This document shows positions 1-64,000 of a DNA stretch of 64,000 bases, in pieces. Location: assembly GCF_001435315.1 (NCBI RefSeq), contig NZ_AZGK01000008.1, forward strand, positions 1 to 64,000, given 5' to 3'. The notes under the pieces are model-generated. The model was not told where the DNA came from and ran no database searches. It worked only from the letters and a program-made list of their open reading frames with translations. The position numbers and the translations under genes were made by a program. How positions within the stretch are numbered: position 1 is the stretch's first letter; each line of letters starts with the position of its first letter. The DNA is from Lentilactobacillus parabuchneri DSM 5707 = NBRC 107865. GTDB lineage: Bacteria; Bacillota; Bacilli; Lactobacillales; Lactobacillaceae.

Positions 1-344
1 CAGTTTCGACGCAACCCCAGCGTCAAAACCGATGATCACATTAATGCTCCGAAGCTAAACGGTTTGACTCACACTCTAAACGTGCTCCACGAACCAACTT
101 TCTCCGCTTAATATAATCATCAGCTTCGCCGCAAGATCGCGCCGAAACTGATGATTACATTAATGCTCCGACGACCGCAAACGGAGTGCAGCGTCTAGTA
201 GCTGAACGGTTCGTTGCGCACTCTAAACGTGTTCCTCAAACCAGCTTCGTCCGCTTAATCCGATCATCAGTTTCGACGCAACCCCAGCGTCAAAACTGAT
301 GATCACATTAATGCTCCGAAGCTAAGCGGTTTGACTCACACTCT
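1..344 (-). repeat. Tandem copies of dispersed stop-codon-associated hairpin element (copy A)
   Basis: Read on the minus strand this begins with AGAGTGTGAGTCAAACC six bases after the stop codon of the osmoprotectant transporter gene. It holds about three successive modules and runs off the left edge of the window. Shared pieces are GGAGCATTAATG, GGATTAAGCGGA and AACACGTTT or GCACGTTT. Two inner hairpins are clear, with arms built around ATCATCAGTTT..GACGC and its complement. The same element occurs at 5142-5376, 14497-14796, 26115-26184 and 31991-32281. No coding sequence is seen here. Confidence 0.8.
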
Positions 345-350
345 CTTTTA

Positions 351-1877
351 TTATTTATTCAACAACCCATGTTCCTCCAAATAATCCTTCGCAACATCAG
401 CAGCGTTGCGGTGCTTAACCGTTACTTGATAGTTCATTTCCTGCATATCCGTTGTCGTGATCCTGTTGGCCAGTCGATCAAGCGAGCGGACCACTTTCGG
501 GTGGGTGGTCGCAAACTTTTTGGTCATCAACGGAGCGCCTTGGTATGGTGGAAAGAAGCTTCTCGAATCCTTCAAAACAACCAAGTGATATTCACGAATC
601 TGTGGATCAGTCGTGTAGGCGTCAGTCACGTCCACCCGGCCATCCGCCAGCGCGATGTACCTCAATGACGGCTCCATCGTTCGAACTGATTTAAGCTGAA
701 TATGATAGGCTTTCTGTAATCCTGGATAACCATCAGATTGCTGGTAGAAATCAGGATCAAAAGCACCCCGAAGCTGATTGCCCACCCGCCGCAGGTCAGC
801 GATAGTTTTGAGATGATACTTTTGAGCGGTCGATCGCCGGACCGTAATCGCATAGCCATTTTGATAGGCCATCGGCTTCAAATAAGTCATTTGAAATTCA
901 TTATTCAACGCTTGCTTAGCATCCAAATAAGCCTTGTGGGGGTTCGAATTGATCTCCTTGGGTGTCTTAACGAGTGATTGTAAAACAGTTCCCGTGAACT
1001 CTGGATAAACATCAATCTGACCATTTTTGAGGGCCTTGAACAAAAAGCTGGTGCCGCCAAAGTTTGGCTTCAGCTGTACTTTGGTTCGTGGGTTGTCCTG
1101 CTCTATCAGGTCCTTATACATATTAATCAAGATTTCAGGCTCACCGCCCATTTTCCCGGCAACTGTGATGGTTTGGCTGGGTTGCGCCAGAATTGACCAG
1201 CCGATCGCCCCACCACCAAGAATCAGCAGTGATAAAGTGCCAAAGATCAGTTTTTTGAAAGAAACCTTGGAAAGGATTTTAATCAGCCAACTTGCCAGCA
1301 ACGCTAAAATCGCTGATAATACGGCACCAATGATTAAGGCGTCATTATTATTGGTTTGAATTCCCAATAAAATATAGGTTCCCAGGCCACCACCTCCAAT
1401 CAAGGCAGCTAACGTCGCAGTCCCAATGACCAAAACCGTTGCGATTCGGATTCCCGACAAAATCATCGGCATCGCCAGTGGCAACGCAATTCGAAAGAGC
1501 TTAAAGCGTCTGGTTACCCCAAGCGCATCGGCAGCTTCCAACAATACTGGATCAATATTGGTTAACCCGGCATAGGTATTTTGAAAAATCGGCATAATGG
1601 CATACAACACCAATGCAATAATTGCGGGGACCGTTCCGATACCCACAAATGGGATCAAAATTCCCAATACCGCCAAGCTGGGAATCGTTTGAATAACACC
1701 GGCAACCTGAGAAACCAACTCACCGATTTTTGGGCGATTAACGAGGGCAACAGCCAACGGAATCGCAATGACAATGGTGATTAAAATTGCAATTAAGGAA
1801 ATTTCTACGTGTTGCCAGAGTGCTTGACCAATCGCCCCGGCATTTTTACTGGTGTAATTGATGACAGAATCAATCAT
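351..1877 (-). CDS. Glycine betaine/carnitine/choline-type ABC transporter, fused permease and substrate-binding protein
   Basis: A 508-residue fusion. Residues about 20-220 form a hydrophobic permease domain with a typical EAA loop (EAADALGVTRRFKLFRIALP). Residues about 235-508 form an OpuAC-type periplasmic-binding domain that starts after a membrane segment, so the receptor stays tethered outside the membrane. Lactobacilli and related Firmicutes commonly encode OpuC-type osmoprotectant systems in this fused form. The ATG overlaps the TGA of the upstream ATPase gene by one base (TGATG), so the two are translationally coupled. The likely role is uptake of compatible solutes under osmotic stress. 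The substrate cannot be assigned from sequence. A hairpin element follows six bases after the stop codon. Confidence 0.9.
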   Translation of the reverse strand: MIDSVINYTSKNAGAIGQALWQHVEISLIAILITIVIAIPLAVALVNRPKIGELVSQVAGVIQTIPSLAVLGILIPFVGIGTVPAIIALVLYAIMPIFQNTYAGLTNIDPVLLEAADALGVTRRFKLFRIALPLAMPMILSGIRIATVLVIGTATLAALIGGGGLGTYILLGIQTNNNDALIIGAVLSAILALLASWLIKILSKVSFKKLIFGTLSLLILGGGAIGWSILAQPSQTITVAGKMGGEPEILINMYKDLIEQDNPRTKVQLKPNFGGTSFLFKALKNGQIDVYPEFTGTVLQSLVKTPKEINSNPHKAYLDAKQALNNEFQMTYLKPMAYQNGYAITVRRSTAQKYHLKTIADLRRVGNQLRGAFDPDFYQQSDGYPGLQKAYHIQLKSVRTMEPSLRYIALADGRVDVTDAYTTDPQIREYHLVVLKDSRSFFPPYQGAPLMTKKFATTHPKVVRSLDRLANRITTTDMQEMNYQVTVKHRNAADVAKDYLEEHGLLNK

Positions 1878-2815
1878 CAGTCGACCCCCTTTCCTAAATC
1901 AGCAACAAAGGAGATCAGATCGCCTTGAGACAGCACCTGCCCGTCAACTTCCACCAACTGGCCAGGGATTCGTTCCAGCAACCCTGCCCACTCGTAGACG
2001 GTTTGGCTGTTTTGTAGCTTAATAACGGCATCACCATCGGCTTTCGGTCGTCCCAGGCCTGAATCAATCACCTGTTTTAATAGTCGGTGACCCGAAACAT
2101 CTACGTCAAAGAAGCGTTTGACAAACGCGTCCGCTGGGTTGGCCATCATGTAATCCGGTTCACCCACCTGAAGCAAGACGCCGTTGTGAATGACGGCTAA
2201 TCGGTCGGCCAACAGAAACGCTTCGTGCATATCATGGGTGACGAACACGATGGTGGTATCAATTTGTTTGTGTAAATTCAGAATAATTTTCTGGAGCTGT
2301 CTTCGAGAAACCGGGTCAAGCGCACTAAATGGCTCGTCCATCAACACCAATTTGGGACGTCCGGCTAATGCCCGAACAATCCCGACTCGCTGAGCTTCCC
2401 CACCCGAAAGCTCATTTGGCATCCGTGACAGAAATTGGTCGGGGTCCAAATTCACCTTGGTCATCAACTCAACAATTCGTTGATGCTTTTTCGCTGGATC
2501 CCAACCCAAATTATCAAGTTGAATCGAGGCGTTTTGCTCGATCGTCATGTTCGGGAACAAGGCTCCGGTCTGAAGCACGTAACCAATGTGTCTCCGTAGC
2601 TTTTGTAAATGGCTGTCGGCAACGTCTTGACCGTCAATCTTAACTGATCCGCTGGTTGGTACCACCAAGCGGTTGACTGTCTTAAGCAATGTCGTTTTAC
2701 CGCTCCCAGAGGGACCAACCAACACAAAAAGCTCACCATCATGAATGGTGAGGTTAAGGTCTTTTAGTGCATCCTGGCCGTCAAATGTTTTTGTCACGTG
2801 AGAAAATTCAATCAC
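1877..2815 (-). CDS. opuCA: Osmoprotectant ABC transporter ATP-binding protein (OpuCA-like)
   Basis: ABC ATPase with Walker A GPSGSGKTT, signature LSGGEAQRVGIVRAL, Walker B LVLMDEPFSALD and an H-loop in VTHDMHE. The C-terminal 70 residues after the ATPase core resemble the regulatory tail of the OpuCA/ProV family, but I cannot confirm a complete CBS pair. A GTG nine bases upstream (2824) is in frame, but it overlaps the GAGGTG ribosome-binding sequence. The GTG at 2815 sits six bases after that sequence and gives the usual N-terminus (IEFSHVTKTF), so I chose it. It forms a two-gene operon with the fused permease/receptor. Confidence 0.9.
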   Translation of the reverse strand: MIEFSHVTKTFDGQDALKDLNLTIHDGELFVLVGPSGSGKTTLLKTVNRLVVPTSGSVKIDGQDVADSHLQKLRRHIGYVLQTGALFPNMTIEQNASIQLDNLGWDPAKKHQRIVELMTKVNLDPDQFLSRMPNELSGGEAQRVGIVRALAGRPKLVLMDEPFSALDPVSRRQLQKIILNLHKQIDTTIVFVTHDMHEAFLLADRLAVIHNGVLLQVGEPDYMMANPADAFVKRFFDVDVSGHRLLKQVIDSGLGRPKADGDAVIKLQNSQTVYEWAGLLERIPGQLVEVDGQVLSQGDLISFVADLGKGVD

Positions 2816-2840
2816 CGTATTCACCTCATTTATATTACGC

Positions 2841-2865
2841 GTGTTAAGTATTAATATCTTAACAC
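2841..2865. promoter_or_regulatory. 25-bp palindrome upstream of the osmoprotectant operon, possible operator
   Basis: GTGTTAAG and CTTAACAC form perfect 8-bp arms around a 9-bp AT-rich centre, ending about 25 bases before the chosen start codon. Position and symmetry fit a repressor operator or a site overlapping the promoter. No regulator gene is nearby, so the binding protein is unknown. Confidence 0.45.
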
Positions 2866-2966
2866 TTTAAACAATCATTAATATAAACTGTCTCTCGACG
2901 TAACAGTCAAGAAGAAATACTACCCCAAAATAGTTATTGTTTCCCCCTGGTAGCAAAGTCCTGTTG

Positions 2967-3737
2967 TCATTCCTTTAACTGGGTTTTATGAAGTCGTTTC
3001 AGCTTAAAGCTCATAATCCAAGTGGTAATTGGAATCGTGGTGACCACGCCAATTAGCGAAATCACAATGGCAATCAGCTCCGCGGCAAACACCTTGTCAT
3101 TTAAAATTTCACCGAATGAGTAATTTAACCCGTAAAACCAAATGAATAGTGCCAGCGAACTGCCAAAGAAGCCGAAAAATAATGTGTTAACCGCCGTTCC
3201 GATGATTTGTTTACCAATAATCGTTCCGTCTAAGAACAACTGGGAACTGGTGATTTCTTTGTGCTGAGTAACAATTTCATCAAGTCCAGAGGAAATGGCA
3301 ATCGCCGCTTCCGCAACCGCCCCAAGCGAACTTAAGATCGCGGTCGCAATCGCTACTTTAGTGAAGTTGATGCCGACGTATGTGGACAGGCCCTCGAGCT
3401 CTTCGCTGTCTTCCAAGCCAAAGCCCCCCACCTGGGCCCAATATTCGACTGGGATAATAATCACCACAATTAAAATCAGAATAATAACGGACGCTTGAAA
3501 GGCGGTTGTTGATGCGTTATCACTCGCACTGCTCCAAAAGATCGTGATCGAAAGAAGAATCACGCTGGAGACAATCGTCACGATAATCGGTGGTAAATGA
3601 AACGCGATCAAAACAATCGTGAAAAATAAAATGCCAAAATTGACGACCATACTGAGAAACGAGGTAACACCTTGTTTGCCACCGACAATAATCATCAAAA
3701 TGAGCAAAACGATCCCTAATGCGGTAATTGAGCCCAT
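2967..3737 (-). CDS. YibE/F family membrane protein
   Basis: A 256-residue polytopic protein with about seven hydrophobic segments. It matches the YibE/F family, which is usually found as two adjacent genes, as here. It carries an acidic stretch between membrane segments (GGFGLEDSEELEGLSTYVG) and the family-type block EAAIAISSGLDEI. Its ATG overlaps the TGA of the upstream partner by one base, so the products are probably made together and may form a heteromeric membrane complex. The function of the family is not established; a transport role is often supposed. Confidence is high for the family and low for any function. Confidence 0.8.
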   Translation of the reverse strand: MGSITALGIVLLILMIIVGGKQGVTSFLSMVVNFGILFFTIVLIAFHLPPIIVTIVSSVILLSITIFWSSASDNASTTAFQASVIILILIVVIIIPVEYWAQVGGFGLEDSEELEGLSTYVGINFTKVAIATAILSSLGAVAEAAIAISSGLDEIVTQHKEITSSQLFLDGTIIGKQIIGTAVNTLFFGFFGSSLALFIWFYGLNYSFGEILNDKVFAAELIAIVISLIGVVTTIPITTWIMSFKLKRLHKTQLKE

Positions 3738-4843
3738 CAGCGTTCATCTCCTTTGATCCAAAGCCCGGCAAACAGACTGGACAATATCACCGTCAACACA
3801 ATCCCAATCCCACTGATCAGGCTGGAGGTCATCCCCAAAGACATATTCATTGAAAACGAGTAGTGCCAGGAGTTGCCATTTTTCAAATATAACAATGTCA
3901 TCGGCAACGTTTCCGCCATGAAGATAAAGAACAAGACATTGATTAAAGGCCCCATGATTGATTTTCCAATTTGGCGGCCGGATTTAAAGATGTCCATCTT
4001 CGACAGCTGCGGTCGTTCCTGCTTCAAGGTCGCTAACGATGCGATGATGTCCGTAGCCTCATCCATAACGGCCCCAAGAACGCCAATCAGGACCTCTGCG
4101 ATAAATAACGGCTTGGGCAGCTGCGTCACGTACTGCATCGACTCATAATAGACCCCGCGCTCATGGGTCACAGCGAACACCAGCAGCGTAATCAAAATGG
4201 TTGCGGCCGTCGCGCAAAGAACCGCCGATAGCGTGACTAACATTTTCTTGCTCCACCCCATGACCAACAGTAAGGTCACAAAACAAAAGACAACTGCCAG
4301 AATACTGAAAATCAAAATCACGGCCGACCCGTTATTGTTGTGATCAATTTTAACCGCGATCCAAAATAAAATTGTATTAATCACGATACTTGAAATCACG
4401 GTAACGCCCCGCAGCTTGAGAATTACAAATAACAAGCTGATCGCAATGGCGAACAAAAAGGCAATTGGTGCGTCACGCTTCATGTCCTTTACAGTTGCGT
4501 GCAGCTTGGGCTGAGTGTGAAGCGTAATAAATAATTTCTGGCCCCTTTTATACTCGTGATCCATGGCATGGGAATCAGAATATGAATTATTGATCGAAAA
4601 CTTTTTACCGGCGTATGTCCCATTGGTGATTTGCCCATACAGTTTCTGCGAATGGTAATAATCAACGTTATGAAATTCGTCAGTCATTTTCACGGCCTTA
4701 CCGTTTTCAACGCGGTTTACTTGAAAAATCGGTTGGCGGTATAACCCGTCGTTATGCTGACAGAAAAAGGCCGCCAGAAAACAGAAGGCGATCACCAAGA
4801 TGATTTGAATCCAGGTCATTTTACTCGTTAATTTAGTATCCAT
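3737..4843 (-). CDS. YibE/F family membrane protein with N-terminal extracytoplasmic domain
   Basis: The longer partner of the YibE/F pair, 368 residues from the chosen start. One N-terminal membrane segment (about residues 8-28) is followed by a soluble region of some 100 residues, then by seven or so membrane segments with the family block DEATDIIASL. A TTG at 4906 would extend the frame. I rejected it because an extended -10 element (TGGTACAAT at 4875-4883) lies inside that extension, so transcription should begin downstream of it. The ATG at 4843 starts MDTKLTSK. The ribosome-binding sequence is weak (GAAAAG). Confidence 0.8.
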   Translation of the reverse strand: MDTKLTSKMTWIQIILVIAFCFLAAFFCQHNDGLYRQPIFQVNRVENGKAVKMTDEFHNVDYYHSQKLYGQITNGTYAGKKFSINNSYSDSHAMDHEYKRGQKLFITLHTQPKLHATVKDMKRDAPIAFLFAIAISLLFVILKLRGVTVISSIVINTILFWIAVKIDHNNNGSAVILIFSILAVVFCFVTLLLVMGWSKKMLVTLSAVLCATAATILITLLVFAVTHERGVYYESMQYVTQLPKPLFIAEVLIGVLGAVMDEATDIIASLATLKQERPQLSKMDIFKSGRQIGKSIMGPLINVLFFIFMAETLPMTLLYLKNGNSWHYSFSMNMSLGMTSSLISGIGIVLTVILSSLFAGLWIKGDER

Positions 4844-4874
4844 AATGCACATCTTTTCAACTAATTTTAGAGTT

Positions 4875-4883
4875 ATTGTACCA
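4875..4883 (-). promoter_or_regulatory. Extended -10 promoter element for the YibE/F operon
   Basis: Minus-strand TGGTACAAT fits an extended -10 (TGnTATAAT-like). The expected transcript start near 4868 leaves a leader of about 25 bases to the ATG at 4843. A TTGTCA lies 20 bp upstream of TACAAT, which is too far for a normal -35, as is usual for extended -10 promoters. Confidence 0.5.
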
Positions 4884-4952
4884 TTTGACCGTGAAAATTT
4901 TGACAATTTTTTGGAAACGTTAGGAAAGTGAAAGTTTTTCGAGGAAGTATTT

Positions 4953-5033
4953 GTGAATATGATGATTGGATGCGGGCTTAGCGGTTTATTTTTTTATAAG
5001 TACTTCAGTCTCTATGGAGTAGACGACAAATAA
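4953..5033 (+). CDS. Possible 26-residue membrane micropeptide (holin-like toxin remnant?)
   Basis: GTG start five bases after GAGGAAG. The frame reads as a short hydrophobic peptide beginning VNMMIGCGLSGLFFYKYF and ending in VDDK. The MIxxG block with a following hydrophobic run, and a strong hairpin that begins exactly at the stop codon, recall putative holin-like toxin genes of lactobacilli. It is shorter than those and lacks their usual basic tail, so it could be a decayed copy or chance. I see no antisense antitoxin promoter with certainty. Confidence 0.25.
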   Translation: MNMMIGCGLSGLFFYKYFSLYGVDDK

Positions 5034-5082
5034 GGGGCAAGTGACTCACACCCGGTTATGGGATTTGAGACGCTTGCTCCTT
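5032..5082 (+). other. Long hairpin following the micro-ORF
   Basis: AAGGGGCAAGTG pairs along all 12 positions with CGCTTGCTCCTT (two G-U pairs). Inside it are CTCA/TGAG and CCC/GGG pairs around a six-base loop. There is no T-run after it, so it is not a simple intrinsic terminator. It begins within the stop codon of the 26-residue frame. Confidence 0.6.
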
Positions 5083-5141
5083 GTATATGCTGTGCCTGTT
5101 ATTGTCTTTCAAAATGGTTTTGAGTTCACGCGTGTTTTTTT

Positions 5142-5376
5142 ACCTAGCCGAAACGTGCGAACCAAGCCAGTTTCCTCCGCTTAGTCCAACAACGGGGTTC
5201 AACGCAAACCCAGCGTTAAACCCCGTTGTTGCCAGTTGTTTTTCTTTTACATAGAAAAAACGTGCTCCGACGCAACTGACACTACGATCTAAGACGCTTT
5301 GATTCAAATCCAAAATCAGGATTTAAATCAAAGCTCCCTTAGTTCTCCGTGTCAAACCGTTGCTCGTCGCACTCTA
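5142..5376 (-). repeat. Dispersed stop-codon-associated hairpin element (copy B)
   Basis: On the minus strand it begins TAGAGTGCGACGAGCAACGG, and the first TAG is the stop codon of the uspA gene. A first hairpin has arms GCTTTGATTTAAATCC and GGATTTGAATCAAAGC. It is followed by CAGTTGCGTCGGAGCACGTTT, then a second hairpin with arms CAACAACGGGGTTTAACGC and its near-complement, then GGACTAAGCGGAGG. The layout matches copy C, with different but still complementary arms. Confidence 0.8.
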
Positions 5377-5808
5377 CTTCTTATAATCCACCACCATCAC
5401 ATTAACCGTCGAATGTCTGACGACATATGCTGTTGTCGATCCTAAGATGGCCCTGGATATGCCGTTTACACCCGATTTTCCAATCACAATTAGCGATGCA
5501 CCCATCTTTTCTGGTAGTTCCTTTGCAATTTGAATCTTGGGAACCCCAACTACGAAGTGGGTTTCGACCTTGGCGCCCTTTTTCTCCGCAATCTCTCTTG
5601 CATCATCTAAAATTTCCTCGCCACGTTCACGGAACGACTCCATAACATCCTGGCCCAGCGTGACCCCATACTGAACGTACCGTTGATCACTTGCCACCGA
5701 GACAATTTGCAACGTCGATCCAAACGTCTTTGCCAAATCAGCAGCTTCTTCGACCGCTCTCATCGCATTTTGACTACCATCAACCGGAACTAAAATTGTT
5801 TCAAACAT
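5374..5808 (-). CDS. uspA: Universal stress protein, UspA family
   Basis: A 144-residue single-domain Usp protein beginning MFETILVPVDGS. Near the C-terminus it has the nucleotide-binding pattern G-x2-G-x9-G-S (GKSGVNGISRAILGS), typical of the ATP-binding UspA type. A start 15 bases upstream is possible, but its ATG lies within the GGAGGTG ribosome-binding site that serves the ATG at 5808, so the shorter form is right. Usp proteins are small cytoplasmic stress proteins; the specific role here is unknown. The stop codon TAG is part of the adjacent repeat element. Confidence 0.9.
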   Translation of the reverse strand: MFETILVPVDGSQNAMRAVEEAADLAKTFGSTLQIVSVASDQRYVQYGVTLGQDVMESFRERGEEILDDAREIAEKKGAKVETHFVVGVPKIQIAKELPEKMGASLIVIGKSGVNGISRAILGSTTAYVVRHSTVNVMVVDYKK

Positions 5809-5886
5809 ATCCAACACCTCCATAATCTTCTATCTAAATTAATCTTACCATTCTGTGAAGTAATAAACATGAATCTAGTCTCAAAT

Positions 5887-6393
5887 CTACTTCAAGTTCA
5901 GGTGCCCACGAATCACTTTATTGTTAGCCAACTCCGCATCACGCTGCTTCAAGCGCTCATCATAACTCGCCAACAGATACTGCTCCTCATCGTTTTCCGC
6001 GATCAACTTCGGGAAATGAATGTCGTTGAGATCATTCGTGACAATCAAGGTACAAAAGGCCATGAATGCAAGTTGGACTTCCTTGGTATGCGTATCGGTG
6101 GTTAAAAATTTTGTGAACACTTCCACCGCCCGTTTGTGACTACCCGTGACGTATGAAATACAGGTCAGAATTTCATTTGGCCTTGCCGGCGACAAAAACT
6201 GGACGTGATCATACCCCGCCGTCACAAACGACAAGTCCCCAGGCAAAAATTTTACACCAGCCAAGCCGGCATTCGCATCCAAAATACGTAATGTCTCACC
6301 GCCAAATTGAATTTGATTGTTATTTAGTTGTGCAGGAAAGACATAACTTTCATGAACTGCCCGCGTATCTGAACATTTAATTGCTTCGATCAT
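5887..6393 (-). CDS. Acyl-CoA thioesterase, hotdog fold (YkhA-like)
   Basis: A 168-residue single hotdog-domain protein. The block IQFGGETLRILDANAG and the downstream FVTAGYDHVQFLSPARPNE match the acyl-CoA hydrolases of the YkhA/YciA group, which hydrolyse acyl-CoA to free acid and CoA in the cytoplasm. The ATG at 6393 is five bases downstream of GGAGG; a TTG four codons earlier lies inside that site and was rejected. Monocistronic by position, divergent from the alcohol dehydrogenase gene. Confidence 0.8.
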   Translation of the reverse strand: MIEAIKCSDTRAVHESYVFPAQLNNNQIQFGGETLRILDANAGLAGVKFLPGDLSFVTAGYDHVQFLSPARPNEILTCISYVTGSHKRAVEVFTKFLTTDTHTKEVQLAFMAFCTLIVTNDLNDIHFPKLIAENDEEQYLLASYDERLKQRDAELANNKVIRGHLNLK

Positions 6394-6528
6394 GATCTCC
6401 TCCAACTCACGGATTTCTAGCCAAAATAATTGGTACTACACATACAATGATAACCTTTACATGCCCACCATGGCAATCTTTTTCACCACTTCTTTTGTTG
6501 TTTGTGAATGTAATATTAATTTATCGCA

Positions 6529-6550
6529 TATAATATTGTAAGCGGTTTCT
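6529..6550 (+). promoter_or_regulatory. -10 box and overlapping cre (CcpA) site of the dehydrogenase gene
   Basis: TATAAT at 6529-6534 is followed at once by TTGTAAGCGGTTTCT (6536-6550), which matches every fixed position of the catabolite-response consensus WTGNAANCGNWNNCW. A cre at the transcript start is the classic position for CcpA repression, so the gene is probably lowered when a preferred sugar is present. No good -35 is visible at 17 bp. Confidence 0.7.
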
Positions 6551-6609
6551 CCGGGGTGTAAACTAAAGGTGTTGATGGTAAGAAATTTTTCATTTTAGGA
6601 GGCTACATT

Positions 6610-7680
6610 ATGAAAGCAGTTCGCATTTATGGTGAAAAAGATATTCGGGTTGAAGACGTTTCAATTCCAGAACCTAAAGATGATCAAGTTCAAATTAAAG
6701 TTAAATATTGTGGAATTTGTGGAAGTGACCTTCATGCCTACCTCGAAGGCTGGGGCCTGCCAACCGTTCCATATCCACTAACCGGCAAAACCGTTCCCAT
6801 CACCTTAGGCCATGAGTTCTCAGGTGAAATTGTCAAAGTTGGAAAAGATGTCGATGACTTACAAGTTGGCGATCACGTGGCTGTTGAACCATTACTTGCC
6901 TGTGGAAAATGTGAAAACTGTCGGGCCGGAAACTACAACTTCTGTAACAAAGCAGTTTCAACTGATGGTGCCGGTAACTTCTTAGGCTTCTCAGAAGACG
7001 GTGGGATGGCTGAATTTGCCAACGTTCAAGGCGTATTTGCCCACAAGATGCCTGAAGACATGGACTTTGAATTAGGTGCTTTGGCAGAACCAACTGCTGT
7101 TGTTTACGAAGCCATTAAGAAGAGCCACTTACGTGAAGGTCAAAACGTTGCCGTGATGGGTGCCGGCCCAATCGGCTTATTGGAAGCTGTGTTAGCTAAA
7201 ATTGCTGGCGCCAACCACGTTTATATCGTTGATGTTTCCAAGGTTCGTTTGGATAAGGCCAAGGAATTAGGTATTGAAAACGCTTTGGATCCAAGCAAAG
7301 ACGACGTTGAAGCTATTATCAAGAAGGACTTGCCAAACGGCGTTGACATTACCTTCGAATGTGCGGGTGTTCAAGCAACCTTTGACTCCGCACTCAAGGT
7401 AACCAAACGAACAGGAATTATTCAAGTTGTTGCGCTGTACGCAAAGCCAGTAACCATGAACATGACTGATGACTTGATTATGCAGGGTAAGGACGTTATC
7501 ACGACTCTGTGCTACAACAATTCATTCCCTAACGTTTTAGGAATCATCGACAACCACAAAGACCTGTTTAAGAAAGTTGTTACCAAGAAAGTCAGCTTAG
7601 ACGATGCCCTCGAAGAAGGAATCAAGGCATTATCAACCGACAAATCACAAGTTAAGATTATGATTGATCCATCTCTTTAA
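6610..7680 (+). CDS. bdhA: Zinc-dependent medium-chain dehydrogenase, (R,R)-butanediol dehydrogenase type
   Basis: A 356-residue MDR-family enzyme. It has catalytic zinc ligands (CGICGSD near residue 37, GHEFSGE near 70), a structural zinc loop with four cysteines (CGKCENCRAGNYNFC), and a Rossmann motif GAGPIGLL near residue 180. It fits enzymes that interconvert acetoin and 2,3-butanediol with NAD(H); L-threonine or sorbitol dehydrogenase activity is a less likely alternative. An AGGAGG ribosome-binding site precedes the ATG. A cre site overlaps the promoter, fitting carbon-catabolite control of a pyruvate-overflow pathway. Single gene, followed by a strong terminator. Confidence 0.85.
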   Translation: MKAVRIYGEKDIRVEDVSIPEPKDDQVQIKVKYCGICGSDLHAYLEGWGLPTVPYPLTGKTVPITLGHEFSGEIVKVGKDVDDLQVGDHVAVEPLLACGKCENCRAGNYNFCNKAVSTDGAGNFLGFSEDGGMAEFANVQGVFAHKMPEDMDFELGALAEPTAVVYEAIKKSHLREGQNVAVMGAGPIGLLEAVLAKIAGANHVYIVDVSKVRLDKAKELGIENALDPSKDDVEAIIKKDLPNGVDITFECAGVQATFDSALKVTKRTGIIQVVALYAKPVTMNMTDDLIMQGKDVITTLCYNNSFPNVLGIIDNHKDLFKKVVTKKVSLDDALEEGIKALSTDKSQVKIMIDPSL

Positions 7681-7715
7681 ATAATCATCATTCAGTCGAA
7701 AATATTTGAAATAAC

Positions 7716-7745
7716 AAAAAAGTTGGCAGCTTGCCAACTTTTTTG
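7716..7745. terminator. Bidirectional intrinsic terminator
   Basis: AAAAAAGTTGGCA and TGCCAACTTTTTT form a perfect hairpin with a three-base loop. It has A and T runs on both sides and lies between the convergent dehydrogenase and azlD genes. Confidence 0.9.
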
Positions 7746-7761
7746 CTTTCTTACAAACGAT

Positions 7762-8091
7762 CTATCCCATTAATAACCTGATAACCCCAAGTGAAATGAC
7801 ACCAACGATCACAATCACTAACAGGTTTTTTGAAATCATTGCGGATGCAACAGTCGGAAGCGACGCCAAAAAATTGCCCCATTCGATTGATGGCAGATGC
7901 CCGATATGCTGGACAAAAATATTTTCAAACCACAGTGCCGACATAATCGCAATCGGAACAAAACTCAAAAATTCGATCACGCCTTTGGATAACTGGAACT
8001 TTTTCAAAACGACAAACGGTATAATCCTCGATAACCAGGTCACCACGCCAGTCCCAACAATCGTCAGCAGTACAAAATTAAAAGAAGGCAT
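7762..8091 (-). CDS. azlD: Branched-chain amino acid export small subunit AzlD
   Basis: A 109-residue protein with about four hydrophobic segments, including TWLSRIIPFVVLKKF near the N-terminus, characteristic of AzlD. It pairs with the larger AzlC subunit encoded just upstream, with a 14-base overlap. Known AzlCD-type pairs (such as BrnFE) export branched-chain amino acids or methionine. The actual substrate here is not shown by sequence. Confidence 0.85.
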   Translation of the reverse strand: MPSFNFVLLTIVGTGVVTWLSRIIPFVVLKKFQLSKGVIEFLSFVPIAIMSALWFENIFVQHIGHLPSIEWGNFLASLPTVASAMISKNLLVIVIVGVISLGVIRLLMG

Positions 8092-8785
8092 GTTTCATCA
8101 CCACCCCAAAGCTGCAGGCTACCAACGTGACCAGCAAGATTAACAAGCTGCTCGGAATAAAGACCAGGCCAAAGTAGATCGCTACCAGAACAAAGCCGAC
8201 CACGATTAGCTGTAGCTTGAACTGAATCGACTTGTCACTAATCAGTTGCAAATACAGCAGCCCAATAAACATTGCGACCAATGCAAAATCAAGCCCGAAT
8301 TTTTCGGGATTGCTGATAAAGTTTCCCAGCACAGCACCGACTAAAGATGAGATAATCCAAGTCATGTAAGAAATAACGTTGGCCGTATTAAACCAAGGGA
8401 AGTTCAAATGATTTTCAGAATAGTTTAACTTATTCATCCCCAGGGCGAAGCTTTCGTCTGTCAGCAGGCTCCCCACCAAAATATTTTTCAGCATACTCTC
8501 GTGTTTGAAGTACGGTGACAGCGTCGTGCTCATCAAAATCATCCGGGAGTTGACCAGAAAGACTGAAAAGATGATCGACAGGATGGGACTGTGGGTGACC
8601 AGCATACTGACAATGACAAATTGCGCGGAACCGGCATATGTAATGATTGACATCAACGTTACTAACAGTGGACTTAACCCAGAAGCTTTGCCAACGATCC
8701 CAAACGCCAGCCCAATGCCGATGTATCCAAACACTGTTGGCAATGTATCCTTTGAAGCCGCGGAAACAGTTAGTTCTCCATTCAT
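8078..8785 (-). CDS. azlC: Branched-chain amino acid exporter large subunit AzlC
   Basis: A 235-residue membrane protein of the AzlC family with six or more hydrophobic segments. Its N-terminal region reads TVFGYIGIGLAFGIVGKASG, and a family block NSRMILMSTTLSP lies near residue 80. It overlaps azlD by 14 bases, so the two subunits should be coordinately translated. The predicted role is efflux of branched-chain amino acids. An AGGGGTG ribosome-binding site precedes the ATG. Confidence 0.9.
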   Translation of the reverse strand: MNGELTVSAASKDTLPTVFGYIGIGLAFGIVGKASGLSPLLVTLMSIITYAGSAQFVIVSMLVTHSPILSIIFSVFLVNSRMILMSTTLSPYFKHESMLKNILVGSLLTDESFALGMNKLNYSENHLNFPWFNTANVISYMTWIISSLVGAVLGNFISNPEKFGLDFALVAMFIGLLYLQLISDKSIQFKLQLIVVGFVLVAIYFGLVFIPSSLLILLVTLVACSFGVVMKHAFF

Positions 8786-8907
8786 TGATTGATCACACCC
8801 CTTTCGTTACATGGACACGTAACTTTTTAGTATTAATAAAATTCTAATGGGGTTCTTATTTAAAGTCAATCAAAAATTAGAATATCAAATTCTTAGATCG
8901 GTGTTTT

Positions 8908-8950
8908 AAAAAGAGCCGGCACAAAACAAAATGTTTTGCCCCGGCTCTTT
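8908..8950 (-). terminator. Intrinsic terminator of the rarA/macro-domain operon
   Basis: AGAGCCGG and CCGGCTCT outer arms with CAAAAC/GTTTTG inner arms make a long hairpin. On the minus strand it is followed by a T-run after the macro-domain gene. Confidence 0.8.
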
Positions 8951-8995
8951 CTTGTCCAAATACTTAGTGCAACTGTGTGTCAAATAGTGGTTTTT

Positions 8996-9511
8996 CTATC
9001 CCGCATTCTCGTTTGATTTCTCATCTAATTCTCTTTTATAAGCAGCATAGGTTCCCGAATCAAAGCAGACCATTGTCACATCCAAGGGCGCATCAAAACT
9101 TTCAATCGCGTCAATTGCGATTTTGGCTGCTTGATCCAACGGGTAATCATAGACCCCCGTACTGATCGACGGAAATGCTACCGTTTGGCAATCATTCTCA
9201 ACCGCCCGTTTCAAACTATTCACATATGAGTTTCGAAGAAGCTGTGGTTCGTTGTTCTTTCCGCCATGCCAAATAGGTCCCGGCGTATGAATGACAAATT
9301 TGGCTGGTAACTTAAACCCAGGGGTTACCTTCGCCTCACCTGTTGGACAGCCGTTTAATTTGCGGCACGCCTCGTCCAGCTCAGGACCGGCAGCACGATG
9401 AATCGCCCCATCAACACCGCCACCGCCGCTAAGGGCTGTATTTGCAGCATTGACGATTGCATCAACAGTCATCGTCGTAATGTCGCCTTTGATTAACTTA
9501 AATGTTGCCAT
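8996..9511 (-). CDS. Macro-domain protein (O-acetyl-ADP-ribose deacetylase type)
   Basis: A 171-residue single macro domain from the ATG at 9511. Ligand-binding blocks are plain: DAIVNAANTAL and GGGGVDGAIH near residues 18-37, and a glycine-rich loop SISTGVYDYP near residue 120. This pattern is that of the MacroD/YmdB class, which hydrolyses O-acetyl-ADP-ribose and removes mono-ADP-ribose from proteins. The start lies four bases after the rarA stop codon, with its ribosome-binding sequence inside the end of rarA, so translation is probably coupled. The pairing with a replication-stress ATPase may be functional or only positional. Confidence 0.85.
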   Translation of the reverse strand: MATFKLIKGDITTMTVDAIVNAANTALSGGGGVDGAIHRAAGPELDEACRKLNGCPTGEAKVTPGFKLPAKFVIHTPGPIWHGGKNNEPQLLRNSYVNSLKRAVENDCQTVAFPSISTGVYDYPLDQAAKIAIDAIESFDAPLDVTMVCFDSGTYAAYKRELDEKSNENAG

Positions 9512-9515
9512 GAGA

Positions 9516-10844
9516 TCACTCTTTTCTGTGGGCGTTTTCCCACGCTTTAATTTGTGCCAATCGTTTCTTGAAACGGACCTCGTTTCCTTGATCAGTTGGC
9601 TCATAGTAAGTGTGACCAATCAATGAATCCGGCATGGTCTGCATCGTCGTCAACTTATCGGTCGATTCGTGGGCGTACTGGTATCCCTTACCATACCCAA
9701 GCTTTGACATCAACGACGTTGGCGCGTTTCGTAATTGCAGGGGAACCGGCTCATTGATCGAGTGTTTCACATCCTGCTCGGCTCCAAGCGTCGCCTTATA
9801 GACCGCATTTGACTTTGGCGCCAGCGATAAATAAATCGCACACTCAGTTAAATGAACATTACACTCCGGCATCCCCAAAAATTGGCAGGCCTCAAACACA
9901 TTAATGGCGACGTTTAAGGCATTGGTGTCCGCCAGCCCAATATCTTCACTGGCAAAACGCACCATCCGGCGGGCGATGTACAGTGGATCTTCTCCGCCAC
10001 TCAACATTCGCGTTAACCAGTATACAGCTGCATCCGGATCGCTGTTTCGCATCGACTTATGAAGTGCAGAAATAATGTTGTAATGTTCCTCACCGTGTTT
10101 GTCGTACAGAAAAGATTTGGTGTTCATCAACTGATGCAGATTGTCCGTGGAAACTTTAACCGTCCCGTCTTCTTTAGAACTGTTATTAACCGCCATTTCC
10201 AATGTGTTCAACGCGACTCGGGCATCCCCGTTGGCAAATTCGGCAATCTCTTGAACCGCATCATCGTCGATTTCAATCGTTTCTTTGGGAAAGGCAGCCG
10301 GATTGTTTAACGTTTGGTGAATCAGCTGAACAATGTCGTCAGTTTCCAATGGTTGCAGGACAAAAACCTTACATCTGGAGAGTAGAGCTGAGTTGATTTC
10401 AAACGAGGGGTTCTCGGTGGTTGCTCCTATCAATGTGATACTGCCCCGTTCAACAAACGGCAAAAAGGCATCCTGCTGGGCCTTGTTAAACCGGTGAATT
10501 TCATCGACAAACACAATTGTCTTTCCACCCATTTCACGGTTAGCTTCGGCGTCTTTCATGATGTCTCGAATTTCTTTAATTCCGCTGGTCACCGCGCTGA
10601 AAGTTACAAATTTAGCCTGGGTCTTCTTGGCAATAATCTCAGCCAAGGTTGTTTTACCAACTCCCGGTGGGCCCCAAAAGATAATCGACGGCAGCTGATC
10701 GCTTTCGATAATTTCGCGCAACACTTTGCCCTTACCGACAAGCTGGTGCTGGCCGACAAACTGGTCCAACGTTTGTGGGCGGACCCGACTGGCAAGCGGT
10801 TGATTTTCAGCTTGGTTTCCAGCAAATAGTGATTCTTGTTTCAT
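9516..10844 (-). CDS. rarA: Replication-associated recombination protein A (RarA/MgsA AAA+ ATPase)
   Basis: A 442-residue AAA+ ATPase of the clamp-loader-like RarA family. Visible are the N-terminal SRVRPQTLDQFVGQ block, Walker A GPPGVGKTT, Walker B VFVDEIHRFN, sensor 1 GATTENPSFE, and the C-terminal family block YIARRMVRFASEDIGLAD. It acts at stalled replication forks. The ATG at 10844 has AGGAGG seven bases upstream; an in-frame start 69 bases earlier has no such site. First gene of a two-gene operon with the macro-domain gene. Confidence 0.92.
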   Translation of the reverse strand: MKQESLFAGNQAENQPLASRVRPQTLDQFVGQHQLVGKGKVLREIIESDQLPSIIFWGPPGVGKTTLAEIIAKKTQAKFVTFSAVTSGIKEIRDIMKDAEANREMGGKTIVFVDEIHRFNKAQQDAFLPFVERGSITLIGATTENPSFEINSALLSRCKVFVLQPLETDDIVQLIHQTLNNPAAFPKETIEIDDDAVQEIAEFANGDARVALNTLEMAVNNSSKEDGTVKVSTDNLHQLMNTKSFLYDKHGEEHYNIISALHKSMRNSDPDAAVYWLTRMLSGGEDPLYIARRMVRFASEDIGLADTNALNVAINVFEACQFLGMPECNVHLTECAIYLSLAPKSNAVYKATLGAEQDVKHSINEPVPLQLRNAPTSLMSKLGYGKGYQYAHESTDKLTTMQTMPDSLIGHTYYEPTDQGNEVRFKKRLAQIKAWENAHRKE

Positions 10845-11109
10845 GACGCACCTCCTGACAACCCGAAATGATATAACCATGTTAATTATACGAACATGTG
10901 TTCTATCGGTCAACTCCTACCTTCATTTTATCGCAACCCAATTTCATTTACATAATTTCGCAACTTATGTGGGAATAACTACCAGTTAGCAATATTGATA
11001 CCAGCAGTGAGATGATAATGCAAAACTGAACCTCTTAAATAACAAATCGTTTATAATTAAGCTAAGTAAGTGGAAGTCCGTTTTGCCAGTTTCAGGGGAG
11101 ATGGCGAAC

Positions 11110-11325
11110 ATGTCATATAATCATAATTTCTATCGGGAGCCGGCCTTTTGGCTGAGTATTTGTGCGGCAGCAGTTGGCTTGATGTCATTGTTTGCGGGTA
11201 ATGCGACCATGTACAGCCCAATCTGGTGGCTGCAACTATTAATTGTGGTCATTGCGCTGATTGGCATTCTTTATTTCTTGTCGAAATATTCAAAAGATCA
11301 AAATGATCAAAATAAACGGTTATAA
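11110..11325 (+). CDS. Small membrane protein, unknown function
   Basis: A 71-residue protein with two hydrophobic segments (about residues 15-32 and 40-58) separated by a short loop, and a charged KYSKDQNDQNKRL tail. The ATG at 11110 is nine bases after GGGGAG; two in-frame start codons further upstream are too close to that sequence. A strong terminator follows at once, so this is a single-gene unit. No family recognised. Confidence 0.7.
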   Translation: MSYNHNFYREPAFWLSICAAAVGLMSLFAGNATMYSPIWWLQLLIVVIALIGILYFLSKYSKDQNDQNKRL

Positions 11326-11327
11326 CA

Positions 11328-11381
11328 AAACAGGAGAGTGAGAAAGGTCAATCCAGCCTTTTTGCAACTCTCCTGTTTTTT
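11328..11381 (+). terminator. Intrinsic terminator after the small membrane protein
   Basis: AAACAGGAGAGT pairs with ACTCTCCTGTTT and is followed by a T-run. It lies between convergent genes and may serve both. Confidence 0.8.
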
Positions 11382-11398
11382 AATGATTGAGATCATAT

Positions 11399-12334
11399 TT
11401 ATGATTTGTGCTTTCCGGATTTCTTGTTATTTAAAACCGCATCATCATCCAATTCCTGCAAGGCTTCTTCCAACTTTGCCTTCTCAGAATCCGGTAAATC
11501 CGGATATTTTAGCGGCAGCTCTTTCATCCGCCGATCAATGATGTCGGATACACAGAGTCGCGAGTACCATTTGTCATCTGATGGGATAATATACCAAGGA
11601 TTGGTCTTGTTGGCCGTATGCTCAATGGCGTCTTCGTATGCTTTTTGATAATCGTTAAAGTAACGGCGCTCCTTGATGTCGGCTGAAGAGAATTTCCAGT
11701 TGTGATCTGGTAATTCAATCCGCCGTTTGAACCGATCCTTTTGTTCGTCGGCTGACATGTGTAAGAAAAATTTCAAAACCATGAAACCATTTCGGGTTAA
11801 ATAGTCTTCAAAGAAATTAATGTCTTTGAAGCGGCCATCAAAAAATTTGTTGTCAACCTGTTCGAGCTTGGTAATATTGCCAATGTTGGCGCTGACAATC
11901 ATTTCCGGATGAACGCGGCTAATCAACACATCTTCGTAATAGGAACGGTTAAAAATCCCGATAATTCCACGTTCAGGAACGTGACGATGGACCCGCCACA
12001 AATAATCATGATTCAGCTCAATTGACGTTGGCGACTTGAAGCTGGTGACTTCAATTCCCTGTGGGTTAACACCACTCAAGATATGGCGAATCATGCTGTC
12101 CTTGCCTGAGCCGTCCATTCCTTGAAAGATCACCAAAACGCCAAAGTGGTTCTGCGCGTACAACTTCCCTTGTAAATCCTGGAGCGTTTGAATATTACTC
12201 TCAATTCTTGCTTTAATATCATCCTTGTTCAAATTTTCTACCGTAGCGGAAGTGGGGATTTTGCTAATTTTTAAATCCCGGTCCCCGTTGTATCGAAATG
12301 ATTTTTCACGGTTAAAAATCTCTTTTTCGTCCAA
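11399..12334 (-). CDS. ppk2: Polyphosphate kinase 2 family nucleotide phosphotransferase
   Basis: A 311-residue PPK2-family protein. It has Walker A GMDGSGKDS near residue 72, the catalytic-loop block FKSPTSIELNHDYLWRVH, and a lid/Walker B region IIGIFNRSYYEDVL. PPK2 enzymes phosphorylate nucleotides with polyphosphate in the cytoplasm; whether this one acts on AMP, ADP or both cannot be decided here. The start is a TTG at 12334, eight bases after GAGGGGG, with no ATG or GTG nearby. Convergent with the small membrane protein, divergent from pepO. Confidence 0.85.
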   Translation of the reverse strand: MDEKEIFNREKSFRYNGDRDLKISKIPTSATVENLNKDDIKARIESNIQTLQDLQGKLYAQNHFGVLVIFQGMDGSGKDSMIRHILSGVNPQGIEVTSFKSPTSIELNHDYLWRVHRHVPERGIIGIFNRSYYEDVLISRVHPEMIVSANIGNITKLEQVDNKFFDGRFKDINFFEDYLTRNGFMVLKFFLHMSADEQKDRFKRRIELPDHNWKFSSADIKERRYFNDYQKAYEDAIEHTANKTNPWYIIPSDDKWYSRLCVSDIIDRRMKELPLKYPDLPDSEKAKLEEALQELDDDAVLNNKKSGKHKS

Positions 12335-12528
12335 AGTGAAGCCCCCTCAGGAATCATTTAAACAAATGTAACCATACGTTTAACGTCGAAAAATAGCTTG
12401 GAGAAAGTTGACATTCTCCACATTTATTTCTCATATTGAGTATACTAGATTACATAGAAATAGTTTCAAATAACGCTATTTAAATGTGTGCGGAAATCAC
12501 ATCACAATTCTACGAAGGAGGCTTTATT

Positions 12529-14496
12529 TTGAATATTTTTAAGGCAAATGCAGCAGATGGTGGTCAAGCAGACCAACCCACTGAAGATTCAATTGACAAG
12601 TCATTACTAAAAGACGATTTATATCAAGCCGTTAATGGTCGCTGGGAAAAGACCGCCGAGATTCCGGCTGATCATTCCTCGACTGGTGGCTTCATGGACC
12701 TCAACGACAATATTGATAAGCAATTAATGAGCGACCTCGATGACATCATTGAGGAAAAGAAACAATATGACGCCCCATTTTCAGAATTCTTGAAGCTCTA
12801 TGCACTCGCTCGCAACTATAAGAAGCGTGATGCCGATGGTGCCGATCCACTCAAGCCCTATTTGGAAAAAATCGAGAATATCACCAATTTTGATGATTTA
12901 AACGAACAATTGCCTGAGTTGGTTAAAGCCGGCTATCCGCTACCGTTTGGCTTCTGGGTTGAACCGGATATGAAAAACACCCAGGTCAACGCATTGTTTG
13001 CGTCGGTTCCAGGCTTATTCTTACCAGACCGGACTTACTATGAGAACAACAATCCGGCATATCAACAACTGATGCCGGTCTTCACCAAAATGGCCAGTCA
13101 ACTCTTGATTTTGGCTGATTACAGCAGCAGTGAAGCAGATGAGATTGTCGAATCCGCCAAGCGATTTGACGCCAAAATTGCCCCTAACGTGAAGTCAGCT
13201 GAAGAATCTGCCGACTACAGTAAAATGTACAACCCACAGAAGTTTGCCTACTTCTCAGAGTCCAGCTCTCACATTGACTTTATGAACCTGGCAGACGCGT
13301 TGTTTGGCCACGCGCCGGAGCAACTTATCGTGACCCAGCCGAAGTTCTACGAACGCTTTGATGGCCTGATTAACAGTGATACCTTCACCGACATGAAGAA
13401 TTGGATGCTGGTCAACACGGTTCGCTCAGCTTCAAGCTACCTGTCAGAAGAGTTCCGTCAGACCGGTTCTGTATTTAGCCGAGCCCTTTCCGGCAAGAAG
13501 GAAGCAACACCCCAAAAGAAAGCTGCTTTCTACCTCGCTGAAGGTATCTTTGGCCAAACGATTGGGGACTATTACGCCAAGAAATACTTTGGTCCAAAAG
13601 CCAAGGCGGACGTTGAGCACATGGTCAAAAACATGATCAACGTGTATAAGAACCGCCTCAGCAACAACACTTGGCTGGGTAAGGAAACCAGAGAAAAAGC
13701 AATCTTGAAGCTGGATAAATTAGCCCTTCAAGTGGGCTATCCGGATCACATCGACCAACTGGAATACAAATTTAAGGTGACGCCCGAAAATGATGGCGGG
13801 ACCCTGTTTGATAACATGTCCAAATTTGGGGAGATCACCATTGAAGATACGTTTGAGAAGCTGGGCAAACCAGTCGACCGGACGAAATGGGAAATGAGTG
13901 CGGCTACGGTAAACGCTTATTATGAACCATTTAAGAACATTATTGTCTTCCCAGCGGCAATCCTTCAGGCACCTTTCTATAGCTTGAAGCAGTCATCCAG
14001 CCAAAATTACGGTGGTATTGGTGCGGTTATCGCCCATGAAATTTCTCATGCATTTGATAATAATGGCTCGTTGTTTGATGAACTTGGAAACTTAAACAAT
14101 TGGTGGACGAAAGAAGACCATGAGTACTTCTCCAAGCTTGCCGATAAGATGATTAAAGAATTTGACGGCATCCCATTTGCGGGCGGCAGGGTCAATGGCA
14201 AGCTGACGGTGTCGGAAAACATTGCGGATGCGGGTGGTCTGAGCTGTGCCAACGAAGCGGCCAAAAATGAGGAAGATTATAATTTGTATGACTTCTTCAT
14301 CAATTGGGCCAAGGTATGGCGAATGAAGGCCACGGAACAGTACAAGCAGTTACTGCTAAATATAGATGTCCATGCCCCGGCAGAATTAAGGGCAAATGTC
14401 CAGGTCAAAAATCTGGATGATTTCTACAAAACTTTCGATGTCCAACCTGGTGACGGGATGTATATGGAACCGGGGGAAAGGGTGAAAATTTGGTAG
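12529..14496 (+). CDS. pepO: M13-family oligopeptidase PepO
   Basis: A 655-residue neprilysin-like zinc endopeptidase. The catalytic site HEISH (VIAHEISHAFDNNGSLF) and the third zinc ligand in SENIADAGGL are intact, and the substrate-binding block NAYYEP lies just before them. No signal peptide is seen, as for the cytoplasmic PepO of lactic acid bacteria, which trims casein-derived peptides. The best start is TTG at 12529, seven bases after GGAGG; an ATG 45 bases upstream lacks such a site. The TAG stop is followed directly by copy C of the hairpin element. Confidence 0.92.
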   Translation: MNIFKANAADGGQADQPTEDSIDKSLLKDDLYQAVNGRWEKTAEIPADHSSTGGFMDLNDNIDKQLMSDLDDIIEEKKQYDAPFSEFLKLYALARNYKKRDADGADPLKPYLEKIENITNFDDLNEQLPELVKAGYPLPFGFWVEPDMKNTQVNALFASVPGLFLPDRTYYENNNPAYQQLMPVFTKMASQLLILADYSSSEADEIVESAKRFDAKIAPNVKSAEESADYSKMYNPQKFAYFSESSSHIDFMNLADALFGHAPEQLIVTQPKFYERFDGLINSDTFTDMKNWMLVNTVRSASSYLSEEFRQTGSVFSRALSGKKEATPQKKAAFYLAEGIFGQTIGDYYAKKYFGPKAKADVEHMVKNMINVYKNRLSNNTWLGKETREKAILKLDKLALQVGYPDHIDQLEYKFKVTPENDGGTLFDNMSKFGEITIEDTFEKLGKPVDRTKWEMSAATVNAYYEPFKNIIVFPAAILQAPFYSLKQSSSQNYGGIGAVIAHEISHAFDNNGSLFDELGNLNNWWTKEDHEYFSKLADKMIKEFDGIPFAGGRVNGKLTVSENIADAGGLSCANEAAKNEEDYNLYDFFINWAKVWRMKATEQYKQLLLNIDVHAPAELRANVQVKNLDDFYKTFDVQPGDGMYMEPGERVKIW

Positions 14497-14796
14497 AGAG
14501 TGCGACGAGCAACGGGTGATGCGGTTTCTAAGAGAACTTTGACTGAAACCCTGGTTCTGGGTTTTAGTCAAAGTTTTCTTAGAAGTTAGCATCAGTTGCG
14601 TCGGAGCACGTTTCCACAAAATAACAGTGAACCTTAACCACGATTTGGATTTTAATCAAAGTGGCTTAGATCGCAGTGCCAGTTGCGTCGAAGCTGTCCT
14701 CAACCGTATATCGGACAACAGTTTTGACGCTGAACTTGCGTCAAAGCGGGTTATCGGATTAAGCGGAAGAATCTGGCTTGTGAAGCACGTTTCCAC
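14497..14796 (+). repeat. Dispersed stop-codon-associated hairpin element (copy C)
   Basis: Starts at the base after the pepO stop with AGAGTGCGACGAGCAACGG. A first hairpin has arms AACTTTGACTGAAACCC and GGGTTTTAGTCAAAGTT. It continues with AGTTGCGTCGGAGCACGTTTCC, then a second module with GACGC..GCGTC and GGATTAAGCGGA, ending GAAGCACGTTTCC. Orientation is with pepO. Compared with copy B the arm sequences differ but pairing is preserved. No gene is seen inside. Confidence 0.8.
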
Positions 14797-14820
14797 AATC
14801 TATATATGAATCCACAACTC

Positions 14821-14875
14821 AAAAAATAACAGCCAACGATGAACTTGTTGCTTCATCATTGACTGTTATTTCTTC
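14821..14875 (-). terminator. Intrinsic terminator of the 53-residue membrane protein gene
   Basis: AATAACAG..AACGATGAA pairs with TTCATCATT..CTGTTATT. On the minus strand a T-run follows. Confidence 0.7.
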
Positions 14876-14914
14876 TCTGCCAAGGTTACCCAAGGCAATT
14901 TCTATATGTACCTA

Positions 14915-15076
14915 TCACCGATCGCGATAATAGCCGATCAAGCTAATCAGTGCCTCCAAGAACATTCCGATTACCATCAGGTACATGACCACCATGTTCA
15001 TCCCCATGTACAGCAAAATTCCCATCACCAGATACAACAGAACAAAGAACCAACGAAGCCAGATATTGCTAACCAT
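14915..15076 (-). CDS. 53-residue membrane protein, unknown function
   Basis: ATG at 15076, seven bases after a clear GGAGG. The product starts MVSNIWLRWFFVLLYLVMG, is almost wholly hydrophobic (two membrane segments, unusually rich in Met), and ends with the charged GYYRDR. It has its own ribosome-binding site and a matching terminator, so it looks like a real gene. No family recognised. Confidence 0.65.
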   Translation of the reverse strand: MVSNIWLRWFFVLLYLVMGILLYMGMNMVVMYLMVIGMFLEALISLIGYYRDR

Positions 15077-15219
15077 TTCTATCCCTCCAATTTTTTCCTA
15101 CGCTTCTAGTTTATATTGTTTCTAATCTGCAAACAAATTATTTGTAAAAATTGTGTTTTAATGTAAACTAATGACTATTAGGATATAATATATGTAAAGA
15201 GCATCGGAGAGGTGATACC

Positions 15220-15390
15220 ATGAACTTAACAGAATATCTTCATTCCCAACTTACATTTTTGAATAACCAGATGAGTTCGGCTAAGAAAGATAAAGACGAA
15301 ACCATGCAATACTTGGTTGATTCAAAGATTACCGAAGTTAAATTGATATTGGAAGCCCTCCAAAAGGGAATCATTGATGGGTTAAGTTAA
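15220..15390 (+). CDS. 56-residue soluble protein, unknown function
   Basis: ATG five bases after GAGAGGTG. A TATAAT lies at 15184-15189, about 30 bases upstream. The product is a small, largely helical, charged protein (MNLTEYLHSQLTFLNNQ.. to ..EALQKGIIDGLS) with no membrane segment. A compact terminator follows at the stop codon. No family recognised; signals on both sides support expression. Confidence 0.65.
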   Translation: MNLTEYLHSQLTFLNNQMSSAKKDKDETMQYLVDSKITEVKLILEALQKGIIDGLS

Positions 15391-15415
15391 AATGTGGCCA
15401 GTTGGCCATTTTTTA
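15389..15415 (+). terminator. Intrinsic terminator after the 56-residue gene
   Basis: AATGTGGCCA and TGGCCATT form a short GC-rich hairpin followed by TTTTT. Confidence 0.8.
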
Positions 15416-15472
15416 TGTTTTAATTTATTTAGAAGCGTTTTAGATTTAATAACAAAAAAGGAAGTTAATTAA

Positions 15473-16267
15473 TTGATAACATTAAAATCACCACGTGAAA
15501 TTGAAAAAATGGCCGAATCAGGCGCCGTCCTTGCCGGTGTTCATAAGGAACTCCGCAAGATGATCAAGCCTGGGTTGGACACTTGGGACATTGAATTGTT
15601 TGCGCGTCGATACATCAAGGAACATAACGCCTACCCTTCAGAAATGGGCTTTGACGGTTACAAGTTTGCCACATGTATCTCCATCAACGATGAAGTTGCC
15701 CACGGAATTCCACGTAAGGGCTTGAAGCTGAAAAACGGTGACGTCCTTAAGGTTGATATGTGTGTGAACAAGGACGGCTTTGAAAGTGATTCTTGCTGGA
15801 CCTATGCCGTCGGTGACGTGAGTCCTGAAATTCAAAAGTTAATGGAAGTTACCCGCAAAGGCTTGTACCTTGGCATTGACCAAGCCGTTATTGGCAATCG
15901 TCTTGGTGACATCGGAAACGCCATTCAGACTTACGTTGAAGATGAAAACCACATGGGCGATGTTCGTGAATTGATTGGCCATGGTATTCAACCATCCATT
16001 CATGAAGAACCAAACGTTCCTGCATACGGTGTCCCAGGTCAAGGCTTGCGGCTTAAAGAAGGCATGACCATCACCATCGAACCAATGGTGAACACCGGTA
16101 CGTGGGAAATTGCCGATCGTTATGATAAAAAAGATGATTGGACATACTATGTTTCAGCAGATGGGACCCCATCTGCTCAGTATGAGCACACGCTGGCAAT
16201 CACAAAAGACGGTCCAAAGATTCTAACATCTCAAGACCCAGACATTGATGCAAAATATCTATTGTAA
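15473..16267 (+). CDS. map: Type I methionine aminopeptidase
   Basis: A 264-residue MetAP. The pita-bread metal ligands are present in order: two Asp in the KVDMCVNKDGFESDSCW region (about residues 98-109), His in LIGHGIQ, Glu in IEPMV and Glu in YEHTLAI near the C-terminus. It removes the initiator Met from nascent proteins. The start is TTG at 15473, about nine bases after AAAGGAAG, giving MITLKSPREIEKM, the usual family N-terminus. A terminator follows. Confidence 0.93.
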   Translation: MITLKSPREIEKMAESGAVLAGVHKELRKMIKPGLDTWDIELFARRYIKEHNAYPSEMGFDGYKFATCISINDEVAHGIPRKGLKLKNGDVLKVDMCVNKDGFESDSCWTYAVGDVSPEIQKLMEVTRKGLYLGIDQAVIGNRLGDIGNAIQTYVEDENHMGDVRELIGHGIQPSIHEEPNVPAYGVPGQGLRLKEGMTITIEPMVNTGTWEIADRYDKKDDWTYYVSADGTPSAQYEHTLAITKDGPKILTSQDPDIDAKYLL

Positions 16268-16288
16268 TTCAAAATACTTGTAAAACCA

Positions 16289-16329
16289 TAAAAGCCTGGG
16301 GCAAAACATTGTTTTGGCCTGGGCTTTTT
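16289..16329 (+). terminator. Intrinsic terminator after map
   Basis: AAAGCC..GGCAAAAC pairs with GTTTTGGCC..GGCTTTTT. The hairpin ends in a T-run and lies just before the PgpA-like gene. Confidence 0.8.
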
Positions 16330-16355
16330 CTATCACGATCGAAAGGAAGGATTCC

Positions 16356-16856
16356 ATGAATAATAAGAACTTTAAGTTTCCCGATACAGCTGCCTACGAA
16401 TTTGTGATTAACGCTTTAAAGGACCGGGGCGTGACCTACGAAGACATTGCTGAAATGGCCTATAACCTGCAGAAAAAGTTTGTCCCAAACATCCAAATGG
16501 ATGAGGTTAAAAAAGATACGATTGACGTTCTCCACAAACGAGAAGTGTTGAATAATGCCATGGTTGGTCTCGAACTGGACCGACTGGCAACTCAAGGGCT
16601 AATCAAGGAACCACTCGAAAGTATCATCATGAACGATTCGGGCGTCTTTGGTGTTGACGAAGGAATCGCCCTGAACATCGCCAACATCTACGGCACAATT
16701 GGCATTACCAATTATGGCTATATTGATCGAGAAAAAACCGGCGTGACAAAAAAATTGGATGAAGCCAAGGACGGCACATCCAATACATTTATTGATGATA
16801 TTGTTGGCGCGATTGCCAGTGCGGTATCCGCAAAGATTGCCCACCGAAACAACTAA
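16356..16856 (+). CDS. pgpA: Phosphatidylglycerophosphatase A family protein (YutG-like)
   Basis: A 166-residue protein from ATG 16356 (five bases after AAGGAAGG). It matches the PgpA/YutG group of Firmicutes: an N-terminal helical part (DRGVTYEDIAEMAYNLQKKF), then VFGVDEGIALNIANIYGTIGITNYGY and the acidic TFIDDIVGAIASA block near the C-terminus. The E. coli PgpA homologue dephosphorylates phosphatidylglycerophosphate. The Firmicutes proteins are shorter and lack strong membrane segments, so the activity is inferred. Its TAA overlaps the stop codon of the convergent mpg gene. Confidence 0.75.
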   Translation: MNNKNFKFPDTAAYEFVINALKDRGVTYEDIAEMAYNLQKKFVPNIQMDEVKKDTIDVLHKREVLNNAMVGLELDRLATQGLIKEPLESIIMNDSGVFGVDEGIALNIANIYGTIGITNYGYIDREKTGVTKKLDEAKDGTSNTFIDDIVGAIASAVSAKIAHRNN

Positions 16857-17494
16857 TCCCACCCGTGAGTCGTTTCATCGACGTCACGTTTTCTAATTCC
16901 TGAAACATAGGGATTGCCCTTAACAAAATATCTCAGTGGCTTGGTCGCCCAAGTCCCCTGATTCGCAACCCCGATTCGATTTGATTCTTCAATTTGAGCC
17001 GGGATTTTTTTGTCGTTTTGGTGAATATCAAGCTGACTGTCACCAAAGATTTCCATATTCATTTTCTTATCGGCAATGCCAAAGGCTTCCATCAATTTGC
17101 CGGGGCCGTTGGTTAAATCTACGCCGTGCTTCTCACGATTTTTCATCATGATGTCAATACCAATTGTCGGTTCAATTGCCCGAATCAGAATCCCTTGTGG
17201 AACACCTTTTGGTTGGGCAGCGACATCCAAGAGGTATCGTCCGTGGATCGAATAGATGTACACTGTACCTGGAGGCCCATATAACGGCTCGTTGGATGGT
17301 GTTCGTCGCCCCTTAAATGCGTGGGCCGCCGAATCCTGTTGCCCCATATAGGCTTCGGTCTCAACAATCCAGCCACCTACCAGCCCCTCGGGCGATTCAT
17401 ATGTAAGCAGCATCCCCAGAAGTTTTTTGGAAATTTCATCTGTGCTGCCGCTGGAATAAAACGGGTCTTCTTTCAAAAGTGTCACGCCTTTCAA
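16853..17494 (-). CDS. mpg: 3-methyladenine DNA glycosylase (AAG/MPG family)
   Basis: A protein of about 210 residues of the AAG family: VETEAYMGQQDSAAHAF contains the catalytic Glu, followed by RRTPSNEPLYGPPGTVYIY and NGPGKLMEAFGI. It excises alkylated purines from DNA. The start is uncertain: TTG at 17494 has no ribosome-binding site, whereas a TTG at 17476 lies about ten bases after AAAGG. The divergent DUF488 gene begins only 23 bases away. The stop codon overlaps that of the convergent PgpA-like gene. Confidence 0.88.
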   Translation of the reverse strand: MKGVTLLKEDPFYSSGSTDEISKKLLGMLLTYESPEGLVGGWIVETEAYMGQQDSAAHAFKGRRTPSNEPLYGPPGTVYIYSIHGRYLLDVAAQPKGVPQGILIRAIEPTIGIDIMMKNREKHGVDLTNGPGKLMEAFGIADKKMNMEIFGDSQLDIHQNDKKIPAQIEESNRIGVANQGTWATKPLRYFVKGNPYVSGIRKRDVDETTHGWD

Positions 17495-17517
17495 AATAAG
17501 TTAACGGAGGTTTTACG

Positions 17518-17886
17518 ATGCAAATCAAATTGGAACGAATTTATGATAAACCCCAAGATTTATCAGGCTACCGAATCTTGGTCGATCGCTTGTGGCCACG
17601 GGGAATCTCAAAGGTTAATGCTAAATTGGACGAATGGGAGAAAGAAGTTGCCCCGTCCAAAGAGCTGCGCCAATGGTTCTCACACGATCCCCAAAAATTT
17701 TCCGAGTTCAAAACCAAGTATATTGCGGAATTGGATGCCAATCCAAAGACGGCTGAGTTTACTGCGTTAATCGCTGATAAGTTGAAAACGACTGACGTGA
17801 TTTTCCTCTATGGTGCAAAGGACCGCGAAAACAATCAGGCGGTTGTGTTGAAGGATTACCTTACCAATCATTTAGGCCAAGCTTGA
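17518..17886 (+). CDS. DUF488 family protein
   Basis: A 122-residue protein with the family start IKLERIYD and the signature YRILVDRLWPRGISK near residue 25, plus WFSHDPQKFSEFKTKY and FLYGAKDRENNQAVVL. DUF488 proteins are small cytoplasmic proteins of unproven function. GGAGG lies ten bases upstream of the ATG. The 3' end overlaps the convergent phosphatase-fold gene by 19 bases. Confidence 0.85.
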   Translation: MQIKLERIYDKPQDLSGYRILVDRLWPRGISKVNAKLDEWEKEVAPSKELRQWFSHDPQKFSEFKTKYIAELDANPKTAEFTALIADKLKTTDVIFLYGAKDRENNQAVVLKDYLTNHLGQA

Positions 17887-18542
17887 CGAATATTGGCCAA
17901 CGTCAAATCCTTGGTTGAGCTAAAATGAATGTCGGCCATTTTCAACACCTTAGGATCGCCAACCCCAATTGAAACGATGCCGGCCGCGTTAATCGATTCG
18001 ACGCCGACAACCCCGTCGTCAATGCCGACACATTGATCAACTGATAAGCCGATCATCTCAGCTGCCTTCAAGAAAACGTCAGGGGCGGGCTTATTATGCT
18101 TAATTTGATTTAAGTCGACAATCAATGGAAAATAATCTTCCAGTTCTAATTTTTGAATTTCCTTTGGCGCGTTGGCAGATGCTGACGCGATGATCATCTT
18201 GTAGCCATTTTGCTTAAGTTCGGCTAAGAAATCGTGAATTCCGGGTAAAATATCATTGGGATTCATCACTTCGAGCATTTGTTGATAAATGGCGTTTTTC
18301 TTGTCGGCAAGGGCCTCTTTTTGTTGATCGGAATAGGCGTCTTCCAAGCCACCAGCGCTCAAAATTGCGTTAAGTGAATCAATTCGGTCCCGCCCTTTGA
18401 TGGCCTCTTCGAGCTGGTCGCTCCACTGAACGCCGATGCTTTCGGCGACCTGGCGCCACGATTTACTATGATACAGCCATGAATCTGTGATGATCCCATT
18501 AAGGTCAAATAAAACGCCTTTAACGTTTGAAAATGTTGTCAT
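17868..18542 (-). CDS. pgmB: Beta-phosphoglucomutase-like HAD protein with altered catalytic motif
   Basis: A 224-residue HAD-superfamily protein whose order of motifs follows beta-phosphoglucomutase: nucleophile block FDLNGIITDSWLYHSKSW, SASANAPKEIQ, HNKPAPDVFLKAAE and GIDDGVVGVESI. The known enzyme has DxD here, where the second Asp is the general acid/base. This protein has D13-L-N15, so that residue is Asn. The other catalytic parts are kept. It may be an inactive or altered-specificity homologue. The start at 18542 has GGGGGG seven bases upstream. No maltose or trehalose phosphorylase gene is nearby, unlike usual pgmB loci. Confidence 0.75.
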   Translation of the reverse strand: MTTFSNVKGVLFDLNGIITDSWLYHSKSWRQVAESIGVQWSDQLEEAIKGRDRIDSLNAILSAGGLEDAYSDQQKEALADKKNAIYQQMLEVMNPNDILPGIHDFLAELKQNGYKMIIASASANAPKEIQKLELEDYFPLIVDLNQIKHNKPAPDVFLKAAEMIGLSVDQCVGIDDGVVGVESINAAGIVSIGVGDPKVLKMADIHFSSTKDLTLANIRQAWPK

Positions 18543-18570
18543 CTCAATTCCCCCCTTTTTATGCAAAGAA

Positions 18571-18599
18571 GGCTGAAAACAACAATCTTGTTTTCAGCC
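18571..18599 (-). terminator. Hairpin after the VOC-family gene
   Basis: GGCTGAAAACAA and TTGTTTTCAGCC form a perfect 12-bp hairpin with a five-base loop. The minus-strand T-run is interrupted (TTCTTTG), so termination may be partial before the downstream phosphatase-fold gene. Confidence 0.65.
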
Positions 18600-18614
18600 C
18601 CAACTCACTTGGTA

Positions 18615-19055
18615 TTATTTAACTGCGTTAAAAATCCAAGTGATCCCATACTTATCAACAATCTGTCCGTACTTATTACCGGAAGACTTCTTTTCAAAAG
18701 TTACAATCACTTTAACTTCTTCTGACTCGACAACTCGATCGTAAAGTTTCTGCAGGGCAGACGAAGCCTCCGAGTCGTGTAAATCCACTTCAATCATTAA
18801 TGAAATCAGTGAGGAGACCACGGGCTTGCCTAGAAAACTATCCGCACAAAACACCTGCTTGCCAAGGATCTTGAAGCTGCCTTGCAAAGTAAGGTCGTCG
18901 AGATTAACATCCGCATTCAGCGACATGTCTTCTGCCTGTTTTTCATTTGGGGATTCCCGCTGAATATCGGTAATACCAAAAACGTCTTGGTAATAGGCCA
19001 AGGCTTCCTTTGTATTTTCGAATGTCAGATATGGAATTAAATTAATATTATTCAT
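18615..19055 (-). CDS. VOC (glyoxalase-fold) family protein, PhnB-like
   Basis: A 146-residue protein starting NLIPYLTFENTKEALAYYQDVFG, the typical first beta-alpha-beta unit of a vicinal-oxygen-chelate protein, and ending in the NKYGQIVDKYGITWIFN block seen in PhnB-like members. These are usually metal-binding or degenerate proteins without a proven reaction. There is no genetic tie to the phosphonate operon 40 kb away. The ribosome-binding sequence is weak. Confidence 0.75.
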   Translation of the reverse strand: MNNINLIPYLTFENTKEALAYYQDVFGITDIQRESPNEKQAEDMSLNADVNLDDLTLQGSFKILGKQVFCADSFLGKPVVSSLISLMIEVDLHDSEASSALQKLYDRVVESEEVKVIVTFEKKSSGNKYGQIVDKYGITWIFNAVK

Positions 19056-19234
19056 TAGGTCAGCAACCCTTACTTTTTAATATTATTCAGCATTTAGAAT
19101 ACCGTTAATTACAATAGTTGTCAATGTTAACAAACCGTTAATGCCTATTCTAATAGGAATGATATCGCTTTTTGGCCCCATCAATTTTAAAAGTGCTAAA
19201 CTATAAATTAAATGAGTCTGGAGGAAATTAATTA

Positions 19235-19801
19235 ATGAAACTTGCAATCACAATATTTCTATTAAATGCTTTATACATTGCGATCAATACCTTTAGAACC
19301 ATGCTGGTTGTCAAGGGGCACCAATTCCTGGCACCACTGGTAGCGGTCGGAGAAGAGTTCATCTACGTGATGGCCCTGGCAATTGCATTACAACACATTG
19401 ACAGTCCCCTCAACATCGCCGCATATGCCGTTGGTTTTGGCGTTGGGATTTACATCGGAATTATTATTGAAGATAAAATCGCCTTGGGGTATGTCAACTT
19501 TGAAGTAACCGTTCAAATCGACCCCACCAACCCGATTCATGCTCACAACGAAGAGTTGGCCGAAAAGCTGCGTGACCTTGGTTATGGGGTTACCGTCAGC
19601 CGAGCCGAGGGCCGTTCCGGTGCCCGGTTGGTCTTGAGTATCTTAGCCCCCAGAAAAGCAGACCGGCGCTTGATGGAACAAATCAAAGAGATTTCCCCTG
19701 ACGCATTCATCATGGTTCAAGAACCGGTTCAATTATCCGGTGGCTTTTGGAGTAAGGAAGTTGACCGCCGATATCATGCGACTAATCGGATGCATCACTA
19801 G
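19235..19801 (+). CDS. UPF0316/DUF2179 membrane protein
   Basis: A 188-residue protein with three N-terminal membrane segments (about residues 3-80, including TFRTMLVVKGHQFLAP). A cytoplasmic DUF2179-like domain follows (LRDLGYGVTVSRAEGRSG and IKEISPDAFIMVQEP), a fold that in relatives may bind a small ligand. The function is unknown. GGAGG lies ten bases before the ATG. Its TAG shares the palindrome CTAG with the stop codon of the convergent RNase H gene. Confidence 0.8.
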   Translation: MKLAITIFLLNALYIAINTFRTMLVVKGHQFLAPLVAVGEEFIYVMALAIALQHIDSPLNIAAYAVGFGVGIYIGIIIEDKIALGYVNFEVTVQIDPTNPIHAHNEELAEKLRDLGYGVTVSRAEGRSGARLVLSILAPRKADRRLMEQIKEISPDAFIMVQEPVQLSGGFWSKEVDRRYHATNRMHH

Positions 19802-20706
19802 TCGTCATCCTCATCAAACAGGCCAAGTTGTTTAAGGCTATTTTCAATATCCCTGACAGAAGCGGCCGTTTTCGGCCCTGGCTTGGGTAGGTCAATTTTA
19901 TGATCGGCCTTTTTGGGTTCTTTTTGCTGCTTGACCAGTTGTTGGATTGGCGGCAGCTTTTCGACTAATTGTGGCGTTTGAGCCTGGCTCGTACCCATTT
20001 TATCCATCGTCTTGTTGAGCAGTTCGTCGACAAAAACATTACCGGCATCGGCTGCGTGCCCTTTTGTCCAGTGATATTGAATTAATTGAAATTCACGGAG
20101 TTGTTGATCAACGGCTTGCCACAGCTCCTTATTTTGAAGCTTGCTGCCGTCACTCTTAGTCCAGCCACGATTCCGCCAGCCCTTCAGCCACCCCTTTTGA
20201 ATGGCGTCTAAAACGTACCTGGAATCCATCACAACGTCGATTCGACTGTTTTGCAGGTGATTGTGTGCCAAGTACTTTAAAGCCTCTAAAAACGCCATTA
20301 TTTCCATTCTGTTGTTGGTGGCCCCAAACTCGCCATCCGATTTGGCAAACTGACCATCTTTCGTCTGGACTAAAAATGCCCAGGCAGCTTTATCACTAGC
20401 CTTAATGTGCCCCCCACGGACATTGCCATGGTTTCTGGAGCCGCCATCGGTATAGACAATCGTCTCACCCGAAAAGCTGTCCGGTTTTGTTGGCTTTTTA
20501 GCCGGCCGTTTTTTGGTAGCGCGTTTCCGGGTTAGTTTTTGATCAGTTCCATGACCAACCTCACCGCCTAAATAGTCAACGGCTTCTTCACGCGTCTTGA
20601 AGCTTTTATATTGCGCACCTGAATAGCCCTTGACCAGCTTTTCAGTCTCGTCCCAAGTCGTAAAGATCCCGGTCTTTTTTCCTTTTTTGACTGCATAAAA
20701 TTTCAT
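19798..20706 (-). CDS. rnhA: Ribonuclease HI with N-terminal viroplasmin-like hybrid-binding domain
   Basis: A 302-residue protein. Residues 1-45 form the hybrid-binding domain (KFYAVKKGKKTGIFTTWDE), followed by a basic linker. The RNase HI catalytic domain spans about 82-225, with carboxylates in YTDGGSRNHG, NRMEIMAFLEAL and DSRYV, and HAADAGNVFVDEL at the end. A proline/lysine-rich C-terminal extension of about 70 residues has no clear domain. It cleaves RNA in RNA-DNA hybrids. The gene is convergent with UPF0316 and shares its stop-codon palindrome. Confidence 0.9.
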   Translation of the reverse strand: MKFYAVKKGKKTGIFTTWDETEKLVKGYSGAQYKSFKTREEAVDYLGGEVGHGTDQKLTRKRATKKRPAKKPTKPDSFSGETIVYTDGGSRNHGNVRGGHIKASDKAAWAFLVQTKDGQFAKSDGEFGATNNRMEIMAFLEALKYLAHNHLQNSRIDVVMDSRYVLDAIQKGWLKGWRNRGWTKSDGSKLQNKELWQAVDQQLREFQLIQYHWTKGHAADAGNVFVDELLNKTMDKMGTSQAQTPQLVEKLPPIQQLVKQQKEPKKADHKIDLPKPGPKTAASVRDIENSLKQLGLFDEDDD

Positions 20707-20726
20707 TAAGTTCCGTTCTCCAGTTC

Positions 20727-20749
20727 AACATTTTTTCAGAAAAAATGTT
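20727..20749. other. Perfect inverted repeat upstream of rnhA
   Basis: AACATTTTTT and AAAAAATGTT form 10-bp arms around a three-base loop, 20 bases upstream of the rnhA ATG in the divergent intergenic region. Operator or cruciform are both possible; nothing decides between them. Confidence 0.4.
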
Positions 20750-20829
20750 AATAATTATTTATAATGTTTCTATCTACTTTGCAATTAGATAAATCTATGC
20801 GAAAATGTTAATAAAGGGGGCAACTGAAT

Positions 20830-21327
20830 ATGACCCAAACTAAAGCCACATTGATCTCGGTCGACGAAGCCAAAGCGCTTTTAAAAGACCAATCAGATCA
20901 AATAAACGAGCGCTTTCCCCGATTAAAAAAACAAGGTAAGTACATTTTACCTGATTATCGGTTAACAAGAAAACGTGAAGCTTTCAAAATTCGAAAGCAT
21001 ACATTTTTACAGCGCCATGCCCGTTCCTACGTTGCATTTGACTCGGAAAACGGTCAGACGCTTTGGATGCACAATTTTCCCAGTCTAACTGAGGCGTTGT
21101 TCTGGTTGGATACCGGTCTTAAACCCACCGATACTGACACCAACACTTCATACAAGTCTTGGAAGGAAATGCATGAAGATGACATCACTGCCCTCAAAGA
21201 TATTTTGAAGGAACGCTCTAAAAAGCGCAAGGAAGCTCTTGCAGCTAAAAAAGCAGCGACGATGCCAAAGAAGAAGCCGGCTGCAGTTAATAAATCCAGT
21301 GTGGCCAAGAAAAAGAAAGCAAATTAA
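20830..21327 (+). CDS. Hypothetical protein with Lys/Ala-rich tail
   Basis: A 165-residue protein. Residues 1-110 look globular (KYILPDYRLTRKREAFKIRK, then YVAFDSENGQTLWMHNFP). The last 45 residues are an Ala/Lys-rich basic tail (KKRKEALAAKKAATMPKK). Such a tail suggests nucleic-acid or polyanion binding, but no domain is recognised. The ribosome-binding sequence GGGGG lies upstream of the ATG, and a strong terminator follows. Confidence 0.7.
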   Translation: MTQTKATLISVDEAKALLKDQSDQINERFPRLKKQGKYILPDYRLTRKREAFKIRKHTFLQRHARSYVAFDSENGQTLWMHNFPSLTEALFWLDTGLKPTDTDTNTSYKSWKEMHEDDITALKDILKERSKKRKEALAAKKAATMPKKKPAAVNKSSVAKKKKAN

Positions 21328-21379
21328 TTCGAGAGTTGGCACCCAGTATTTGGGTCCCAATTTCAGCTTTACCACATTT

Positions 21380-21430
21380 AAAGGACTGGCACAGGCAAAA
21401 CAGATGCGTTTTGCCTGACCAGCCCTTTTT
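21380..21430. terminator. Intrinsic terminator between convergent genes
   Basis: AAAGGACTGG..CAGGCAAAAC pairs with GTTTTGCCTG..CAG.CCTTT and is followed by a T-run. Confidence 0.85.
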
Positions 21431-21438
21431 AATATGCC

Positions 21439-22293
21439 CTAAATATAGTTCCCAGCAACGTCAGATTCGTCAAAGGCCTCGACAAACTTCTTGTGATAAG
21501 CAGCCTCATAGGCGGCAACTTTTTGCTGATAATCCTGTTCACGCATTTTGTCAGCGGCGTCTCGTTCTGATTTAATCGAAGGATCCGGGTAGATTGGCTG
21601 TAAGACATGAACCGTGTAATTAATACCATGGGGATCACCCTTGGTCGGTGCATCTGCCATCGAAACAAAGCAGGAAACCACCGGCACATTGAATTTCACA
21701 GCGTAATAGTAAGCACCGCGTTCAAGGGGCCGTGGCTTTCGGTAGTTGAACCACATCTCCCGTTCCGGATAAATCAGGATGGACTGCTGACGATCCAAGC
21801 TCTGCTTTAACAGCTTGATAAAGTTTTTGCCCATGTAATTAATGCTGTCGCTAATCGGAATGGTATCCGAATAGGTCATCAAAAAGCCCAGCAGACCAGG
21901 CATTTTTAGATTGGTCAATTCAACGACAATCGACAAATCAGGCAACTTAAGTGCCGAGCGGATGAGCAAACTGTCAATCGGACTAAAGTGATTAGCTGTT
22001 ACAATTGCCGGCCATTTAACGTCTGCTAAATGAGCCTGCCCCTCCACCTGTAAATTGGGGCTGAGCATTCTGGCACCAATATTCATCATCGAACGGGCTT
22101 CAACGGCCCTTAGTCGGTAACGTCTGGTCTGGTGCAGCTTCAAAAAATCGGCTAAAACCGATTGCTGCTCAGCTAATGTCAACACCGGGTCGTTAATTTC
22201 AACTTTTTGATTTAATTTTCCTTGGCGAACATTTTCGGCAATATTACGGATGACTTTATCACGGTCACCAAGTTTTACTGGTGTGAAAGTCAT
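21439..22293 (-). CDS. Lysophospholipid acyltransferase family protein (PlsC-type)
   Basis: A 284-residue protein with the acyltransferase motif NHFSPID (H-x4-D) near residue 100 and a YPEREMW motif near 170, followed by KFNVPVVSCFVSM. An N-terminal region of about 80 residues precedes the domain. It probably transfers an acyl chain to a lipid acceptor at the membrane. It overlaps the upstream GT8 gene by four bases (ATGA), in a block of acyltransferase, GT8 and acyltransferase. Its acceptor is unknown. Confidence 0.82.
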   Translation of the reverse strand: MTFTPVKLGDRDKVIRNIAENVRQGKLNQKVEINDPVLTLAEQQSVLADFLKLHQTRRYRLRAVEARSMMNIGARMLSPNLQVEGQAHLADVKWPAIVTANHFSPIDSLLIRSALKLPDLSIVVELTNLKMPGLLGFLMTYSDTIPISDSINYMGKNFIKLLKQSLDRQQSILIYPEREMWFNYRKPRPLERGAYYYAVKFNVPVVSCFVSMADAPTKGDPHGINYTVHVLQPIYPDPSIKSERDAADKMREQDYQQKVAAYEAAYHKKFVEAFDESDVAGNYI

Positions 22294-23240
22294 AGGGCGA
22301 TGTTGACTCCTTGCTTTGTTCGGGCCGCAAACGTATCTGGCTTGTTGGTTGTATCAACCGCCAACTGGATCAAATCAGCCTGGTTCTTTTGATCACGAGC
22401 TACTTCTTTGTCATCCATCGCTGCCAGTTCGTCGGTTAAGGCTTTGTAATACGCGGTATTTTTGGCGTACTTCCAGAAATATTCTTTACGTTGGCAGTCC
22501 TCATAGCGCCACGGCTTGGCAAACAAGTTGTAGTGAATCAGCCAAGGGGTCACATCCAAAGGCGTCGAGATTTGAATATTCCAAGACGGATTGAGGTAAT
22601 AGATTCGTTTTCTGGCGATCGCATTCATGTAGTCCTGATCCGGTGCCAAGCTCTTGAAATGATATTGATTCAAGAGGTCCAAAAAGTGATCGGCAAAATG
22701 GCTCTCACGCATTGCCTTTAAGTTCATCAGCAAAACGCCAGAATTAATGTACTTTTGTGAATCGATGCCAATGGCTTTTTCAGCATAGGCCATCGTTTCC
22801 GGGTTATGACCGATAAAATGATCAGAAACCGCACCAACCAAGTTATCCCCAAGGTCCGTGTCGAATAATTTGCCAATGTCATTTAAAACTACGGTATCAG
22901 AATCTAAATAAATTGCTTTATCGAGCTTTGGAAATAGTTCGGCGATGAATAACCGGAAATAAATCGTATACGTAAAGTAATCACTGCGTAGCTTGTTTCC
23001 CTTGTCGGTGATTTCCTTTTTCAAACGATCGTTAATCGAAACAAAGCTGATTTGAACGTTATCACGCGCAAATTTTTTCAACTGGTCGCGATTTTCCTGA
23101 TTCAAATCGTCACATAAAATAATAATGTCATAGTCCCGTGTTGTTGAAGCATTGGCCTCTAAGGATTCCAGTGCCACTGCCAAATAAGCGGCGTAATTAT
23201 CGTCGACTGCAAAAAATGCCGGTACTGTTTGATTAGACAT
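22290..23240 (-). CDS. Glycosyltransferase family 8 protein
   Basis: A 316-residue GT8 enzyme. The N-terminal VPAFFAVDDNYAAYLAVALESL, the metal-binding DxD in KAIYLDSDTVVLNDI, the block YINSGVLLMNLKAMR, and the C-terminal HYNLFAKPWRY are all typical. GT8 enzymes are retaining transferases that use UDP-sugars. Tight coupling to PlsC-type genes on both sides suggests modification of a lipid-linked glycan or glycolipid. This is inference from context only. Confidence 0.87.
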   Translation of the reverse strand: MSNQTVPAFFAVDDNYAAYLAVALESLEANASTTRDYDIIILCDDLNQENRDQLKKFARDNVQISFVSINDRLKKEITDKGNKLRSDYFTYTIYFRLFIAELFPKLDKAIYLDSDTVVLNDIGKLFDTDLGDNLVGAVSDHFIGHNPETMAYAEKAIGIDSQKYINSGVLLMNLKAMRESHFADHFLDLLNQYHFKSLAPDQDYMNAIARKRIYYLNPSWNIQISTPLDVTPWLIHYNLFAKPWRYEDCQRKEYFWKYAKNTAYYKALTDELAAMDDKEVARDQKNQADLIQLAVDTTNKPDTFAARTKQGVNIAL

Positions 23241-23258
23241 GAATCTTCCTCCTAGAAT

Positions 23259-24038
23259 TTAGTCGTCTGTTTGTCGCTCATAGCGAATGTAAGCAACGTT
23301 ACTTTCACGGCTTCGAAGCACCATCTGATCATAAACCTGATCATGGAGCTTTCGTTGCCGGGATTTGCGAGATAGTGCCATGTCTGGCATAAACGGGCCG
23401 TCAAAGTAGATAACCTGTTTCGGCCGCTTTAAAAGCCGGCTTTTTTGATATGTAATCGTCATCGTGTAGCTGGGAACGTTCTCTGCCACAGGATAGTGAA
23501 ATGCTCCAACTGGAAATGGGCGAATATGGGTATAATAAGGCCAGACGTGTGCTTCAGGGTAGACGAAGACCCGTTGGTGCTGGTCCAGCCGTTTCTTCAT
23601 GGCCCGTTGAAATTTCACCATTTGAGATAATTTGTCCGGCAAAATCAAGGCCCCACACATCGTCAAAAATCGACCGACAATTGGAATCCCCAAGTTGGCC
23701 GGTTCGGCAATTGGATAAGCGCGTCGGGGAACAGCGACCAGCATTGGCAACAGCGCATCCCCTAATGGCTGTGTGTGGTTCGCATAAACAAAAGCCCCCC
23801 GCCGACCTTGAGTGGCCAAGCAGTGCTTGTTTCGAAACGACGTGTGTAAATAAAAACGACAGTACAGAAAACTAAACGCCACAGCAAGTGCATAAATGAC
23901 CGTTCCAATGCCTCGGTAGATAAGTGAGGTGTGCAGCCAAACGTGGTTGTCGGGGATCGTCGCATCCTGATGTTTAGTGAACACAACATCGTCATCAAAG
24001 GATCGATACCGATATGTTTTAGATGTGTGCTGCTTCAT
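23259..24038 (-). CDS. Lysophospholipid acyltransferase family protein with variant HX5D motif
   Basis: A 259-residue protein with a hydrophobic segment near residues 45-65 and a PlsC-type domain. The motif reads NHTQPLGD, so five residues, not four, separate His and Asp. Downstream, GIPIVGRFLTMCGALILPD and the YPEAHVWPYYTHIRPFPVGA block fit the family. First gene of a three-gene block with GT8 and a second acyltransferase; the gap to GT8 is 18 bases. The substrate is unknown. Confidence 0.8.
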   Translation of the reverse strand: MKQHTSKTYRYRSFDDDVVFTKHQDATIPDNHVWLHTSLIYRGIGTVIYALAVAFSFLYCRFYLHTSFRNKHCLATQGRRGAFVYANHTQPLGDALLPMLVAVPRRAYPIAEPANLGIPIVGRFLTMCGALILPDKLSQMVKFQRAMKKRLDQHQRVFVYPEAHVWPYYTHIRPFPVGAFHYPVAENVPSYTMTITYQKSRLLKRPKQVIYFDGPFMPDMALSRKSRQRKLHDQVYDQMVLRSRESNVAYIRYERQTDD

Positions 24039-24242
24039 CAGGATGCCACCTCCTCATATTAAACGACTGATTTGGACAAGTCCATCTTAAAATAAATGGT
24101 GACATAATTTTATCATATCGACAGCTAAATAAAACCTTTTGAACGAATCATTGATTTCTTACACCAAATTAGTGTTAAAATGACGCTTGCTATGCTAGTT
24201 TAAAGAGTGAGTATATTAATCAATATTTTGGGGGATTCATCG

Positions 24243-26030
24243 ATGCCAGATCATTCTAATAAACCACAAAAATTTAATTTAAAGACGTTTTTAACCCTCA
24301 TTAACCGGATTCACCCACGATACTGGCAACTGATCGCAGGCTTTTTGCTTGGCGTATTGGCGACCGCCATGCAACTGGCCGTTCCAGGAATTGCCAAGGG
24401 GATCATCAATTCAATCGGACATCACATGAACACTACGTTAATTGTCGGCGTGGTCCTTTTATTCCTATTAAGTACAATTATCGGTGCCTGTTCCGGAACC
24501 GTCTTGGGCTTTTTCGGTGAAGACGTAGTTTATAAGCTGCGAAAAACGCTTTGGAACAAGATTCTAAAATTACCAGTTCATTATTTTGATGAGACCCAGT
24601 CCGGTCAAATCACCTCCAGATTAGTCAATGATTCGACTCAGGTCAAGGAACTGTTGGCAAATTCCGTTCCAAAGACTGCCACTTCAATCATTCAACTCGT
24701 TGGGGCGATGGTCTTGATGATGATTATGGACTGGCGGATGACGATTATTATGTTCATTGCCATCCCACTTGTCCTCGTCTGCCTGCTACCAATTGTCCGC
24801 CAGTCGCACAAAATTGCCCGGGCCCGTCAAGATGCCTTGGCAGACCTTAACGGAAAAGCCGGTGAAATGCTGGGTGAAGTCCGCCTAGTTAAATCCTCAA
24901 CTGCCGAACCGCTTGAAAAGTCGGCTGGCGATCAACGCATGTTTCGCCTGTATCGGATTGGCCGTCGGGAAGCCATCTATGACTCAATCGCCGGTCCCGT
25001 CATGGGCATGGTGATGATGGCCATGGTACTGGGAATTTTGGCCTACGGTGCCATCCGGGTCCGTGAAGGTGCCATCGACATCGGGACCCTATTTTCATTT
25101 CTAATGTACTTGGTTCAACTGATCGGACCGTTCGCAATCCTCGGTCAATTTATGGCTGACGTCGCCAAAGCAAGTGGTTCGACCACCCGAATTCAAGCCT
25201 TGCTTCAAACACGCGAGGAAGATCAACAGTCTGGAAGCGATTTTGATATCAGCGGCCAAACGTTAAAAATGAGCCATGTCAGCTTTTCGTATGAAAAGGA
25301 CAAACCAATCCTCCACGACGTTTCATTTACCGCTCCTGCCAATTCCGTGATCGCCTTTGCCGGTCCGTCGGGTGGCGGAAAATCAACTATCTTCAGTCTT
25401 TTAGAACGCTTTTATCAGCCGGACAGTGGCCATATTATGATTGGCGATACCGAAGTAGACGATATCAAGCTTGGAAGCTGGCGGAATCAAATTGGGTTGG
25501 TTGGCCAAGACGCCGCAATCATGTCCGGCACCATCCGTTATAATTTGACCTATGGGCTCGATAAAACCTTTCAAGACGAACAACTTTGGCATGTTTTAGA
25601 TATGGCCTACGCAACCAAATTTGTCAAAGCCATGCCACACGGTCTCGACACTGAAGTGGGTGAACGCGGGATAAAAGTCTCCGGCGGGCAACGCCAACGC
25701 TTGGCTATTGCCAGAGCTTTCTTAAGAGATCCGAAGATTTTGATGCTTGATGAAGCCACTGCCAGCTTGGATTCCGAATCAGAAATGATGGTCCAACAAG
25801 CCCTCGACAAATTGATGGTGAACCGAACGACCTTAGTCATCGCCCACCGCCTCAGCACCATCACTGACGCGGATGAAATCTACTTCATCGAAAATGGTCG
25901 GGTCAGTGGTCACGGAACCCATAAACAGTTAGTCAAAAGTACGCCACTGTACCGAGAATACGTGGAAAACCAATTTTCAGAAGAAAAAACGCATCAGCCA
26001 ATTCGGACGGAAAAGCAAGCAACGTCTTGA
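24243..26030 (+). CDS. ABC exporter, fused membrane and ATPase domains (BmrA/LmrA-like)
   Basis: A 595-residue half-transporter: six membrane segments over residues about 20-300, then an ATPase with Walker A GPSGGGKST, Q-loop, signature VSGGQRQRLAIARAF, Walker B ILMLDEATASLD and H-loop AHRLST. All catalytic residues are canonical, so it probably works as a homodimer exporting drugs or lipids. ATG 24243 has GGGGGA seven bases upstream; an in-frame start 36 bases earlier lacks one. It is divergent from the acyltransferase/GT8 block. Confidence 0.9.
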   Translation: MPDHSNKPQKFNLKTFLTLINRIHPRYWQLIAGFLLGVLATAMQLAVPGIAKGIINSIGHHMNTTLIVGVVLLFLLSTIIGACSGTVLGFFGEDVVYKLRKTLWNKILKLPVHYFDETQSGQITSRLVNDSTQVKELLANSVPKTATSIIQLVGAMVLMMIMDWRMTIIMFIAIPLVLVCLLPIVRQSHKIARARQDALADLNGKAGEMLGEVRLVKSSTAEPLEKSAGDQRMFRLYRIGRREAIYDSIAGPVMGMVMMAMVLGILAYGAIRVREGAIDIGTLFSFLMYLVQLIGPFAILGQFMADVAKASGSTTRIQALLQTREEDQQSGSDFDISGQTLKMSHVSFSYEKDKPILHDVSFTAPANSVIAFAGPSGGGKSTIFSLLERFYQPDSGHIMIGDTEVDDIKLGSWRNQIGLVGQDAAIMSGTIRYNLTYGLDKTFQDEQLWHVLDMAYATKFVKAMPHGLDTEVGERGIKVSGGQRQRLAIARAFLRDPKILMLDEATASLDSESEMMVQQALDKLMVNRTTLVIAHRLSTITDADEIYFIENGRVSGHGTHKQLVKSTPLYREYVENQFSEEKTHQPIRTEKQATS

Positions 26031-26044
26031 GAATGTGCTGGATG

Positions 26045-26092
26045 AAAAAGAGAGGCTGAGCTAAAAGTATCAACTTTTGGCTCAGCCTTTTT
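26045..26092 (+). terminator. Intrinsic terminator after the ABC exporter
   Basis: AGGCTGAGC..AAAAGT pairs with ACTTTTGGCTCAGCCT and is followed by TTTTT. Confidence 0.9.
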
Positions 26093-26114
26093 CTGGTGAT
26101 TCCATATTATCTTG

Positions 26115-26184
26115 CCTAAACATGTTCCTCAAACCAGCTCCGTCCGCTTAATGCTCCGAAGCTATGCGGTTTAACTCGCACTCT
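26115..26184 (-). repeat. Dispersed stop-codon-associated hairpin element, short form (copy D)
   Basis: Minus strand: AGAGTGCGAGTTAAACCGC, then CTTCGGAGCATTAAGCGGACG and TTTGAGGAACATGTTT. It lacks the long central hairpin of the other copies, as if the inner arms had been deleted. It begins six bases after the stop codon of the GT8 gene. Confidence 0.7.
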
Positions 26185-26190
26185 GTTGTT

Positions 26191-27036
26191 TTATTTGGAT
26201 AAAACGGGCTCCGCCTGCAGCTTAGCCATTATCTCTTGATACTCATCCAAGATGTCATCATATTCGTGCAAATTCAGCTGAGAGTGGACCTTGTCGACTT
26301 CCCAGGGTTTGACCGAAACCGTATGAATAATCGGCCAAAATTTCCAACGAGTTGAAAAATGCTGGAACACCGTGTCCGGTTGAACATCCTGTTGCTCATT
26401 ATACTTCTCTGCCACGAACGCCTTATGCTTGGCCAACTTGTTCATGGCCGATTGATCAGGCATAATCATTGGCCGTTTGGCACAGTATGCCCGGCAGCGC
26501 GCCAATAGCTGATCTTGGCGAATCTGTTTAAGATTCATCAGCAGCATTCCGGAGTTAATGTAGTCAAACGGCCGTAGCTGATGATGGAAAAACCAGCGGC
26601 CATAATGATCAAGAACCCCTAGAAAATCTACCTTATCCAGCTCTTGATGGTAGAACGCTTCAAACGGTCGCCGACAAACGACATCCGCATCTAAATATAA
26701 AATCCGATCTGAGAACTGTGGTACTAAATCACTGTATAGTCTCAACATACTGTACGGCGTAAATAATGTATTAATATTGGCAGTTGGCAATTCCGCTTCA
26801 AACTTTTCGGTCATATCGATTTTAATAACGGCATTCCGGTTGTTCCCCTGCTTGGCCAGATCGTTTAAAAAGTCGATATGATCGTCACTCAACGCTTGAA
26901 ACTGACGGTGCTTATTGTGAAGGTGTCCGGTCATAATATAAATGTTCAGTGGTTCATGAGCGTGTTTGGTTAACGACAAGATTGAGATAATCAAGCCTTC
27001 AAACATGTTGTCGTCACCACAATATAAAATATCCAA
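26191..27036 (-). CDS. Glycosyltransferase family 8 protein
   Basis: A 281-residue GT8 enzyme starting MDILYCGDDNMFEGLIIS from TTG at 27036, which has GGGGGA upstream; longer in-frame starts have no ribosome-binding site and add non-homologous sequence. Key parts are the DxD in RILYLDADVVCRR, the block YINSGMLLMNLKQIR, and the terminal HTVSVKPWEVDKV. It is distinct in sequence from the GT8 at 22290-23240. The gene stands alone between the ABC exporter and codA. The acceptor is unknown. Confidence 0.85.
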   Translation of the reverse strand: MDILYCGDDNMFEGLIISILSLTKHAHEPLNIYIMTGHLHNKHRQFQALSDDHIDFLNDLAKQGNNRNAVIKIDMTEKFEAELPTANINTLFTPYSMLRLYSDLVPQFSDRILYLDADVVCRRPFEAFYHQELDKVDFLGVLDHYGRWFFHHQLRPFDYINSGMLLMNLKQIRQDQLLARCRAYCAKRPMIMPDQSAMNKLAKHKAFVAEKYNEQQDVQPDTVFQHFSTRWKFWPIIHTVSVKPWEVDKVHSQLNLHEYDDILDEYQEIMAKLQAEPVLSK

Positions 27037-27123
27037 CGTTGCTTCCCCCTGTCGTGCTACCCACTCAAAGTGTGTCATATTTGACGTAAAATGGCAACAA
27101 AAGAGCGTGTGCATGATGTGTGT

Positions 27124-27159
27124 AAAAAAGAGTCGGCACAACGGACGTTGTCCCAACTC
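27124..27159 (-). terminator. Intrinsic terminator after codA
   Basis: Minus strand GAGTTGGGACAACG pairs with CGTTGTGCCGACTC and is followed by TTTTTT. Confidence 0.8.
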
Positions 27160-27172
27160 CTACTTTAAACGA

Positions 27173-28414
27173 TTAATCTTCGAAGTGATTTGTCACGTGC
27201 TTCGGCTCAGTCTGAACCAAGATTTGGCCATTATGAATTGAATACAAAATTTCTGATCGCTCATTTAAAGCATTGTAGAAATTATTGTTGTTCATGATGA
27301 TACAGTTGGCAGGCTTACCAACATGAATGCCATAGTGACCACTAATGTGCATCGCCTTGGCAGCGTTTGTCGTGATAAATTGATACGAATTCATGATATC
27401 GTCATAGCCCATCAGATGACCGACATGAATGCCCATTTCAACGGGGTCAAGCATGTTGCCATTGCCCATTGGATACCAGGGATCCTTGAGATCATCTTCA
27501 CCAAAGGCAACGTTGATGCCAGCTTCAGCCAACTCCTTAACCCGGGTCATTCCCCGACGCTTGGGGTAGGTGTCAAAACGACCGCCCAGGTTGGTGTTAA
27601 CTAATGGATTGGCAATGAAGTTGATATGAGACATTCTCAAGAGACGGAATAATTTATACGTGTAGGCGTCGTTATACGACCCCATCGCAGTGGTATGACT
27701 GGCAGTCACTTTGTCGCCCAACCCACTTTCCAGTGCCAAAGTTGCCAGTACTTCAAGGTTTCGAGAAGCGGGATCGTCAATTTCGTCACAGTGGACATCA
27801 ACTAATTTACCCTTACTTTCAGCAACCTTCATCAAGAATTTCAACGACTCAACCCCGTAGTCACGGGTAAATTCAAAATGCGGGATCCCACCAATCGCAT
27901 CGGCACCCATATCGGCCGCGGCAATCATCAATTCCTTGCCGTTTGGATAGGACAATATGCCTTCTTGGGGAAAAGCGACCAGTTGAAGTTCTACCTGGTC
28001 GGCAACTTCATCACGAACTTCAATTAGGGCCTTTAAAGCCGTCAAATCCGGATCGGTGACGTCAACATGGCTTCGAATAAATTGAATCCCGTTGGCGACT
28101 TGAATTTTGATGGCTTTCTTAGCGCGGGTCTTCACGTCGTCAATCGTTAACTTCTTCTTACGTTCACTCCAAATTCGAATGCCGTCAAATAACGTCCCGG
28201 ATTGATTCCACTCAGGATCGCCGGCCGTTTGGGTCGCATCCAGATGAACATGGGGATCAACAAACGGTGGCAGCAATAATTTATCGGTGGCGTCAATCAC
28301 CTGTTCACCGTCACTGGGTTCAATACTTGGCGCAATCTTGACAAACTTGCCGTCAGCTATTTTGACGTCACTGGTTTGTTCTGCATTTTCGATATGGACA
28401 TTTTTGATAAGCAT
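27173..28414 (-). CDS. codA: Cytosine deaminase (amidohydrolase superfamily)
   Basis: A 413-residue enzyme that follows E. coli CodA closely: metal ligands in DPHVHLDATQTAG, active-site block FPQEGILSYPNG, VDVHCDEIDDP, TASHTTAMGSYND, and the catalytic Asp in FGEDDLKDPWYPMG. It deaminates cytosine to uracil for pyrimidine salvage. The usual partner permease codB is absent from this window, so cytosine import must come from elsewhere. GAGGGA precedes the ATG. Divergent from ktrB. Confidence 0.93.
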   Translation of the reverse strand: MLIKNVHIENAEQTSDVKIADGKFVKIAPSIEPSDGEQVIDATDKLLLPPFVDPHVHLDATQTAGDPEWNQSGTLFDGIRIWSERKKKLTIDDVKTRAKKAIKIQVANGIQFIRSHVDVTDPDLTALKALIEVRDEVADQVELQLVAFPQEGILSYPNGKELMIAAADMGADAIGGIPHFEFTRDYGVESLKFLMKVAESKGKLVDVHCDEIDDPASRNLEVLATLALESGLGDKVTASHTTAMGSYNDAYTYKLFRLLRMSHINFIANPLVNTNLGGRFDTYPKRRGMTRVKELAEAGINVAFGEDDLKDPWYPMGNGNMLDPVEMGIHVGHLMGYDDIMNSYQFITTNAAKAMHISGHYGIHVGKPANCIIMNNNNFYNALNERSEILYSIHNGQILVQTEPKHVTNHFED

Positions 28415-28564
28415 GTCATTTATCCCTCACAATCAACGTATTTATTCATATTATAGTCTATTTTGGCAGCAAAGTTGGGCCCTTTCTGGTGAGTGTGCGA
28501 TAATACATATGTGATCCCTATTAAGACATTAGCATTTTTTTGCTAAGTGAAAGGTTCTGATTCA

Positions 28565-29902
28565 TTGAATTCAAAAACCAGATTGGCGTTACCGCAGATC
28601 TTGACGTTAGGTTTCCTGATTATTATTTTAGTGGGAACCTTTTTACTGTCGCTGCCAATCTCAAGTAAATCCGGGCATATGACCAGTTACATCAATGCCT
28701 TTTTCACGGCAACTTCCGCGACTTGTGTGACCGGAATGACGGTGGTCAACACCGCGCTTCATTGGAGTATCTTCGGTAAAATTGTGATCCTGATGCTGGT
28801 CGAAATTGGTGGTTTGGGCTTTATGACATTCGCCGTTCTACTGTTTGTGTTTATGCGCCGGAAGGTTGATTTGACCACCCAACTGCTAACCCAGCAGTCC
28901 CTTAACCTGCAATCATTTGCTAACACCAGCACGGTTGTTTTTCTGGTGGTTCGCATTTCCCTGGCGATTCAAGTTCTTGGGACCGGCCTGATTTTTATTG
29001 ATTTCTATCCCCGTTATGGGTTGGTTAAAGGCCTGGGCTATAGCATTTTTCACTCAATCAGTGCATTTTGTAATGCCGGCTTTGATTTGTTTGATAACAG
29101 TCTCGTGCGGTTTCAAACAGATCCCTACCTGCTGTTCGTATTGACGATTCTCATCATCTCCGGGTCCCTCGGCTTTCTGGTTTGGAAGGACATTCTTTTC
29201 TACCATGAAGATCATCGGTTAAGCCTGCACACTAAATTGGCGTTGACCACTTATCTGGGAATTATCGTTATCAGCTTTGTGGTCTATATGCTGACTGAGC
29301 GTAATTTCTCAGAGGGCAGTCATTTAACCATTTTCCAGCGGATTATGAACACCTGGTTTTTATCTGTGACACCAAGAACTGCCGGCTTCTACACCTTTCC
29401 AGTCACTCATATTTCCCTTGGTGGGGCATTTTTTACCATGATTTTGATGCTGATTGGTGGAACGCCCGGATCGACTGCCGGCGGGATTAAAACGACCACA
29501 GTGGGCATTCTTTTAATTCGAGTGTGGGCAACCCTCCGTGGCAAGCGGGACGCTACGTTTTGGGGGCGCCGATTCAGTGACGATAACGTTACCAGGTCTT
29601 TATCTCTGGTATTCTTGGTCGCCGTCGTCCTGTCGATTGCGACTCTGATTTTAACTTTCACGGAGACCATCCCCAAATCAGAAGGATTGGAATACATCAT
29701 GTTTGACGTCGTTTCAGCCTTTGGTACAACTGGATTTAGTCTGGGCTTGGTTGCGCATTTGAGTGTGATCGGCAAATTAATTTTCGCGGTGCTGATGTTC
29801 ATGGGTAGAGTGGGAATCTTTACGGTCATGTACTCATTGTTAACGTCAAAGCGACCAGAAGATGCCTTCAGATATCCGGAAGAAAATGTGATGATTGGCT
29901 AA
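28565..29902 (+). CDS. ktrB: Potassium uptake channel subunit KtrB/TrkH family
   Basis: A 445-residue membrane protein with the four selectivity-filter loops of the KtrB/TrkH family: ATCVTGM, AFCNAGFD, TPRTAGFY and AFGTTGFS. The gating region is marked by GGTPGSTAGGIKTTT. It works with the regulatory KtrA subunit encoded 90 bases downstream to import K+, probably driven by Na+ or membrane potential. The start is TTG at 28565, ten bases after AAAGG; a GTG six codons earlier has no site. Confidence 0.92.
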   Translation: MNSKTRLALPQILTLGFLIIILVGTFLLSLPISSKSGHMTSYINAFFTATSATCVTGMTVVNTALHWSIFGKIVILMLVEIGGLGFMTFAVLLFVFMRRKVDLTTQLLTQQSLNLQSFANTSTVVFLVVRISLAIQVLGTGLIFIDFYPRYGLVKGLGYSIFHSISAFCNAGFDLFDNSLVRFQTDPYLLFVLTILIISGSLGFLVWKDILFYHEDHRLSLHTKLALTTYLGIIVISFVVYMLTERNFSEGSHLTIFQRIMNTWFLSVTPRTAGFYTFPVTHISLGGAFFTMILMLIGGTPGSTAGGIKTTTVGILLIRVWATLRGKRDATFWGRRFSDDNVTRSLSLVFLVAVVLSIATLILTFTETIPKSEGLEYIMFDVVSAFGTTGFSLGLVAHLSVIGKLIFAVLMFMGRVGIFTVMYSLLTSKRPEDAFRYPEENVMIG

Positions 29903-29992
29903 TTTGCAAGTCTGGTCGAAGAAGCGGCTTTTAATCCAAAAACCATATATCATGAGGTAATAATCAATTCAACGTAGAGGAGCATTCATACC

Positions 29993-30658
29993 ATGAAACA
30001 AAATTATGCAGTCATCGGCCTCGGCCTTTTTGGATCCAGCATTGTCAACGCCTTGCTGGAACACGACCAGGAAGTGCTGGTGATTGATAAAAATGAAAAT
30101 CGGGTCAACGAGTTTCGCGATAGAGCAACCGAAGCCATTGTTGCCGACACTCAAAATGAACTGGCATTAAAACAACTTGGCATTGGTAATTTTGACAATG
30201 TGTTTGTCGCTATCGGAACTGATTTGGAGGCCAGCATCATGACCACCATGATTTGTGAAGAATTAGGCGTTAAACACCTGGTATGTAAGGCTGAAAACGC
30301 CCGCCATGCCAAGGTTTTGGAAAGGCTGGGCGCCGATGAAGTCATCCAGCCCGAACGTGACATGGGCCAGCGAATTGCCTTGCACGTCATGGAGCCTAAG
30401 ATCCTCAATGATTTAAAACTAAAGGGTGAGTTGTCGGTTATCGAATTTGAGCTGACAAATCCCAAGTTATTTAATAAGACCCTCAAAGAGCTTAACTTAA
30501 CCAACCGCTACAAGATTTCCGTGATTGCCCTTTCCCATGCCGATGAGGAAGGTGCGATCATTCCCAATCAATCGACCATCACAAAGCCAGGAGATATTGT
30601 GACCATTATTGGTACGGAGAAGGATGTTGAAGCGTTTGAGGAAATTGCAACGGCGTAA
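29993..30658 (+). CDS. ktrA: Potassium uptake regulatory subunit KtrA (RCK protein)
   Basis: A 221-residue RCK protein. It has an N-terminal Rossmann TrkA_N domain (VIGLGLFGSSIVNALLE, acidic ribose-binding end VLVIDKNE) and a C-terminal TrkA_C domain from about residue 140. It forms the cytoplasmic octameric ring that gates KtrB in response to ATP/ADP, and in relatives cyclic di-AMP binds the C domain. AGGAG precedes the ATG. Second gene of the ktrBA operon, ended by a terminator. Confidence 0.92.
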   Translation: MKQNYAVIGLGLFGSSIVNALLEHDQEVLVIDKNENRVNEFRDRATEAIVADTQNELALKQLGIGNFDNVFVAIGTDLEASIMTTMICEELGVKHLVCKAENARHAKVLERLGADEVIQPERDMGQRIALHVMEPKILNDLKLKGELSVIEFELTNPKLFNKTLKELNLTNRYKISVIALSHADEEGAIIPNQSTITKPGDIVTIIGTEKDVEAFEEIATA

Positions 30659-30700
30659 AAAAAGAACCAGACAACTTTTATAGTTGCCCGGTTCTTTTTA
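30657..30700 (+). terminator. Intrinsic terminator of ktrBA
   Basis: AAAAGAACC..ACAACT pairs with AGTTG..GGTTCTTTTT and ends in a T-run. Confidence 0.85.
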
Positions 30701-30775
30701 GTACTAATATGATATTTTGTGGGAACCTGTCACGCCTAGTCCCATGGACAACGTAACAGATGCGAGTTATAGCTA

Positions 30776-30898
30776 TTACTTAGCTGGCTTCTGTTTCAAG
30801 AAACGTTGTAAGTATGATAATTCTTTGTTCCGCTTAATATCTTTTTTACGGTTAACTGGACGACGTCCTTGTACGCCGTGTGGATGACAAATTCGCAT
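30776..30898 (-). CDS. 40-residue highly basic protein, unknown function
   Basis: ATG at 30898, seven bases after AAGGAGAG. The product begins MRICHPHGVQGRRPVNRKKD and continues with a Lys/Arg-rich helix. About a third of the residues are basic, and one Cys lies between two His near the N-terminus. It is not one of the small ribosomal proteins I can recall (bL34, bL36). It could bind nucleic acid. An in-frame upstream extension lacks a ribosome-binding site. Confidence 0.6.
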   Translation of the reverse strand: MRICHPHGVQGRRPVNRKKDIKRNKELSYLQRFLKQKPAK

Positions 30899-31060
30899 AA
30901 TTAGACTCTCCTTATTTTGTATTATGACTTCATAATTCCAATAGACTAAATTATTATAATACAAGTCAATGCATCAACGCAAATCAATCTGCGATTTCTC
31001 TATGATTTCTCATTAAATGTGGTATTCTTAAATACAAAATAAACGGTTGAGGTGATTAAT

Positions 31061-31876
31061 TTGACAGAACAATATCCACAAGCATTAACGATTGCAGGCT
31101 CTGACAGCGATGGTAGTGCCGGCATGCAGGCAGATTTACATACATTTTTTAGACGCCACATCTATGGAACAGCTGTGATGACTGCTGCGGTTGCCGGAAA
31201 CAGTTATGGTATTCACGACTCAGTGACCCTGCCATCATCGTTTATCGACCAGGAATTTAAAGATTTAGCGGATGACTATGACGTCCGGGCCAGCAAGACC
31301 GGCATGCTGGCCGACACCGATCTGATTCGAACCGTCATCCGCAACTACCAAAAATACGACTTTGGCCCATTGGTCGTGGATCCGGTTATTACCACCAAGC
31401 ACGGCAATATGCTGCTGGAAGAAAGTGCCTATAAGACGCTTCGAGACGAGTTAATTCCGTTAGCAACCGTCATTACACCCAACTTCTTTGAAGCCCAAAA
31501 ATTAGCTGAAATGGACATTAATACCAAAGACGACATGATCACTGCCGCCAATAAATTAAAGTCACTCGGCGCCGACAACATCATGATTAAGGGAAGCCAC
31601 CATAATCCGGGTCAAACGGAGGTCTCAGACTATGTTTTGCTCGAATCGGGTGAAAGCTTCTGGTTAACCGGCGACTTTTACGATACCGACCGCAAAAACG
31701 GAACTGGCGACAGCCTGTCTGCCTGCATCGCGGCTGAGTTGGCACGCGGAAACGATGTCAAAACAGCTGTAAAAATCGCCAAGAAGTTTGTTGACGTGGC
31801 CATTGAAAATGAGATTAACGTTGGTCATAAGTTTGGACCGATTAATCACTGGGCACCGGGGTATCCGGAACCGTAA
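31061..31876 (+). CDS. pdxK: Pyridoxine/hydroxymethylpyrimidine kinase (PdxK/ThiD family)
   Basis: A 271-residue ribokinase-fold kinase: start region ALTIAGSDSDGSAGMQADLH, phosphate-binding region VVDPVITTKHGN, TPNFFEAQKLAEM, and the anion-hole motif NGTGDSLSACIAAELARG with Asp as the base. This group phosphorylates pyridoxine/pyridoxal or the thiamine precursor HMP; the two cannot be told apart safely. The start is TTG at 31061, six bases after GAGGTG; an earlier in-frame GTG is part of that sequence. Single gene. Confidence 0.85.
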   Translation: MTEQYPQALTIAGSDSDGSAGMQADLHTFFRRHIYGTAVMTAAVAGNSYGIHDSVTLPSSFIDQEFKDLADDYDVRASKTGMLADTDLIRTVIRNYQKYDFGPLVVDPVITTKHGNMLLEESAYKTLRDELIPLATVITPNFFEAQKLAEMDINTKDDMITAANKLKSLGADNIMIKGSHHNPGQTEVSDYVLLESGESFWLTGDFYDTDRKNGTGDSLSACIAAELARGNDVKTAVKIAKKFVDVAIENEINVGHKFGPINHWAPGYPEP

Positions 31877-31907
31877 CGCTCACTTCTCGATTGCAATCTT
31901 TAATAAT

Positions 31908-31940
31908 AAGACCAGCTAACAGTTTGTTGGCTGGTCTTTT
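31908..31940 (+). terminator. Intrinsic terminator after pdxK
   Basis: AAGACCAGC and GCTGGTCTTTT form the stem of a compact hairpin. Confidence 0.8.
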
Positions 31941-31990
31941 GTGATGCTTAGGATTGTTGAATTTAATACTGTGGTTGTTTCACTGTTCCT

Positions 31991-32281
31991 TAGCCAAAAC
32001 TCTCGAGCCAGCTTTCTCCGCTTAGTCCGCCATGTACCCCTTGCCACCTAGCCAAAACGTGCTCCCCAGAGCAGCAACCTGCACCTTCACTGCTACTTAG
32101 CCGAAATGTGCTTCTCGAGCCAGGCCCCTCCGCTTAGTCTGCCACGCACCACTGCTACATAGTCGAAACGTGCTGTCCAGAGCAGCAACCTGCACCTAAG
32201 CCAACTTTGGGTGAAATCAAACTCGATTTCACCCAAAGCCAGCTTAGGCTCCGGTTGCTAACCGCTCTGGTCCGCACTCTA
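31991..32281 (-). repeat. Dispersed stop-codon-associated hairpin element (copy E)
   Basis: Minus strand begins TAGAGTGCGGACCAGAGCGG, and its TAG is the stop codon of the antiporter gene. The central hairpin has arms CTTTGGGTGAAATC and GATTTCACCCAAAG. Several partial modules follow (GCAGGTTGCTGCTCTGGACAGCACGTTTCG, a form of GGAGCACGTTT, and GACTAAGCGGAG twice). Arms differ from copies B and C yet still pair. No gene is seen in 31877-32278. Confidence 0.78.
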
Positions 32282-34270
32282 ATCCCTGAACACCTCCACA
32301 TTCTGCAGATAAGTCATCTCGTCCGTTGAGATTCTTGACTGGAGCTTTTCCGCCAGGGCCGAATCTATTTTTCCCGTCTGTAAGGAATCCTGGATCAATT
32401 CGTATTCACTATGGAAAGCTCTCATGAACATTTGGTAGACGATATTCATATCGACATCTTCGCCGTTAATTCTTCTGTGCCGAGTCCGATAGAATCGCTT
32501 CACCATATTGGTTTCAACGCCATTGTCACCCTGCTGGGTCTTTAGGAACGCCATCACCGCTTCGAAGCCGGCCTTTTCAATCGGCAAAATATCTTCCCCG
32601 TGCTTTTCAAACTGCTCACGCCAATAAATTTCTTCAAGCGCGACCGGCGCTGTCAAAAACGCCTCCTGCGCGCGGTTCAAATCCTTATACATCGTGCCAA
32701 TGTGGAGACTGAACCGAATTCTTAATAAGACATTCTTCCATATTTTTTCATCTGCCGAAAAATTGCTTAAATTTAAAAATTTTGTGTAGTAAGTTAATTC
32801 GTCGTCGGTTATTTTTCCGTCATCATGTAATTTCTGAGCCGCCTTCAATTCAACTTGATGGCTTTCACTCATTAATTGGCGGCGCAAATGTAAGTTTGGT
32901 GTACTGTCCAGAACCAGTTGCTGCTGAAGCGAATCAATTACAATCTGGGCCTCCGCCGGGTGTTCTTTTTCCTTCAAAAGGTCACTAATGGCCGCTTGGA
33001 TCATCCGCTTCACCCAACGATAACGTGGCTTTCGCTGATCTTGACTCGGCAAAATAATTGGCACAAAGATTGTCGGCATAATCAAGCTGGTTAAAATAAC
33101 CACCGCGGCCACAAAAATCATCATTCCTCGAAAGGCAAATGGCTGCCCATTGACCGTGTTAGGCATCGAGAAAGCAAGTGACAAGGTAATTGTCCCATTG
33201 GCGCCGCTAAGTGCCATGACGAGGCTGTCACGCCACTCATGCTTCGACTTAACCCGTCGCTTCAACATGTAGCGACTCCAAGCCAACCGTAAAGCACCTT
33301 TGGCAAGATAAACACCAATCCCAATCAACACTAATTTCAAAATATTCCAATTTGGATTGGGTGCCTGATGAAGTGCCTCAACGACTTCCGGCAGCGACAG
33401 CCCCAAGAGAACAAACACAACCCCGGACAGCGTGCCGGACACGATTTCCCAAACATTGCTGGTAACCAGCTGCATTCGAGAAGACGTTAACCGCAGCTTA
33501 TCTCTTTCGGATCCCTGAACCAGCCCTGCGGCAACTACCGCCAAGATGCCTGATAGCAATAATTTTTCCGCAAGTAAATAAATCAAAAACGGCGAAAGCA
33601 GCTGAATTAAGACCATAATAATGGGTGTATCGTCGTTGTAGCGGATTAAAAATAGCCGCGTGCTGACAATCACCACACCCATCAAGCTCCCGAAAAGCAG
33701 GCCGCCCAAGAATTCCCACAGGAACATGCCAACTGCCAGCTTCAATGAGAAGGTCCCGGAAATAAAGGCAGTCAAAGATAAATCAAACAACACAATGCCC
33801 GCTGCGTCATTAAACAACGATTCATGCTGCAAAATCCCCGCCTGCTCTTCAGCAATTGGGTTGGCTTCAAAAATCGAATTAACCGCAGAGGCGTCAGTTG
33901 GCGTGACAATCGCCAGCAATGCAAAGCATAAAGTCAGCGGCAAAACCGCCATGGCCAAGTGCAACCCCGCCCCAACGACTAACACGGTGACCAATACCAG
34001 CCCCACCGCAAGCGATAAGATATTGGTGATTGAGCGGCCAATCCAAAATCGTGAGCTGTTTTGGGCTTCATTAAACAGCATCGGGGCAATAATCGCCAGT
34101 GCAAAGGTAGACGGGTCTAACTGAAAGTTGCGGTAAATCGGCAATGCCGCCAGCATCCCACCTAAAATAATCAGGAAAAACGGCAGCGGAATAAACGACA
34201 CGTGTCGTGCCAAAATATTTGCCAACACGACTGCCGCCAAGATAATGGTCAGTAAGAGTACCATGTCCAT
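32279..34270 (-). CDS. Na+/H+ antiporter, CPA1 family, with long cytoplasmic tail
   Basis: A 663-residue protein. Residues about 5-415 hold 12 or so membrane segments with the CPA1 core motif TPTDASAVNSIFE and the downstream FNDAAGIVLFDLSL. The last 240 residues are hydrophilic and helical, as in NhaP/NhaK-type antiporters with cytoplasmic regulatory tails. It exchanges Na+ or K+ for protons. The ATG at 34270 has GAGGGG eight bases upstream; a GTG three codons earlier overlaps that site. The stop codon is the first TAG of hairpin-element copy E. Confidence 0.88.
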   Translation of the reverse strand: MDMVLLLTIILAAVVLANILARHVSFIPLPFFLIILGGMLAALPIYRNFQLDPSTFALAIIAPMLFNEAQNSSRFWIGRSITNILSLAVGLVLVTVLVVGAGLHLAMAVLPLTLCFALLAIVTPTDASAVNSIFEANPIAEEQAGILQHESLFNDAAGIVLFDLSLTAFISGTFSLKLAVGMFLWEFLGGLLFGSLMGVVIVSTRLFLIRYNDDTPIIMVLIQLLSPFLIYLLAEKLLLSGILAVVAAGLVQGSERDKLRLTSSRMQLVTSNVWEIVSGTLSGVVFVLLGLSLPEVVEALHQAPNPNWNILKLVLIGIGVYLAKGALRLAWSRYMLKRRVKSKHEWRDSLVMALSGANGTITLSLAFSMPNTVNGQPFAFRGMMIFVAAVVILTSLIMPTIFVPIILPSQDQRKPRYRWVKRMIQAAISDLLKEKEHPAEAQIVIDSLQQQLVLDSTPNLHLRRQLMSESHQVELKAAQKLHDDGKITDDELTYYTKFLNLSNFSADEKIWKNVLLRIRFSLHIGTMYKDLNRAQEAFLTAPVALEEIYWREQFEKHGEDILPIEKAGFEAVMAFLKTQQGDNGVETNMVKRFYRTRHRRINGEDVDMNIVYQMFMRAFHSEYELIQDSLQTGKIDSALAEKLQSRISTDEMTYLQNVEVFRD

Positions 34271-34323
34271 TTCATTCACCCCTCTGCTTAATATCGATTA
34301 TAGTTTATCACTGATTGCAGCAA

Positions 34324-34362
34324 AAAAGCCCCGCCAACACTTGGACGAGACTCGGCGCTTAA
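34324..34362 (-). terminator. Probable intrinsic terminator after the 59-residue gene
   Basis: Minus strand AGCGCC...GGCGGGGCTTTTTT can form a GC-rich hairpin with a bulge, directly after the small gene's stop codon, ending in six T. Confidence 0.55.
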
Positions 34363-34542
34363 TCACCATTTATCCGGGCTCCAAATCCGGCCATCCAACT
34401 CATCTTGTGACTGCTGGGCGCGCTTTTCCTGCTCCTTGGCCAATTCAATGGCGGCCTGGTAAAGTGACTTGTTAATAAAGGATTGATCGTCCTGTTTCAG
34501 TTCCGTTAGCTGATTGATCAGCCAAGTTGTTGTGTCGTTCAT
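34363..34542 (-). CDS. 59-residue helical protein, unknown function
   Basis: ATG at 34542, seven bases after AGGAGG and only two bases after the stop codon of the oxidoreductase gene, so it is translated from the same mRNA. The product begins MNDTTTWLINQLTELKQDDQ and is highly charged and helical, with an AKEQEKRAQQSQDELD stretch and a tryptophan-containing end (IWSPDKW). No family recognised. Strong ribosome-binding site and operon position support a real gene. Confidence 0.7.
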   Translation of the reverse strand: MNDTTTWLINQLTELKQDDQSFINKSLYQAAIELAKEQEKRAQQSQDELDGRIWSPDKW

Positions 34543-34544
34543 CC

Positions 34545-35249
34545 CTATTCCTCCTGGTCACGAATCATTTTAACGTCTTGCTTTAGACTCTCAACGGTTG
34601 CCTGCTGGTCTTCAAGCGAGTTAATCACAAGATCAATTGCTTGTACTTGATCGTCCGCTTTTCCTTCCTTAGTGGCTTGCAAACGCGCAACAAGCCACTG
34701 CTCACGATTTTCTAAGCTCAGGGGCATTTCAGCACTCAAGTACTGCAGGTAAGCCACCAGCAATTGTTCTTTTTCGGTGGGATCCTTGTATCCAAATTGG
34801 TTGACCACAAACGGCTTCAAATAAGTCATCCCCGATTTGTTGGCAAAAGCCTGAAATGGGCGTAGTAATTCTGAAATTGTGAACTGCTCTTTGCCGCCAG
34901 CCTGAAAATCAGCTTCTGAATCTCCCAATGTCACGACGATCCCCAACTCCTTGGTTTTTAGCGACCGGTTGGCAACAACGTAATTTCGCGTGAAGACATC
35001 GTCCATAAACTGCTTTAAGCTTGCGGGGGATGAATACCAGTACATCGGGAATTGAAAAACGATGCGATCGAAATCGGTCATTGCCGCCTGCTCCTTATCA
35101 ACGTCAATTTGACCGGATTCAGACGATGAATACAGTTCGTCGATCACTTGGTATTTCACATCATCCAACGAATAAAAGCTGGTTTTGAGAAATTGTTGGG
35201 TACCAGAATCTTCGAATTTCGGGTGAGAAATGAGTATGAGTGTTTTCAT
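34545..35249 (-). CDS. Flavodoxin-fold NAD(P)H-dependent oxidoreductase
   Basis: A 234-residue protein. The N-terminal 180 residues match the NAD(P)H quinone-reductase flavodoxin fold (TLILISHPKFEDSGTQQFL, then FQFPMYWYSSPASLKQFMDDVF with the FMN-binding loop). The last 50 residues form an extra charged helix not usual in the family. The likely role is two-electron reduction of quinones or related electrophiles. First gene of a small operon with the 59-residue protein. Divergent from osmC. Confidence 0.82.
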   Translation of the reverse strand: MKTLILISHPKFEDSGTQQFLKTSFYSLDDVKYQVIDELYSSSESGQIDVDKEQAAMTDFDRIVFQFPMYWYSSPASLKQFMDDVFTRNYVVANRSLKTKELGIVVTLGDSEADFQAGGKEQFTISELLRPFQAFANKSGMTYLKPFVVNQFGYKDPTEKEQLLVAYLQYLSAEMPLSLENREQWLVARLQATKEGKADDQVQAIDLVINSLEDQQATVESLKQDVKMIRDQEE

Positions 35250-35351
35250 TCGGTTAATTCGCCTTTCATAGACCTTTTTTATTTCGTTTCATTTCAAAAT
35301 CATCTATATTTAGATTGTAAACCAAATCATAATTAAAGGGAGATTTAAACT

Positions 35352-35774
35352 ATGGCAATTTATAACGTTCACACAACTTTACGAGACGTTGGTTCTCAAA
35401 CCATTAATACTGCCGGCGTTCATCAATTCATCGCGGACGAGCCCACCAAATTTCGCGGGACTGATGCCGGTCCCAACCCGGTTCAATATCTACTAGGCGC
35501 GGTTGGCGCTTGCCTCGGTGCCAGCGCTGCTTCCCTGGTCCACCGTCCAGGTTCCAACATTAAAGTTGAAACGTTTGAAGTTGAGGTCACCGGCGAAACA
35601 GAACGCTTCCCCGACAAGTCATCGCGGGTAAAGAGTATCCACGTTAAACTAACCTGCAAAACCAACCTCGATAAAGCTGGCAACGACAAGTTCATTGAAG
35701 ACACCATCCACCTTTGCACGGTCCACGACACCTTAAAGGATTCCGTTGCCTTCACGTTTGAAATTACGGATTAA
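35352..35774 (+). CDS. OsmC/Ohr family protein
   Basis: A 140-residue OsmC-fold protein. The two redox-type cysteines are in GAVGACLGASAAS and LCTVHDTL, with an extra Cys in KLTCKTNL. OsmC proteins reduce organic hydroperoxides with thiols. The YhfA-like branch, which this resembles, is less well defined. AAGGGAG precedes the ATG. The hairpin following its stop codon doubles as a CIRCE-like sequence. Confidence 0.83.
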   Translation: MAIYNVHTTLRDVGSQTINTAGVHQFIADEPTKFRGTDAGPNPVQYLLGAVGACLGASAASLVHRPGSNIKVETFEVEVTGETERFPDKSSRVKSIHVKLTCKTNLDKAGNDKFIEDTIHLCTVHDTLKDSVAFTFEITD

Positions 35775-35812
35775 TTAGTAGTCGATAGTTGAGCAAAAAT
35801 TACATTAATTGT

Positions 35813-35839
35813 TAGCACTCTAAATTATAGAGTGCTATT
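35813..35839. promoter_or_regulatory. CIRCE-like operator (HrcA) that can also act as the osmC terminator
   Basis: TTAGCACTC-N9-GAGTGCTAT matches the CIRCE consensus TTAGCACTC-N9-GAGTGCTAA at 17 of 18 fixed positions with the exact nine-base spacer. It is followed by TTTTATTTT, so as RNA it also resembles an intrinsic terminator 38 bases after osmC. It lies 83 bases upstream of the clpL -35 box, further than usual for CIRCE. Confidence 0.65.
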
Positions 35840-35921
35840 TTTATTTTATTAAATCCGGAACATACCCGGTAAAACGTTGATTTAACGGCGTTTATCTAAC
35901 TAATATTTTCAAGCCATTTCC

Positions 35922-35950
35922 TTGTATCCATTACATATATATGATATTAT
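35922..35950 (+). promoter_or_regulatory. clpL promoter
   Basis: TTGTAT, 17-bp spacer, TATTAT. A transcript start near 35957 leaves a leader of about 85 bases. I find no CtsR heptamer (GGTCAAA) in the intergenic region. Confidence 0.75.
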
Positions 35951-36042
35951 ATAGTTGTTCGAGAGGGGAATGGATGTTCTCCCCACTGGAACGCTTTTTA
36001 AACTAATCATGAATAATCACTTAGAATATGGGGGTATTGCCT

Positions 36043-38085
36043 ATGAATAACGATATTTTTGGAGCTAACGGTTTTGATGACATTTTTAACGATCCATTCT
36101 TCAAAAACGCGATGTCTGATTCCAACAATGGTCAACAAATGCGTCAACAACCCATTCAGGTTCAAGAACGCAGACCTCAACAAAAGAAAACTTTGTTAGA
36201 TGAATACGGAACTGATTTAACACAAATGGCAAAAGACGGCAAGCTCGATCCAGTTATTGGCCGTGATAAAGAAATTGAACAGATGGAAGAAGTGCTGAGT
36301 CGTCGAACGAAGAACAATCCTGTCTTGATCGGTGAAGCCGGTGTCGGAAAGACTGCCGTAGTGGAAGGCTTGGCCCAAAAGATTGTTGCCGGCGACGTTT
36401 CTGAAAAGCTTCTGAACAAGAAGATTATCTCAATTGATGTCGTTTCACTTGTCCAAGGAACTGGAATCCGTGGCCAATTTGAGGAACGGATGAAGAAATT
36501 AATCGACGACGTTTCTAAAGATAAGAACGTGATTCTATTTATCGATGAAATCCACCAAATCATTGGGGCCGGTTCAACCGGTGAAGGTGACAAGATGGAT
36601 GCCGGAAACATTTTAAAGCCAAAGCTGGCGCGTGGTGACTTCCAGTTAATTGGTGCAACGACCAGTAATGAGTACCGAGATATCGAAAAAGACCAGGCAC
36701 TGGCACGTCGTTTCCAACCAATTATGGTCAATGAGCCAAGTGAACAGGACACGTTGACGATTATCAAAGGCTTGGCACCAAAGTACGAGAAGTTCCACCA
36801 CGTTCAATATACCGCTGACGCGTTGAAAGCCGCTGTGTCCTTGAGCAACCGCTACATTCAAGACCGAATGAATCCTGATAAGGCGATTGACTTGATTGAC
36901 CAGGCCGGCGCCAAGGTTGCGATGGGTTCATCATTAACCAAAGACAAATCAACACTTCAGCAAGAAGCTGAACAACTTGAAAAACAAAAGAAAGCCGCCT
37001 CACAAAAAGAAGATTTTGAACGGGCTGCCAAGTTACGCGACAAGTTGGATCAGGTTCAAGACCAGATCAACAACATTGATAGTGGTACCAAGGTGGCAAC
37101 ACCAAAAGTTACACCAGAAATCATTCAATCTGTTGTTGAACGGATCACTGGCGTTCCTGTAACGGATGTCAACAAAAACGAAGTCAACCAATTGAATCAT
37201 TTGGATACAGATTTAAAGAAAGAAGTCATTGGCCAAGATAAAGCACTTGAAGCAATTTCAGCGGCCGTTCGGCGGAGTCGAGTCGGCTTCACTGAAGGCA
37301 ATCGACCAATCGGCAGTTTCTTGTTTGTCGGCCCGACTGGCGTTGGTAAGACGCAAACTGCCAAAGCACTTGCCAAGGAACTCTTCGGCACGACCAAAGC
37401 CATGTTTAGATATGATATGTCAGAGTACATGGATAAGATCAGTGCAAGTAAGCTGATTGGCTCCGCTCCAGGTTACGTTGGCTATGAAGAAGGCGGTCGA
37501 TTAACCGAACAGGTCCGTCGTCATCCATACAGCCTGATTCTCATGGACGAAATCGAAAAGGCTCATCCAGATGTCTTGAACCTGTTACTTCAAATTCTTG
37601 ACGATGGTCGCTTATCGGATGCCCAAGGCCGCACGGTTGATTTTAGCAACACCGTGATTATCATGACCAGTAACGCGGGCCAATCCGAAGCTGACAACAA
37701 GCAAGATGTCATTGACAGACTGAAGCCATACTTCAAGCTTGAATTCTTGAACCGAATTGATGACATCGTTCAGTTCAATTCACTCACCAAGCCTGACCTG
37801 CTGAAGATCCTTGATTTAATGCTCCATGATCTTAACGCTTTAGTTGGCAAATCACGTGGCATTCACTTCGACGTAACTGCCGATGCCAAAAATAAGTTAG
37901 TTGACTTGGGTTACAGCAAAGAGCTCGGTGCCCGTCCAATGCACAGAGTGATCACCAAGGAAATTACTGACAAATTGACGAACAGCTACCTGCAAAATCC
38001 TGATGTCAAAGATTTCAAAGTCGTTTTAAATAACGATGCAATTAAGGTTGAACCAGTGGCAGCTAAGCAAGCCGTTGCATCATAA
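36043..38085 (+). CDS. clpL: ATP-dependent Clp ATPase / chaperone ClpL
   Basis: A 680-residue Hsp100 protein with two AAA+ domains: Walker [10 protein letters not shown] (about residue 100) and GPTGVGKTQ (about 430), Walker B FIDEIH and [13 protein letters not shown] short N-terminal region rich in Asn/Phe/Asp replaces the usual Clp N-domain repeats and has no zinc finger, which marks ClpL rather than ClpE or ClpC. A short coiled coil (about 310-350) sits between domains. ClpL is a heat-stress chaperone typical of lactobacilli. ATG 36043 follows GGGGG. A CIRCE-like site lies upstream. Confidence 0.9.
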
Positions 38086-38108
38086 TCCCGAATTTTGCAG
38101 ATTCGCAT

Positions 38109-38272
38109 TTGACAATGACTAAGGATGTTGGTATATTATAGCTAATGTGTTTAAGGGTTCGATTTTCAAAGGTATTTGTTTTATAGTTTTATGAAATAAC
38201 TCCTTGGAATCACTGCAACTTGATACATTAAATATAATTATGCGCTTAAAGCGCAAGGAGGTTTCATATATT
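38109..38272 (+). promoter_or_regulatory. Cold-shock gene promoter and long 5' leader
   Basis: TTGACA (38109-38114), 17-bp spacer, TATATT (38132-38137), then a leader of about 129 bases. The leader contains the palindrome GCGCTTAAAGCGC just before the AAGGAGG ribosome-binding site. Long structured leaders that control translation with temperature are typical of csp genes. Confidence 0.75.
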
Positions 38273-38476
38273 ATGAAACAAGGTACTGTTAAATGGTTCA
38301 ACGCTGATAAAGGTTATGGCTTCATTACTACTGACGATGGTGACGTATTTGTTCACTTCTCAGCTATCAACAAAGACGGCTTCAAGTCATTAGATGAAGG
38401 CCAAAAAGTTACTCTTGACGTTGAAGACAGCGACCGTGGACCACAAGCTGCTAACGTTACACCAGTTGAAGACTAA
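38273..38476 (+). CDS. csp: Cold-shock protein (CspA family)
   Basis: A 67-residue single cold-shock domain. RNA-binding motifs are intact: KGYGFIT (RNP1) and VFVHFS (RNP2), beginning [19 protein letters not shown]. It is an RNA chaperone that binds single-stranded nucleic acid. ATG 38273 has AAGGAGG upstream; the in-frame extension to 38204 belongs to the untranslated leader. A terminator follows. Confidence 0.95.
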
Positions 38477-38495
38477 TTTATTAGTTTAAACTTTT

Positions 38496-38533
38496 AAAAG
38501 AACCAGCAATTTCGGTTGCTGGTTCTTTTTTTG
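38496..38533 (+). terminator. Intrinsic terminator after csp
   Basis: AAAAGAACCAGCAA and TTGCTGGTTCTTTT make a near-perfect hairpin followed by a T-run. Confidence 0.9.
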
Positions 38534-38624
38534 TGCTTGAATAGGGATTGCCACTATACAGACGTACGCCTTACATATATAATATAAGAGTTCTGCAAAT
38601 ATTAAGAAAGGAGAAATATATATA

Positions 38625-40280
38625 ATGAATACAGCAAAACACTTTCAGCACACGTTGAAATTCACTGCAGCATTAGCCATCGTCTTCGGATTTCTGTTAA
38701 TTAGTAACCCTACATACGCAGATTCTTCCCAAGTGCAAACAACGGCTGAACCGACAGTCACATCACCTGCGGATAGTTCGTCCACAAGTGACTCACCGTC
38801 ATCAACCAACACCGATCCGGCAGCGCAATCAACTCAGTCCGTTGAAAGTACCGATACAAACACCTCAGATACGACAGCCACTCAGCAGTCAAGTGCGCCA
38901 TCAAGTACCACCCAGACAAATGAGTCACCTGCATCCTCAGACAGTCAATCTACTGATTCGTCGACTGAAAACATGTCGACAAGCGATCAGCCGGTCGCAA
39001 CTCCAAGCCCAGCTGATACAACAACTGAGCAGACAACTGAAGATCAGAACGCTGTCGGCAACGTATCTGATACAAATTCTGAAACTGCCGCCACAACGAC
39101 ACCGGCAACGGAAACAAATAAAGACGATATTAACGTTTCTGATATTGGAAATTCCACAGATCCCGCTATCAAGCAGTCAAGTGATAATCCATTCATCAAC
39201 TTCTTTACGGGTATCACAAGTGGAATTGCCGCTTCAATCATTTATCCGTTAGTTGCCAGCCGTCAAGGTGCCCAATTTATCTCTCATTTCCGAACGCTCT
39301 TATCCCCTAATCGTTGGGATGTCAGCCAGAACTGGGCAGATTTGGATCAAAAATACAATCCGGATTACGTTAAGACGTACTATACAGATGCGCAAGACTG
39401 GTACGATAACCGTGTTCAAAAAGAGACGTGGGAGGTGCCGTTTGCGGATAAAACTGGGACAGCCAGAGCAACCTACATTAAGAATGGCGACTCAAAAAAG
39501 ACCATTATTTATGGTCAGGGCTGGACGACCGAACCTGAAGGCATGGGCCGGATTTCCAAGATGTTTTATGATTTGGGCTACAACGTATTGATGCCCTACA
39601 CTCGTGGTCAGAACGCCAGTGATGGTGAATGGCTGACTTTTGGTAATAAGGATAAGCAGGATTGGGTGAACTGGATCAACCAGATTGATCAAGTCAACGG
39701 CAAGGACAGCCAGATTGTTTTGTATGGTCAATCATTGGGTGCTGACACAGCACTTCAATACGCTGGTTCAGGCAACCTGCCTTCTTCTGTTAAAGCAACC
39801 ATTGCGGATTGTGGCTTCTCGACACTTCCCTCATTGATTTATCATTTATATAACGGGGCGGCCAATAGTCTCAACAGCATCACTTCGAAGATTGGTTGGA
39901 ACCTCAATGGCTCAATTCCCTTGGTTCCATTCGATCAATTGTTGACTGCGATGAATAACATTAACAAATTTGTTCAAGGCTTTAATTTGGATGATGTTTC
40001 TGGAATTACCGCTGTTAAGAACTCAAAGTTACCAACCCTGTTCATTTCAACGCAAGATGATGCATTCATCCCTGATAGTGAAACTCAAACCATGTACAAC
40101 ATGAGTGCTTCATCAGACAAAAAGCTTTGGATTCTCGATGGTCACGTTGGCGGCCACGCATCAGCAAGCAACGCCGTTCAGGACTATATGAACAATATTG
40201 AAGCTTTTCTTGCTCAAGCAACAAGCCAATCTTCAAATGATCAATTAGACGTTCCAGCAGCCAATACAATTGCTGCTTAA
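38625..40280 (+). CDS. Secreted alpha/beta hydrolase with Ser/Thr-rich stalk
   Basis: A 551-residue exported protein: signal peptide about 1-33 ending PTYADS, a Ser/Thr/Gln/Asp-rich low-complexity stretch to about residue 165, then an alpha/beta hydrolase domain. The catalytic triad is likely Ser in YGQSLGADTA (about 369), Asp in STQDDAFIPD (about 477) and His in DGHVGGHAS (about 506). No LPXTG or other anchor is seen at the C-terminus, so it is secreted or held by other means. The stalk is probably a glycosylated spacer. Esterase or peptidase activity is possible. Confidence 0.85.
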   Translation: MNTAKHFQHTLKFTAALAIVFGFLLISNPTYADSSQVQTTAEPTVTSPADSSSTSDSPSSTNTDPAAQSTQSVESTDTNTSDTTATQQSSAPSSTTQTNESPASSDSQSTDSSTENMSTSDQPVATPSPADTTTEQTTEDQNAVGNVSDTNSETAATTTPATETNKDDINVSDIGNSTDPAIKQSSDNPFINFFTGITSGIAASIIYPLVASRQGAQFISHFRTLLSPNRWDVSQNWADLDQKYNPDYVKTYYTDAQDWYDNRVQKETWEVPFADKTGTARATYIKNGDSKKTIIYGQGWTTEPEGMGRISKMFYDLGYNVLMPYTRGQNASDGEWLTFGNKDKQDWVNWINQIDQVNGKDSQIVLYGQSLGADTALQYAGSGNLPSSVKATIADCGFSTLPSLIYHLYNGAANSLNSITSKIGWNLNGSIPLVPFDQLLTAMNNINKFVQGFNLDDVSGITAVKNSKLPTLFISTQDDAFIPDSETQTMYNMSASSDKKLWILDGHVGGHASASNAVQDYMNNIEAFLAQATSQSSNDQLDVPAANTIAA

Positions 40281-40307
40281 TTGGATTCCTTTAAGTCTTT
40301 AACTTCT

Positions 40308-40347
40308 GCCATTAGTAACGGGCCATCTGTTACTAATGGCAATTTTT
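40308..40347 (+). terminator. Intrinsic terminator after the secreted hydrolase
   Basis: GCCATTAGTAAC and GTTACTAATGGC form a perfect 12-bp hairpin followed by AATTTTTG. Confidence 0.9.
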
Positions 40348-40451
40348 GTATAAAAAATAAGGAATGATAACAAAAAACTTGACCCCCATCAAGCCATCCA
40401 CCTCATATCTGTGCTACTCTATTAGTATAAAAGAATTTCGGTTGATTTTGG

Positions 40452-40480
40452 TTGACATCCCATTTATCAATCTGTATGAT
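40452..40480 (+). promoter_or_regulatory. Nitroreductase promoter
   Basis: TTGACA (40452-40457), 17-bp spacer, TATGAT (40475-40480): near-consensus vegetative promoter, about 50 bases before the start codon. Confidence 0.75.
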
Positions 40481-40530
40481 TAACCTATTGACTAATAAAA
40501 AGTAAGTAACTTATTGGAGGAATTTCAAAC

Positions 40531-41133
40531 ATGAAAGAACAATTACTCGAACTCGCTAAAAAGCGCCGCTCAATCTATGCACTCGGCCGCAACATCAATC
40601 AAACCCCTGACGAGATTGCTGACTTAATCAAGGAAGACATCAAGTGGGCACCAACCCCATTTAACAACCAAACAACGCGTGCCGTAATCTTATTCGGCCA
40701 AAACCATGAAAAACTTTGGGACATCGTTGGCAAACGTCTCAAGTCAGAAGTTCCTTCTGAAGAGGCTTACCAAAAGACGTTGCAAAAGATCAACGCATTC
40801 AAATCGGCATTTGGAACAGTGATGTTCTTTACTGATATGGACATCGTTCACCGCTTTGAAAACGACTTTGCACTGTATGCCGACAACTTTGCCGACTGGG
40901 CAGAACAAGCTCAAGGAAACGCCCAATTCGCTGTATGGACATCCCTTGCCGAAAACGGTATTGGTGCCAACTTACAACATTACAACCCACTAATCGATGA
41001 CGAAGTGCGCGAAACATTCGGCATTCCTGACAGCTGGAAGCTCCGTGCTCAGATGGACTTTGGTTCAATCGAAGCACCTGCTGGCGAAAAAGAATTTATG
41101 AATGATGAAGATCGCTTCAAGGTTTTGAAGTAA
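40531..41133 (+). CDS. Nitroreductase family flavoprotein (Frm2-like)
   Basis: A 200-residue protein of the nitroreductase fold, nearest the fungal Frm2/Hbn1-type branch: KKRRSIYALGRNINQTPDEIADLI at the N-terminus, PTPFNNQTTRAVILFG for FMN contacts, and NGIGANLQHYNPLIDDEV. These FMN enzymes reduce nitro compounds or quinones with NAD(P)H and are linked to lipid or oxidative stress. GGAGG precedes the ATG; the promoter is near consensus. Single gene with terminator. Confidence 0.87.
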   Translation: MKEQLLELAKKRRSIYALGRNINQTPDEIADLIKEDIKWAPTPFNNQTTRAVILFGQNHEKLWDIVGKRLKSEVPSEEAYQKTLQKINAFKSAFGTVMFFTDMDIVHRFENDFALYADNFADWAEQAQGNAQFAVWTSLAENGIGANLQHYNPLIDDEVRETFGIPDSWKLRAQMDFGSIEAPAGEKEFMNDEDRFKVLK

Positions 41134-41150
41134 TTTAAGACACCACAAAA

Positions 41151-41191
41151 TGACACCCAACCTGATGTAACAATCTAGCTGGGTGTTTTTT
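41151..41191 (+). terminator. Intrinsic terminator after the nitroreductase
   Basis: ACACCCA pairs with TGGGTGT across a 20-base loop and is followed by TTTTTT. Confidence 0.75.
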
Positions 41192-41289
41192 GTATTTTTC
41201 TTAAATTGTCTATTTCAAACGATCAATCGATAATTTTTCGGTAAACACGTGGTAGAATTTTTCTGTAATTTAATTTAAGGAGTGATCTT

Positions 41290-42093
41290 ATCGATACAAC
41301 TGCCCGTCGTGGTATCACCAACTTCGACATCAAGGTCATCGGAATTACCCTGATGTTCATCGACCACGTTCACGAAATGTTCAACGCCGCCGGAGTTCCG
41401 GACTGGGTCGACTGGTTTGGCCGTCCGGTCGCCACCATTTTTTTCTTCCTCAGTGTTGAAGGCTTTATTCATACCCACGACCAAAAACGCTATTTGAGTC
41501 GTCTGCTGATCGGCTTTTGGATCATGCAGATTGGTAATTTAGTCGTCCAACATTTCTTTAGCCTTGGAAACTTTGCGCTGATCAATAACATTTTCGGCGA
41601 CTTATTCATTGGTGTCCTGACGATGTATGGCATTCAAACCATTTCACAAGGCCGCCAAAAACATCAACCATCTAAAATTTGGGGTGGGATCTTCCTCATC
41701 ATTCTCCCCCTCATCTTTGCTGGCCTCATGATGACTGTCTTGTCCGCAAATCTTGGAGGCACCATCTGGATGAAGGTCGTATCATTACTTCCAAACCCAT
41801 TACTTGCTGAAAATGGCTTTGTTCTTTATCTTGGGCCTTTGCTATACCTATTGCGAAAGAACCGAAACTGGCAGCTGTTAGCGATCGTCGCCGTTGCCCT
41901 CCTAACGACTGGATTTAATTTCAGCACCATGTTTACCACCAACTTCCAGTGGCTAATGTTTCTCGCTGTGATTCCAATTTACTTCTACAACGGCAAGCTC
42001 GGCCGCAGTATGAAAGGCTTCTTCTATGCTTTTTATCCGCTGCACATCTGGATTCTATATATTTTAGCATCATTGATGGGGATTCATTATTAA
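41290..42093 (+). CDS. TraX-family membrane protein with apparent ATC start
   Basis: A TraX-like polytopic membrane protein (about 267 residues) with the family block MFIDHVHEMFNAAGVPDWVDWFGR and PVATIFFFLSVEGF. TraX relatives are putative membrane acyltransferases. The frame's first ATG (41353) has no ribosome-binding site and would remove the conserved N-terminus. A consensus AAGGAG at 41277-41282 is seven bases before ATC at 41290, which opens DTTARRGITNFDIKVIGI, the expected N-terminal sequence. An in-frame stop lies at 41266, and no ATG, GTG or TTG intervenes. So either ATC is used or the start has mutated. Confidence 0.75.
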   Translation: MDTTARRGITNFDIKVIGITLMFIDHVHEMFNAAGVPDWVDWFGRPVATIFFFLSVEGFIHTHDQKRYLSRLLIGFWIMQIGNLVVQHFFSLGNFALINNIFGDLFIGVLTMYGIQTISQGRQKHQPSKIWGGIFLIILPLIFAGLMMTVLSANLGGTIWMKVVSLLPNPLLAENGFVLYLGPLLYLLRKNRNWQLLAIVAVALLTTGFNFSTMFTTNFQWLMFLAVIPIYFYNGKLGRSMKGFFYAFYPLHIWILYILASLMGIHY

Positions 42094-42101
42094 GGCAAAT
42101 T

Positions 42102-42142
42102 AAAAGACGATTTTTCCAGCAATTGGAGAAATCGTCTTTTTT
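42102..42142 (+). terminator. Intrinsic terminator between convergent genes
   Basis: AAAGACGATTTTTCC and GGAGAAATCGTCTTT form a long hairpin with a T-run. Confidence 0.9.
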
Positions 42143-42158
42143 GTGACCAATCAACAAA

Positions 42159-44300
42159 TTAAGAATTTTTGACTGCATCTGTCGGCTTTATATAGCCATC
42201 TTTATATTGATCAAGTGAAGTGGACACTGACTCATACCCGGATAATTTTCCTGACTGTACTTGATAGCCAGAATCATCAAAGAAATCTCCGTAAGATTTA
42301 GCATTCCCAGCAAGTCCACTAATCGCCTTAGGGCTTCCGCCGCCTCCAATGGACATTCCACCAAGCTGTGCATGATCAAGTACCGAATAATACCCCTGAG
42401 CAAGTGCGCTGTCAGTTGCTTTCGCATCATTGCCAATGTGAGCGTGGTCTTTCACGATTGCCATCTCATCAACAATGGCATGACCCGTCAGCTTTCCATA
42501 CTGATCAACGATCCCATAGTCTCTGACAGAAGCATGATCTTCAACACTTGCATTGCCTTCAACTAAAGCATGTCCAGAAATATGTGCATCACCGGAAACA
42601 TCTGCATGATCTTTAACAACAGCATGACCAGTAATAACCGCATGGTCTTTTACTTTCGCATGATCAAGAATTGCTGCCCCCTTACCAACGGTCACATCCT
42701 TTCCTACAGATGCCGTATTGGCTACGAAGCCGCCATCTTTCGTGTAGTATCCACTTACACCTTTCAAACTGGTCTGTGGTCGACTTGCTGGGGTCGCATT
42801 TTTAAGGGTAACTTGATAGGGATAGCGCGCTTTTGAGTTGTATGGATGCGCCTTTTCAGAAAATTGTTTACTATCAATTGATAGCCCAAATGTGTTCACA
42901 TCAACATTTTTCTTATCCGGGGTCGCTGCCACACTCAAATAAACATCGTCAGTTTGTTTGACGGAAATACTTTTTGAGCCATTGCTTCTAAACAGCTTTG
43001 AATATCTTGCAGAAGCGCCATTTCCCGGCTGAACAATCAATCTAGCTCGCCAGTCAGCTCCGTGCTTTTTTGTCAATCCTTTAAGGCTGACTGTTAGCTT
43101 AGTTTGATTTTGTTTGTGCTTAAATTTGGGTTGTAATTTGATTATATTAAACGCATTGGCCTGTGGCGTCCTTTCATTAGGCACGCGAAATGTATTAGAT
43201 GTATGATTGACCTTTTCCATCTGAGTATAAAATTGTTGCCAGTAGAGATTATGTTGCTTAAACAGACTATTAAGTGCGATTGAATAAAGCGTTTTGGGTG
43301 AATAAGGCTGACTATCATTACCAGCCCATTCCAAGCTTGCAATTCGACTAGCATAGTCTCCAAACAATGTTTTTTGGCTAACTCGCGGTGTATTTTTTCT
43401 CAATATTTTGAAAAATGTTTCATGGGAATTGGTTTTATCGCCATTCGTTAGAAGCTTTTTCATCAAGTTACTCGAAATATTCAAGTGATCTGGATTGTGT
43501 TGTAAAAATAACAGTAGTGGCCAAGCCTCATAGAATGCTCTCCCATTAACAGGTGTGAGCATGGTCGCCCGCAAATACATTTCACTCAATGAAGTCCCTA
43601 AGTTGTTCCCTGAGTTGCGGTAAACATCGCTATATGCGTATTCTTCTCGAAACCAGTTTGCAACAGTTTCATACCAAGGCTGTAAATATTTTCCGTCATT
43701 CCAACTATTATTTCCTTGAGCAAACTGAACATCATGACCAAACTCATGAGGAACACCTGAACCCCACCAATCTTTGGAAGGCTCAAGGGCGGCGACTTGG
43801 GCAGCAAAGTATGGATACGTTTGGGAATCACGATCGGCATAGGCCCATGCATTCTGGACACCACTCAGCCCTGTGTCTGCCAATAACACATTTAACTTGT
43901 ATGGCTGTTGTTGATCATAGGGTTTATTAATTGCATACAATGGCGGCGTCATTTTCATCTCACCAATGTAAACCTGCCAAACCTGTTCCATTAATGTGCC
44001 CGCCTCTTTCAAATAAGCAAGTGTCACCTTTGACGCATTACCAGAATTTCCCCAATAGAAGTTAAAGTGGCTTGTTTCATAATGATTCGCATTTTGCGCA
44101 CTAATTGTGACTCCTTTTAACTCAAATGCGCGTGTCGGCAATGACGAACTGGACTGAGTTGAAATTGTGTCCATATCTCCAGTGGTCCCCAAAGTATCAG
44201 CACTCACATTTTCTTGAAATATAACTGCCGACGCCAGTACCCATAGAAGTATCGCCAAGATATGTTTCGACCAATGTATATGTATTTTCCGACTTTTCAT
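42159..44300 (-). CDS. Secreted zincin-like protein with C-terminal hexapeptide beta-helix
   Basis: A 713-residue exported protein. Signal peptide about 1-35 (cleavage near NVSADT). A metallopeptidase-like domain has HEFGH at 185-189 and a downstream YETVANW (Glu about 211), the arrangement of a gluzincin. The middle part is probably beta-rich. From about 530 to 655 there are many hexapeptide-type repeats (VTVGKGAAILDHAKVKDHAV, each turn with xHAxV), predicted to form a left-handed beta-helix as in acyltransferases and carbonic anhydrases. No cell-wall anchor is seen. GGGAGG precedes the ATG. The substrate is unknown. Confidence 0.75.
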   Translation of the reverse strand: MKSRKIHIHWSKHILAILLWVLASAVIFQENVSADTLGTTGDMDTISTQSSSSLPTRAFELKGVTISAQNANHYETSHFNFYWGNSGNASKVTLAYLKEAGTLMEQVWQVYIGEMKMTPPLYAINKPYDQQQPYKLNVLLADTGLSGVQNAWAYADRDSQTYPYFAAQVAALEPSKDWWGSGVPHEFGHDVQFAQGNNSWNDGKYLQPWYETVANWFREEYAYSDVYRNSGNNLGTSLSEMYLRATMLTPVNGRAFYEAWPLLLFLQHNPDHLNISSNLMKKLLTNGDKTNSHETFFKILRKNTPRVSQKTLFGDYASRIASLEWAGNDSQPYSPKTLYSIALNSLFKQHNLYWQQFYTQMEKVNHTSNTFRVPNERTPQANAFNIIKLQPKFKHKQNQTKLTVSLKGLTKKHGADWRARLIVQPGNGASARYSKLFRSNGSKSISVKQTDDVYLSVAATPDKKNVDVNTFGLSIDSKQFSEKAHPYNSKARYPYQVTLKNATPASRPQTSLKGVSGYYTKDGGFVANTASVGKDVTVGKGAAILDHAKVKDHAVITGHAVVKDHADVSGDAHISGHALVEGNASVEDHASVRDYGIVDQYGKLTGHAIVDEMAIVKDHAHIGNDAKATDSALAQGYYSVLDHAQLGGMSIGGGGSPKAISGLAGNAKSYGDFFDDSGYQVQSGKLSGYESVSTSLDQYKDGYIKPTDAVKNS

Positions 44301-44406
44301 GTAATGACCTCCCTAAATAATTTAATGACGCATGCTTTCATTATAATTAGGTTAGATTATTAAGCAAATATTAATATATCACAAATTAAATTTAATTTTA
44401 ATCAAG

Positions 44407-44443
44407 AAAAAGATGCCTCCCGCCATTATTCCGGAGAGGCATC
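44407..44443 (-). terminator. Intrinsic terminator after the lipoprotein gene
   Basis: Minus strand GATGCCTC and GAGGCATC arms are followed by TTTTTCTT, just downstream of the ABC exporter/lipoprotein operon. Confidence 0.85.
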
Positions 44444-44467
44444 ACTTTTATATATATGAATCATATT

Positions 44468-45391
44468 TTACTTCGTAATAAACACATACAACGTACTGGT
44501 CGAATATCCCAGACTAAACAGTAAGCCGTTAGAGTGGAACTTCGGCGCTGTTGTGGAACTGGATTTCTTCGCCTTTGCCTGCTTTTGGAACTTCTTCAAA
44601 ACGTGCTTGGCATTGGCGCCGACACTTTCCGATAAGACTGAAAATGAAACGATAAACGGCTTAAGTTCAGACTTATGCTTCAAGCTGGACACCGGGACCA
44701 TCATTGCAATTCCCAAAACCTTATCACCGTTTAGATTTGCTCTCAAAACCATCTTGTTGGTCGAAATCAAATTATGAATGCCCGTTTGTGGTTTTTTCGG
44801 CAGCAATTGATCCTTGACACTCGCCTTCGCCTGCTTCATCGCTGGTGCAAGTTGGGCTTGCGTTTGCTTGAGCTTGGCTGCTTCCTGCTTCAAAGCCATG
44901 GCTTGTTGGGCCTTCTTCTGCATGGCCGCTACGCTCGTATCCTTACTGGATTTAAGCGCTTGGGATTGCTTTTTTAACTGGGCAGCCTGCTTTGCCATCC
45001 CGGCTGCCAGCTTTTGATCCTTCGTTGACAATGCCGATCCGGTTAACGCTTGGTTGTATGAAGCGCGCATCTTCTGGTAGCTGGCAACGACCTTTGCCTT
45101 GGCTACCGTTACCGTCTGGTGTTTGCCGTCCGCTGTCAGCTTAACCGTTTGCTGGTAATTCTTGGTCGGTACACTAATCACAAAAGCACCACTATCCGTT
45201 TTCACCGACTTCTTGGGGCCATTATTGACCGTGTAGTGAACCTGATTTTGGTTACTCTTTCCTTTGACGGTCACAGCCAGGGCGTTGGCATTCAAATGAT
45301 GGTTCGATACCGTCAGCGTTGGTGTGCCACAGCCACTCAGCACGATCATGAGAGAAGCTGCTGCGATCAATAAGCTCAATATTTTTTTCAT
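44468..45391 (-). CDS. Lipoprotein with long Lys/Ala/Gln coiled coil, linked to an ABC exporter
   Basis: A 307-residue lipoprotein: signal peptide with lipobox VLSGC (Cys about 21), an Ig-like region TLTVSNHHLNANALAVTVKG, then a coiled-coil segment (about 115-195) almost wholly of Lys, Ala, Gln and Ser. The C-terminal domain contains LNGDKVLGIAMMVPVSSLKH and is not recognised. ATG 45391 has GGGAGGAG upstream and lies 13 bases after the ABC gene's stop codon, so it is the third gene of that operon. It may extend or regulate the exporter outside the membrane. Confidence 0.75.
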   Translation of the reverse strand: MKKILSLLIAAASLMIVLSGCGTPTLTVSNHHLNANALAVTVKGKSNQNQVHYTVNNGPKKSVKTDSGAFVISVPTKNYQQTVKLTADGKHQTVTVAKAKVVASYQKMRASYNQALTGSALSTKDQKLAAGMAKQAAQLKKQSQALKSSKDTSVAAMQKKAQQAMALKQEAAKLKQTQAQLAPAMKQAKASVKDQLLPKKPQTGIHNLISTNKMVLRANLNGDKVLGIAMMVPVSSLKHKSELKPFIVSFSVLSESVGANAKHVLKKFQKQAKAKKSSSTTAPKFHSNGLLFSLGYSTSTLYVFITK

Positions 45392-45404
45392 CGTCTGCTC
45401 CTCC

Positions 45405-47291
45405 CTAATCAAATGAAACGTCATCTGAGAATTGACTGTTGTACAAGTCGGCATAGAAACCATTTTTGGCAAGCAGCTCATTATGCGTTCCGGTTTCAAC
45501 AACTGCTCCATGATTCATCACAATAATGTTGTCTGCATTTTGAATTGTCGACAATCTGTGAGCCACGACAAAGCTGGTCCGATTTTCCAACAACTGACTC
45601 ATAGCGTGCTGGATCTGAACTTCGGTCCGAGTATCAACGGAACTGGTGGCCTCATCCAAAATCAGAATTTCAGGGTTCGCCACAAAGGCGCGGGCAATCG
45701 TAATTAGTTGACGCTGTCCTTGAGAAATATTGGAAGCAGACTCATTTAAGATGGTATCGTAGCCCTTTGGCAGCTTACGGACGAATTCATCCACGTGAGC
45801 AGCTTTAGCGGCTTCAATGATTTCTTCTTTGGAAGCATCTTCGCGGCCGTATTTAATGTTGTCATAAATCGACCCCGTGAACAGCCAGGTATCTTGGAGA
45901 ACCATCGCAAAGTGAGACCGCAATGCTTCTCGATCCAAATCTCTGGTGTCGACACCCTTGAGGCGAATACTACCGCCCTTAACGTCGTAGAAGCGCTCCA
46001 ACAGGTTAATGATGGTTGTCTTACCAGCACCGGTCGGACCGACGATAGCGACCTGCTGGCCACGTTTAACGGCAAGGTTATAATCCTTCATCAACAACTC
46101 GTCATCGTTGTAGCCAAACTGAACGTGTTCCAACTCGACCAAATTATCGGTATTTTCTTCAATCGGTCGATTTTGCTTGGTATTCTTCATTTCTTCTTCA
46201 TCAATCACTTCAAACACCCGCTCAGCTGAAGCGATCGTCGACTGAATGGTGTTCATCAAGTTGGCTAACTGAGAAATTGGTTGTGAAAACTGGTTGGTAT
46301 ACTGCAAGAAGGCCTGCACGTTACCAAGGGTGACCGTTCCGTTCGCAACCTGGATGCCACCAACAACGGCAACGAAGACGTAACCAATGTTATTTAAGAA
46401 GATCATCATGGGCATGATAATCCCTGAAATAAATTGGGCTTTCCAAGCAGCTTGATAATATTTCTTATTTTGAACTTCAAACTGGTCAATCGTGTCCTGT
46501 TCCTTATTAAAACTCTTGAGGACGATTTGGCCAGCGTAGTTTTCTTCCACTTGGTTGTTTAATAAGCCAAGACTCTTCTGTTGGGCCGCGAAATACTTCT
46601 GGGATCGTGGTGCAATCACGCCGACAATTAACAAGCTCAACGGAATCGTTACCAATGCAATCAAGGTCAATTTCCAACTAATCGTAAACATCATCCACAA
46701 AGTTCCAATGAAGGTCACAAAAGACGTAACCGCCTGGGTAAGACTTTGTTGGAGGGTGCTGGCGATATTATCCATATCGTTAACCGCCCGGCTCATGACA
46801 TCACCGTTACTGTGCGTATCGTAGTATTGGATGGGCACCAGGCGCATCTTTTGTTTCATTTGCCGCCGTAATTTATAGACCGTATTCTGTGAAATTCGGG
46901 TCATAATATACTGTTGCAAGAAGCTGAAGACCGCAGAAGCCAAATACATCACAAGAACGATGAGAATAATTTGGACAATCTTTTGATAGTTAATCGGAAG
47001 TGAAGCCACGCTAAAGCCGGCTTTTTGTTGGGCATTTCCCTTCATCAAGCCCTTAAAGATTTCAGTCGTTGCTTCTCCTAAAATCTTCGGGGTTCGAATC
47101 TGGAAGATAACACTGATAATGGCAAAGGCCAGAACCAGGATTAAACCGACCAGGCGATCTTGCATGTAATCCAGCAGTCGCTTAGTGGTTCCCCAAAAGT
47201 TATGGGGTTTTTCGACAACTCCCTGAAAACCGCCATGGCCACCATGATTTTGGTTGCCGGCAGGTTGTGGTGCCGTATCTTTTTCAGCCAT
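45405..47291 (-). CDS. Heterodimeric ABC exporter subunit with canonical Walker B (LmrD-like)
   Basis: A 628-residue half-transporter: N-terminal His/Gly-rich leader, six membrane segments to about 340, and an ATPase with Walker A GPTGAGKTT, signature SQGQRQ (degenerate against LSGGQ), Walker B ILILDEATSSVD with catalytic Glu, and H-loop VVAHRLST. Its ATG overlaps the TAA of the partner gene by one base. In heterodimeric exporters such as LmrCD or BmrCD one of the two ATP sites is degenerate, as seen here. Likely multidrug or lipid export. Confidence 0.9.
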   Translation of the reverse strand: MAEKDTAPQPAGNQNHGGHGGFQGVVEKPHNFWGTTKRLLDYMQDRLVGLILVLAFAIISVIFQIRTPKILGEATTEIFKGLMKGNAQQKAGFSVASLPINYQKIVQIILIVLVMYLASAVFSFLQQYIMTRISQNTVYKLRRQMKQKMRLVPIQYYDTHSNGDVMSRAVNDMDNIASTLQQSLTQAVTSFVTFIGTLWMMFTISWKLTLIALVTIPLSLLIVGVIAPRSQKYFAAQQKSLGLLNNQVEENYAGQIVLKSFNKEQDTIDQFEVQNKKYYQAAWKAQFISGIIMPMMIFLNNIGYVFVAVVGGIQVANGTVTLGNVQAFLQYTNQFSQPISQLANLMNTIQSTIASAERVFEVIDEEEMKNTKQNRPIEENTDNLVELEHVQFGYNDDELLMKDYNLAVKRGQQVAIVGPTGAGKTTIINLLERFYDVKGGSIRLKGVDTRDLDREALRSHFAMVLQDTWLFTGSIYDNIKYGREDASKEEIIEAAKAAHVDEFVRKLPKGYDTILNESASNISQGQRQLITIARAFVANPEILILDEATSSVDTRTEVQIQHAMSQLLENRTSFVVAHRLSTIQNADNIIVMNHGAVVETGTHNELLAKNGFYADLYNSQFSDDVSFD

Positions 47292-49027
47292 TATTTGTCA
47301 TCCTCCTCTCGTAATTGTGAGTGAATAATTTCTTGATAAACCTTGTTGTTGGCGCGGAGCTCATCGTGAGTGCCTTTGCCAACCAACTTACCGTTATCAA
47401 GCACTAAGATCAGGTCAGCGTCAGCCACCGTGGCGATTCGTTGGGCCACGATAACCGTAATGCTTTGCTGGATATGCTCATCAGCTCTTAAAGCAGCCCG
47501 CAAATCAGCATCGGTCTTGAAATCCAGTGCTGAAAAGGAGTCATCAAAGACGTACACAGCGGACTTCTTAACCAGGGCTCTGGCAATGGCCAACCGTTGC
47601 TTTTGACCACCTGAGAAGTTATCCCCACCTTGTTCGACTTGCAAATCAAGGCCAGCTGGATCTTCTTCAACGAAATCTTTGGCTCGAGCAATTTCCAGTG
47701 CATGCCAAATCTCATCATCAGTGGCATTGGGATTTCCGTACTTCATATTATCGCGAATGGATCCGGTGAATAAGGTCGCTTTTTGAGGAACAAAGGACAC
47801 CTGATTTCGCAGGTCTTTCATCGAAAAATCGTTGATGTTATGACCATCCAACTCGATTTCACCTTTATCAACATCGTAAAAACGCGGAATCAAGCTGACC
47901 AGCGTCGTCTTTCCTGAACCGGTTCCCCCGATGATCGCAACCGTTTGGCCGCTGCTAGCTTTAAAATCGATATCCGAAAGCGCCGGCATTTCTGCTTGAC
48001 GATAGCGGTAGTCGACATGATCAAATGATAAGGTATGTTGCTTGACGTTTGGGTCAAGGGCGACGGGATGTTCCGCTGGCTTCATGGTTGATTTCAATGC
48101 AAAGACCGTCTGAATCCGTTTGGCAGAAGCTTGCGCCCGTGGAATAAAGACGAAAACCATCGAAAGCATCATGAAGCTCATCAGAATCTGCATGGCGTAA
48201 CTCATGAACGCAATCAGGTTACCAACTTGCATCGACTGAGCACCAATTAATTTGGCACCAAACCAGACAATCGCGACGTTAGTACCACTCATAATCAGCG
48301 TCATCACTGGAAATGCCAAGGCGACAATCGTGTTAACCTTAATCGCATTGGCAGTGTAATCCTTGTTGGCATCCTCGAAGCGATCCTGTTCAAACTGGTC
48401 TTGACGAAATGCCCGAATAACCCGAACTCCGGTCAAGCCTTCACGGAAAATCCGGTTAATCTTATCGGTCTTTGTCTGCATTGCTCTAAACAATGGAACA
48501 GAAAAATACAGCAGCAGGCCGACAAAGATAATCATAATTGGCAAAACAACCAGGAAAATCATCGTCAATTGATGATCCTTGGTGTAAGCCAAAAAGCTCG
48601 CACCGATCAGCATGATGGGTGCCATTAACATCATTCGCAGCATAATAATGGCAACGTTTTGAATCTGAACCACATCGTTGGTCGTCCGGGTGATTAATGA
48701 TGACGTTTCAATTTGGTCATATTCATCCTTCGAAAAATTGATAACTTTGCGGTAAACGTCACTTCGCAAGTTTTGACCCAACTTTTGTGAAGTCCGGGCA
48801 GCGAGAAAGACGTTGCAGATTGCCGCCAATATACTTATCAGCGAGAAGCCGGCCATTTCAAAGCCGATCTTCCAGATATAGTTAATGTCTCCTTTGGCCA
48901 CCCCATTATTAACAATGTCCGAGGTCAAGCTGGGAAGGTTCAAATTTGCAATAACTTGAACGATCATAAACAGCACTGCCCCAAGAACTGCCAGGTATGA
49001 GATCCGTCCTTTGGCAATTTTCAGCAT
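47291..49027 (-). CDS. Heterodimeric ABC exporter subunit with degenerate ATPase site (LmrC-like)
   Basis: A 578-residue half-transporter with six membrane segments and an ATPase: Walker A GGTGSGKTT, canonical signature FSGGQKQRLAIARAL, but Walker B reads VYVFDDSFSALD (Asp in place of catalytic Glu) and the switch His is replaced in VIVAQRIATV. These changes predict a non-hydrolytic site formed with the partner's canonical elements placed opposite. First gene of a three-gene operon with the LmrD-like subunit and a lipoprotein. Confidence 0.9.
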   Translation of the reverse strand: MLKIAKGRISYLAVLGAVLFMIVQVIANLNLPSLTSDIVNNGVAKGDINYIWKIGFEMAGFSLISILAAICNVFLAARTSQKLGQNLRSDVYRKVINFSKDEYDQIETSSLITRTTNDVVQIQNVAIIMLRMMLMAPIMLIGASFLAYTKDHQLTMIFLVVLPIMIIFVGLLLYFSVPLFRAMQTKTDKINRIFREGLTGVRVIRAFRQDQFEQDRFEDANKDYTANAIKVNTIVALAFPVMTLIMSGTNVAIVWFGAKLIGAQSMQVGNLIAFMSYAMQILMSFMMLSMVFVFIPRAQASAKRIQTVFALKSTMKPAEHPVALDPNVKQHTLSFDHVDYRYRQAEMPALSDIDFKASSGQTVAIIGGTGSGKTTLVSLIPRFYDVDKGEIELDGHNINDFSMKDLRNQVSFVPQKATLFTGSIRDNMKYGNPNATDDEIWHALEIARAKDFVEEDPAGLDLQVEQGGDNFSGGQKQRLAIARALVKKSAVYVFDDSFSALDFKTDADLRAALRADEHIQQSITVIVAQRIATVADADLILVLDNGKLVGKGTHDELRANNKVYQEIIHSQLREEDDK

Positions 49028-49274
49028 TTTGCTACTCCTTCCAGGTTCGTTATTTTAATGATTCTTTTACATATATTTAGGTACCGAACTATATTACTGC
49101 TAGTCAATCTAAAATACAAGCATAATTTAGAAAAATAATATGCAAACAGATACTTCCTATTATGAACTTCTCGGCCGTGAGTTTCATCAATGTTAATCAA
49201 AAATTTTGGGTGCGGTGAACTGCTACGAGATTAGAACTTATTAGCGAACATTGTAGTTGTTTTAACAGCAAACA
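49028..49274. other. Intergenic spacer, no gene seen
   Basis: This is the promoter side of the ABC exporter operon. It is AT-rich, and I find no frame with a ribosome-binding site and no repeat. Confidence 0.5.
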
Positions 49275-49316
49275 AAAGGCCGAGCCATCAATAGATTAAT
49301 GATGGCTCGACCTTTG
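49275..49316 (-). terminator. Intrinsic terminator of the T-box-controlled operon
   Basis: AAAGG.CGAGCCATCA pairs with TGATGGCTCG.CCTTT, and a TTTTG run follows on the minus strand, after the MFS gene. Confidence 0.85.
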
Positions 49317-49338
49317 ATCCTCCACTATTCAGATAGTT

Positions 49339-50649
49339 TTATTTAATGGCCTTTTGATCCGTCTCGGGTCCAAACAGCCCAACGATGATTGCGGCAATAA
49401 TCGCCATTGCGGCAATCATATAGTAGATAAATGATGTGGCAACCTGTGTGATCATAAATGCAACGAAGATTGGCATTAAGCCATTTAATAGCTTGGAAAT
49501 CCCATTAGCAATCCCGGCACCACGGAATCTGTGAGCCGTTTCAAATAACTCATTCGTATAGATGCTAACAACCGAAGCAACCAGAATGTATAACGTGATC
49601 GTCAGCAAGAAGCCATTAATCAAAATGCCTGCCGTACTGCGTTCGTATGCATAGGCAATTCCCAAAATAGCTGTTGCGATAAACGCGGTAACAATTAACT
49701 TCTTGCGGCCGGTTTTATCGACTAACAGAGCTCCGATTGCCGCCCCAATTGGAGCCCCGATCATCATAATAGCGGAAAAGCCAATCGAATCAACAATATT
49801 AATTCCCTGCTTCAAAAGTAACGTTGGCACCCAAGATGTGAATGTATATTGGCAAAGAAGGGTTGCGCTAACCGCGATAATTGCAATGAACAGCCCTTTT
49901 GCAAAGGGAATATGAATGACTGGTTCGTCTGGATGAGTCATCTCATCCTTTTCATAAAGACCCCGAACAGTTAATTTCTTAATAATAACATTTGCTTCTT
50001 CAGTCCGACCCTTGGCAAGAAGCCAGCGGGGTGATTCAGGAAAATGACGACGGGCAAGCCAAAGCACTAAAGCAAGTGTTCCCATTGTAAGAAACATTGA
50101 ACGCCAACCAAATCTTGGAATCATGAACGATGCGATCAATAGGGTGATCGGTGCCCCCGTGTTCGCAACGATGGCGGTCATCCCTGACCAATGTCCTCGC
50201 CGTTTGATGGGTGCAAACTCATTAACCACCGCATACCCGGTAACAATTTCTGCTCCCAGGCCGATGGCAGCAATAAATCTCAGTCCAATCAGAAGCGTCA
50301 TACTTGGCGCAAACGCCGATAACAATGTAAATACACCGAAAAGTAAAAGATTAAAGTGGTAGGACAATTTTCGCCCAAAAAAGTCGCCAATGTAGCCGGC
50401 TAAAAGTGAACCGATAAAAAGACCTAAAAAGCCACTTGATAGAAAGTATGAACCTTGGCTAATACTCGCAAATTTTGTCTGAATTAACGTACTATTAATT
50501 GCACCAGCCATATAAACATCAGCGGCATCTAGAATCATCCCTGCCCCCGCCAAGGCAAATACCTTATAAAATAACGGTGTTTCACGTGCCTCATTTAACT
50601 GGTTCTCTAACGAATACGCCTGATTGGAACTATACGTGTTATCTGCCAT
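49339..50649 (-). CDS. MFS transporter, metabolite:H+ symporter type
   Basis: A 436-residue protein with 12 membrane segments and MFS signatures: GYIGDFFGRK between segments 2 and 3, FPESPRWLLAKGR in the central loop, and VDKTGRKK between 8 and 9. It has the acidic DAADVY motif in the first membrane segment, seen in sugar- and organic-acid transporters of the family. ATG 50649 has GGAGG nine bases upstream. It is the third gene after a Val T-box and two isocitrate-lyase/PEP-mutase family genes, so its cargo is probably the substrate or product of those enzymes. Confidence 0.85.
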   Translation of the reverse strand: MADNTYSSNQAYSLENQLNEARETPLFYKVFALAGAGMILDAADVYMAGAINSTLIQTKFASISQGSYFLSSGFLGLFIGSLLAGYIGDFFGRKLSYHFNLLLFGVFTLLSAFAPSMTLLIGLRFIAAIGLGAEIVTGYAVVNEFAPIKRRGHWSGMTAIVANTGAPITLLIASFMIPRFGWRSMFLTMGTLALVLWLARRHFPESPRWLLAKGRTEEANVIIKKLTVRGLYEKDEMTHPDEPVIHIPFAKGLFIAIIAVSATLLCQYTFTSWVPTLLLKQGINIVDSIGFSAIMMIGAPIGAAIGALLVDKTGRKKLIVTAFIATAILGIAYAYERSTAGILINGFLLTITLYILVASVVSIYTNELFETAHRFRGAGIANGISKLLNGLMPIFVAFMITQVATSFIYYMIAAMAIIAAIIVGLFGPETDQKAIK

Positions 50650-50768
50650 AATTAAATCCTCCATTACTATGTGTGCCTGCCATCTCAACTATTAACTATG
50701 TTCGTCGATCTATGTGTTGATGAAACCAATTGAAAAGTTATGTGTGATGGAACAAAATAAGCATTGCT

Positions 50769-51674
50769 TTAAGACATATACGTCCGGGCCATCTTTTCAG
50801 GTGAATATTCCGCATCCCTTGCGTTAACACGGTCCAGTCCTACAAATTCATTGAACTTTGGAAAAGTGATCATTCGATCCTTGTATGCTTTAGTCGACCC
50901 ATCACGTTTCAAAGTTTCAAGTAACGTCTTTTCAGCGTATGCCTGCGTATAGGTCAATGTGTTTGGATGCACCACGATATTAAAGCCTAATTCCTGTAGA
51001 TCCTCTTTTTTCGTTAGCGGTGTTTTGCCGTCCTCAATCATGTTGGCCATCAGCGGTGTGTCAGGAAAGGCTTCATGAATCTTTTCCAATTCTGCAACGC
51101 TTTGTGGCGCTTCAATAAATATAAAATCGGCGCCCGCGGCACGATACCGTTTACTACGGGCAATTGCGTCATCCAAGCCATAAACTGCACGGGCATCAGT
51201 TCTCGACATAATCAAAAAGTCATCGTGTTTACGCGCTGATTTTGCAGCTCGCAGCTTAGCTTCAAGAACTTCCGTCGGTTCAACTTTTTTACCATCCATG
51301 TGTCCACACCGTTTAGGCCAAACCTGATCTTCGATAAACATCCCCGCTGCCCCGATCGCTTCATAACTTTCGACAGTTCGCTTAATATTATCGAGATCAC
51401 CATACCCCGTATCTGCGTCGGCAAATACCGGAACATTAACTGCATTAATAATCTGCCGACATCGTTCAAGTGAAAGGCCAAAGTCCGCAATTCCTCGATC
51501 CGGCATGGCCAAAGCTGACGCGCTTGTGGCATATCCAGCTGAAAATATCGCTTGAGCCCCTTCGGCTTCAGCAATTTTGGCAGCTAAAGCATCTGGTGCG
51601 ACCATCATCTCAACGATGTTGCCGCTCATGACTTCTTTATTAAATTGATGACGCATCTTATTATTTTTCAGCAT
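50769..51674 (-). CDS. Isocitrate lyase/PEP mutase superfamily enzyme (methylisocitrate/alkylmalate lyase-like)
   Basis: A 301-residue enzyme. The Mg2+-binding block DADTGYGD and the lyase motif PKRCGH with catalytic Cys are intact, so it belongs with the C-C lyases (isocitrate, methylisocitrate, dimethylmalate or alkylmalate lyases) and not with PEP mutase itself. EDQVWPKRCGHMDGKKVEP is the flexible gating loop. Start ATG 51674 lies eight bases after GGAGG and overlaps the upstream gene by 14 bases. Its substrate is unknown. A Val-specific T-box upstream points to a branched C5 precursor (inference). Confidence 0.85.
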   Translation of the reverse strand: MLKNNKMRHQFNKEVMSGNIVEMMVAPDALAAKIAEAEGAQAIFSAGYATSASALAMPDRGIADFGLSLERCRQIINAVNVPVFADADTGYGDLDNIKRTVESYEAIGAAGMFIEDQVWPKRCGHMDGKKVEPTEVLEAKLRAAKSARKHDDFLIMSRTDARAVYGLDDAIARSKRYRAAGADFIFIEAPQSVAELEKIHEAFPDTPLMANMIEDGKTPLTKKEDLQELGFNIVVHPNTLTYTQAYAEKTLLETLKRDGSTKAYKDRMITFPKFNEFVGLDRVNARDAEYSPEKMARTYMS

Positions 51675-52407
51675 AAGTGATGCCTCCTTGTTTGATTAAT
51701 TTGATTGCATCTGACTGCGCGTTCTTAATTGCACTCGTTAAACTTCCCTTGTCCAGCCAGCCAGAAATCCCGGTAATTTGGGTCATTCCCGGGGTCCAAG
51801 TTTCCATTAGCGGCAATGGTAACTGTCGTTCAGTCAGTTGAGCTAATTGATCGATATCGTAATGATCAATGGCAATTGCATCAGCGCCAGCCTTTGCCAG
51901 ATATCCAATTCGTTGAATAATACCCTCAATTCCATAAGATTGAATTCCTTCTAGCTTGATCCAAATTTGGGTGTCCGAATTTTCCAAGGCGTCCTTGGCT
52001 GCCCTCAACTTACCAATCAAGTCCTCTGGTGTTGTGGTGTGGGGCTCCGCCGTTGTGTGAGCAGGGTATGTCTGGTCATTCAACAATAAAATGTCTCCAC
52101 CTGATCGTTCCAGTTCCATTGCCGAATAGTAGGTATTGAGAGGATTGCCAAACCCTGACTGCAGATCGGCAATCAACCGCCCGGTCTTTTTTAAACGCAT
52201 GTCCCGCAAGAATTTCGCATATTCAGACAATGTCAGCATGCCTTGCGAATCCTCGGCTATCAATGTATTGGCTGTCAAAGTGCCATCAATTAAAATTGCT
52301 GGAAAGCCTTCATCACTTAACATCCTGAAAGTATTCCCGTCACCTGAAGCAGGGATAATTGTGTCGGGATGTTGATCTAGATAGGTTAATAAATTAGTTT
52401 GAGTCAT
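51661..52407 (-). CDS. Isocitrate lyase/PEP mutase-like protein with degenerate active site
   Basis: A 248-residue protein with the same TIM-barrel framework as its neighbour (IIPASGDGNTFRMLSDEGFP, then IKLEGIQSYGIEGIIQRI). Where the family has DxDxGYG it reads DLQSGFG, and where lyases have the Cys motif it reads LLLNDQTYPAHTT, so the metal-binding Asp and catalytic Cys are missing. It may be a non-catalytic partner, or act on a different substrate. ATG 52407 has GGAGG seven bases upstream. First gene after the Val T-box. Confidence 0.72.
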   Translation of the reverse strand: MTQTNLLTYLDQHPDTIIPASGDGNTFRMLSDEGFPAILIDGTLTANTLIAEDSQGMLTLSEYAKFLRDMRLKKTGRLIADLQSGFGNPLNTYYSAMELERSGGDILLLNDQTYPAHTTAEPHTTTPEDLIGKLRAAKDALENSDTQIWIKLEGIQSYGIEGIIQRIGYLAKAGADAIAIDHYDIDQLAQLTERQLPLPLMETWTPGMTQITGISGWLDKGSLTSAIKNAQSDAIKLIKQGGITYAEK

Positions 52408-52449
52408 TGTGATTCCTCCAATCAATTATGTGTAGAAAAATGAGAAAAT

Positions 52450-52748
52450 AAAAAATGCGTCCTTCGAATCAACTTCGAAGGGCGCATTTTAAAATAGATG
52501 CACGGTACCACCTTGATTTATCGAATTAAACCATTCAATTCAATTCGATCTTAACGAACACAATTTATAAAATTGTAGTCGCTGGCCTTTTAATGGTGGC
52601 ATCCAGTAAACACTCAGGGATCGCATCTACAGCTCCAAGCCTACTTTCAATCATGAATTGCAATTTCCTTTCACCAACCGGAAACTCTCTAAATGCAATT
52701 AATAATTTACTCCCGCTTTTCATCGCTTTTCTCAACGTTTTCTAATTG
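52450..52748 (-). promoter_or_regulatory. T-box leader, predicted Val (GUA) specifier
   Basis: Complete leader of about 300 bases. The T-box AAGGTGGTACCGTG lies at 52501-52514 and the terminator hairpin AAATGCG.CCTTCGAA / TTCGAAGG.CGCATTTTTT at 52450-52489. Stem I has its conserved GGGAGTAA and AGAGAG..GGTTGGTG segments. The specifier loop reads TTGAAAGTAGGCTTGG. Aligned with the known glyQS loop (GAAA-GGC-A), the specifier is GUA (52644-52642), Val. Uncharged tRNA-Val should thus turn on the lyase/MFS operon. Confidence 0.85.
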
Positions 52749-52754
52749 AATAGT

Positions 52755-52783
52755 ATCTTAACTCATTGAATTTTAATTGTAAA
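52755..52783 (-). promoter_or_regulatory. Promoter of the Val T-box operon
   Basis: Minus strand TTTACA, 17-bp spacer, TAAGAT. Transcript start about 52748, just before stem I of the T-box. Confidence 0.65.
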
Positions 52784-52859
52784 GGGATTTTTTACATTCT
52801 CACAATTAATCCTTCAAGTCAGATTACAACTAGGCTTCATTCAATGCAGGGAAAATCGG

Positions 52860-54749
52860 CTACACCTTAACCACATCATGCTTCTTGATCAACGTGAGCA
52901 ATTCCTCAATATCCCCGGAATAGACTTCCCCGATATTTCCAATTCGGAAACTATCAATATTGGAAACTTTTCCTGGATAAATGATGAATCCATTTTGCTT
53001 GAGATATTCGTACAAGCTACGGAAATCAAAATCGGCCGTGGGGTACTTAAATGACGTAATGATCGGTGACTGAACGGCCTCATCAATAACCGGCTGATAA
53101 CCGATTTCAATCATTCCTGCCCGCAGCATCTTCTCGTTTTGAGTGTATCGGGCATTACGCCCCGAAACGCCGCCTTCAGCATCCAGCTCACGTAATGCTT
53201 GAAGAAATGCGTAGACCACGTGGGTTGGGGACGTGAACCGCCATTTGCCATCATTGTCTTCAAAGCACTTATATTGATCGTACAAATCAAGTGCCAAAGA
53301 ACGGGCATTGCCGGCTGTTTCATCAATGACAGCCTTTCTGGCAATCACCAGCCCAAAGCCGGGAACGCCTTGAATACATTTATTTGAGCTGCTAATCAAA
53401 TAATCAATTTCACTTTTCTCAACATCAATCGGCACGCCGCCAAAGCTCGACATTGCGTCAACGATCGTCGTAATCCCTTTGGCATGAACTTTAGGGATGA
53501 TGGTTTCAATTGGATTCAGGATTCCAGTCGTTGTTTCGCAATGAACAATCGCAAAATGGGTCACTTCCGGATGCGCATCGAGAGCCCTTTTGATCTGATG
53601 CCAATCGGTAATTTCATCTTCTCGAAAGTTCAAATCAACGTGTTTAATATCAAGGTAATCGGCGATTTGAGCCATTCGTTGGCCATAGGCACCGTTAATG
53701 GCAATCATCAAAACTGCCGACTGCTTTGGGACCGCCGTTCCAATTGTTGATTCCACGGCAAACGTGCCGCTTCCCTGCATCAACACAGCGGTGTAGTTTG
53801 CGCTCGAGACATTTGCCAACTTCAACAACGCTTGTCGAACTGCTTGGGTGTCGGCTTTATATTCATCATCCCAAGTACCATGGTCGACCAACATTTGTTT
53901 CTTAACAACTGGACTCGTTGTCAGTGGCCCCGGTGTCAGTAAAATTGGTGCCGGTTGTGGCTCATATTTTTGGTCGGTATCAATTGCTGAAATCAGATTA
54001 ATTAAATCCTGAAGATTATCAATCACGTAATCAGCGCCGGCATTTTCTAAAATTGTAATCGCTCGATTCTTGAGCGAATTTTGTTTGGCAATCGACAGAC
54101 TATTATATTCGTCTTCTGTCAACCCGATTAGGTTGCCGCCTTCAACCACGCCAACCGTGATTGCGTGGGCAGCCTTTCCCTCTAAAATATCGTTGACCGT
54201 ATCGCCAACTTTAATCACGGAATGAGGGCCTTCAACGCCCATTTTATCCATGGCATAAAGCAGCATATCAGGATTTGGCCGTCCGATGCCGTTTGTGAGG
54301 TCGGACGTCACGTTAATTTCCGGTGTGTAGCCCTGCTTGGCGGCCAGTGGAATCACATGGCCGAGCATCTCACTTGTATAGCCGGTTGTCGATGCATATT
54401 TAATGCCCCGCTGTTGACAGTATGCGACTAGCTCCACCAGCCCGGATTTGAGTTGGCTTGTCTTTGCCAATACCTGAACAATTTCTGTTTGAAACCGCCG
54501 GTAAATTTGGTCCACCGCTTGTGAAATTGAGTCGTTGGGATGCTTTTCTCGCCACTTGTCTTGAACATCTGGTTTTGCCATGATCTTTTTAACGTGATCC
54601 AGCTTATCCAAGCCCAAGTCTGCGCGAATCTCTGCAGTCGGAACCGTAATTCCGAAGCTCTCAAATGCTTGTTGGAAGGCAATAATTGGTGCCTGACTGC
54701 CGTAATCAACCGTGGTGCCTGCCCAATCAAATACAATTGCTTTTATCAT
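52860..54749 (-). CDS. phnXW: Bifunctional phosphonoacetaldehyde hydrolase / 2-aminoethylphosphonate-pyruvate transaminase fusion
   Basis: A 629-residue fusion. Residues 1-265 are PhnX: HAD nucleophile FDWAGTTVDYG, Schiff-base Lys in GLDKLDHVKK, KVGDTVNDILEGKAA. Residues about 275-629 are PhnW, a class V aminotransferase with LLTPGPLTTSPVVKKQM and the PLP lysine in SSSNKCIQGVPGFG. Together they convert 2-aminoethylphosphonate to phosphonoacetaldehyde, then to acetaldehyde plus phosphate, with direct channelling possible. It is the last gene of the phnDCEE operon. The fused order X then W is known in some Firmicutes. I see no terminator after it. Confidence 0.93.
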   Translation of the reverse strand: MIKAIVFDWAGTTVDYGSQAPIIAFQQAFESFGITVPTAEIRADLGLDKLDHVKKIMAKPDVQDKWREKHPNDSISQAVDQIYRRFQTEIVQVLAKTSQLKSGLVELVAYCQQRGIKYASTTGYTSEMLGHVIPLAAKQGYTPEINVTSDLTNGIGRPNPDMLLYAMDKMGVEGPHSVIKVGDTVNDILEGKAAHAITVGVVEGGNLIGLTEDEYNSLSIAKQNSLKNRAITILENAGADYVIDNLQDLINLISAIDTDQKYEPQPAPILLTPGPLTTSPVVKKQMLVDHGTWDDEYKADTQAVRQALLKLANVSSANYTAVLMQGSGTFAVESTIGTAVPKQSAVLMIAINGAYGQRMAQIADYLDIKHVDLNFREDEITDWHQIKRALDAHPEVTHFAIVHCETTTGILNPIETIIPKVHAKGITTIVDAMSSFGGVPIDVEKSEIDYLISSSNKCIQGVPGFGLVIARKAVIDETAGNARSLALDLYDQYKCFEDNDGKWRFTSPTHVVYAFLQALRELDAEGGVSGRNARYTQNEKMLRAGMIEIGYQPVIDEAVQSPIITSFKYPTADFDFRSLYEYLKQNGFIIYPGKVSNIDSFRIGNIGEVYSGDIEELLTLIKKHDVVKV

Positions 54750-54774
54750 AATTTTATCTCCTTACTTGATTGAC

Positions 54775-55647
54775 TTACTTAGTTGCTCGTTTGATATAGC
54801 GACTTCTTAATTTATAGGAAATAATTTCCAGTGGAATGGTAAATGCCAGTATCAGGTAAACAATCATGCCGACCTCGTGAAAATCAAAGTAAAAGCCACT
54901 TGCCATAAATAGCTGGTAGCTGATTCCACCCGCTCCGGCCGCAGCACCCACCGCAACCGCGTTGGCAAAATTGATTTCAAACCGGATAAACGTCCAGCTT
55001 AACAAGCTTGAGGCAATCGTTGGAAAAATAACCTGGCTGACCAAGGGCCAAAAGCCAACGCCCATCGCCCGCAAAGCGGATAAGGTGTCACCGGAAATTT
55101 CATCAATACTATCGGCATAAACTTTAACCAAATACGCGACGCTGTGAAATGTTAATCCAATGACAGCAGCGTTAGCGCCTAATCCAAGGGCAACCGAATA
55201 AATTAATACCCAAAGGATCGTTGGAATTGCCCGAATCAATGCCATAACCGTCTGAACAATATTAATTAACCAGGTTGGTGCGAGATTTCTCGCGGCCATC
55301 AAGGCGATGAAAAAGGCAATGACAGCGCCGACCAAGGTCGTGAGAAAGGCGAGTGCAATACTTTGAAACAGTGCCACCATCAAGCTTTCCATGGTGGTAT
55401 TGGAAGGTGCCGGCTGAAGCATCATAATTCGCAAATTATCCAACAAGCCACTCGTTGCGACGGCCAAATTGACGCCCTTTGGAATGATTGTCGGAATCGT
55501 GAGAACCGTGGTGAACACCAGGATCGCCATGACCAGATAAACCGTGCGCCGGCGTTTATCCTTCAGTCGAAGCGGCAGCTTAAATTTAGTCATTGGCTGC
55601 GAAGCTTCGGGTGTCATCTCCAGTCCCCTTTCAGGTTTACTGATCAT
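54775..55647 (-). CDS. phnE: Phosphonate ABC transporter permease PhnE (second copy)
   Basis: A 290-residue permease with about six membrane segments and the EAA-type loop ALRAMGVGFWPLVSQVIFPT. The N-terminus is charged (PLRLKDKRRRT). It overlaps the preceding phnE by four bases (ATGA), and AAGGAG precedes the start. Two PhnE subunits commonly form a heterodimeric channel. It carries the substrate delivered by PhnD across the membrane with energy from PhnC. Confidence 0.9.
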   Translation of the reverse strand: MISKPERGLEMTPEASQPMTKFKLPLRLKDKRRRTVYLVMAILVFTTVLTIPTIIPKGVNLAVATSGLLDNLRIMMLQPAPSNTTMESLMVALFQSIALAFLTTLVGAVIAFFIALMAARNLAPTWLINIVQTVMALIRAIPTILWVLIYSVALGLGANAAVIGLTFHSVAYLVKVYADSIDEISGDTLSALRAMGVGFWPLVSQVIFPTIASSLLSWTFIRFEINFANAVAVGAAAGAGGISYQLFMASGFYFDFHEVGMIVYLILAFTIPLEIISYKLRSRYIKRATK

Positions 55648-56447
55648 ATTGCAATTCTCCTTTCAACTTGGTTTGAGACCAGTTCAACACCAATCACCAA
55701 GACGATGATTGCCAGAACGACCAACCCTGCAGGACCATAACGTAAGCTCTTGAAATAAAGGTCAAATACAAACCCAATGCCAGTCCCTGTCAGCAGCCCA
55801 ACCAAAGTTGCATCCCGCAGATTGTTTTCAATCATATACAGCAGCCACGAGACTAATGGCGTAGTGATTTCGGGAATTACCGCTTGGGAGATGACTTGGA
55901 GATAATTCGCACCGGTTACTTCCAGCGCCTGGATTTTTTCAACGTCGACAGCTTCGATTGTTTCCATAAATGCCCGGGTTAAAAAGCCGATGCTCAAAAA
56001 AAGTAAGGCTAAAAATCCCGTAAAATCATTTTGTTTAAAGGAAAACAACAAGAGCATTGCCCAGCCAACGATCGGAATGTTTCGCATGATGGAGGCAAAT
56101 CCCCTAATCAACCAACTGAGTGTTTGACTTGGGCCGGTGGTTTTCGCACCCGCCAGCGCTAATCCAAGTGCCAAGACGCCGGCAACCGTTGTCGCCGCAA
56201 CCGACACAATCAACGTCCGTAACAGGGCTTGCAGAATAATGCCCCAATACTGAATTGAGTGACTGTTGGGCACAAAGTTCTTAGCCAGCCAGATGATCCC
56301 GCGGTCAACGTAAAGAAATGCAGCCGAGTTAAAATTCAAAATCAATGACGCACCAACATACAAGACAATCATCAGCCCAATCACAATTGATAAATTGAGC
56401 CGTTTTCGCATAAAGAACTTGGAACTATCCATTACTTGGTTTTTCAT
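55644..56447 (-). CDS. phnE: Phosphonate ABC transporter permease PhnE (first copy)
   Basis: A 268-residue permease with about six membrane segments and the EAA loop ALEVTGANYLQVISQAVIPE. ATG 56447 has GGGGGG five bases upstream; the reading frame extends 105 bases further but into phnC without a ribosome-binding site. It begins ten bases after the phnC stop codon. It forms the translocation channel with the second PhnE. Confidence 0.9.
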   Translation of the reverse strand: MKNQVMDSSKFFMRKRLNLSIVIGLMIVLYVGASLILNFNSAAFLYVDRGIIWLAKNFVPNSHSIQYWGIILQALLRTLIVSVAATTVAGVLALGLALAGAKTTGPSQTLSWLIRGFASIMRNIPIVGWAMLLLFSFKQNDFTGFLALLFLSIGFLTRAFMETIEAVDVEKIQALEVTGANYLQVISQAVIPEITTPLVSWLLYMIENNLRDATLVGLLTGTGIGFVFDLYFKSLRYGPAGLVVLAIIVLVIGVELVSNQVERRIAI

Positions 56448-56457
56448 AGAATCCCCC

Positions 56458-57210
56458 CTATGAAGTGACAAACGCACTGTCGCGATATATTCGTTCAATA
56501 TCTTGACTGGAAGCTTGATCAGCCGGCCCATCGAATACAATGTGGCCGTCATTTAGGCCAATAATGTGGTCGGCATATTCTTTTGCAATATCGACTTGGT
56601 GAAGATTAATCAGCACCAACATTCCCCGTTTTTTGGCAAGCTTTTTTAAAATATCCATCACAATGATGGTTGATTTAGGATCCAGTGACGCAATTGGTTC
56701 ATCACATAAAATCATTTCCGGATGCTGCATCAGCGATCTGGCGATTCCGACCCGTTGCTTTTGGCCACCGCTTAAATCACTACAGTACTGAAATGCGAAA
56801 TCCTTCAAACCCACTTCATCTATCAGCTGTAAGGCTTCTTCTTTTTCCTGCTTGGTGTATAGCGATAAGACACCGGCAATCGTTGATTTTCTGGCAAGTC
56901 CGCCGTGAAGCACATTTTCGATTGTCGTCAGCGATTCAATCAAATTATAGTTTTGAAAGATCATCCCAATCTTTGAACGGATGTGCTTGAGGTCACGTTT
57001 GTTAAGTGCGCAGATATCTTGGTCATCAAATCGTATCTGCCCGGAATCATCGGTAATGAGTTGATTGATACTTCGCAATAGCGTTGTTTTCCCTGCTCCG
57101 GAAGGCCCGATGATCACCGTCACCTCTCCTGGCTGGGCAGTAAATGAAACGTCTTGAAGTGAGCGTTTGCCCCCGTCATAAGTTTTTGTTAACTGTTTAA
57201 CCTCAAGCAT
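56458..57210 (-). CDS. phnC: Phosphonate ABC transporter ATP-binding protein PhnC
   Basis: A 250-residue ABC ATPase: Walker A GPSGAGKTT, Q-loop FQNYNLIESLTTIENVLHG, signature LSGGQKQRVGIARSL, Walker B MILCDEPIASLD, H-loop NLHQVDIAK. The Q-loop region with VLHGGLARKS is typical of PhnC. It powers phosphonate import. It lies 11 bases downstream of phnD. Confidence 0.92.
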   Translation of the reverse strand: MLEVKQLTKTYDGGKRSLQDVSFTAQPGEVTVIIGPSGAGKTTLLRSINQLITDDSGQIRFDDQDICALNKRDLKHIRSKIGMIFQNYNLIESLTTIENVLHGGLARKSTIAGVLSLYTKQEKEEALQLIDEVGLKDFAFQYCSDLSGGQKQRVGIARSLMQHPEMILCDEPIASLDPKSTIIVMDILKKLAKKRGMLVLINLHQVDIAKEYADHIIGLNDGHIVFDGPADQASSQDIERIYRDSAFVTS

Positions 57211-57221
57211 ATTAATCTCCT

Positions 57222-58244
57222 TTATTCTCCAAGAATGTCGTGGGTTGGCTTGTACCAGGCATCCGTAATCTTGATAAATTGTGTTTTGCCGTCCTTAGTG
57301 AATAAGCCACGGACTTTCGCGTTTGCAGGGGCAAAGAACAACTTGTTATTTGTCACACTGCTGGATGTCAACTGCTTTTGAATCTTTTCAATATCAGACT
57401 TACTAATTGTTTTAGTATTTGCGACCAGTGGTTCGTTTTGAACAGCGTAAGCCGCGATTGCAACTGATTCCTTACCGCGAACTGCGGTGAACGGTGCGGG
57501 GGCGTCTTTGTTAATCTTGAAGATTGCCCCGGCTTTAGTGGCATCATTTTGGAACTTACCGTACTGGGTCAAATCCATATCATCAAAGGCTGCCACGTCG
57601 GCATCTCCTTTCAGCAGGTTTACCGCTGAGCCTTGGTGTGATTGCCCATAAAGCACCTTGCTGAAGAATTTACCGCCGGAAGACAAATCATCGGTACTCT
57701 TTAAATTAAATGCCTTCTTGATCGCGCCTGCTGGAATGGCAAAGCCGGAAGTTGATGTGTTTGAAACAAATGACATTCGCTTACCCTTGATATTTTTCAA
57801 CGAATACTTGCCGTTAACTTTGTACTTAGCTGCCTGGGCTTTTGGTACCATGATGTAACTGTGATAGTAGGCGTCTTTTAACGTGCCGGACTTACCAGAA
57901 TACGTCACCATCGGAACCACGGTCTTGCTTTGTTTGTGTGCCTGGACGTAACCATCGGGGCCCATCAGCCCAATCTGCGCTTTCCCGGTTGCGATCGCTT
58001 GAATGGCCACGTTATAATCAGTCGTCGTTTCAACGTTGACCTTTTTGCCGGTCGCCTTGTGAATCTCTTGGGTCAAGGCTTTTCTGGCAGCGTCTTCTTC
58101 CTTGGCAGAATCACTGGGCAAAAACACAACATTTAACGTGTTGGATTTCTTGCCGGTGCTTGCAACCGGACTCCCACAAGCTGATAACGAAAGTGCAACC
58201 CCTAACAATCCCATCGCCATAACGGACTTTCTTAACATACTCAT
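57222..58244 (-). CDS. phnD: Phosphonate ABC transporter substrate-binding lipoprotein PhnD
   Basis: A 340-residue lipoprotein with lipobox LSLSAC (Cys about 23). The PhnD-type binding domain shows FLPSDSAKEEDAARKALTQE, TDYNVAIQAIATGKAQIGLM and the family motif FVSNTSTSGFAIPAG. It captures phosphonates outside the cell. ATG 58244 has GAGGAG seven bases upstream. First gene of the operon phnD-phnC-phnE-phnE-phnXW, so the cell can take up and degrade 2-aminoethylphosphonate as a phosphorus or nitrogen source. Confidence 0.92.
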   Translation of the reverse strand: MSMLRKSVMAMGLLGVALSLSACGSPVASTGKKSNTLNVVFLPSDSAKEEDAARKALTQEIHKATGKKVNVETTTDYNVAIQAIATGKAQIGLMGPDGYVQAHKQSKTVVPMVTYSGKSGTLKDAYYHSYIMVPKAQAAKYKVNGKYSLKNIKGKRMSFVSNTSTSGFAIPAGAIKKAFNLKSTDDLSSGGKFFSKVLYGQSHQGSAVNLLKGDADVAAFDDMDLTQYGKFQNDATKAGAIFKINKDAPAPFTAVRGKESVAIAAYAVQNEPLVANTKTISKSDIEKIQKQLTSSSVTNNKLFFAPANAKVRGLFTKDGKTQFIKITDAWYKPTHDILGE

Positions 58245-58402
58245 TTTTAAGCTCCTCATTATCTTTTTTTGTTTTGCTAATTTAGTTTAATCGATGAAGG
58301 TAAATCGCCTGTGTATTTTTTGTAAGCAAATTGTTAACGTTTTGGATAGAAATGTAAATTTTTGATAATACCAAGTGGCCCTTTCACTATTAAATAATGT
58401 TT

Positions 58403-58432
58403 TCGATGTCAAAGTGCTTAAAATGACATCGA
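58403..58432. promoter_or_regulatory. Inverted repeat upstream of the phn operon, possible operator
   Basis: TCGATGTCA and TGACATCGA form perfect 9-bp arms with a 12-bp centre, about 160 bases upstream of phnD and just after the terminator of the preceding gene. There is no T-run, so it is more likely a protein-binding site than a terminator. No regulator gene is nearby. Confidence 0.45.
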
Positions 58433-58435
58433 GAA

Positions 58436-58484
58436 CAAAAAAAGCATCAAACCATTTCAGTTAAACAAAATGGTTTGACGCCTT
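58436..58484 (-). terminator. Intrinsic terminator after the ketopantoate-reductase-family gene
   Basis: Minus strand GCGTCAAACCATTT and AAATGGTTTGATGC arms are followed by TTTTTTT. Confidence 0.9.
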
Positions 58485-58505
58485 TTATGATGCTGTTTTA
58501 ATTTT

Positions 58506-59534
58506 CTATGCTTCTGCCACATGCTGCTCCGGTGTCTTGACTGCAGCCTTCTTATCAGATTCAAGAACTGACTTCATGTAGCCGTCAACGTCAAAGGTGC
58601 CGGCAAATTCTGCCAAATGAACCAGGTTTCTCAAGAAATCGTGGGTCTTTGCTTCATAGTGATATTTGAGACCCAAATCATAGATGTAGCCGTTGATATA
58701 ATCAACTTCAGTTTGGCGATTCTTGGAAATATCTTGATACATGGATGGAAAATGAAGCGGGTTGGAAACGGTGCTGACATATTTAACGGTTTCCCACTCT
58801 TCTTGCCGGGTATTCAGCAACGTAATTCCTGCTCGTTCGCAAACGTCAAAGGCTTCGTCAATCAGTTGAACACCAAGCTTTTGGGCAACTGGCGATTGGA
58901 TATACTCACCCATCCGGATCTTAAACATCGTACAAAGTGTATTGATGACGGAATTGAACACGACTTTGGCCATCAGCGTTCCCAGGAAGTTGGTTGTCAG
59001 GTTCGGGTTCAGGCCGGCCTGCTGGAACTCGTCCACAATCTGGTGGGTCATTGCATCAGGCTTTTCAGTTTCATTGGCAATGTTCATTGAACCTGCGCCT
59101 TTAGGGCCGATGAAATCGACGTCACCAGCTTTATTTAAGACCGTTCCAATCAGCGCAGTTCCACCAAGCAGCCGTTCCTTAGGGAAATATTGGTTAAGCT
59201 TTTCAACGTGGCCCATCCCATTCATACAGGTCACAACGTACTGCTTGTCGTTAAAGAATCGTGAACAGCGTTTTAAGAAATCAGCGAGTTGATACTGCTT
59301 GGTGAAAACAATCAGCACGTCTGGATCTCCTTTATACTCTTCTGGATAATAGACGTTCACTGGCACCAAGTGACGATTTTGACCGTCACGGGAGACATAA
59401 ACGCCGCCTTGCTCACGAACCGTTTCAACTTGTGGTTCCCATGTATCAACGAAGTCCACGTCAAAGCCGGCTTCTTGTAGAAGAACCCCATATCTCAAAC
59501 CCATTGCGCCTGCACCCAAAACTGTGTATTTCAT
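58506..59534 (-). CDS. panE: Ketopantoate reductase family protein (PanE/ApbA)
   Basis: A 342-residue two-domain reductase: NADPH-binding GAGAMGLRYGVLLQEAG at the N-terminus, then CMNGMGHVEKLNQYFP, and the catalytic-domain region LMAKVVFNSVINTL with the conserved Lys. PanE reduces 2-dehydropantoate to pantoate for CoA synthesis. A PanE homologue of Lactococcus is known to act as a branched-chain 2-hydroxyacid dehydrogenase, so this too may reduce branched 2-keto acids. A T-box leader precedes it, which suits amino-acid-linked control. AAAGGAAG lies upstream of the ATG. Single gene. Confidence 0.85.
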   Translation of the reverse strand: MKYTVLGAGAMGLRYGVLLQEAGFDVDFVDTWEPQVETVREQGGVYVSRDGQNRHLVPVNVYYPEEYKGDPDVLIVFTKQYQLADFLKRCSRFFNDKQYVVTCMNGMGHVEKLNQYFPKERLLGGTALIGTVLNKAGDVDFIGPKGAGSMNIANETEKPDAMTHQIVDEFQQAGLNPNLTTNFLGTLMAKVVFNSVINTLCTMFKIRMGEYIQSPVAQKLGVQLIDEAFDVCERAGITLLNTRQEEWETVKYVSTVSNPLHFPSMYQDISKNRQTEVDYINGYIYDLGLKYHYEAKTHDFLRNLVHLAEFAGTFDVDGYMKSVLESDKKAAVKTPEQHVAEA

Positions 59535-59602
59535 AAATAAAACTTCCTTTCGTATTTAAAGTATGTCTTCACGATCATCAATCCCACTAAAGCAATCCGC
59601 GA

Positions 59603-59850
59603 TACAAAAAAATCGCCCTTCTGTCACTAAGACAAAAGGACGACAATTGGCCGCGGTACCACCTTCATAGATACTTTTCGTATCCACTCGTTGCTTGCTT
59701 TAACGGACAAGTCCGAAACCGGCTAACTTGCGCTCACCGATTTATGGGTAAAGCATGAAAGTCACAATCTACAATTTCACTACCATCTCTCAGTCGCCGA
59801 ATGGATTTCCTGTTCGTGAAGCTTGTAGAAAACTTCTTTCAAATTGATAG
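59603..59850 (-). promoter_or_regulatory. T-box leader of panE, short non-standard Stem I
   Basis: T-box GAAGGTGGTACCGCGG at 59651-59666, stem III GATAC..GTATC before it, and terminator hairpin TCGTCCTTTTGTC / GACAGAAGGGCGA followed by seven T. The 5' part folds as GAAAG, TCTACAA and TTCAC helices with their partners, but lacks the AGTA and GGTTGGTG segments of a classic Stem I. The specifier is therefore not assigned. Confidence 0.8.
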
Positions 59851-59855
59851 TTCGT

Positions 59856-59884
59856 ATTATGATATTAAGATTAGAAATTGTCAA
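59856..59884 (-). promoter_or_regulatory. Promoter of the panE T-box transcript
   Basis: Minus strand TTGACA (59879-59884), 17-bp spacer, CATAAT (59856-59861): near consensus. It fixes the 5' end of the leader near 59849. Confidence 0.8.
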
Positions 59885-59928
59885 CCATTTTTGAGAAAAT
59901 AATGTGAATTATTAACCTCGTTCATTAG

Positions 59929-59961
59929 AAAAGGGCAGTCAGATCAACGTCTGGCCGCCCT
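59929..59961 (-). terminator. Intrinsic terminator after the LPXTG protein gene
   Basis: Minus strand AGGGCGGCCAGA and TCTGACTGCCCT arms (one mismatch, one G-U pair) are followed by TTTTC. Confidence 0.75.
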
Positions 59962-60003
59962 CAATCGTCGTTATTTTATTTTTTCATTTTCTCGGTCGAT
60001 CCC

Positions 60004-62722
60004 TCATTTCTCTTGTTTGCGTTTTGCGTAGTAGGTTGTGCCAATTCCAAGTAGGCAAACGAGCATGAACATTCCGATGACCATCAGTAATGTGTTGTGA
60101 TCTTCGCCGGTCTGCGGCAATGCTGACTTGCCGGTGTACCCGGATGATGGGATTCCCATCGGGCTATCAATACTGCTCTTGCCAGTGGTGCTGGAAGGCT
60201 TGTCGCTGTCGAGGCTTGCTGATGAATCATCTTCTTCGCCCGGAAGCGGTAAGATTGCTTCGTCGTCTTCCAAATCGTTATGGTAGACAATGCTGTCATC
60301 TTCCTTGGTAGCCGTGCCAATCACGGTCGGATCGTTGACGACCACGCTTCGTTTGGTAACCGTTGTGACATAGCCGTCCTTAGTGTAATCCTGTTCAGCG
60401 ACTTCATACTTGGCACCAAGTGGTAAGAAGAATTTAATGGATTGGCCGTGTGTCAATGTGAATTGACCATTTCCACCGTTCAGCTGAATCGTCCCATCCG
60501 CAGCCTGACCATTAGTTGTGACCTGAGTTTTGAACGTGCCGTTGAGTGGGTTGTTCGACCCATCCGTCACTTCAATGTGGAAGTCAAACTTGCGGGTTCT
60601 GTCACCAAGTTCATTGACAAATTTGCTGACGGACAGGATGCCCAGTTCGATTTCGCCATTCTTGGTATTGGTAAACTCAACGGTGCCCTTCTGGTTGTCG
60701 AGCAGCTTGAAGGTTTGAGTCGTCATCCCTTCTTGAACCTTGGCGTCATTAACCTTATAGGTTGGCGCAAAGCCATCAACATATTCTTCACCAACCGCAT
60801 AACGGTATTCGATCGGCAAGTCGTTGACTGTCAATGATTCGCCGTCTTTCAAGGTAATCACGTCAGACTGGCCATTGGCAAATTTCACTTTCATTTCGTG
60901 AGAATCGCCGCCCTGGTCAACCTTGATGGCATCAAATTCACCCGTCACGCCTGAGTAAATTCGGAAGTTGAAGTCTCGGTCGTGGTCGCTTGTGGTGAGA
61001 CCATCTCCGGCAATTTCCTTGTTAATCTTCAGGCTGGCAACTTTTTCAGTTTCCTTGCTGTTAGTGAATTGTACTGTTGAACGGTCGCCTTCGATTAATT
61101 TGAATTCCTTGGTCTTCACGCCATCTTCCGTGCGGGTTCCATTGAGTTGGTACTGAGTCGTAAATCCGGACCCGTTCATTTCAGAAACCGTGTAAGTGTT
61201 GTGTGCGCTTGGTAAGCCCTTGATAACCAGATAGTCGTCGGCTCTCAAGTTAACCGTTGCCTTTCCATCCGTAAACTGAACCTTGACCTTGTCATGGCGA
61301 TTAACGACTGCTTCGTATTCACCATCAACACTTGGGTCCGTTTCAATAACGAATTGGAACGTCTTATTCTTGTCAGCGTCAATGATCCCACCACCGGCAA
61401 GCTTCTTACTGATTTCAAGTTCTGCTTTTTCAACTTCGAACTTGGTATTCGTGAAGACAACTTCGCCTTGTTGACCATCTTTCAAAGTAAACTGGCCAGT
61501 GTCGTCACCAATTTTATCGGTGGTGTCATTAACGTTGTATGAAACTTCGTACATAAAGCGTTGGAAATGTGTTCGTTCATTCACGCTGTACTTATAGTCA
61601 GTCGGCAATTTCAAGATATTGATCGATTCGCCGCCCTTGAGCTTAATCGGCTCGTTTTCATCCTTTGGGTTCGGGTTTGGCATTTCTGATCGACCATTGA
61701 CAAATTTGACTTTGACATCTTTGGTATCCCCATTATGATCAAGGATTTCTGCGTCAAATTCACCATTCAGCTCATCTTTCACGCCGTCTTTTGGTGTCGC
61801 CGTTACTCTGAATTCAAACTCGTATGCTTTGTCGTCATCGGTAACCGGGCCAGCAAGAACTTTTTTAACCCTCAGATTGGTGCTTTCAGGTGTCGGCAAC
61901 GTGTTAATGAATTGTACCTTGCCAAGACCGTCTTCTGTCGTCACAAATTCAGTTGCGACATGTCCCTGTTTCTCGGAGTTGTCGTTTACGATATAGCTTG
62001 GATCGTAGCCTTCACTACTCTTCTCGGTTTCCTTTACCTGAATCTTGGCGCCGATTGGAAGTCCGAGAATTTGGGCTTTTTGATCGTGCTGGAGCTCGAA
62101 TGTGATGAGGTTGTCTTTAAAGATAACATCTTCATCACTGTATTTACCGCTCACTTCGAATTTGCGTAGTGTATATTCGCCGTTTAAATGTTTTCCATCG
62201 TCATCAGTTCCAGTCACTTTAAATTCAAATACTTTACTGAAATCTTCTTGGCCAGCGGTTTCGCCCTTAACCGTCTTCTTAACTTCAATTCCTGTCTTTT
62301 GAGAATCGTTATTGAAGACCAGTTGTGGCATATCCTTTCCAGTTGTCACATCATGAGTATCACCATCTTCTCGATGATTACCAAATTCGTGACTCACTTT
62401 GTATCCATTCGTACTGGTTTCAGTCACCTTAATGTTCAACCCTTTTGGAATGAAGATTCTAATTGACTGTTCAGCCTTAAGAGATACAGTCGCTTTATAC
62501 TGACCACTTGAAGTGTTTTTGTTGAACTTCAGCGGCTCTATTTCGTTAGCGTCGCTCTTAATGGCATCAACCAGCACTTCTTGATCAGTCCATGAGACTG
62601 GCGGATCTTGAATCGTCAGTTCGAAATCAAATTCAAGGTCTTCATCGACTGGTGGAATCACACCACTCACAGTTTTTTTGATGTCAAACTCAACTAAATC
62701 TGGTGCCTCAATTGTCAAATCA
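60004..62722 (-). pseudogene. LPXTG cell-wall adhesin with isopeptide-type repeats, 3' part of gene split by IS30 element
   Basis: About 905 C-terminal residues of a surface protein. Six repeats of 110-150 residues each start with a K-containing strand (FDIKK, IEVKK, LRVKK, LEISK, LKINK, LSVSK). Each has a central Glu (TET, KET, NER, SEM, GEE, AEQ) and ends with Asn (FNND, FINT, FTNT, FTNS, FTNT, YHND), the Lys-Glu-Asn layout of self-forming isopeptide bonds in Gram-positive pilins and adhesins. The end has a low-complexity stalk, LPQTG, a membrane segment and KRKQEK. The IS at 62723 separates it from its start, so it is probably not expressed in this state. Confidence 0.85.
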
Positions 62723-63891
62723 AGTGCAACACTAAGAATCTATTCTTAGAAGTGGTCTAGTTGCTAAGCTAGTTCAGGCATTAGATCGGCTGGGCAGCGA
62801 TAGTTCAATGACCGCCATAGCCGGTTGTTTAAGGTATCTTGAGCCAGCTGAATGTCAATGAGTGAGGCCGAAGCCAAGGATCTGCCCTTCGGGAAGAACT
62901 CGCGCAAAAGGCCGTTAGTGTTCTCATTGGTTCCACGTTCCCATGGTGAATAAGGATGGGCAAAGTAGATGTCAGTTCCCTTGACTTGACTCAAGCTTGA
63001 GAACTCAGCACCATTATCAAAAGTAATGGTTTTAAAGTGCTCGGTTCCATAGTCATATAAGGTATTCTGGAGGGCTTTCAAGCAAGTGTCGGCATGATAA
63101 TTGGGAAGTTTAACGATGATCTCTAAGCGACTAACACGTTCAGTCAAAGTCATTAATGCTGGCTCAGATTCAACCCGTTTGCCTTTGACCAAGTCACCTT
63201 CCCAGTGTCCAAGCTCTTGACGCGCTTGAACCATGGCGGGACGCTCTTCGATTGAATGGCCCAGATTTTTCTTATTGATTCGATGATGCTTTGCCCCGGG
63301 GCATTTAATCCGGCGACGTAGTTTAGCTGGTAGGTCTGAATTGCGGATAGCTAAACGCTGGTCATCAATATACCGGTACACCGTCGGTGTTGAGGGGCAG
63401 ACAAGCCTTGGGTGATCAGTCTTGAATTGGTGGACAAAAGTATCCACACTATGCATCCTGGGACGCGCTTTTAAAGCTGTCACCAAAGCATTACAGAAGG
63501 TTTGACAATGATCAAAGAGTCCACGATAACAGCTATTTAGTCGGTGCTTACGATAAATTGCTTCACCAGTTTCTGCCAGATATGACTGTTCAAAGATATG
63601 AGTACTAGCGTTAATCTGTGTCGTTGTCCCACGTTTTAATTCACGTGAAATCGTGCTGGGATTACGATGAAGGGCCTGGGCAATCCGGCGGATAGACCAA
63701 TCTAAGTCCCTTAGGGATTCAATTCGACCACGTTCAGCTAAATTGAGTTGGTGATACTGATTAGATATGATATTCTTAATTCGGGTCATGAAGATACCTC
63801 TTTCTTGTTTGTGGTGAATTAAGAATAGGTCTTCATGGCCTTTTTGACTAGTCTGAATAAAGAACTGGTCTAGTAGAGCAGGTGTTGCACT
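62723..63891 (-). mobile_element. IS30-family insertion sequence
   Basis: A complete element of 1169 bp with terminal inverted repeats AGTGCAACAC (left) and GTGTTGCACT (right), flanked by the direct repeat TCA (62720-62722 and 63892-63894). It carries one transposase gene. A palindrome CTAAGAATCTATTCTTAG lies just inside the left end, after the transposase stop codon. It is inserted in the LPXTG adhesin gene in the same orientation. Confidence 0.93.
62764..63789 (-). CDS. IS30-family transposase
   Basis: A 341-residue transposase. The N-terminal helix-turn-helix has the IS30 pattern (LDWSIRRIAQALHRNPSTIS). The DDE catalytic residues are in HWEGDLVKG, ITFDNGAEF and SPWERGTNENTNGLLREFFP. The length is normal for the family and no frameshift is seen, so the element may be active. 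Confidence 0.95.
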   Translation of the reverse strand: MTRIKNIISNQYHQLNLAERGRIESLRDLDWSIRRIAQALHRNPSTISRELKRGTTTQINASTHIFEQSYLAETGEAIYRKHRLNSCYRGLFDHCQTFCNALVTALKARPRMHSVDTFVHQFKTDHPRLVCPSTPTVYRYIDDQRLAIRNSDLPAKLRRRIKCPGAKHHRINKKNLGHSIEERPAMVQARQELGHWEGDLVKGKRVESEPALMTLTERVSRLEIIVKLPNYHADTCLKALQNTLYDYGTEHFKTITFDNGAEFSSLSQVKGTDIYFAHPYSPWERGTNENTNGLLREFFPKGRSLASASLIDIQLAQDTLNNRLWRSLNYRCPADLMPELA

Positions 63892-64000
63892 TCAATTTTA
63901 AATCGAGGAACTAAATCTGGTGCAATATTTTCAAACATAATCGAGTTCTTGCTATCCGGTCGGTTCAGGGCAATTTCTGCACTCTTACCATCCTTCTTGC
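63892..64000 (-). pseudogene. LPXTG adhesin, fragment upstream of the IS insertion (continues outside window)
   Basis: An open minus-strand frame reading DGKSAEIALNRPDSKN, then FENIAPDLVPRFKID up to the insertion point. Removing the IS and one TCA copy joins it in frame to LTIEAPDLVEFDIKK of the 3' part, showing that one gene was split. The start codon lies beyond the right edge. Confidence 0.85.

Follow-up and report, generated by a model that had tools for sequence, protein, structure and literature searches.

The window, that is, the whole stretch of 64,000 nucleotides analysed here (positions 1-64000 of contig C49, in a 2.57 Mb genome of 50 contigs), contains five loci at which copies of a folded repeat of about 120 letters, without a reading frame, lie directly behind a gene. 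The five genes are as follows, the gap being the distance between the stop codon's end and AGAGTG, the start of the repeat:

351..1877, minus strand: ORF (Pfam OpuAC/permease), TAA stop at 351-353, gap +6
5374..5823, minus strand: uspA (Pfam Usp), TAG stop at 5374-5376 formed by a T and the AG of AGAGTG, gap -2
12484..14496, plus strand: ORF (Pfam peptidase M13), TAG stop at 14494-14496, gap 0
26191..27156, minus strand: ORF (Pfam glycosyltransferase 8), TAA stop, gap +6
32279..34279, minus strand: Na+/H+ exchanger gene (Pfam Na+/H+ exchanger), TAG stop at 32279-32281, gap -2

The copies of the repeat at these loci, the first of which (1-344) is a three-copy array running into the contig start, are:

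225..344, minus strand: class A copy, first of the array, its head at +6 nt from the TAA of ORF 351..1877
78..224, minus strand: class A copy with a nested insert module, second of the array
1..77, minus strand: class A copy, third of the array, truncated by the contig start
5244..5375, minus strand: class B copy with tail, providing the TAG stop of uspA
5137..5243, minus strand: partial second copy behind the uspA copy, with a class A type hairpin and a CACGTTT end (R1 match 5137-5285, 51 bits)
14497..14627, plus strand: class B copy with tail, head immediately 3' of the TAG of ORF 12484..14496
14628..14806, plus strand: degenerate further copies with CACGTTT at the end, then a terminator-like hairpin, seen by eye, at about 14826-14873
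26104..26184, minus strand: short class A copy with tail and without the long hairpin, head +6 nt from the TAA of ORF 26191..27156
32152..32280, minus strand: third class of element, providing the TAG stop of the Na+/H+ exchanger gene
31991..32151, minus strand: degenerate further copies behind the copy at 32152..32280, with direct repeats D1 and D9

The initial annotation had described five loci with shared segments, an AGAGTGYG end that faces the 3' end of a gene in each, and stop codons of uspA and the Na+/H+ antiporter supplied by the element itself. The five loci proved real: at every one of them the AGAGTGYG end is placed -2 to +6 nt from the stop of a gene on the same strand, and both TAGs, two of the five stops, are indeed element-supplied. 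Also present in the window are T-box leader matches at 52475-52732 and 59633-59851 (both minus strand, the second below gathering score) and a cspA thermoregulator match at 38165-38529 (plus strand).

Two main classes of the repeat, A and B, were distinguished and 16 copies of each were aligned. Both start with AGAGTGYG and finish with CRCACGTTT, followed by a tail resembling YNNCTAGRTAAMAG; this conserved, CTAGRTAA-like tail is recognisable on 30 of 63 scored ends in the same genome and on 10 of 18 ends from other genera. Some copies carry short nested modules, others have no long hairpin, and a third class is found at 32152-32280. The consensus folds of the two classes contain 43 and 37 pairs, with changes on both sides in 22 and 19 of these, respectively, and paired cells make up 97.8% and 96.5% of the two alignments, a share favoured by deriving the structures from the alignments on which they are scored. 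None of 500 shuffled alignments matched the observed value on any measure. The closing stem, GUGY/RCAC, covaries, the fourth pair in class B being C-G in 8 of 16 copies and U-A in 7. The sense-strand fold has 63 G-U cells vs 8 C-A cells; because this fold had been chosen for the sense strand, the reverse complements were folded too, and the fold optimised for the other strand gave 10 G-U and 27 C-A cells. Consensus energies were -51.1 (sense) vs -40.8 (reverse complement) and -40.6 (sense) vs -25.7. The folding strand is the strand that runs with the docked gene.

With respect to features of MITEs, the repeat ends have only GTGYG/CRCAC in common, and a possible TAA or TAAG target-site repeat was seen at one site, without confirmation at the second site examined. 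Searches of Rfam with the window and 11 copy-bearing loci returned, among the matches listed, none on the element at gathering score, and at the gathering threshold the matches listed for 15 further loci were only T-box, tRNA, cobalamin and TPP. An Rfam family was rejected as the identity of the repeat, the sub-threshold microRNA and BTnc060 matches being regarded as hairpin noise; a phage origin was rejected because the phage collection yielded no match.

Two BLAST and two covariance-model searches of the whole genome yielded 111 non-overlapping copies in 80 arrays. Nine arrays were removed before counting on the basis of a head sequence (CAAAAGG, CAACAGG, ACAAGAGG or CAATCGG) that marks a look-alike hairpin family; one of those removed, C23:101907, lies at +4 from a stop codon and could genuinely belong to the repeat. 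Since our home-made gene caller missed at least one real gene (26191..27156), the docking test took all ORFs of at least 50 codons. Heads of 51 of the 71 remaining arrays lie -14 to +8 nt from the stop of a same-strand ORF, vs 210 of 4000 random intergenic positions in random orientation, which rules out chance as the sole cause. Tail ends face an opposite-strand stop in 4 of 71 arrays (9 of 71 within 45 nt). Among the docked heads, 20 have a gap of -2, two of -1 and 10 of 0, and none lies beyond +6. Docked stops are TAG in 31 of 51 cases vs 58 of 253 control genes. Three further arrays (C7:20420, C9:39800 and C10:17384) proved to be docked on inspection. Position and orientation relative to genes are therefore not random genome-wide, as heads dock far above chance and tails do not; the five-out-of-five rule seen in the window does not hold throughout the genome, where 54 of 71 arrays follow it and the other 17 break it.

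The codons just upstream of docked elements are rich in G. In the last nine codons, the fraction of third positions occupied by G is 0.44 in 49 docked genes vs 0.23 in 253 controls, and the G-C excess of the gene end over the gene body is 0.169 in docked vs 0.050 in control genes (Mann-Whitney p = 6e-8). Downstream flanks are A- and C-rich and T-poor. A G excess at -30 to -16 is also found in undocked arrays (n = 11). In a comparison of species, values are high for docked exchanger genes and low for most undocked ones, but the docked uspA of relative G013 has a value of 0.06. The upstream bias may come from target preference, mutation or selection. Pairing of the G-rich upstream with the A/C-rich downstream flank was rejected, the cognate duplex energy of -16.2 (n = 33) being no better than the non-cognate one of -17.0 (n = 384). 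Hypermutation of upstream codons after insertion found no support as raised divergence in a small sample, the difference rate being 0.25 at docked ends vs 0.33 at controls (five genomes with only 24 comparable synonymous sites; four of six changes were to G). Within the source genome, it is the final 9 to 15 codons ahead of docked elements that show the G bias.

In control genes, a terminator-like hairpin begins at a median of about 32 nt past the stop. Among docked arrays 27 of 51 are followed by such a hairpin, as are 102 of 182 control genes; the element thus seems to have been added ahead of the native terminator.

Matches to the R2 query occur in 18 of 24 genomes of the genus, at 1 to 133 per genome, and, with filters stricter than those of the genus search, in 64 of 251 sampled Lactobacillaceae genomes (17 of 40 genera) and in 21 of 395 sampled genomes of the order (17 Lactobacillaceae and four in one other family, f5). 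Eleven of 20 chosen copies from other genera lie -2 to +5 from a stop. Stretches of five relatives that are syntenic gave 35 matches, 20 of them at -23 to +7 from a stop, but only one of the eight copies found in relative G006 is at a stop. Nine copies from family f5 have the AGAGTGYG and CACGTTT ends in common, and three of the nine lie at -1 to +4 from a stop, with most others behind another copy.

Gene ends with and without the element were compared in up to 24 species at three of the window's genes, those of UspA, the exchanger and the M13 peptidase. These proteins mostly have the same end in either state, apart from uspA of G022 and G009, which is shortened or changed. For 25 docked genes orthologues were present in the fetched stretches, and 18 of these genes had an element-free orthologue. 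This comparison of orthologous loci, which the initial annotation had put forward as a check, gave by eye a protein end at the same residue in 12 of the 18; the remaining six are C49_1, slightly different in a variable end, and five that are shortened or changed. In eight of the 12 same-end genes, TAA in the relative corresponds to TAG in the source genome. The stops of 6610..7680 and 45405..47291 are filled in G013 only and empty in the window, and the stop of 28547..29902 bears different classes in four relatives and none in the window; one stop codon can thus bear different element classes in different species. When the right-hand junctions of 19 pairs were aligned, seven gave no meaningful alignment and one (C34_19158 vs G001) showed homology resuming directly behind the native stop; with 18 of the 19 empty sequences not aligning right from the stop, loss-free exact insertion is seen once only.

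A horA-like ABC transporter gene on brewery plasmids (L359:772-2523) ends inside an element, exactly like the related genes of G001 and G015. Its relative in the window (24207-26030, plus strand) lacks the element and has a longer C-terminus of its own. The plasmid gene thus seems to travel with its element.

We lean towards a small structured interspersed repeat, mobile or formerly so, that inserts at the ends of coding sequences and then serves as a structured 3'UTR. Insertion would place AGAGTGYG at the stop codon with the sense strand codirectional with the gene, and the inserted repeat would become the first part of the 3'UTR, composed of the closing stem GUGY/RCAC, at least one covarying stem together with a long hairpin, and a single-stranded conserved tail. 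The element would be transcribed together with the gene and probably retained because its compact structure right past the stop shields the 3' region of the mRNA from exonucleases, or is at least harmless. Position, orientation, covariation, the fold of the sense strand and the filled and empty orthologous stops are its observed basis, and they favour a repeat that is gained and lost at stop codons and acts as RNA, in one transcript with the gene. That it protects the 3' region of the mRNA is suggested by analogy with REP and with a finding on Efa that its authors present as preliminary (PMC1590033). The initial annotation had offered a mobile element or a 3'-UTR module: the filled and empty stops fit present or past mobility and the sense strand folds, but the stop rule is not strict. 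Counting against our reading are the 17 undocked arrays, the single docked copy among eight in G006 and the terminator-like hairpins that a loose scan flagged within the element.

A purely parasitic repeat, which inserts broadly and survives only at safe gene edges with neither host function nor stop targeting, seems to us somewhat unlikely, and is supported by the places at which the exceptions lie (17 undocked arrays, 13 with at least 60 bits and four weaker). In 10 of the 13 stronger exceptions the head points towards another edge, the 5' side of a divergent gene whose called start is 61 to 392 nt away, and in four of the ten (C1:12540, C34:18183, C23:169670 and C47:97592) a -35-like hexamer was seen by eye about 12-13 nt from the head; another exception, C47:82447, sits behind a terminator-like hairpin. 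Two convergent copies lie inside, and split, a T-box-like leader (L161:2341-2846, in C23) that scores 62 of 93 bits, under the gathering cut-off of the family. The shortened or changed C-termini in five of 18 genes fit such a parasite, as does the view, in the available part of the BOX study, that BOX is parasitic (PMC3049150). A tolerance filter accounts for the lack of insertions deep in genes but not for the +6 limit, since about 30 nt are free before the terminator, nor for the one-sidedness; tolerance alone gives no reason for tails not docking or for 20 of 51 heads at exactly -2.

DNA transposition into a short target common at gene ends (e.g. TA or NAG), in a REP or IS200/IS605-like single-strand mode, is decidedly unlikely. 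It would agree with the better folding of one strand, with the base 5' of AGAGTG, a T in 24 of 67 heads and a G in another 21, and with left flanks that are C-poor and G-rich even in undocked arrays; the empty sites, however, are TAA, TAG or TGA with varying neighbours, and a two-letter target alone cannot select in-frame stops. That the element is mainly a transcription terminator is very improbable, for although strong hairpins lie directly past the stop and a loose scan, run with no shuffled control, found terminator-like hairpins within the element itself for 37 of the 51 docked arrays, the conserved end (CACGTTT and CTAGRTAA) has no long T run, short copies such as 26104-26184 have no long hairpin, and separate terminator-like hairpins follow docked arrays as often as they follow controls.

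Because DNA-level processes are blind to reading frame, yet 32 of 51 heads lie at -2, -1 or 0, docking might operate via translation, with the repeat inserted at, or persisting only at, the site of ribosome termination; we regard this as a speculative and unlikely route. For example, element RNA could join the mRNA at the stop codon and return to DNA, or the closing stem might have to sit inside the terminating ribosome to work.

Among described systems, BOX of Streptococcus pneumoniae is by description the closest for stop supply, and the trait shared here is a structured interspersed repeat able to encode the stop of the upstream gene. As far as the available text of the BOX study goes, 36 coding sequences have a BOX-encoded stop with no clear truncation, and BOX is likewise a small structured intergenic repeat without transposase, modular, with tandem units and more than 100 copies (PMC3049150). 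The same text describes one transcribed BOX between the trp T-boxes of S. pneumoniae (PMC3049150), to which the T-box-like leader split by two convergent copies may be compared. In BOX the distance to the nearest gene decays gradually, with modest enrichment between convergent genes (PMC3049150, available text), whereas docking here is one-sided and within a few nt, which by description sets the repeat apart.

The Efa or Efa-1 repeats of Enterococcus faecalis, in the accessible portions of two reports, are about 163 nt long with tens of copies and a double-hairpin fold, prefer sites near the 3' ends of coding sequences, and have been suggested to stabilise mRNA (PMC1590033, PMC2267715). On these partial descriptions, Efa-1 is near to the present repeat in size, fold and location. 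Location near the 3' ends of coding sequences and a multi-hairpin fold are the Efa-type traits present here. EFAR, which we take to be the same repeats, replaces stem-loops; here, unlike in EFAR, the native protein end is mostly retained and terminators persist. Enterobacterial REP/BIME are palindromic repeats that lie behind genes, are transcribed and are regarded as protecting the 3' ends of mRNAs; we know of no stop-codon rule for REP, and REP units are shorter than the present repeat. Integron attC sites are structured, gene-oriented and directly behind stop codons, whereas the present repeat accompanies dispersed chromosomal genes rather than cassettes and forms tandem copies without genes between them.

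The suggestion that no described family follows this rule therefore needs qualifying, since stop supply is known in BOX (PMC3049150) and 3'-end preference in Efa (PMC1590033), both according to the available parts of the papers. What looks new is the one-sided docking of near-nucleotide precision, together with the preference for G in the codons immediately 5' of the element. A literature search found no description of the repeat family in lactobacilli, which is weak evidence of absence as it covered open-licence papers. Small structured repeats are usually viewed as randomly scattered parasites under selective filtering, and landing in one orientation within a few nt of stops, in many genera, offers a natural test between targeting and selection as RNA. 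It also follows that the repeat determines the stop codon (TAG in place of TAA) and the 3'UTR for many genes of these food bacteria.

The look-alike hairpin family (GGAGTGTGCCAAAAGG, GACTGGGRCAATAGGCG) lies behind genes at C1:298211, C12:152899, C34:142204, C50:9816 and other places in the source genome (G000), mostly 10-41 nt from the stop, and also at L272:7664-7796 and L275:2356-2487. At least one of its copies has a GCAAGATAAAAG-type tail, as in the main repeat.
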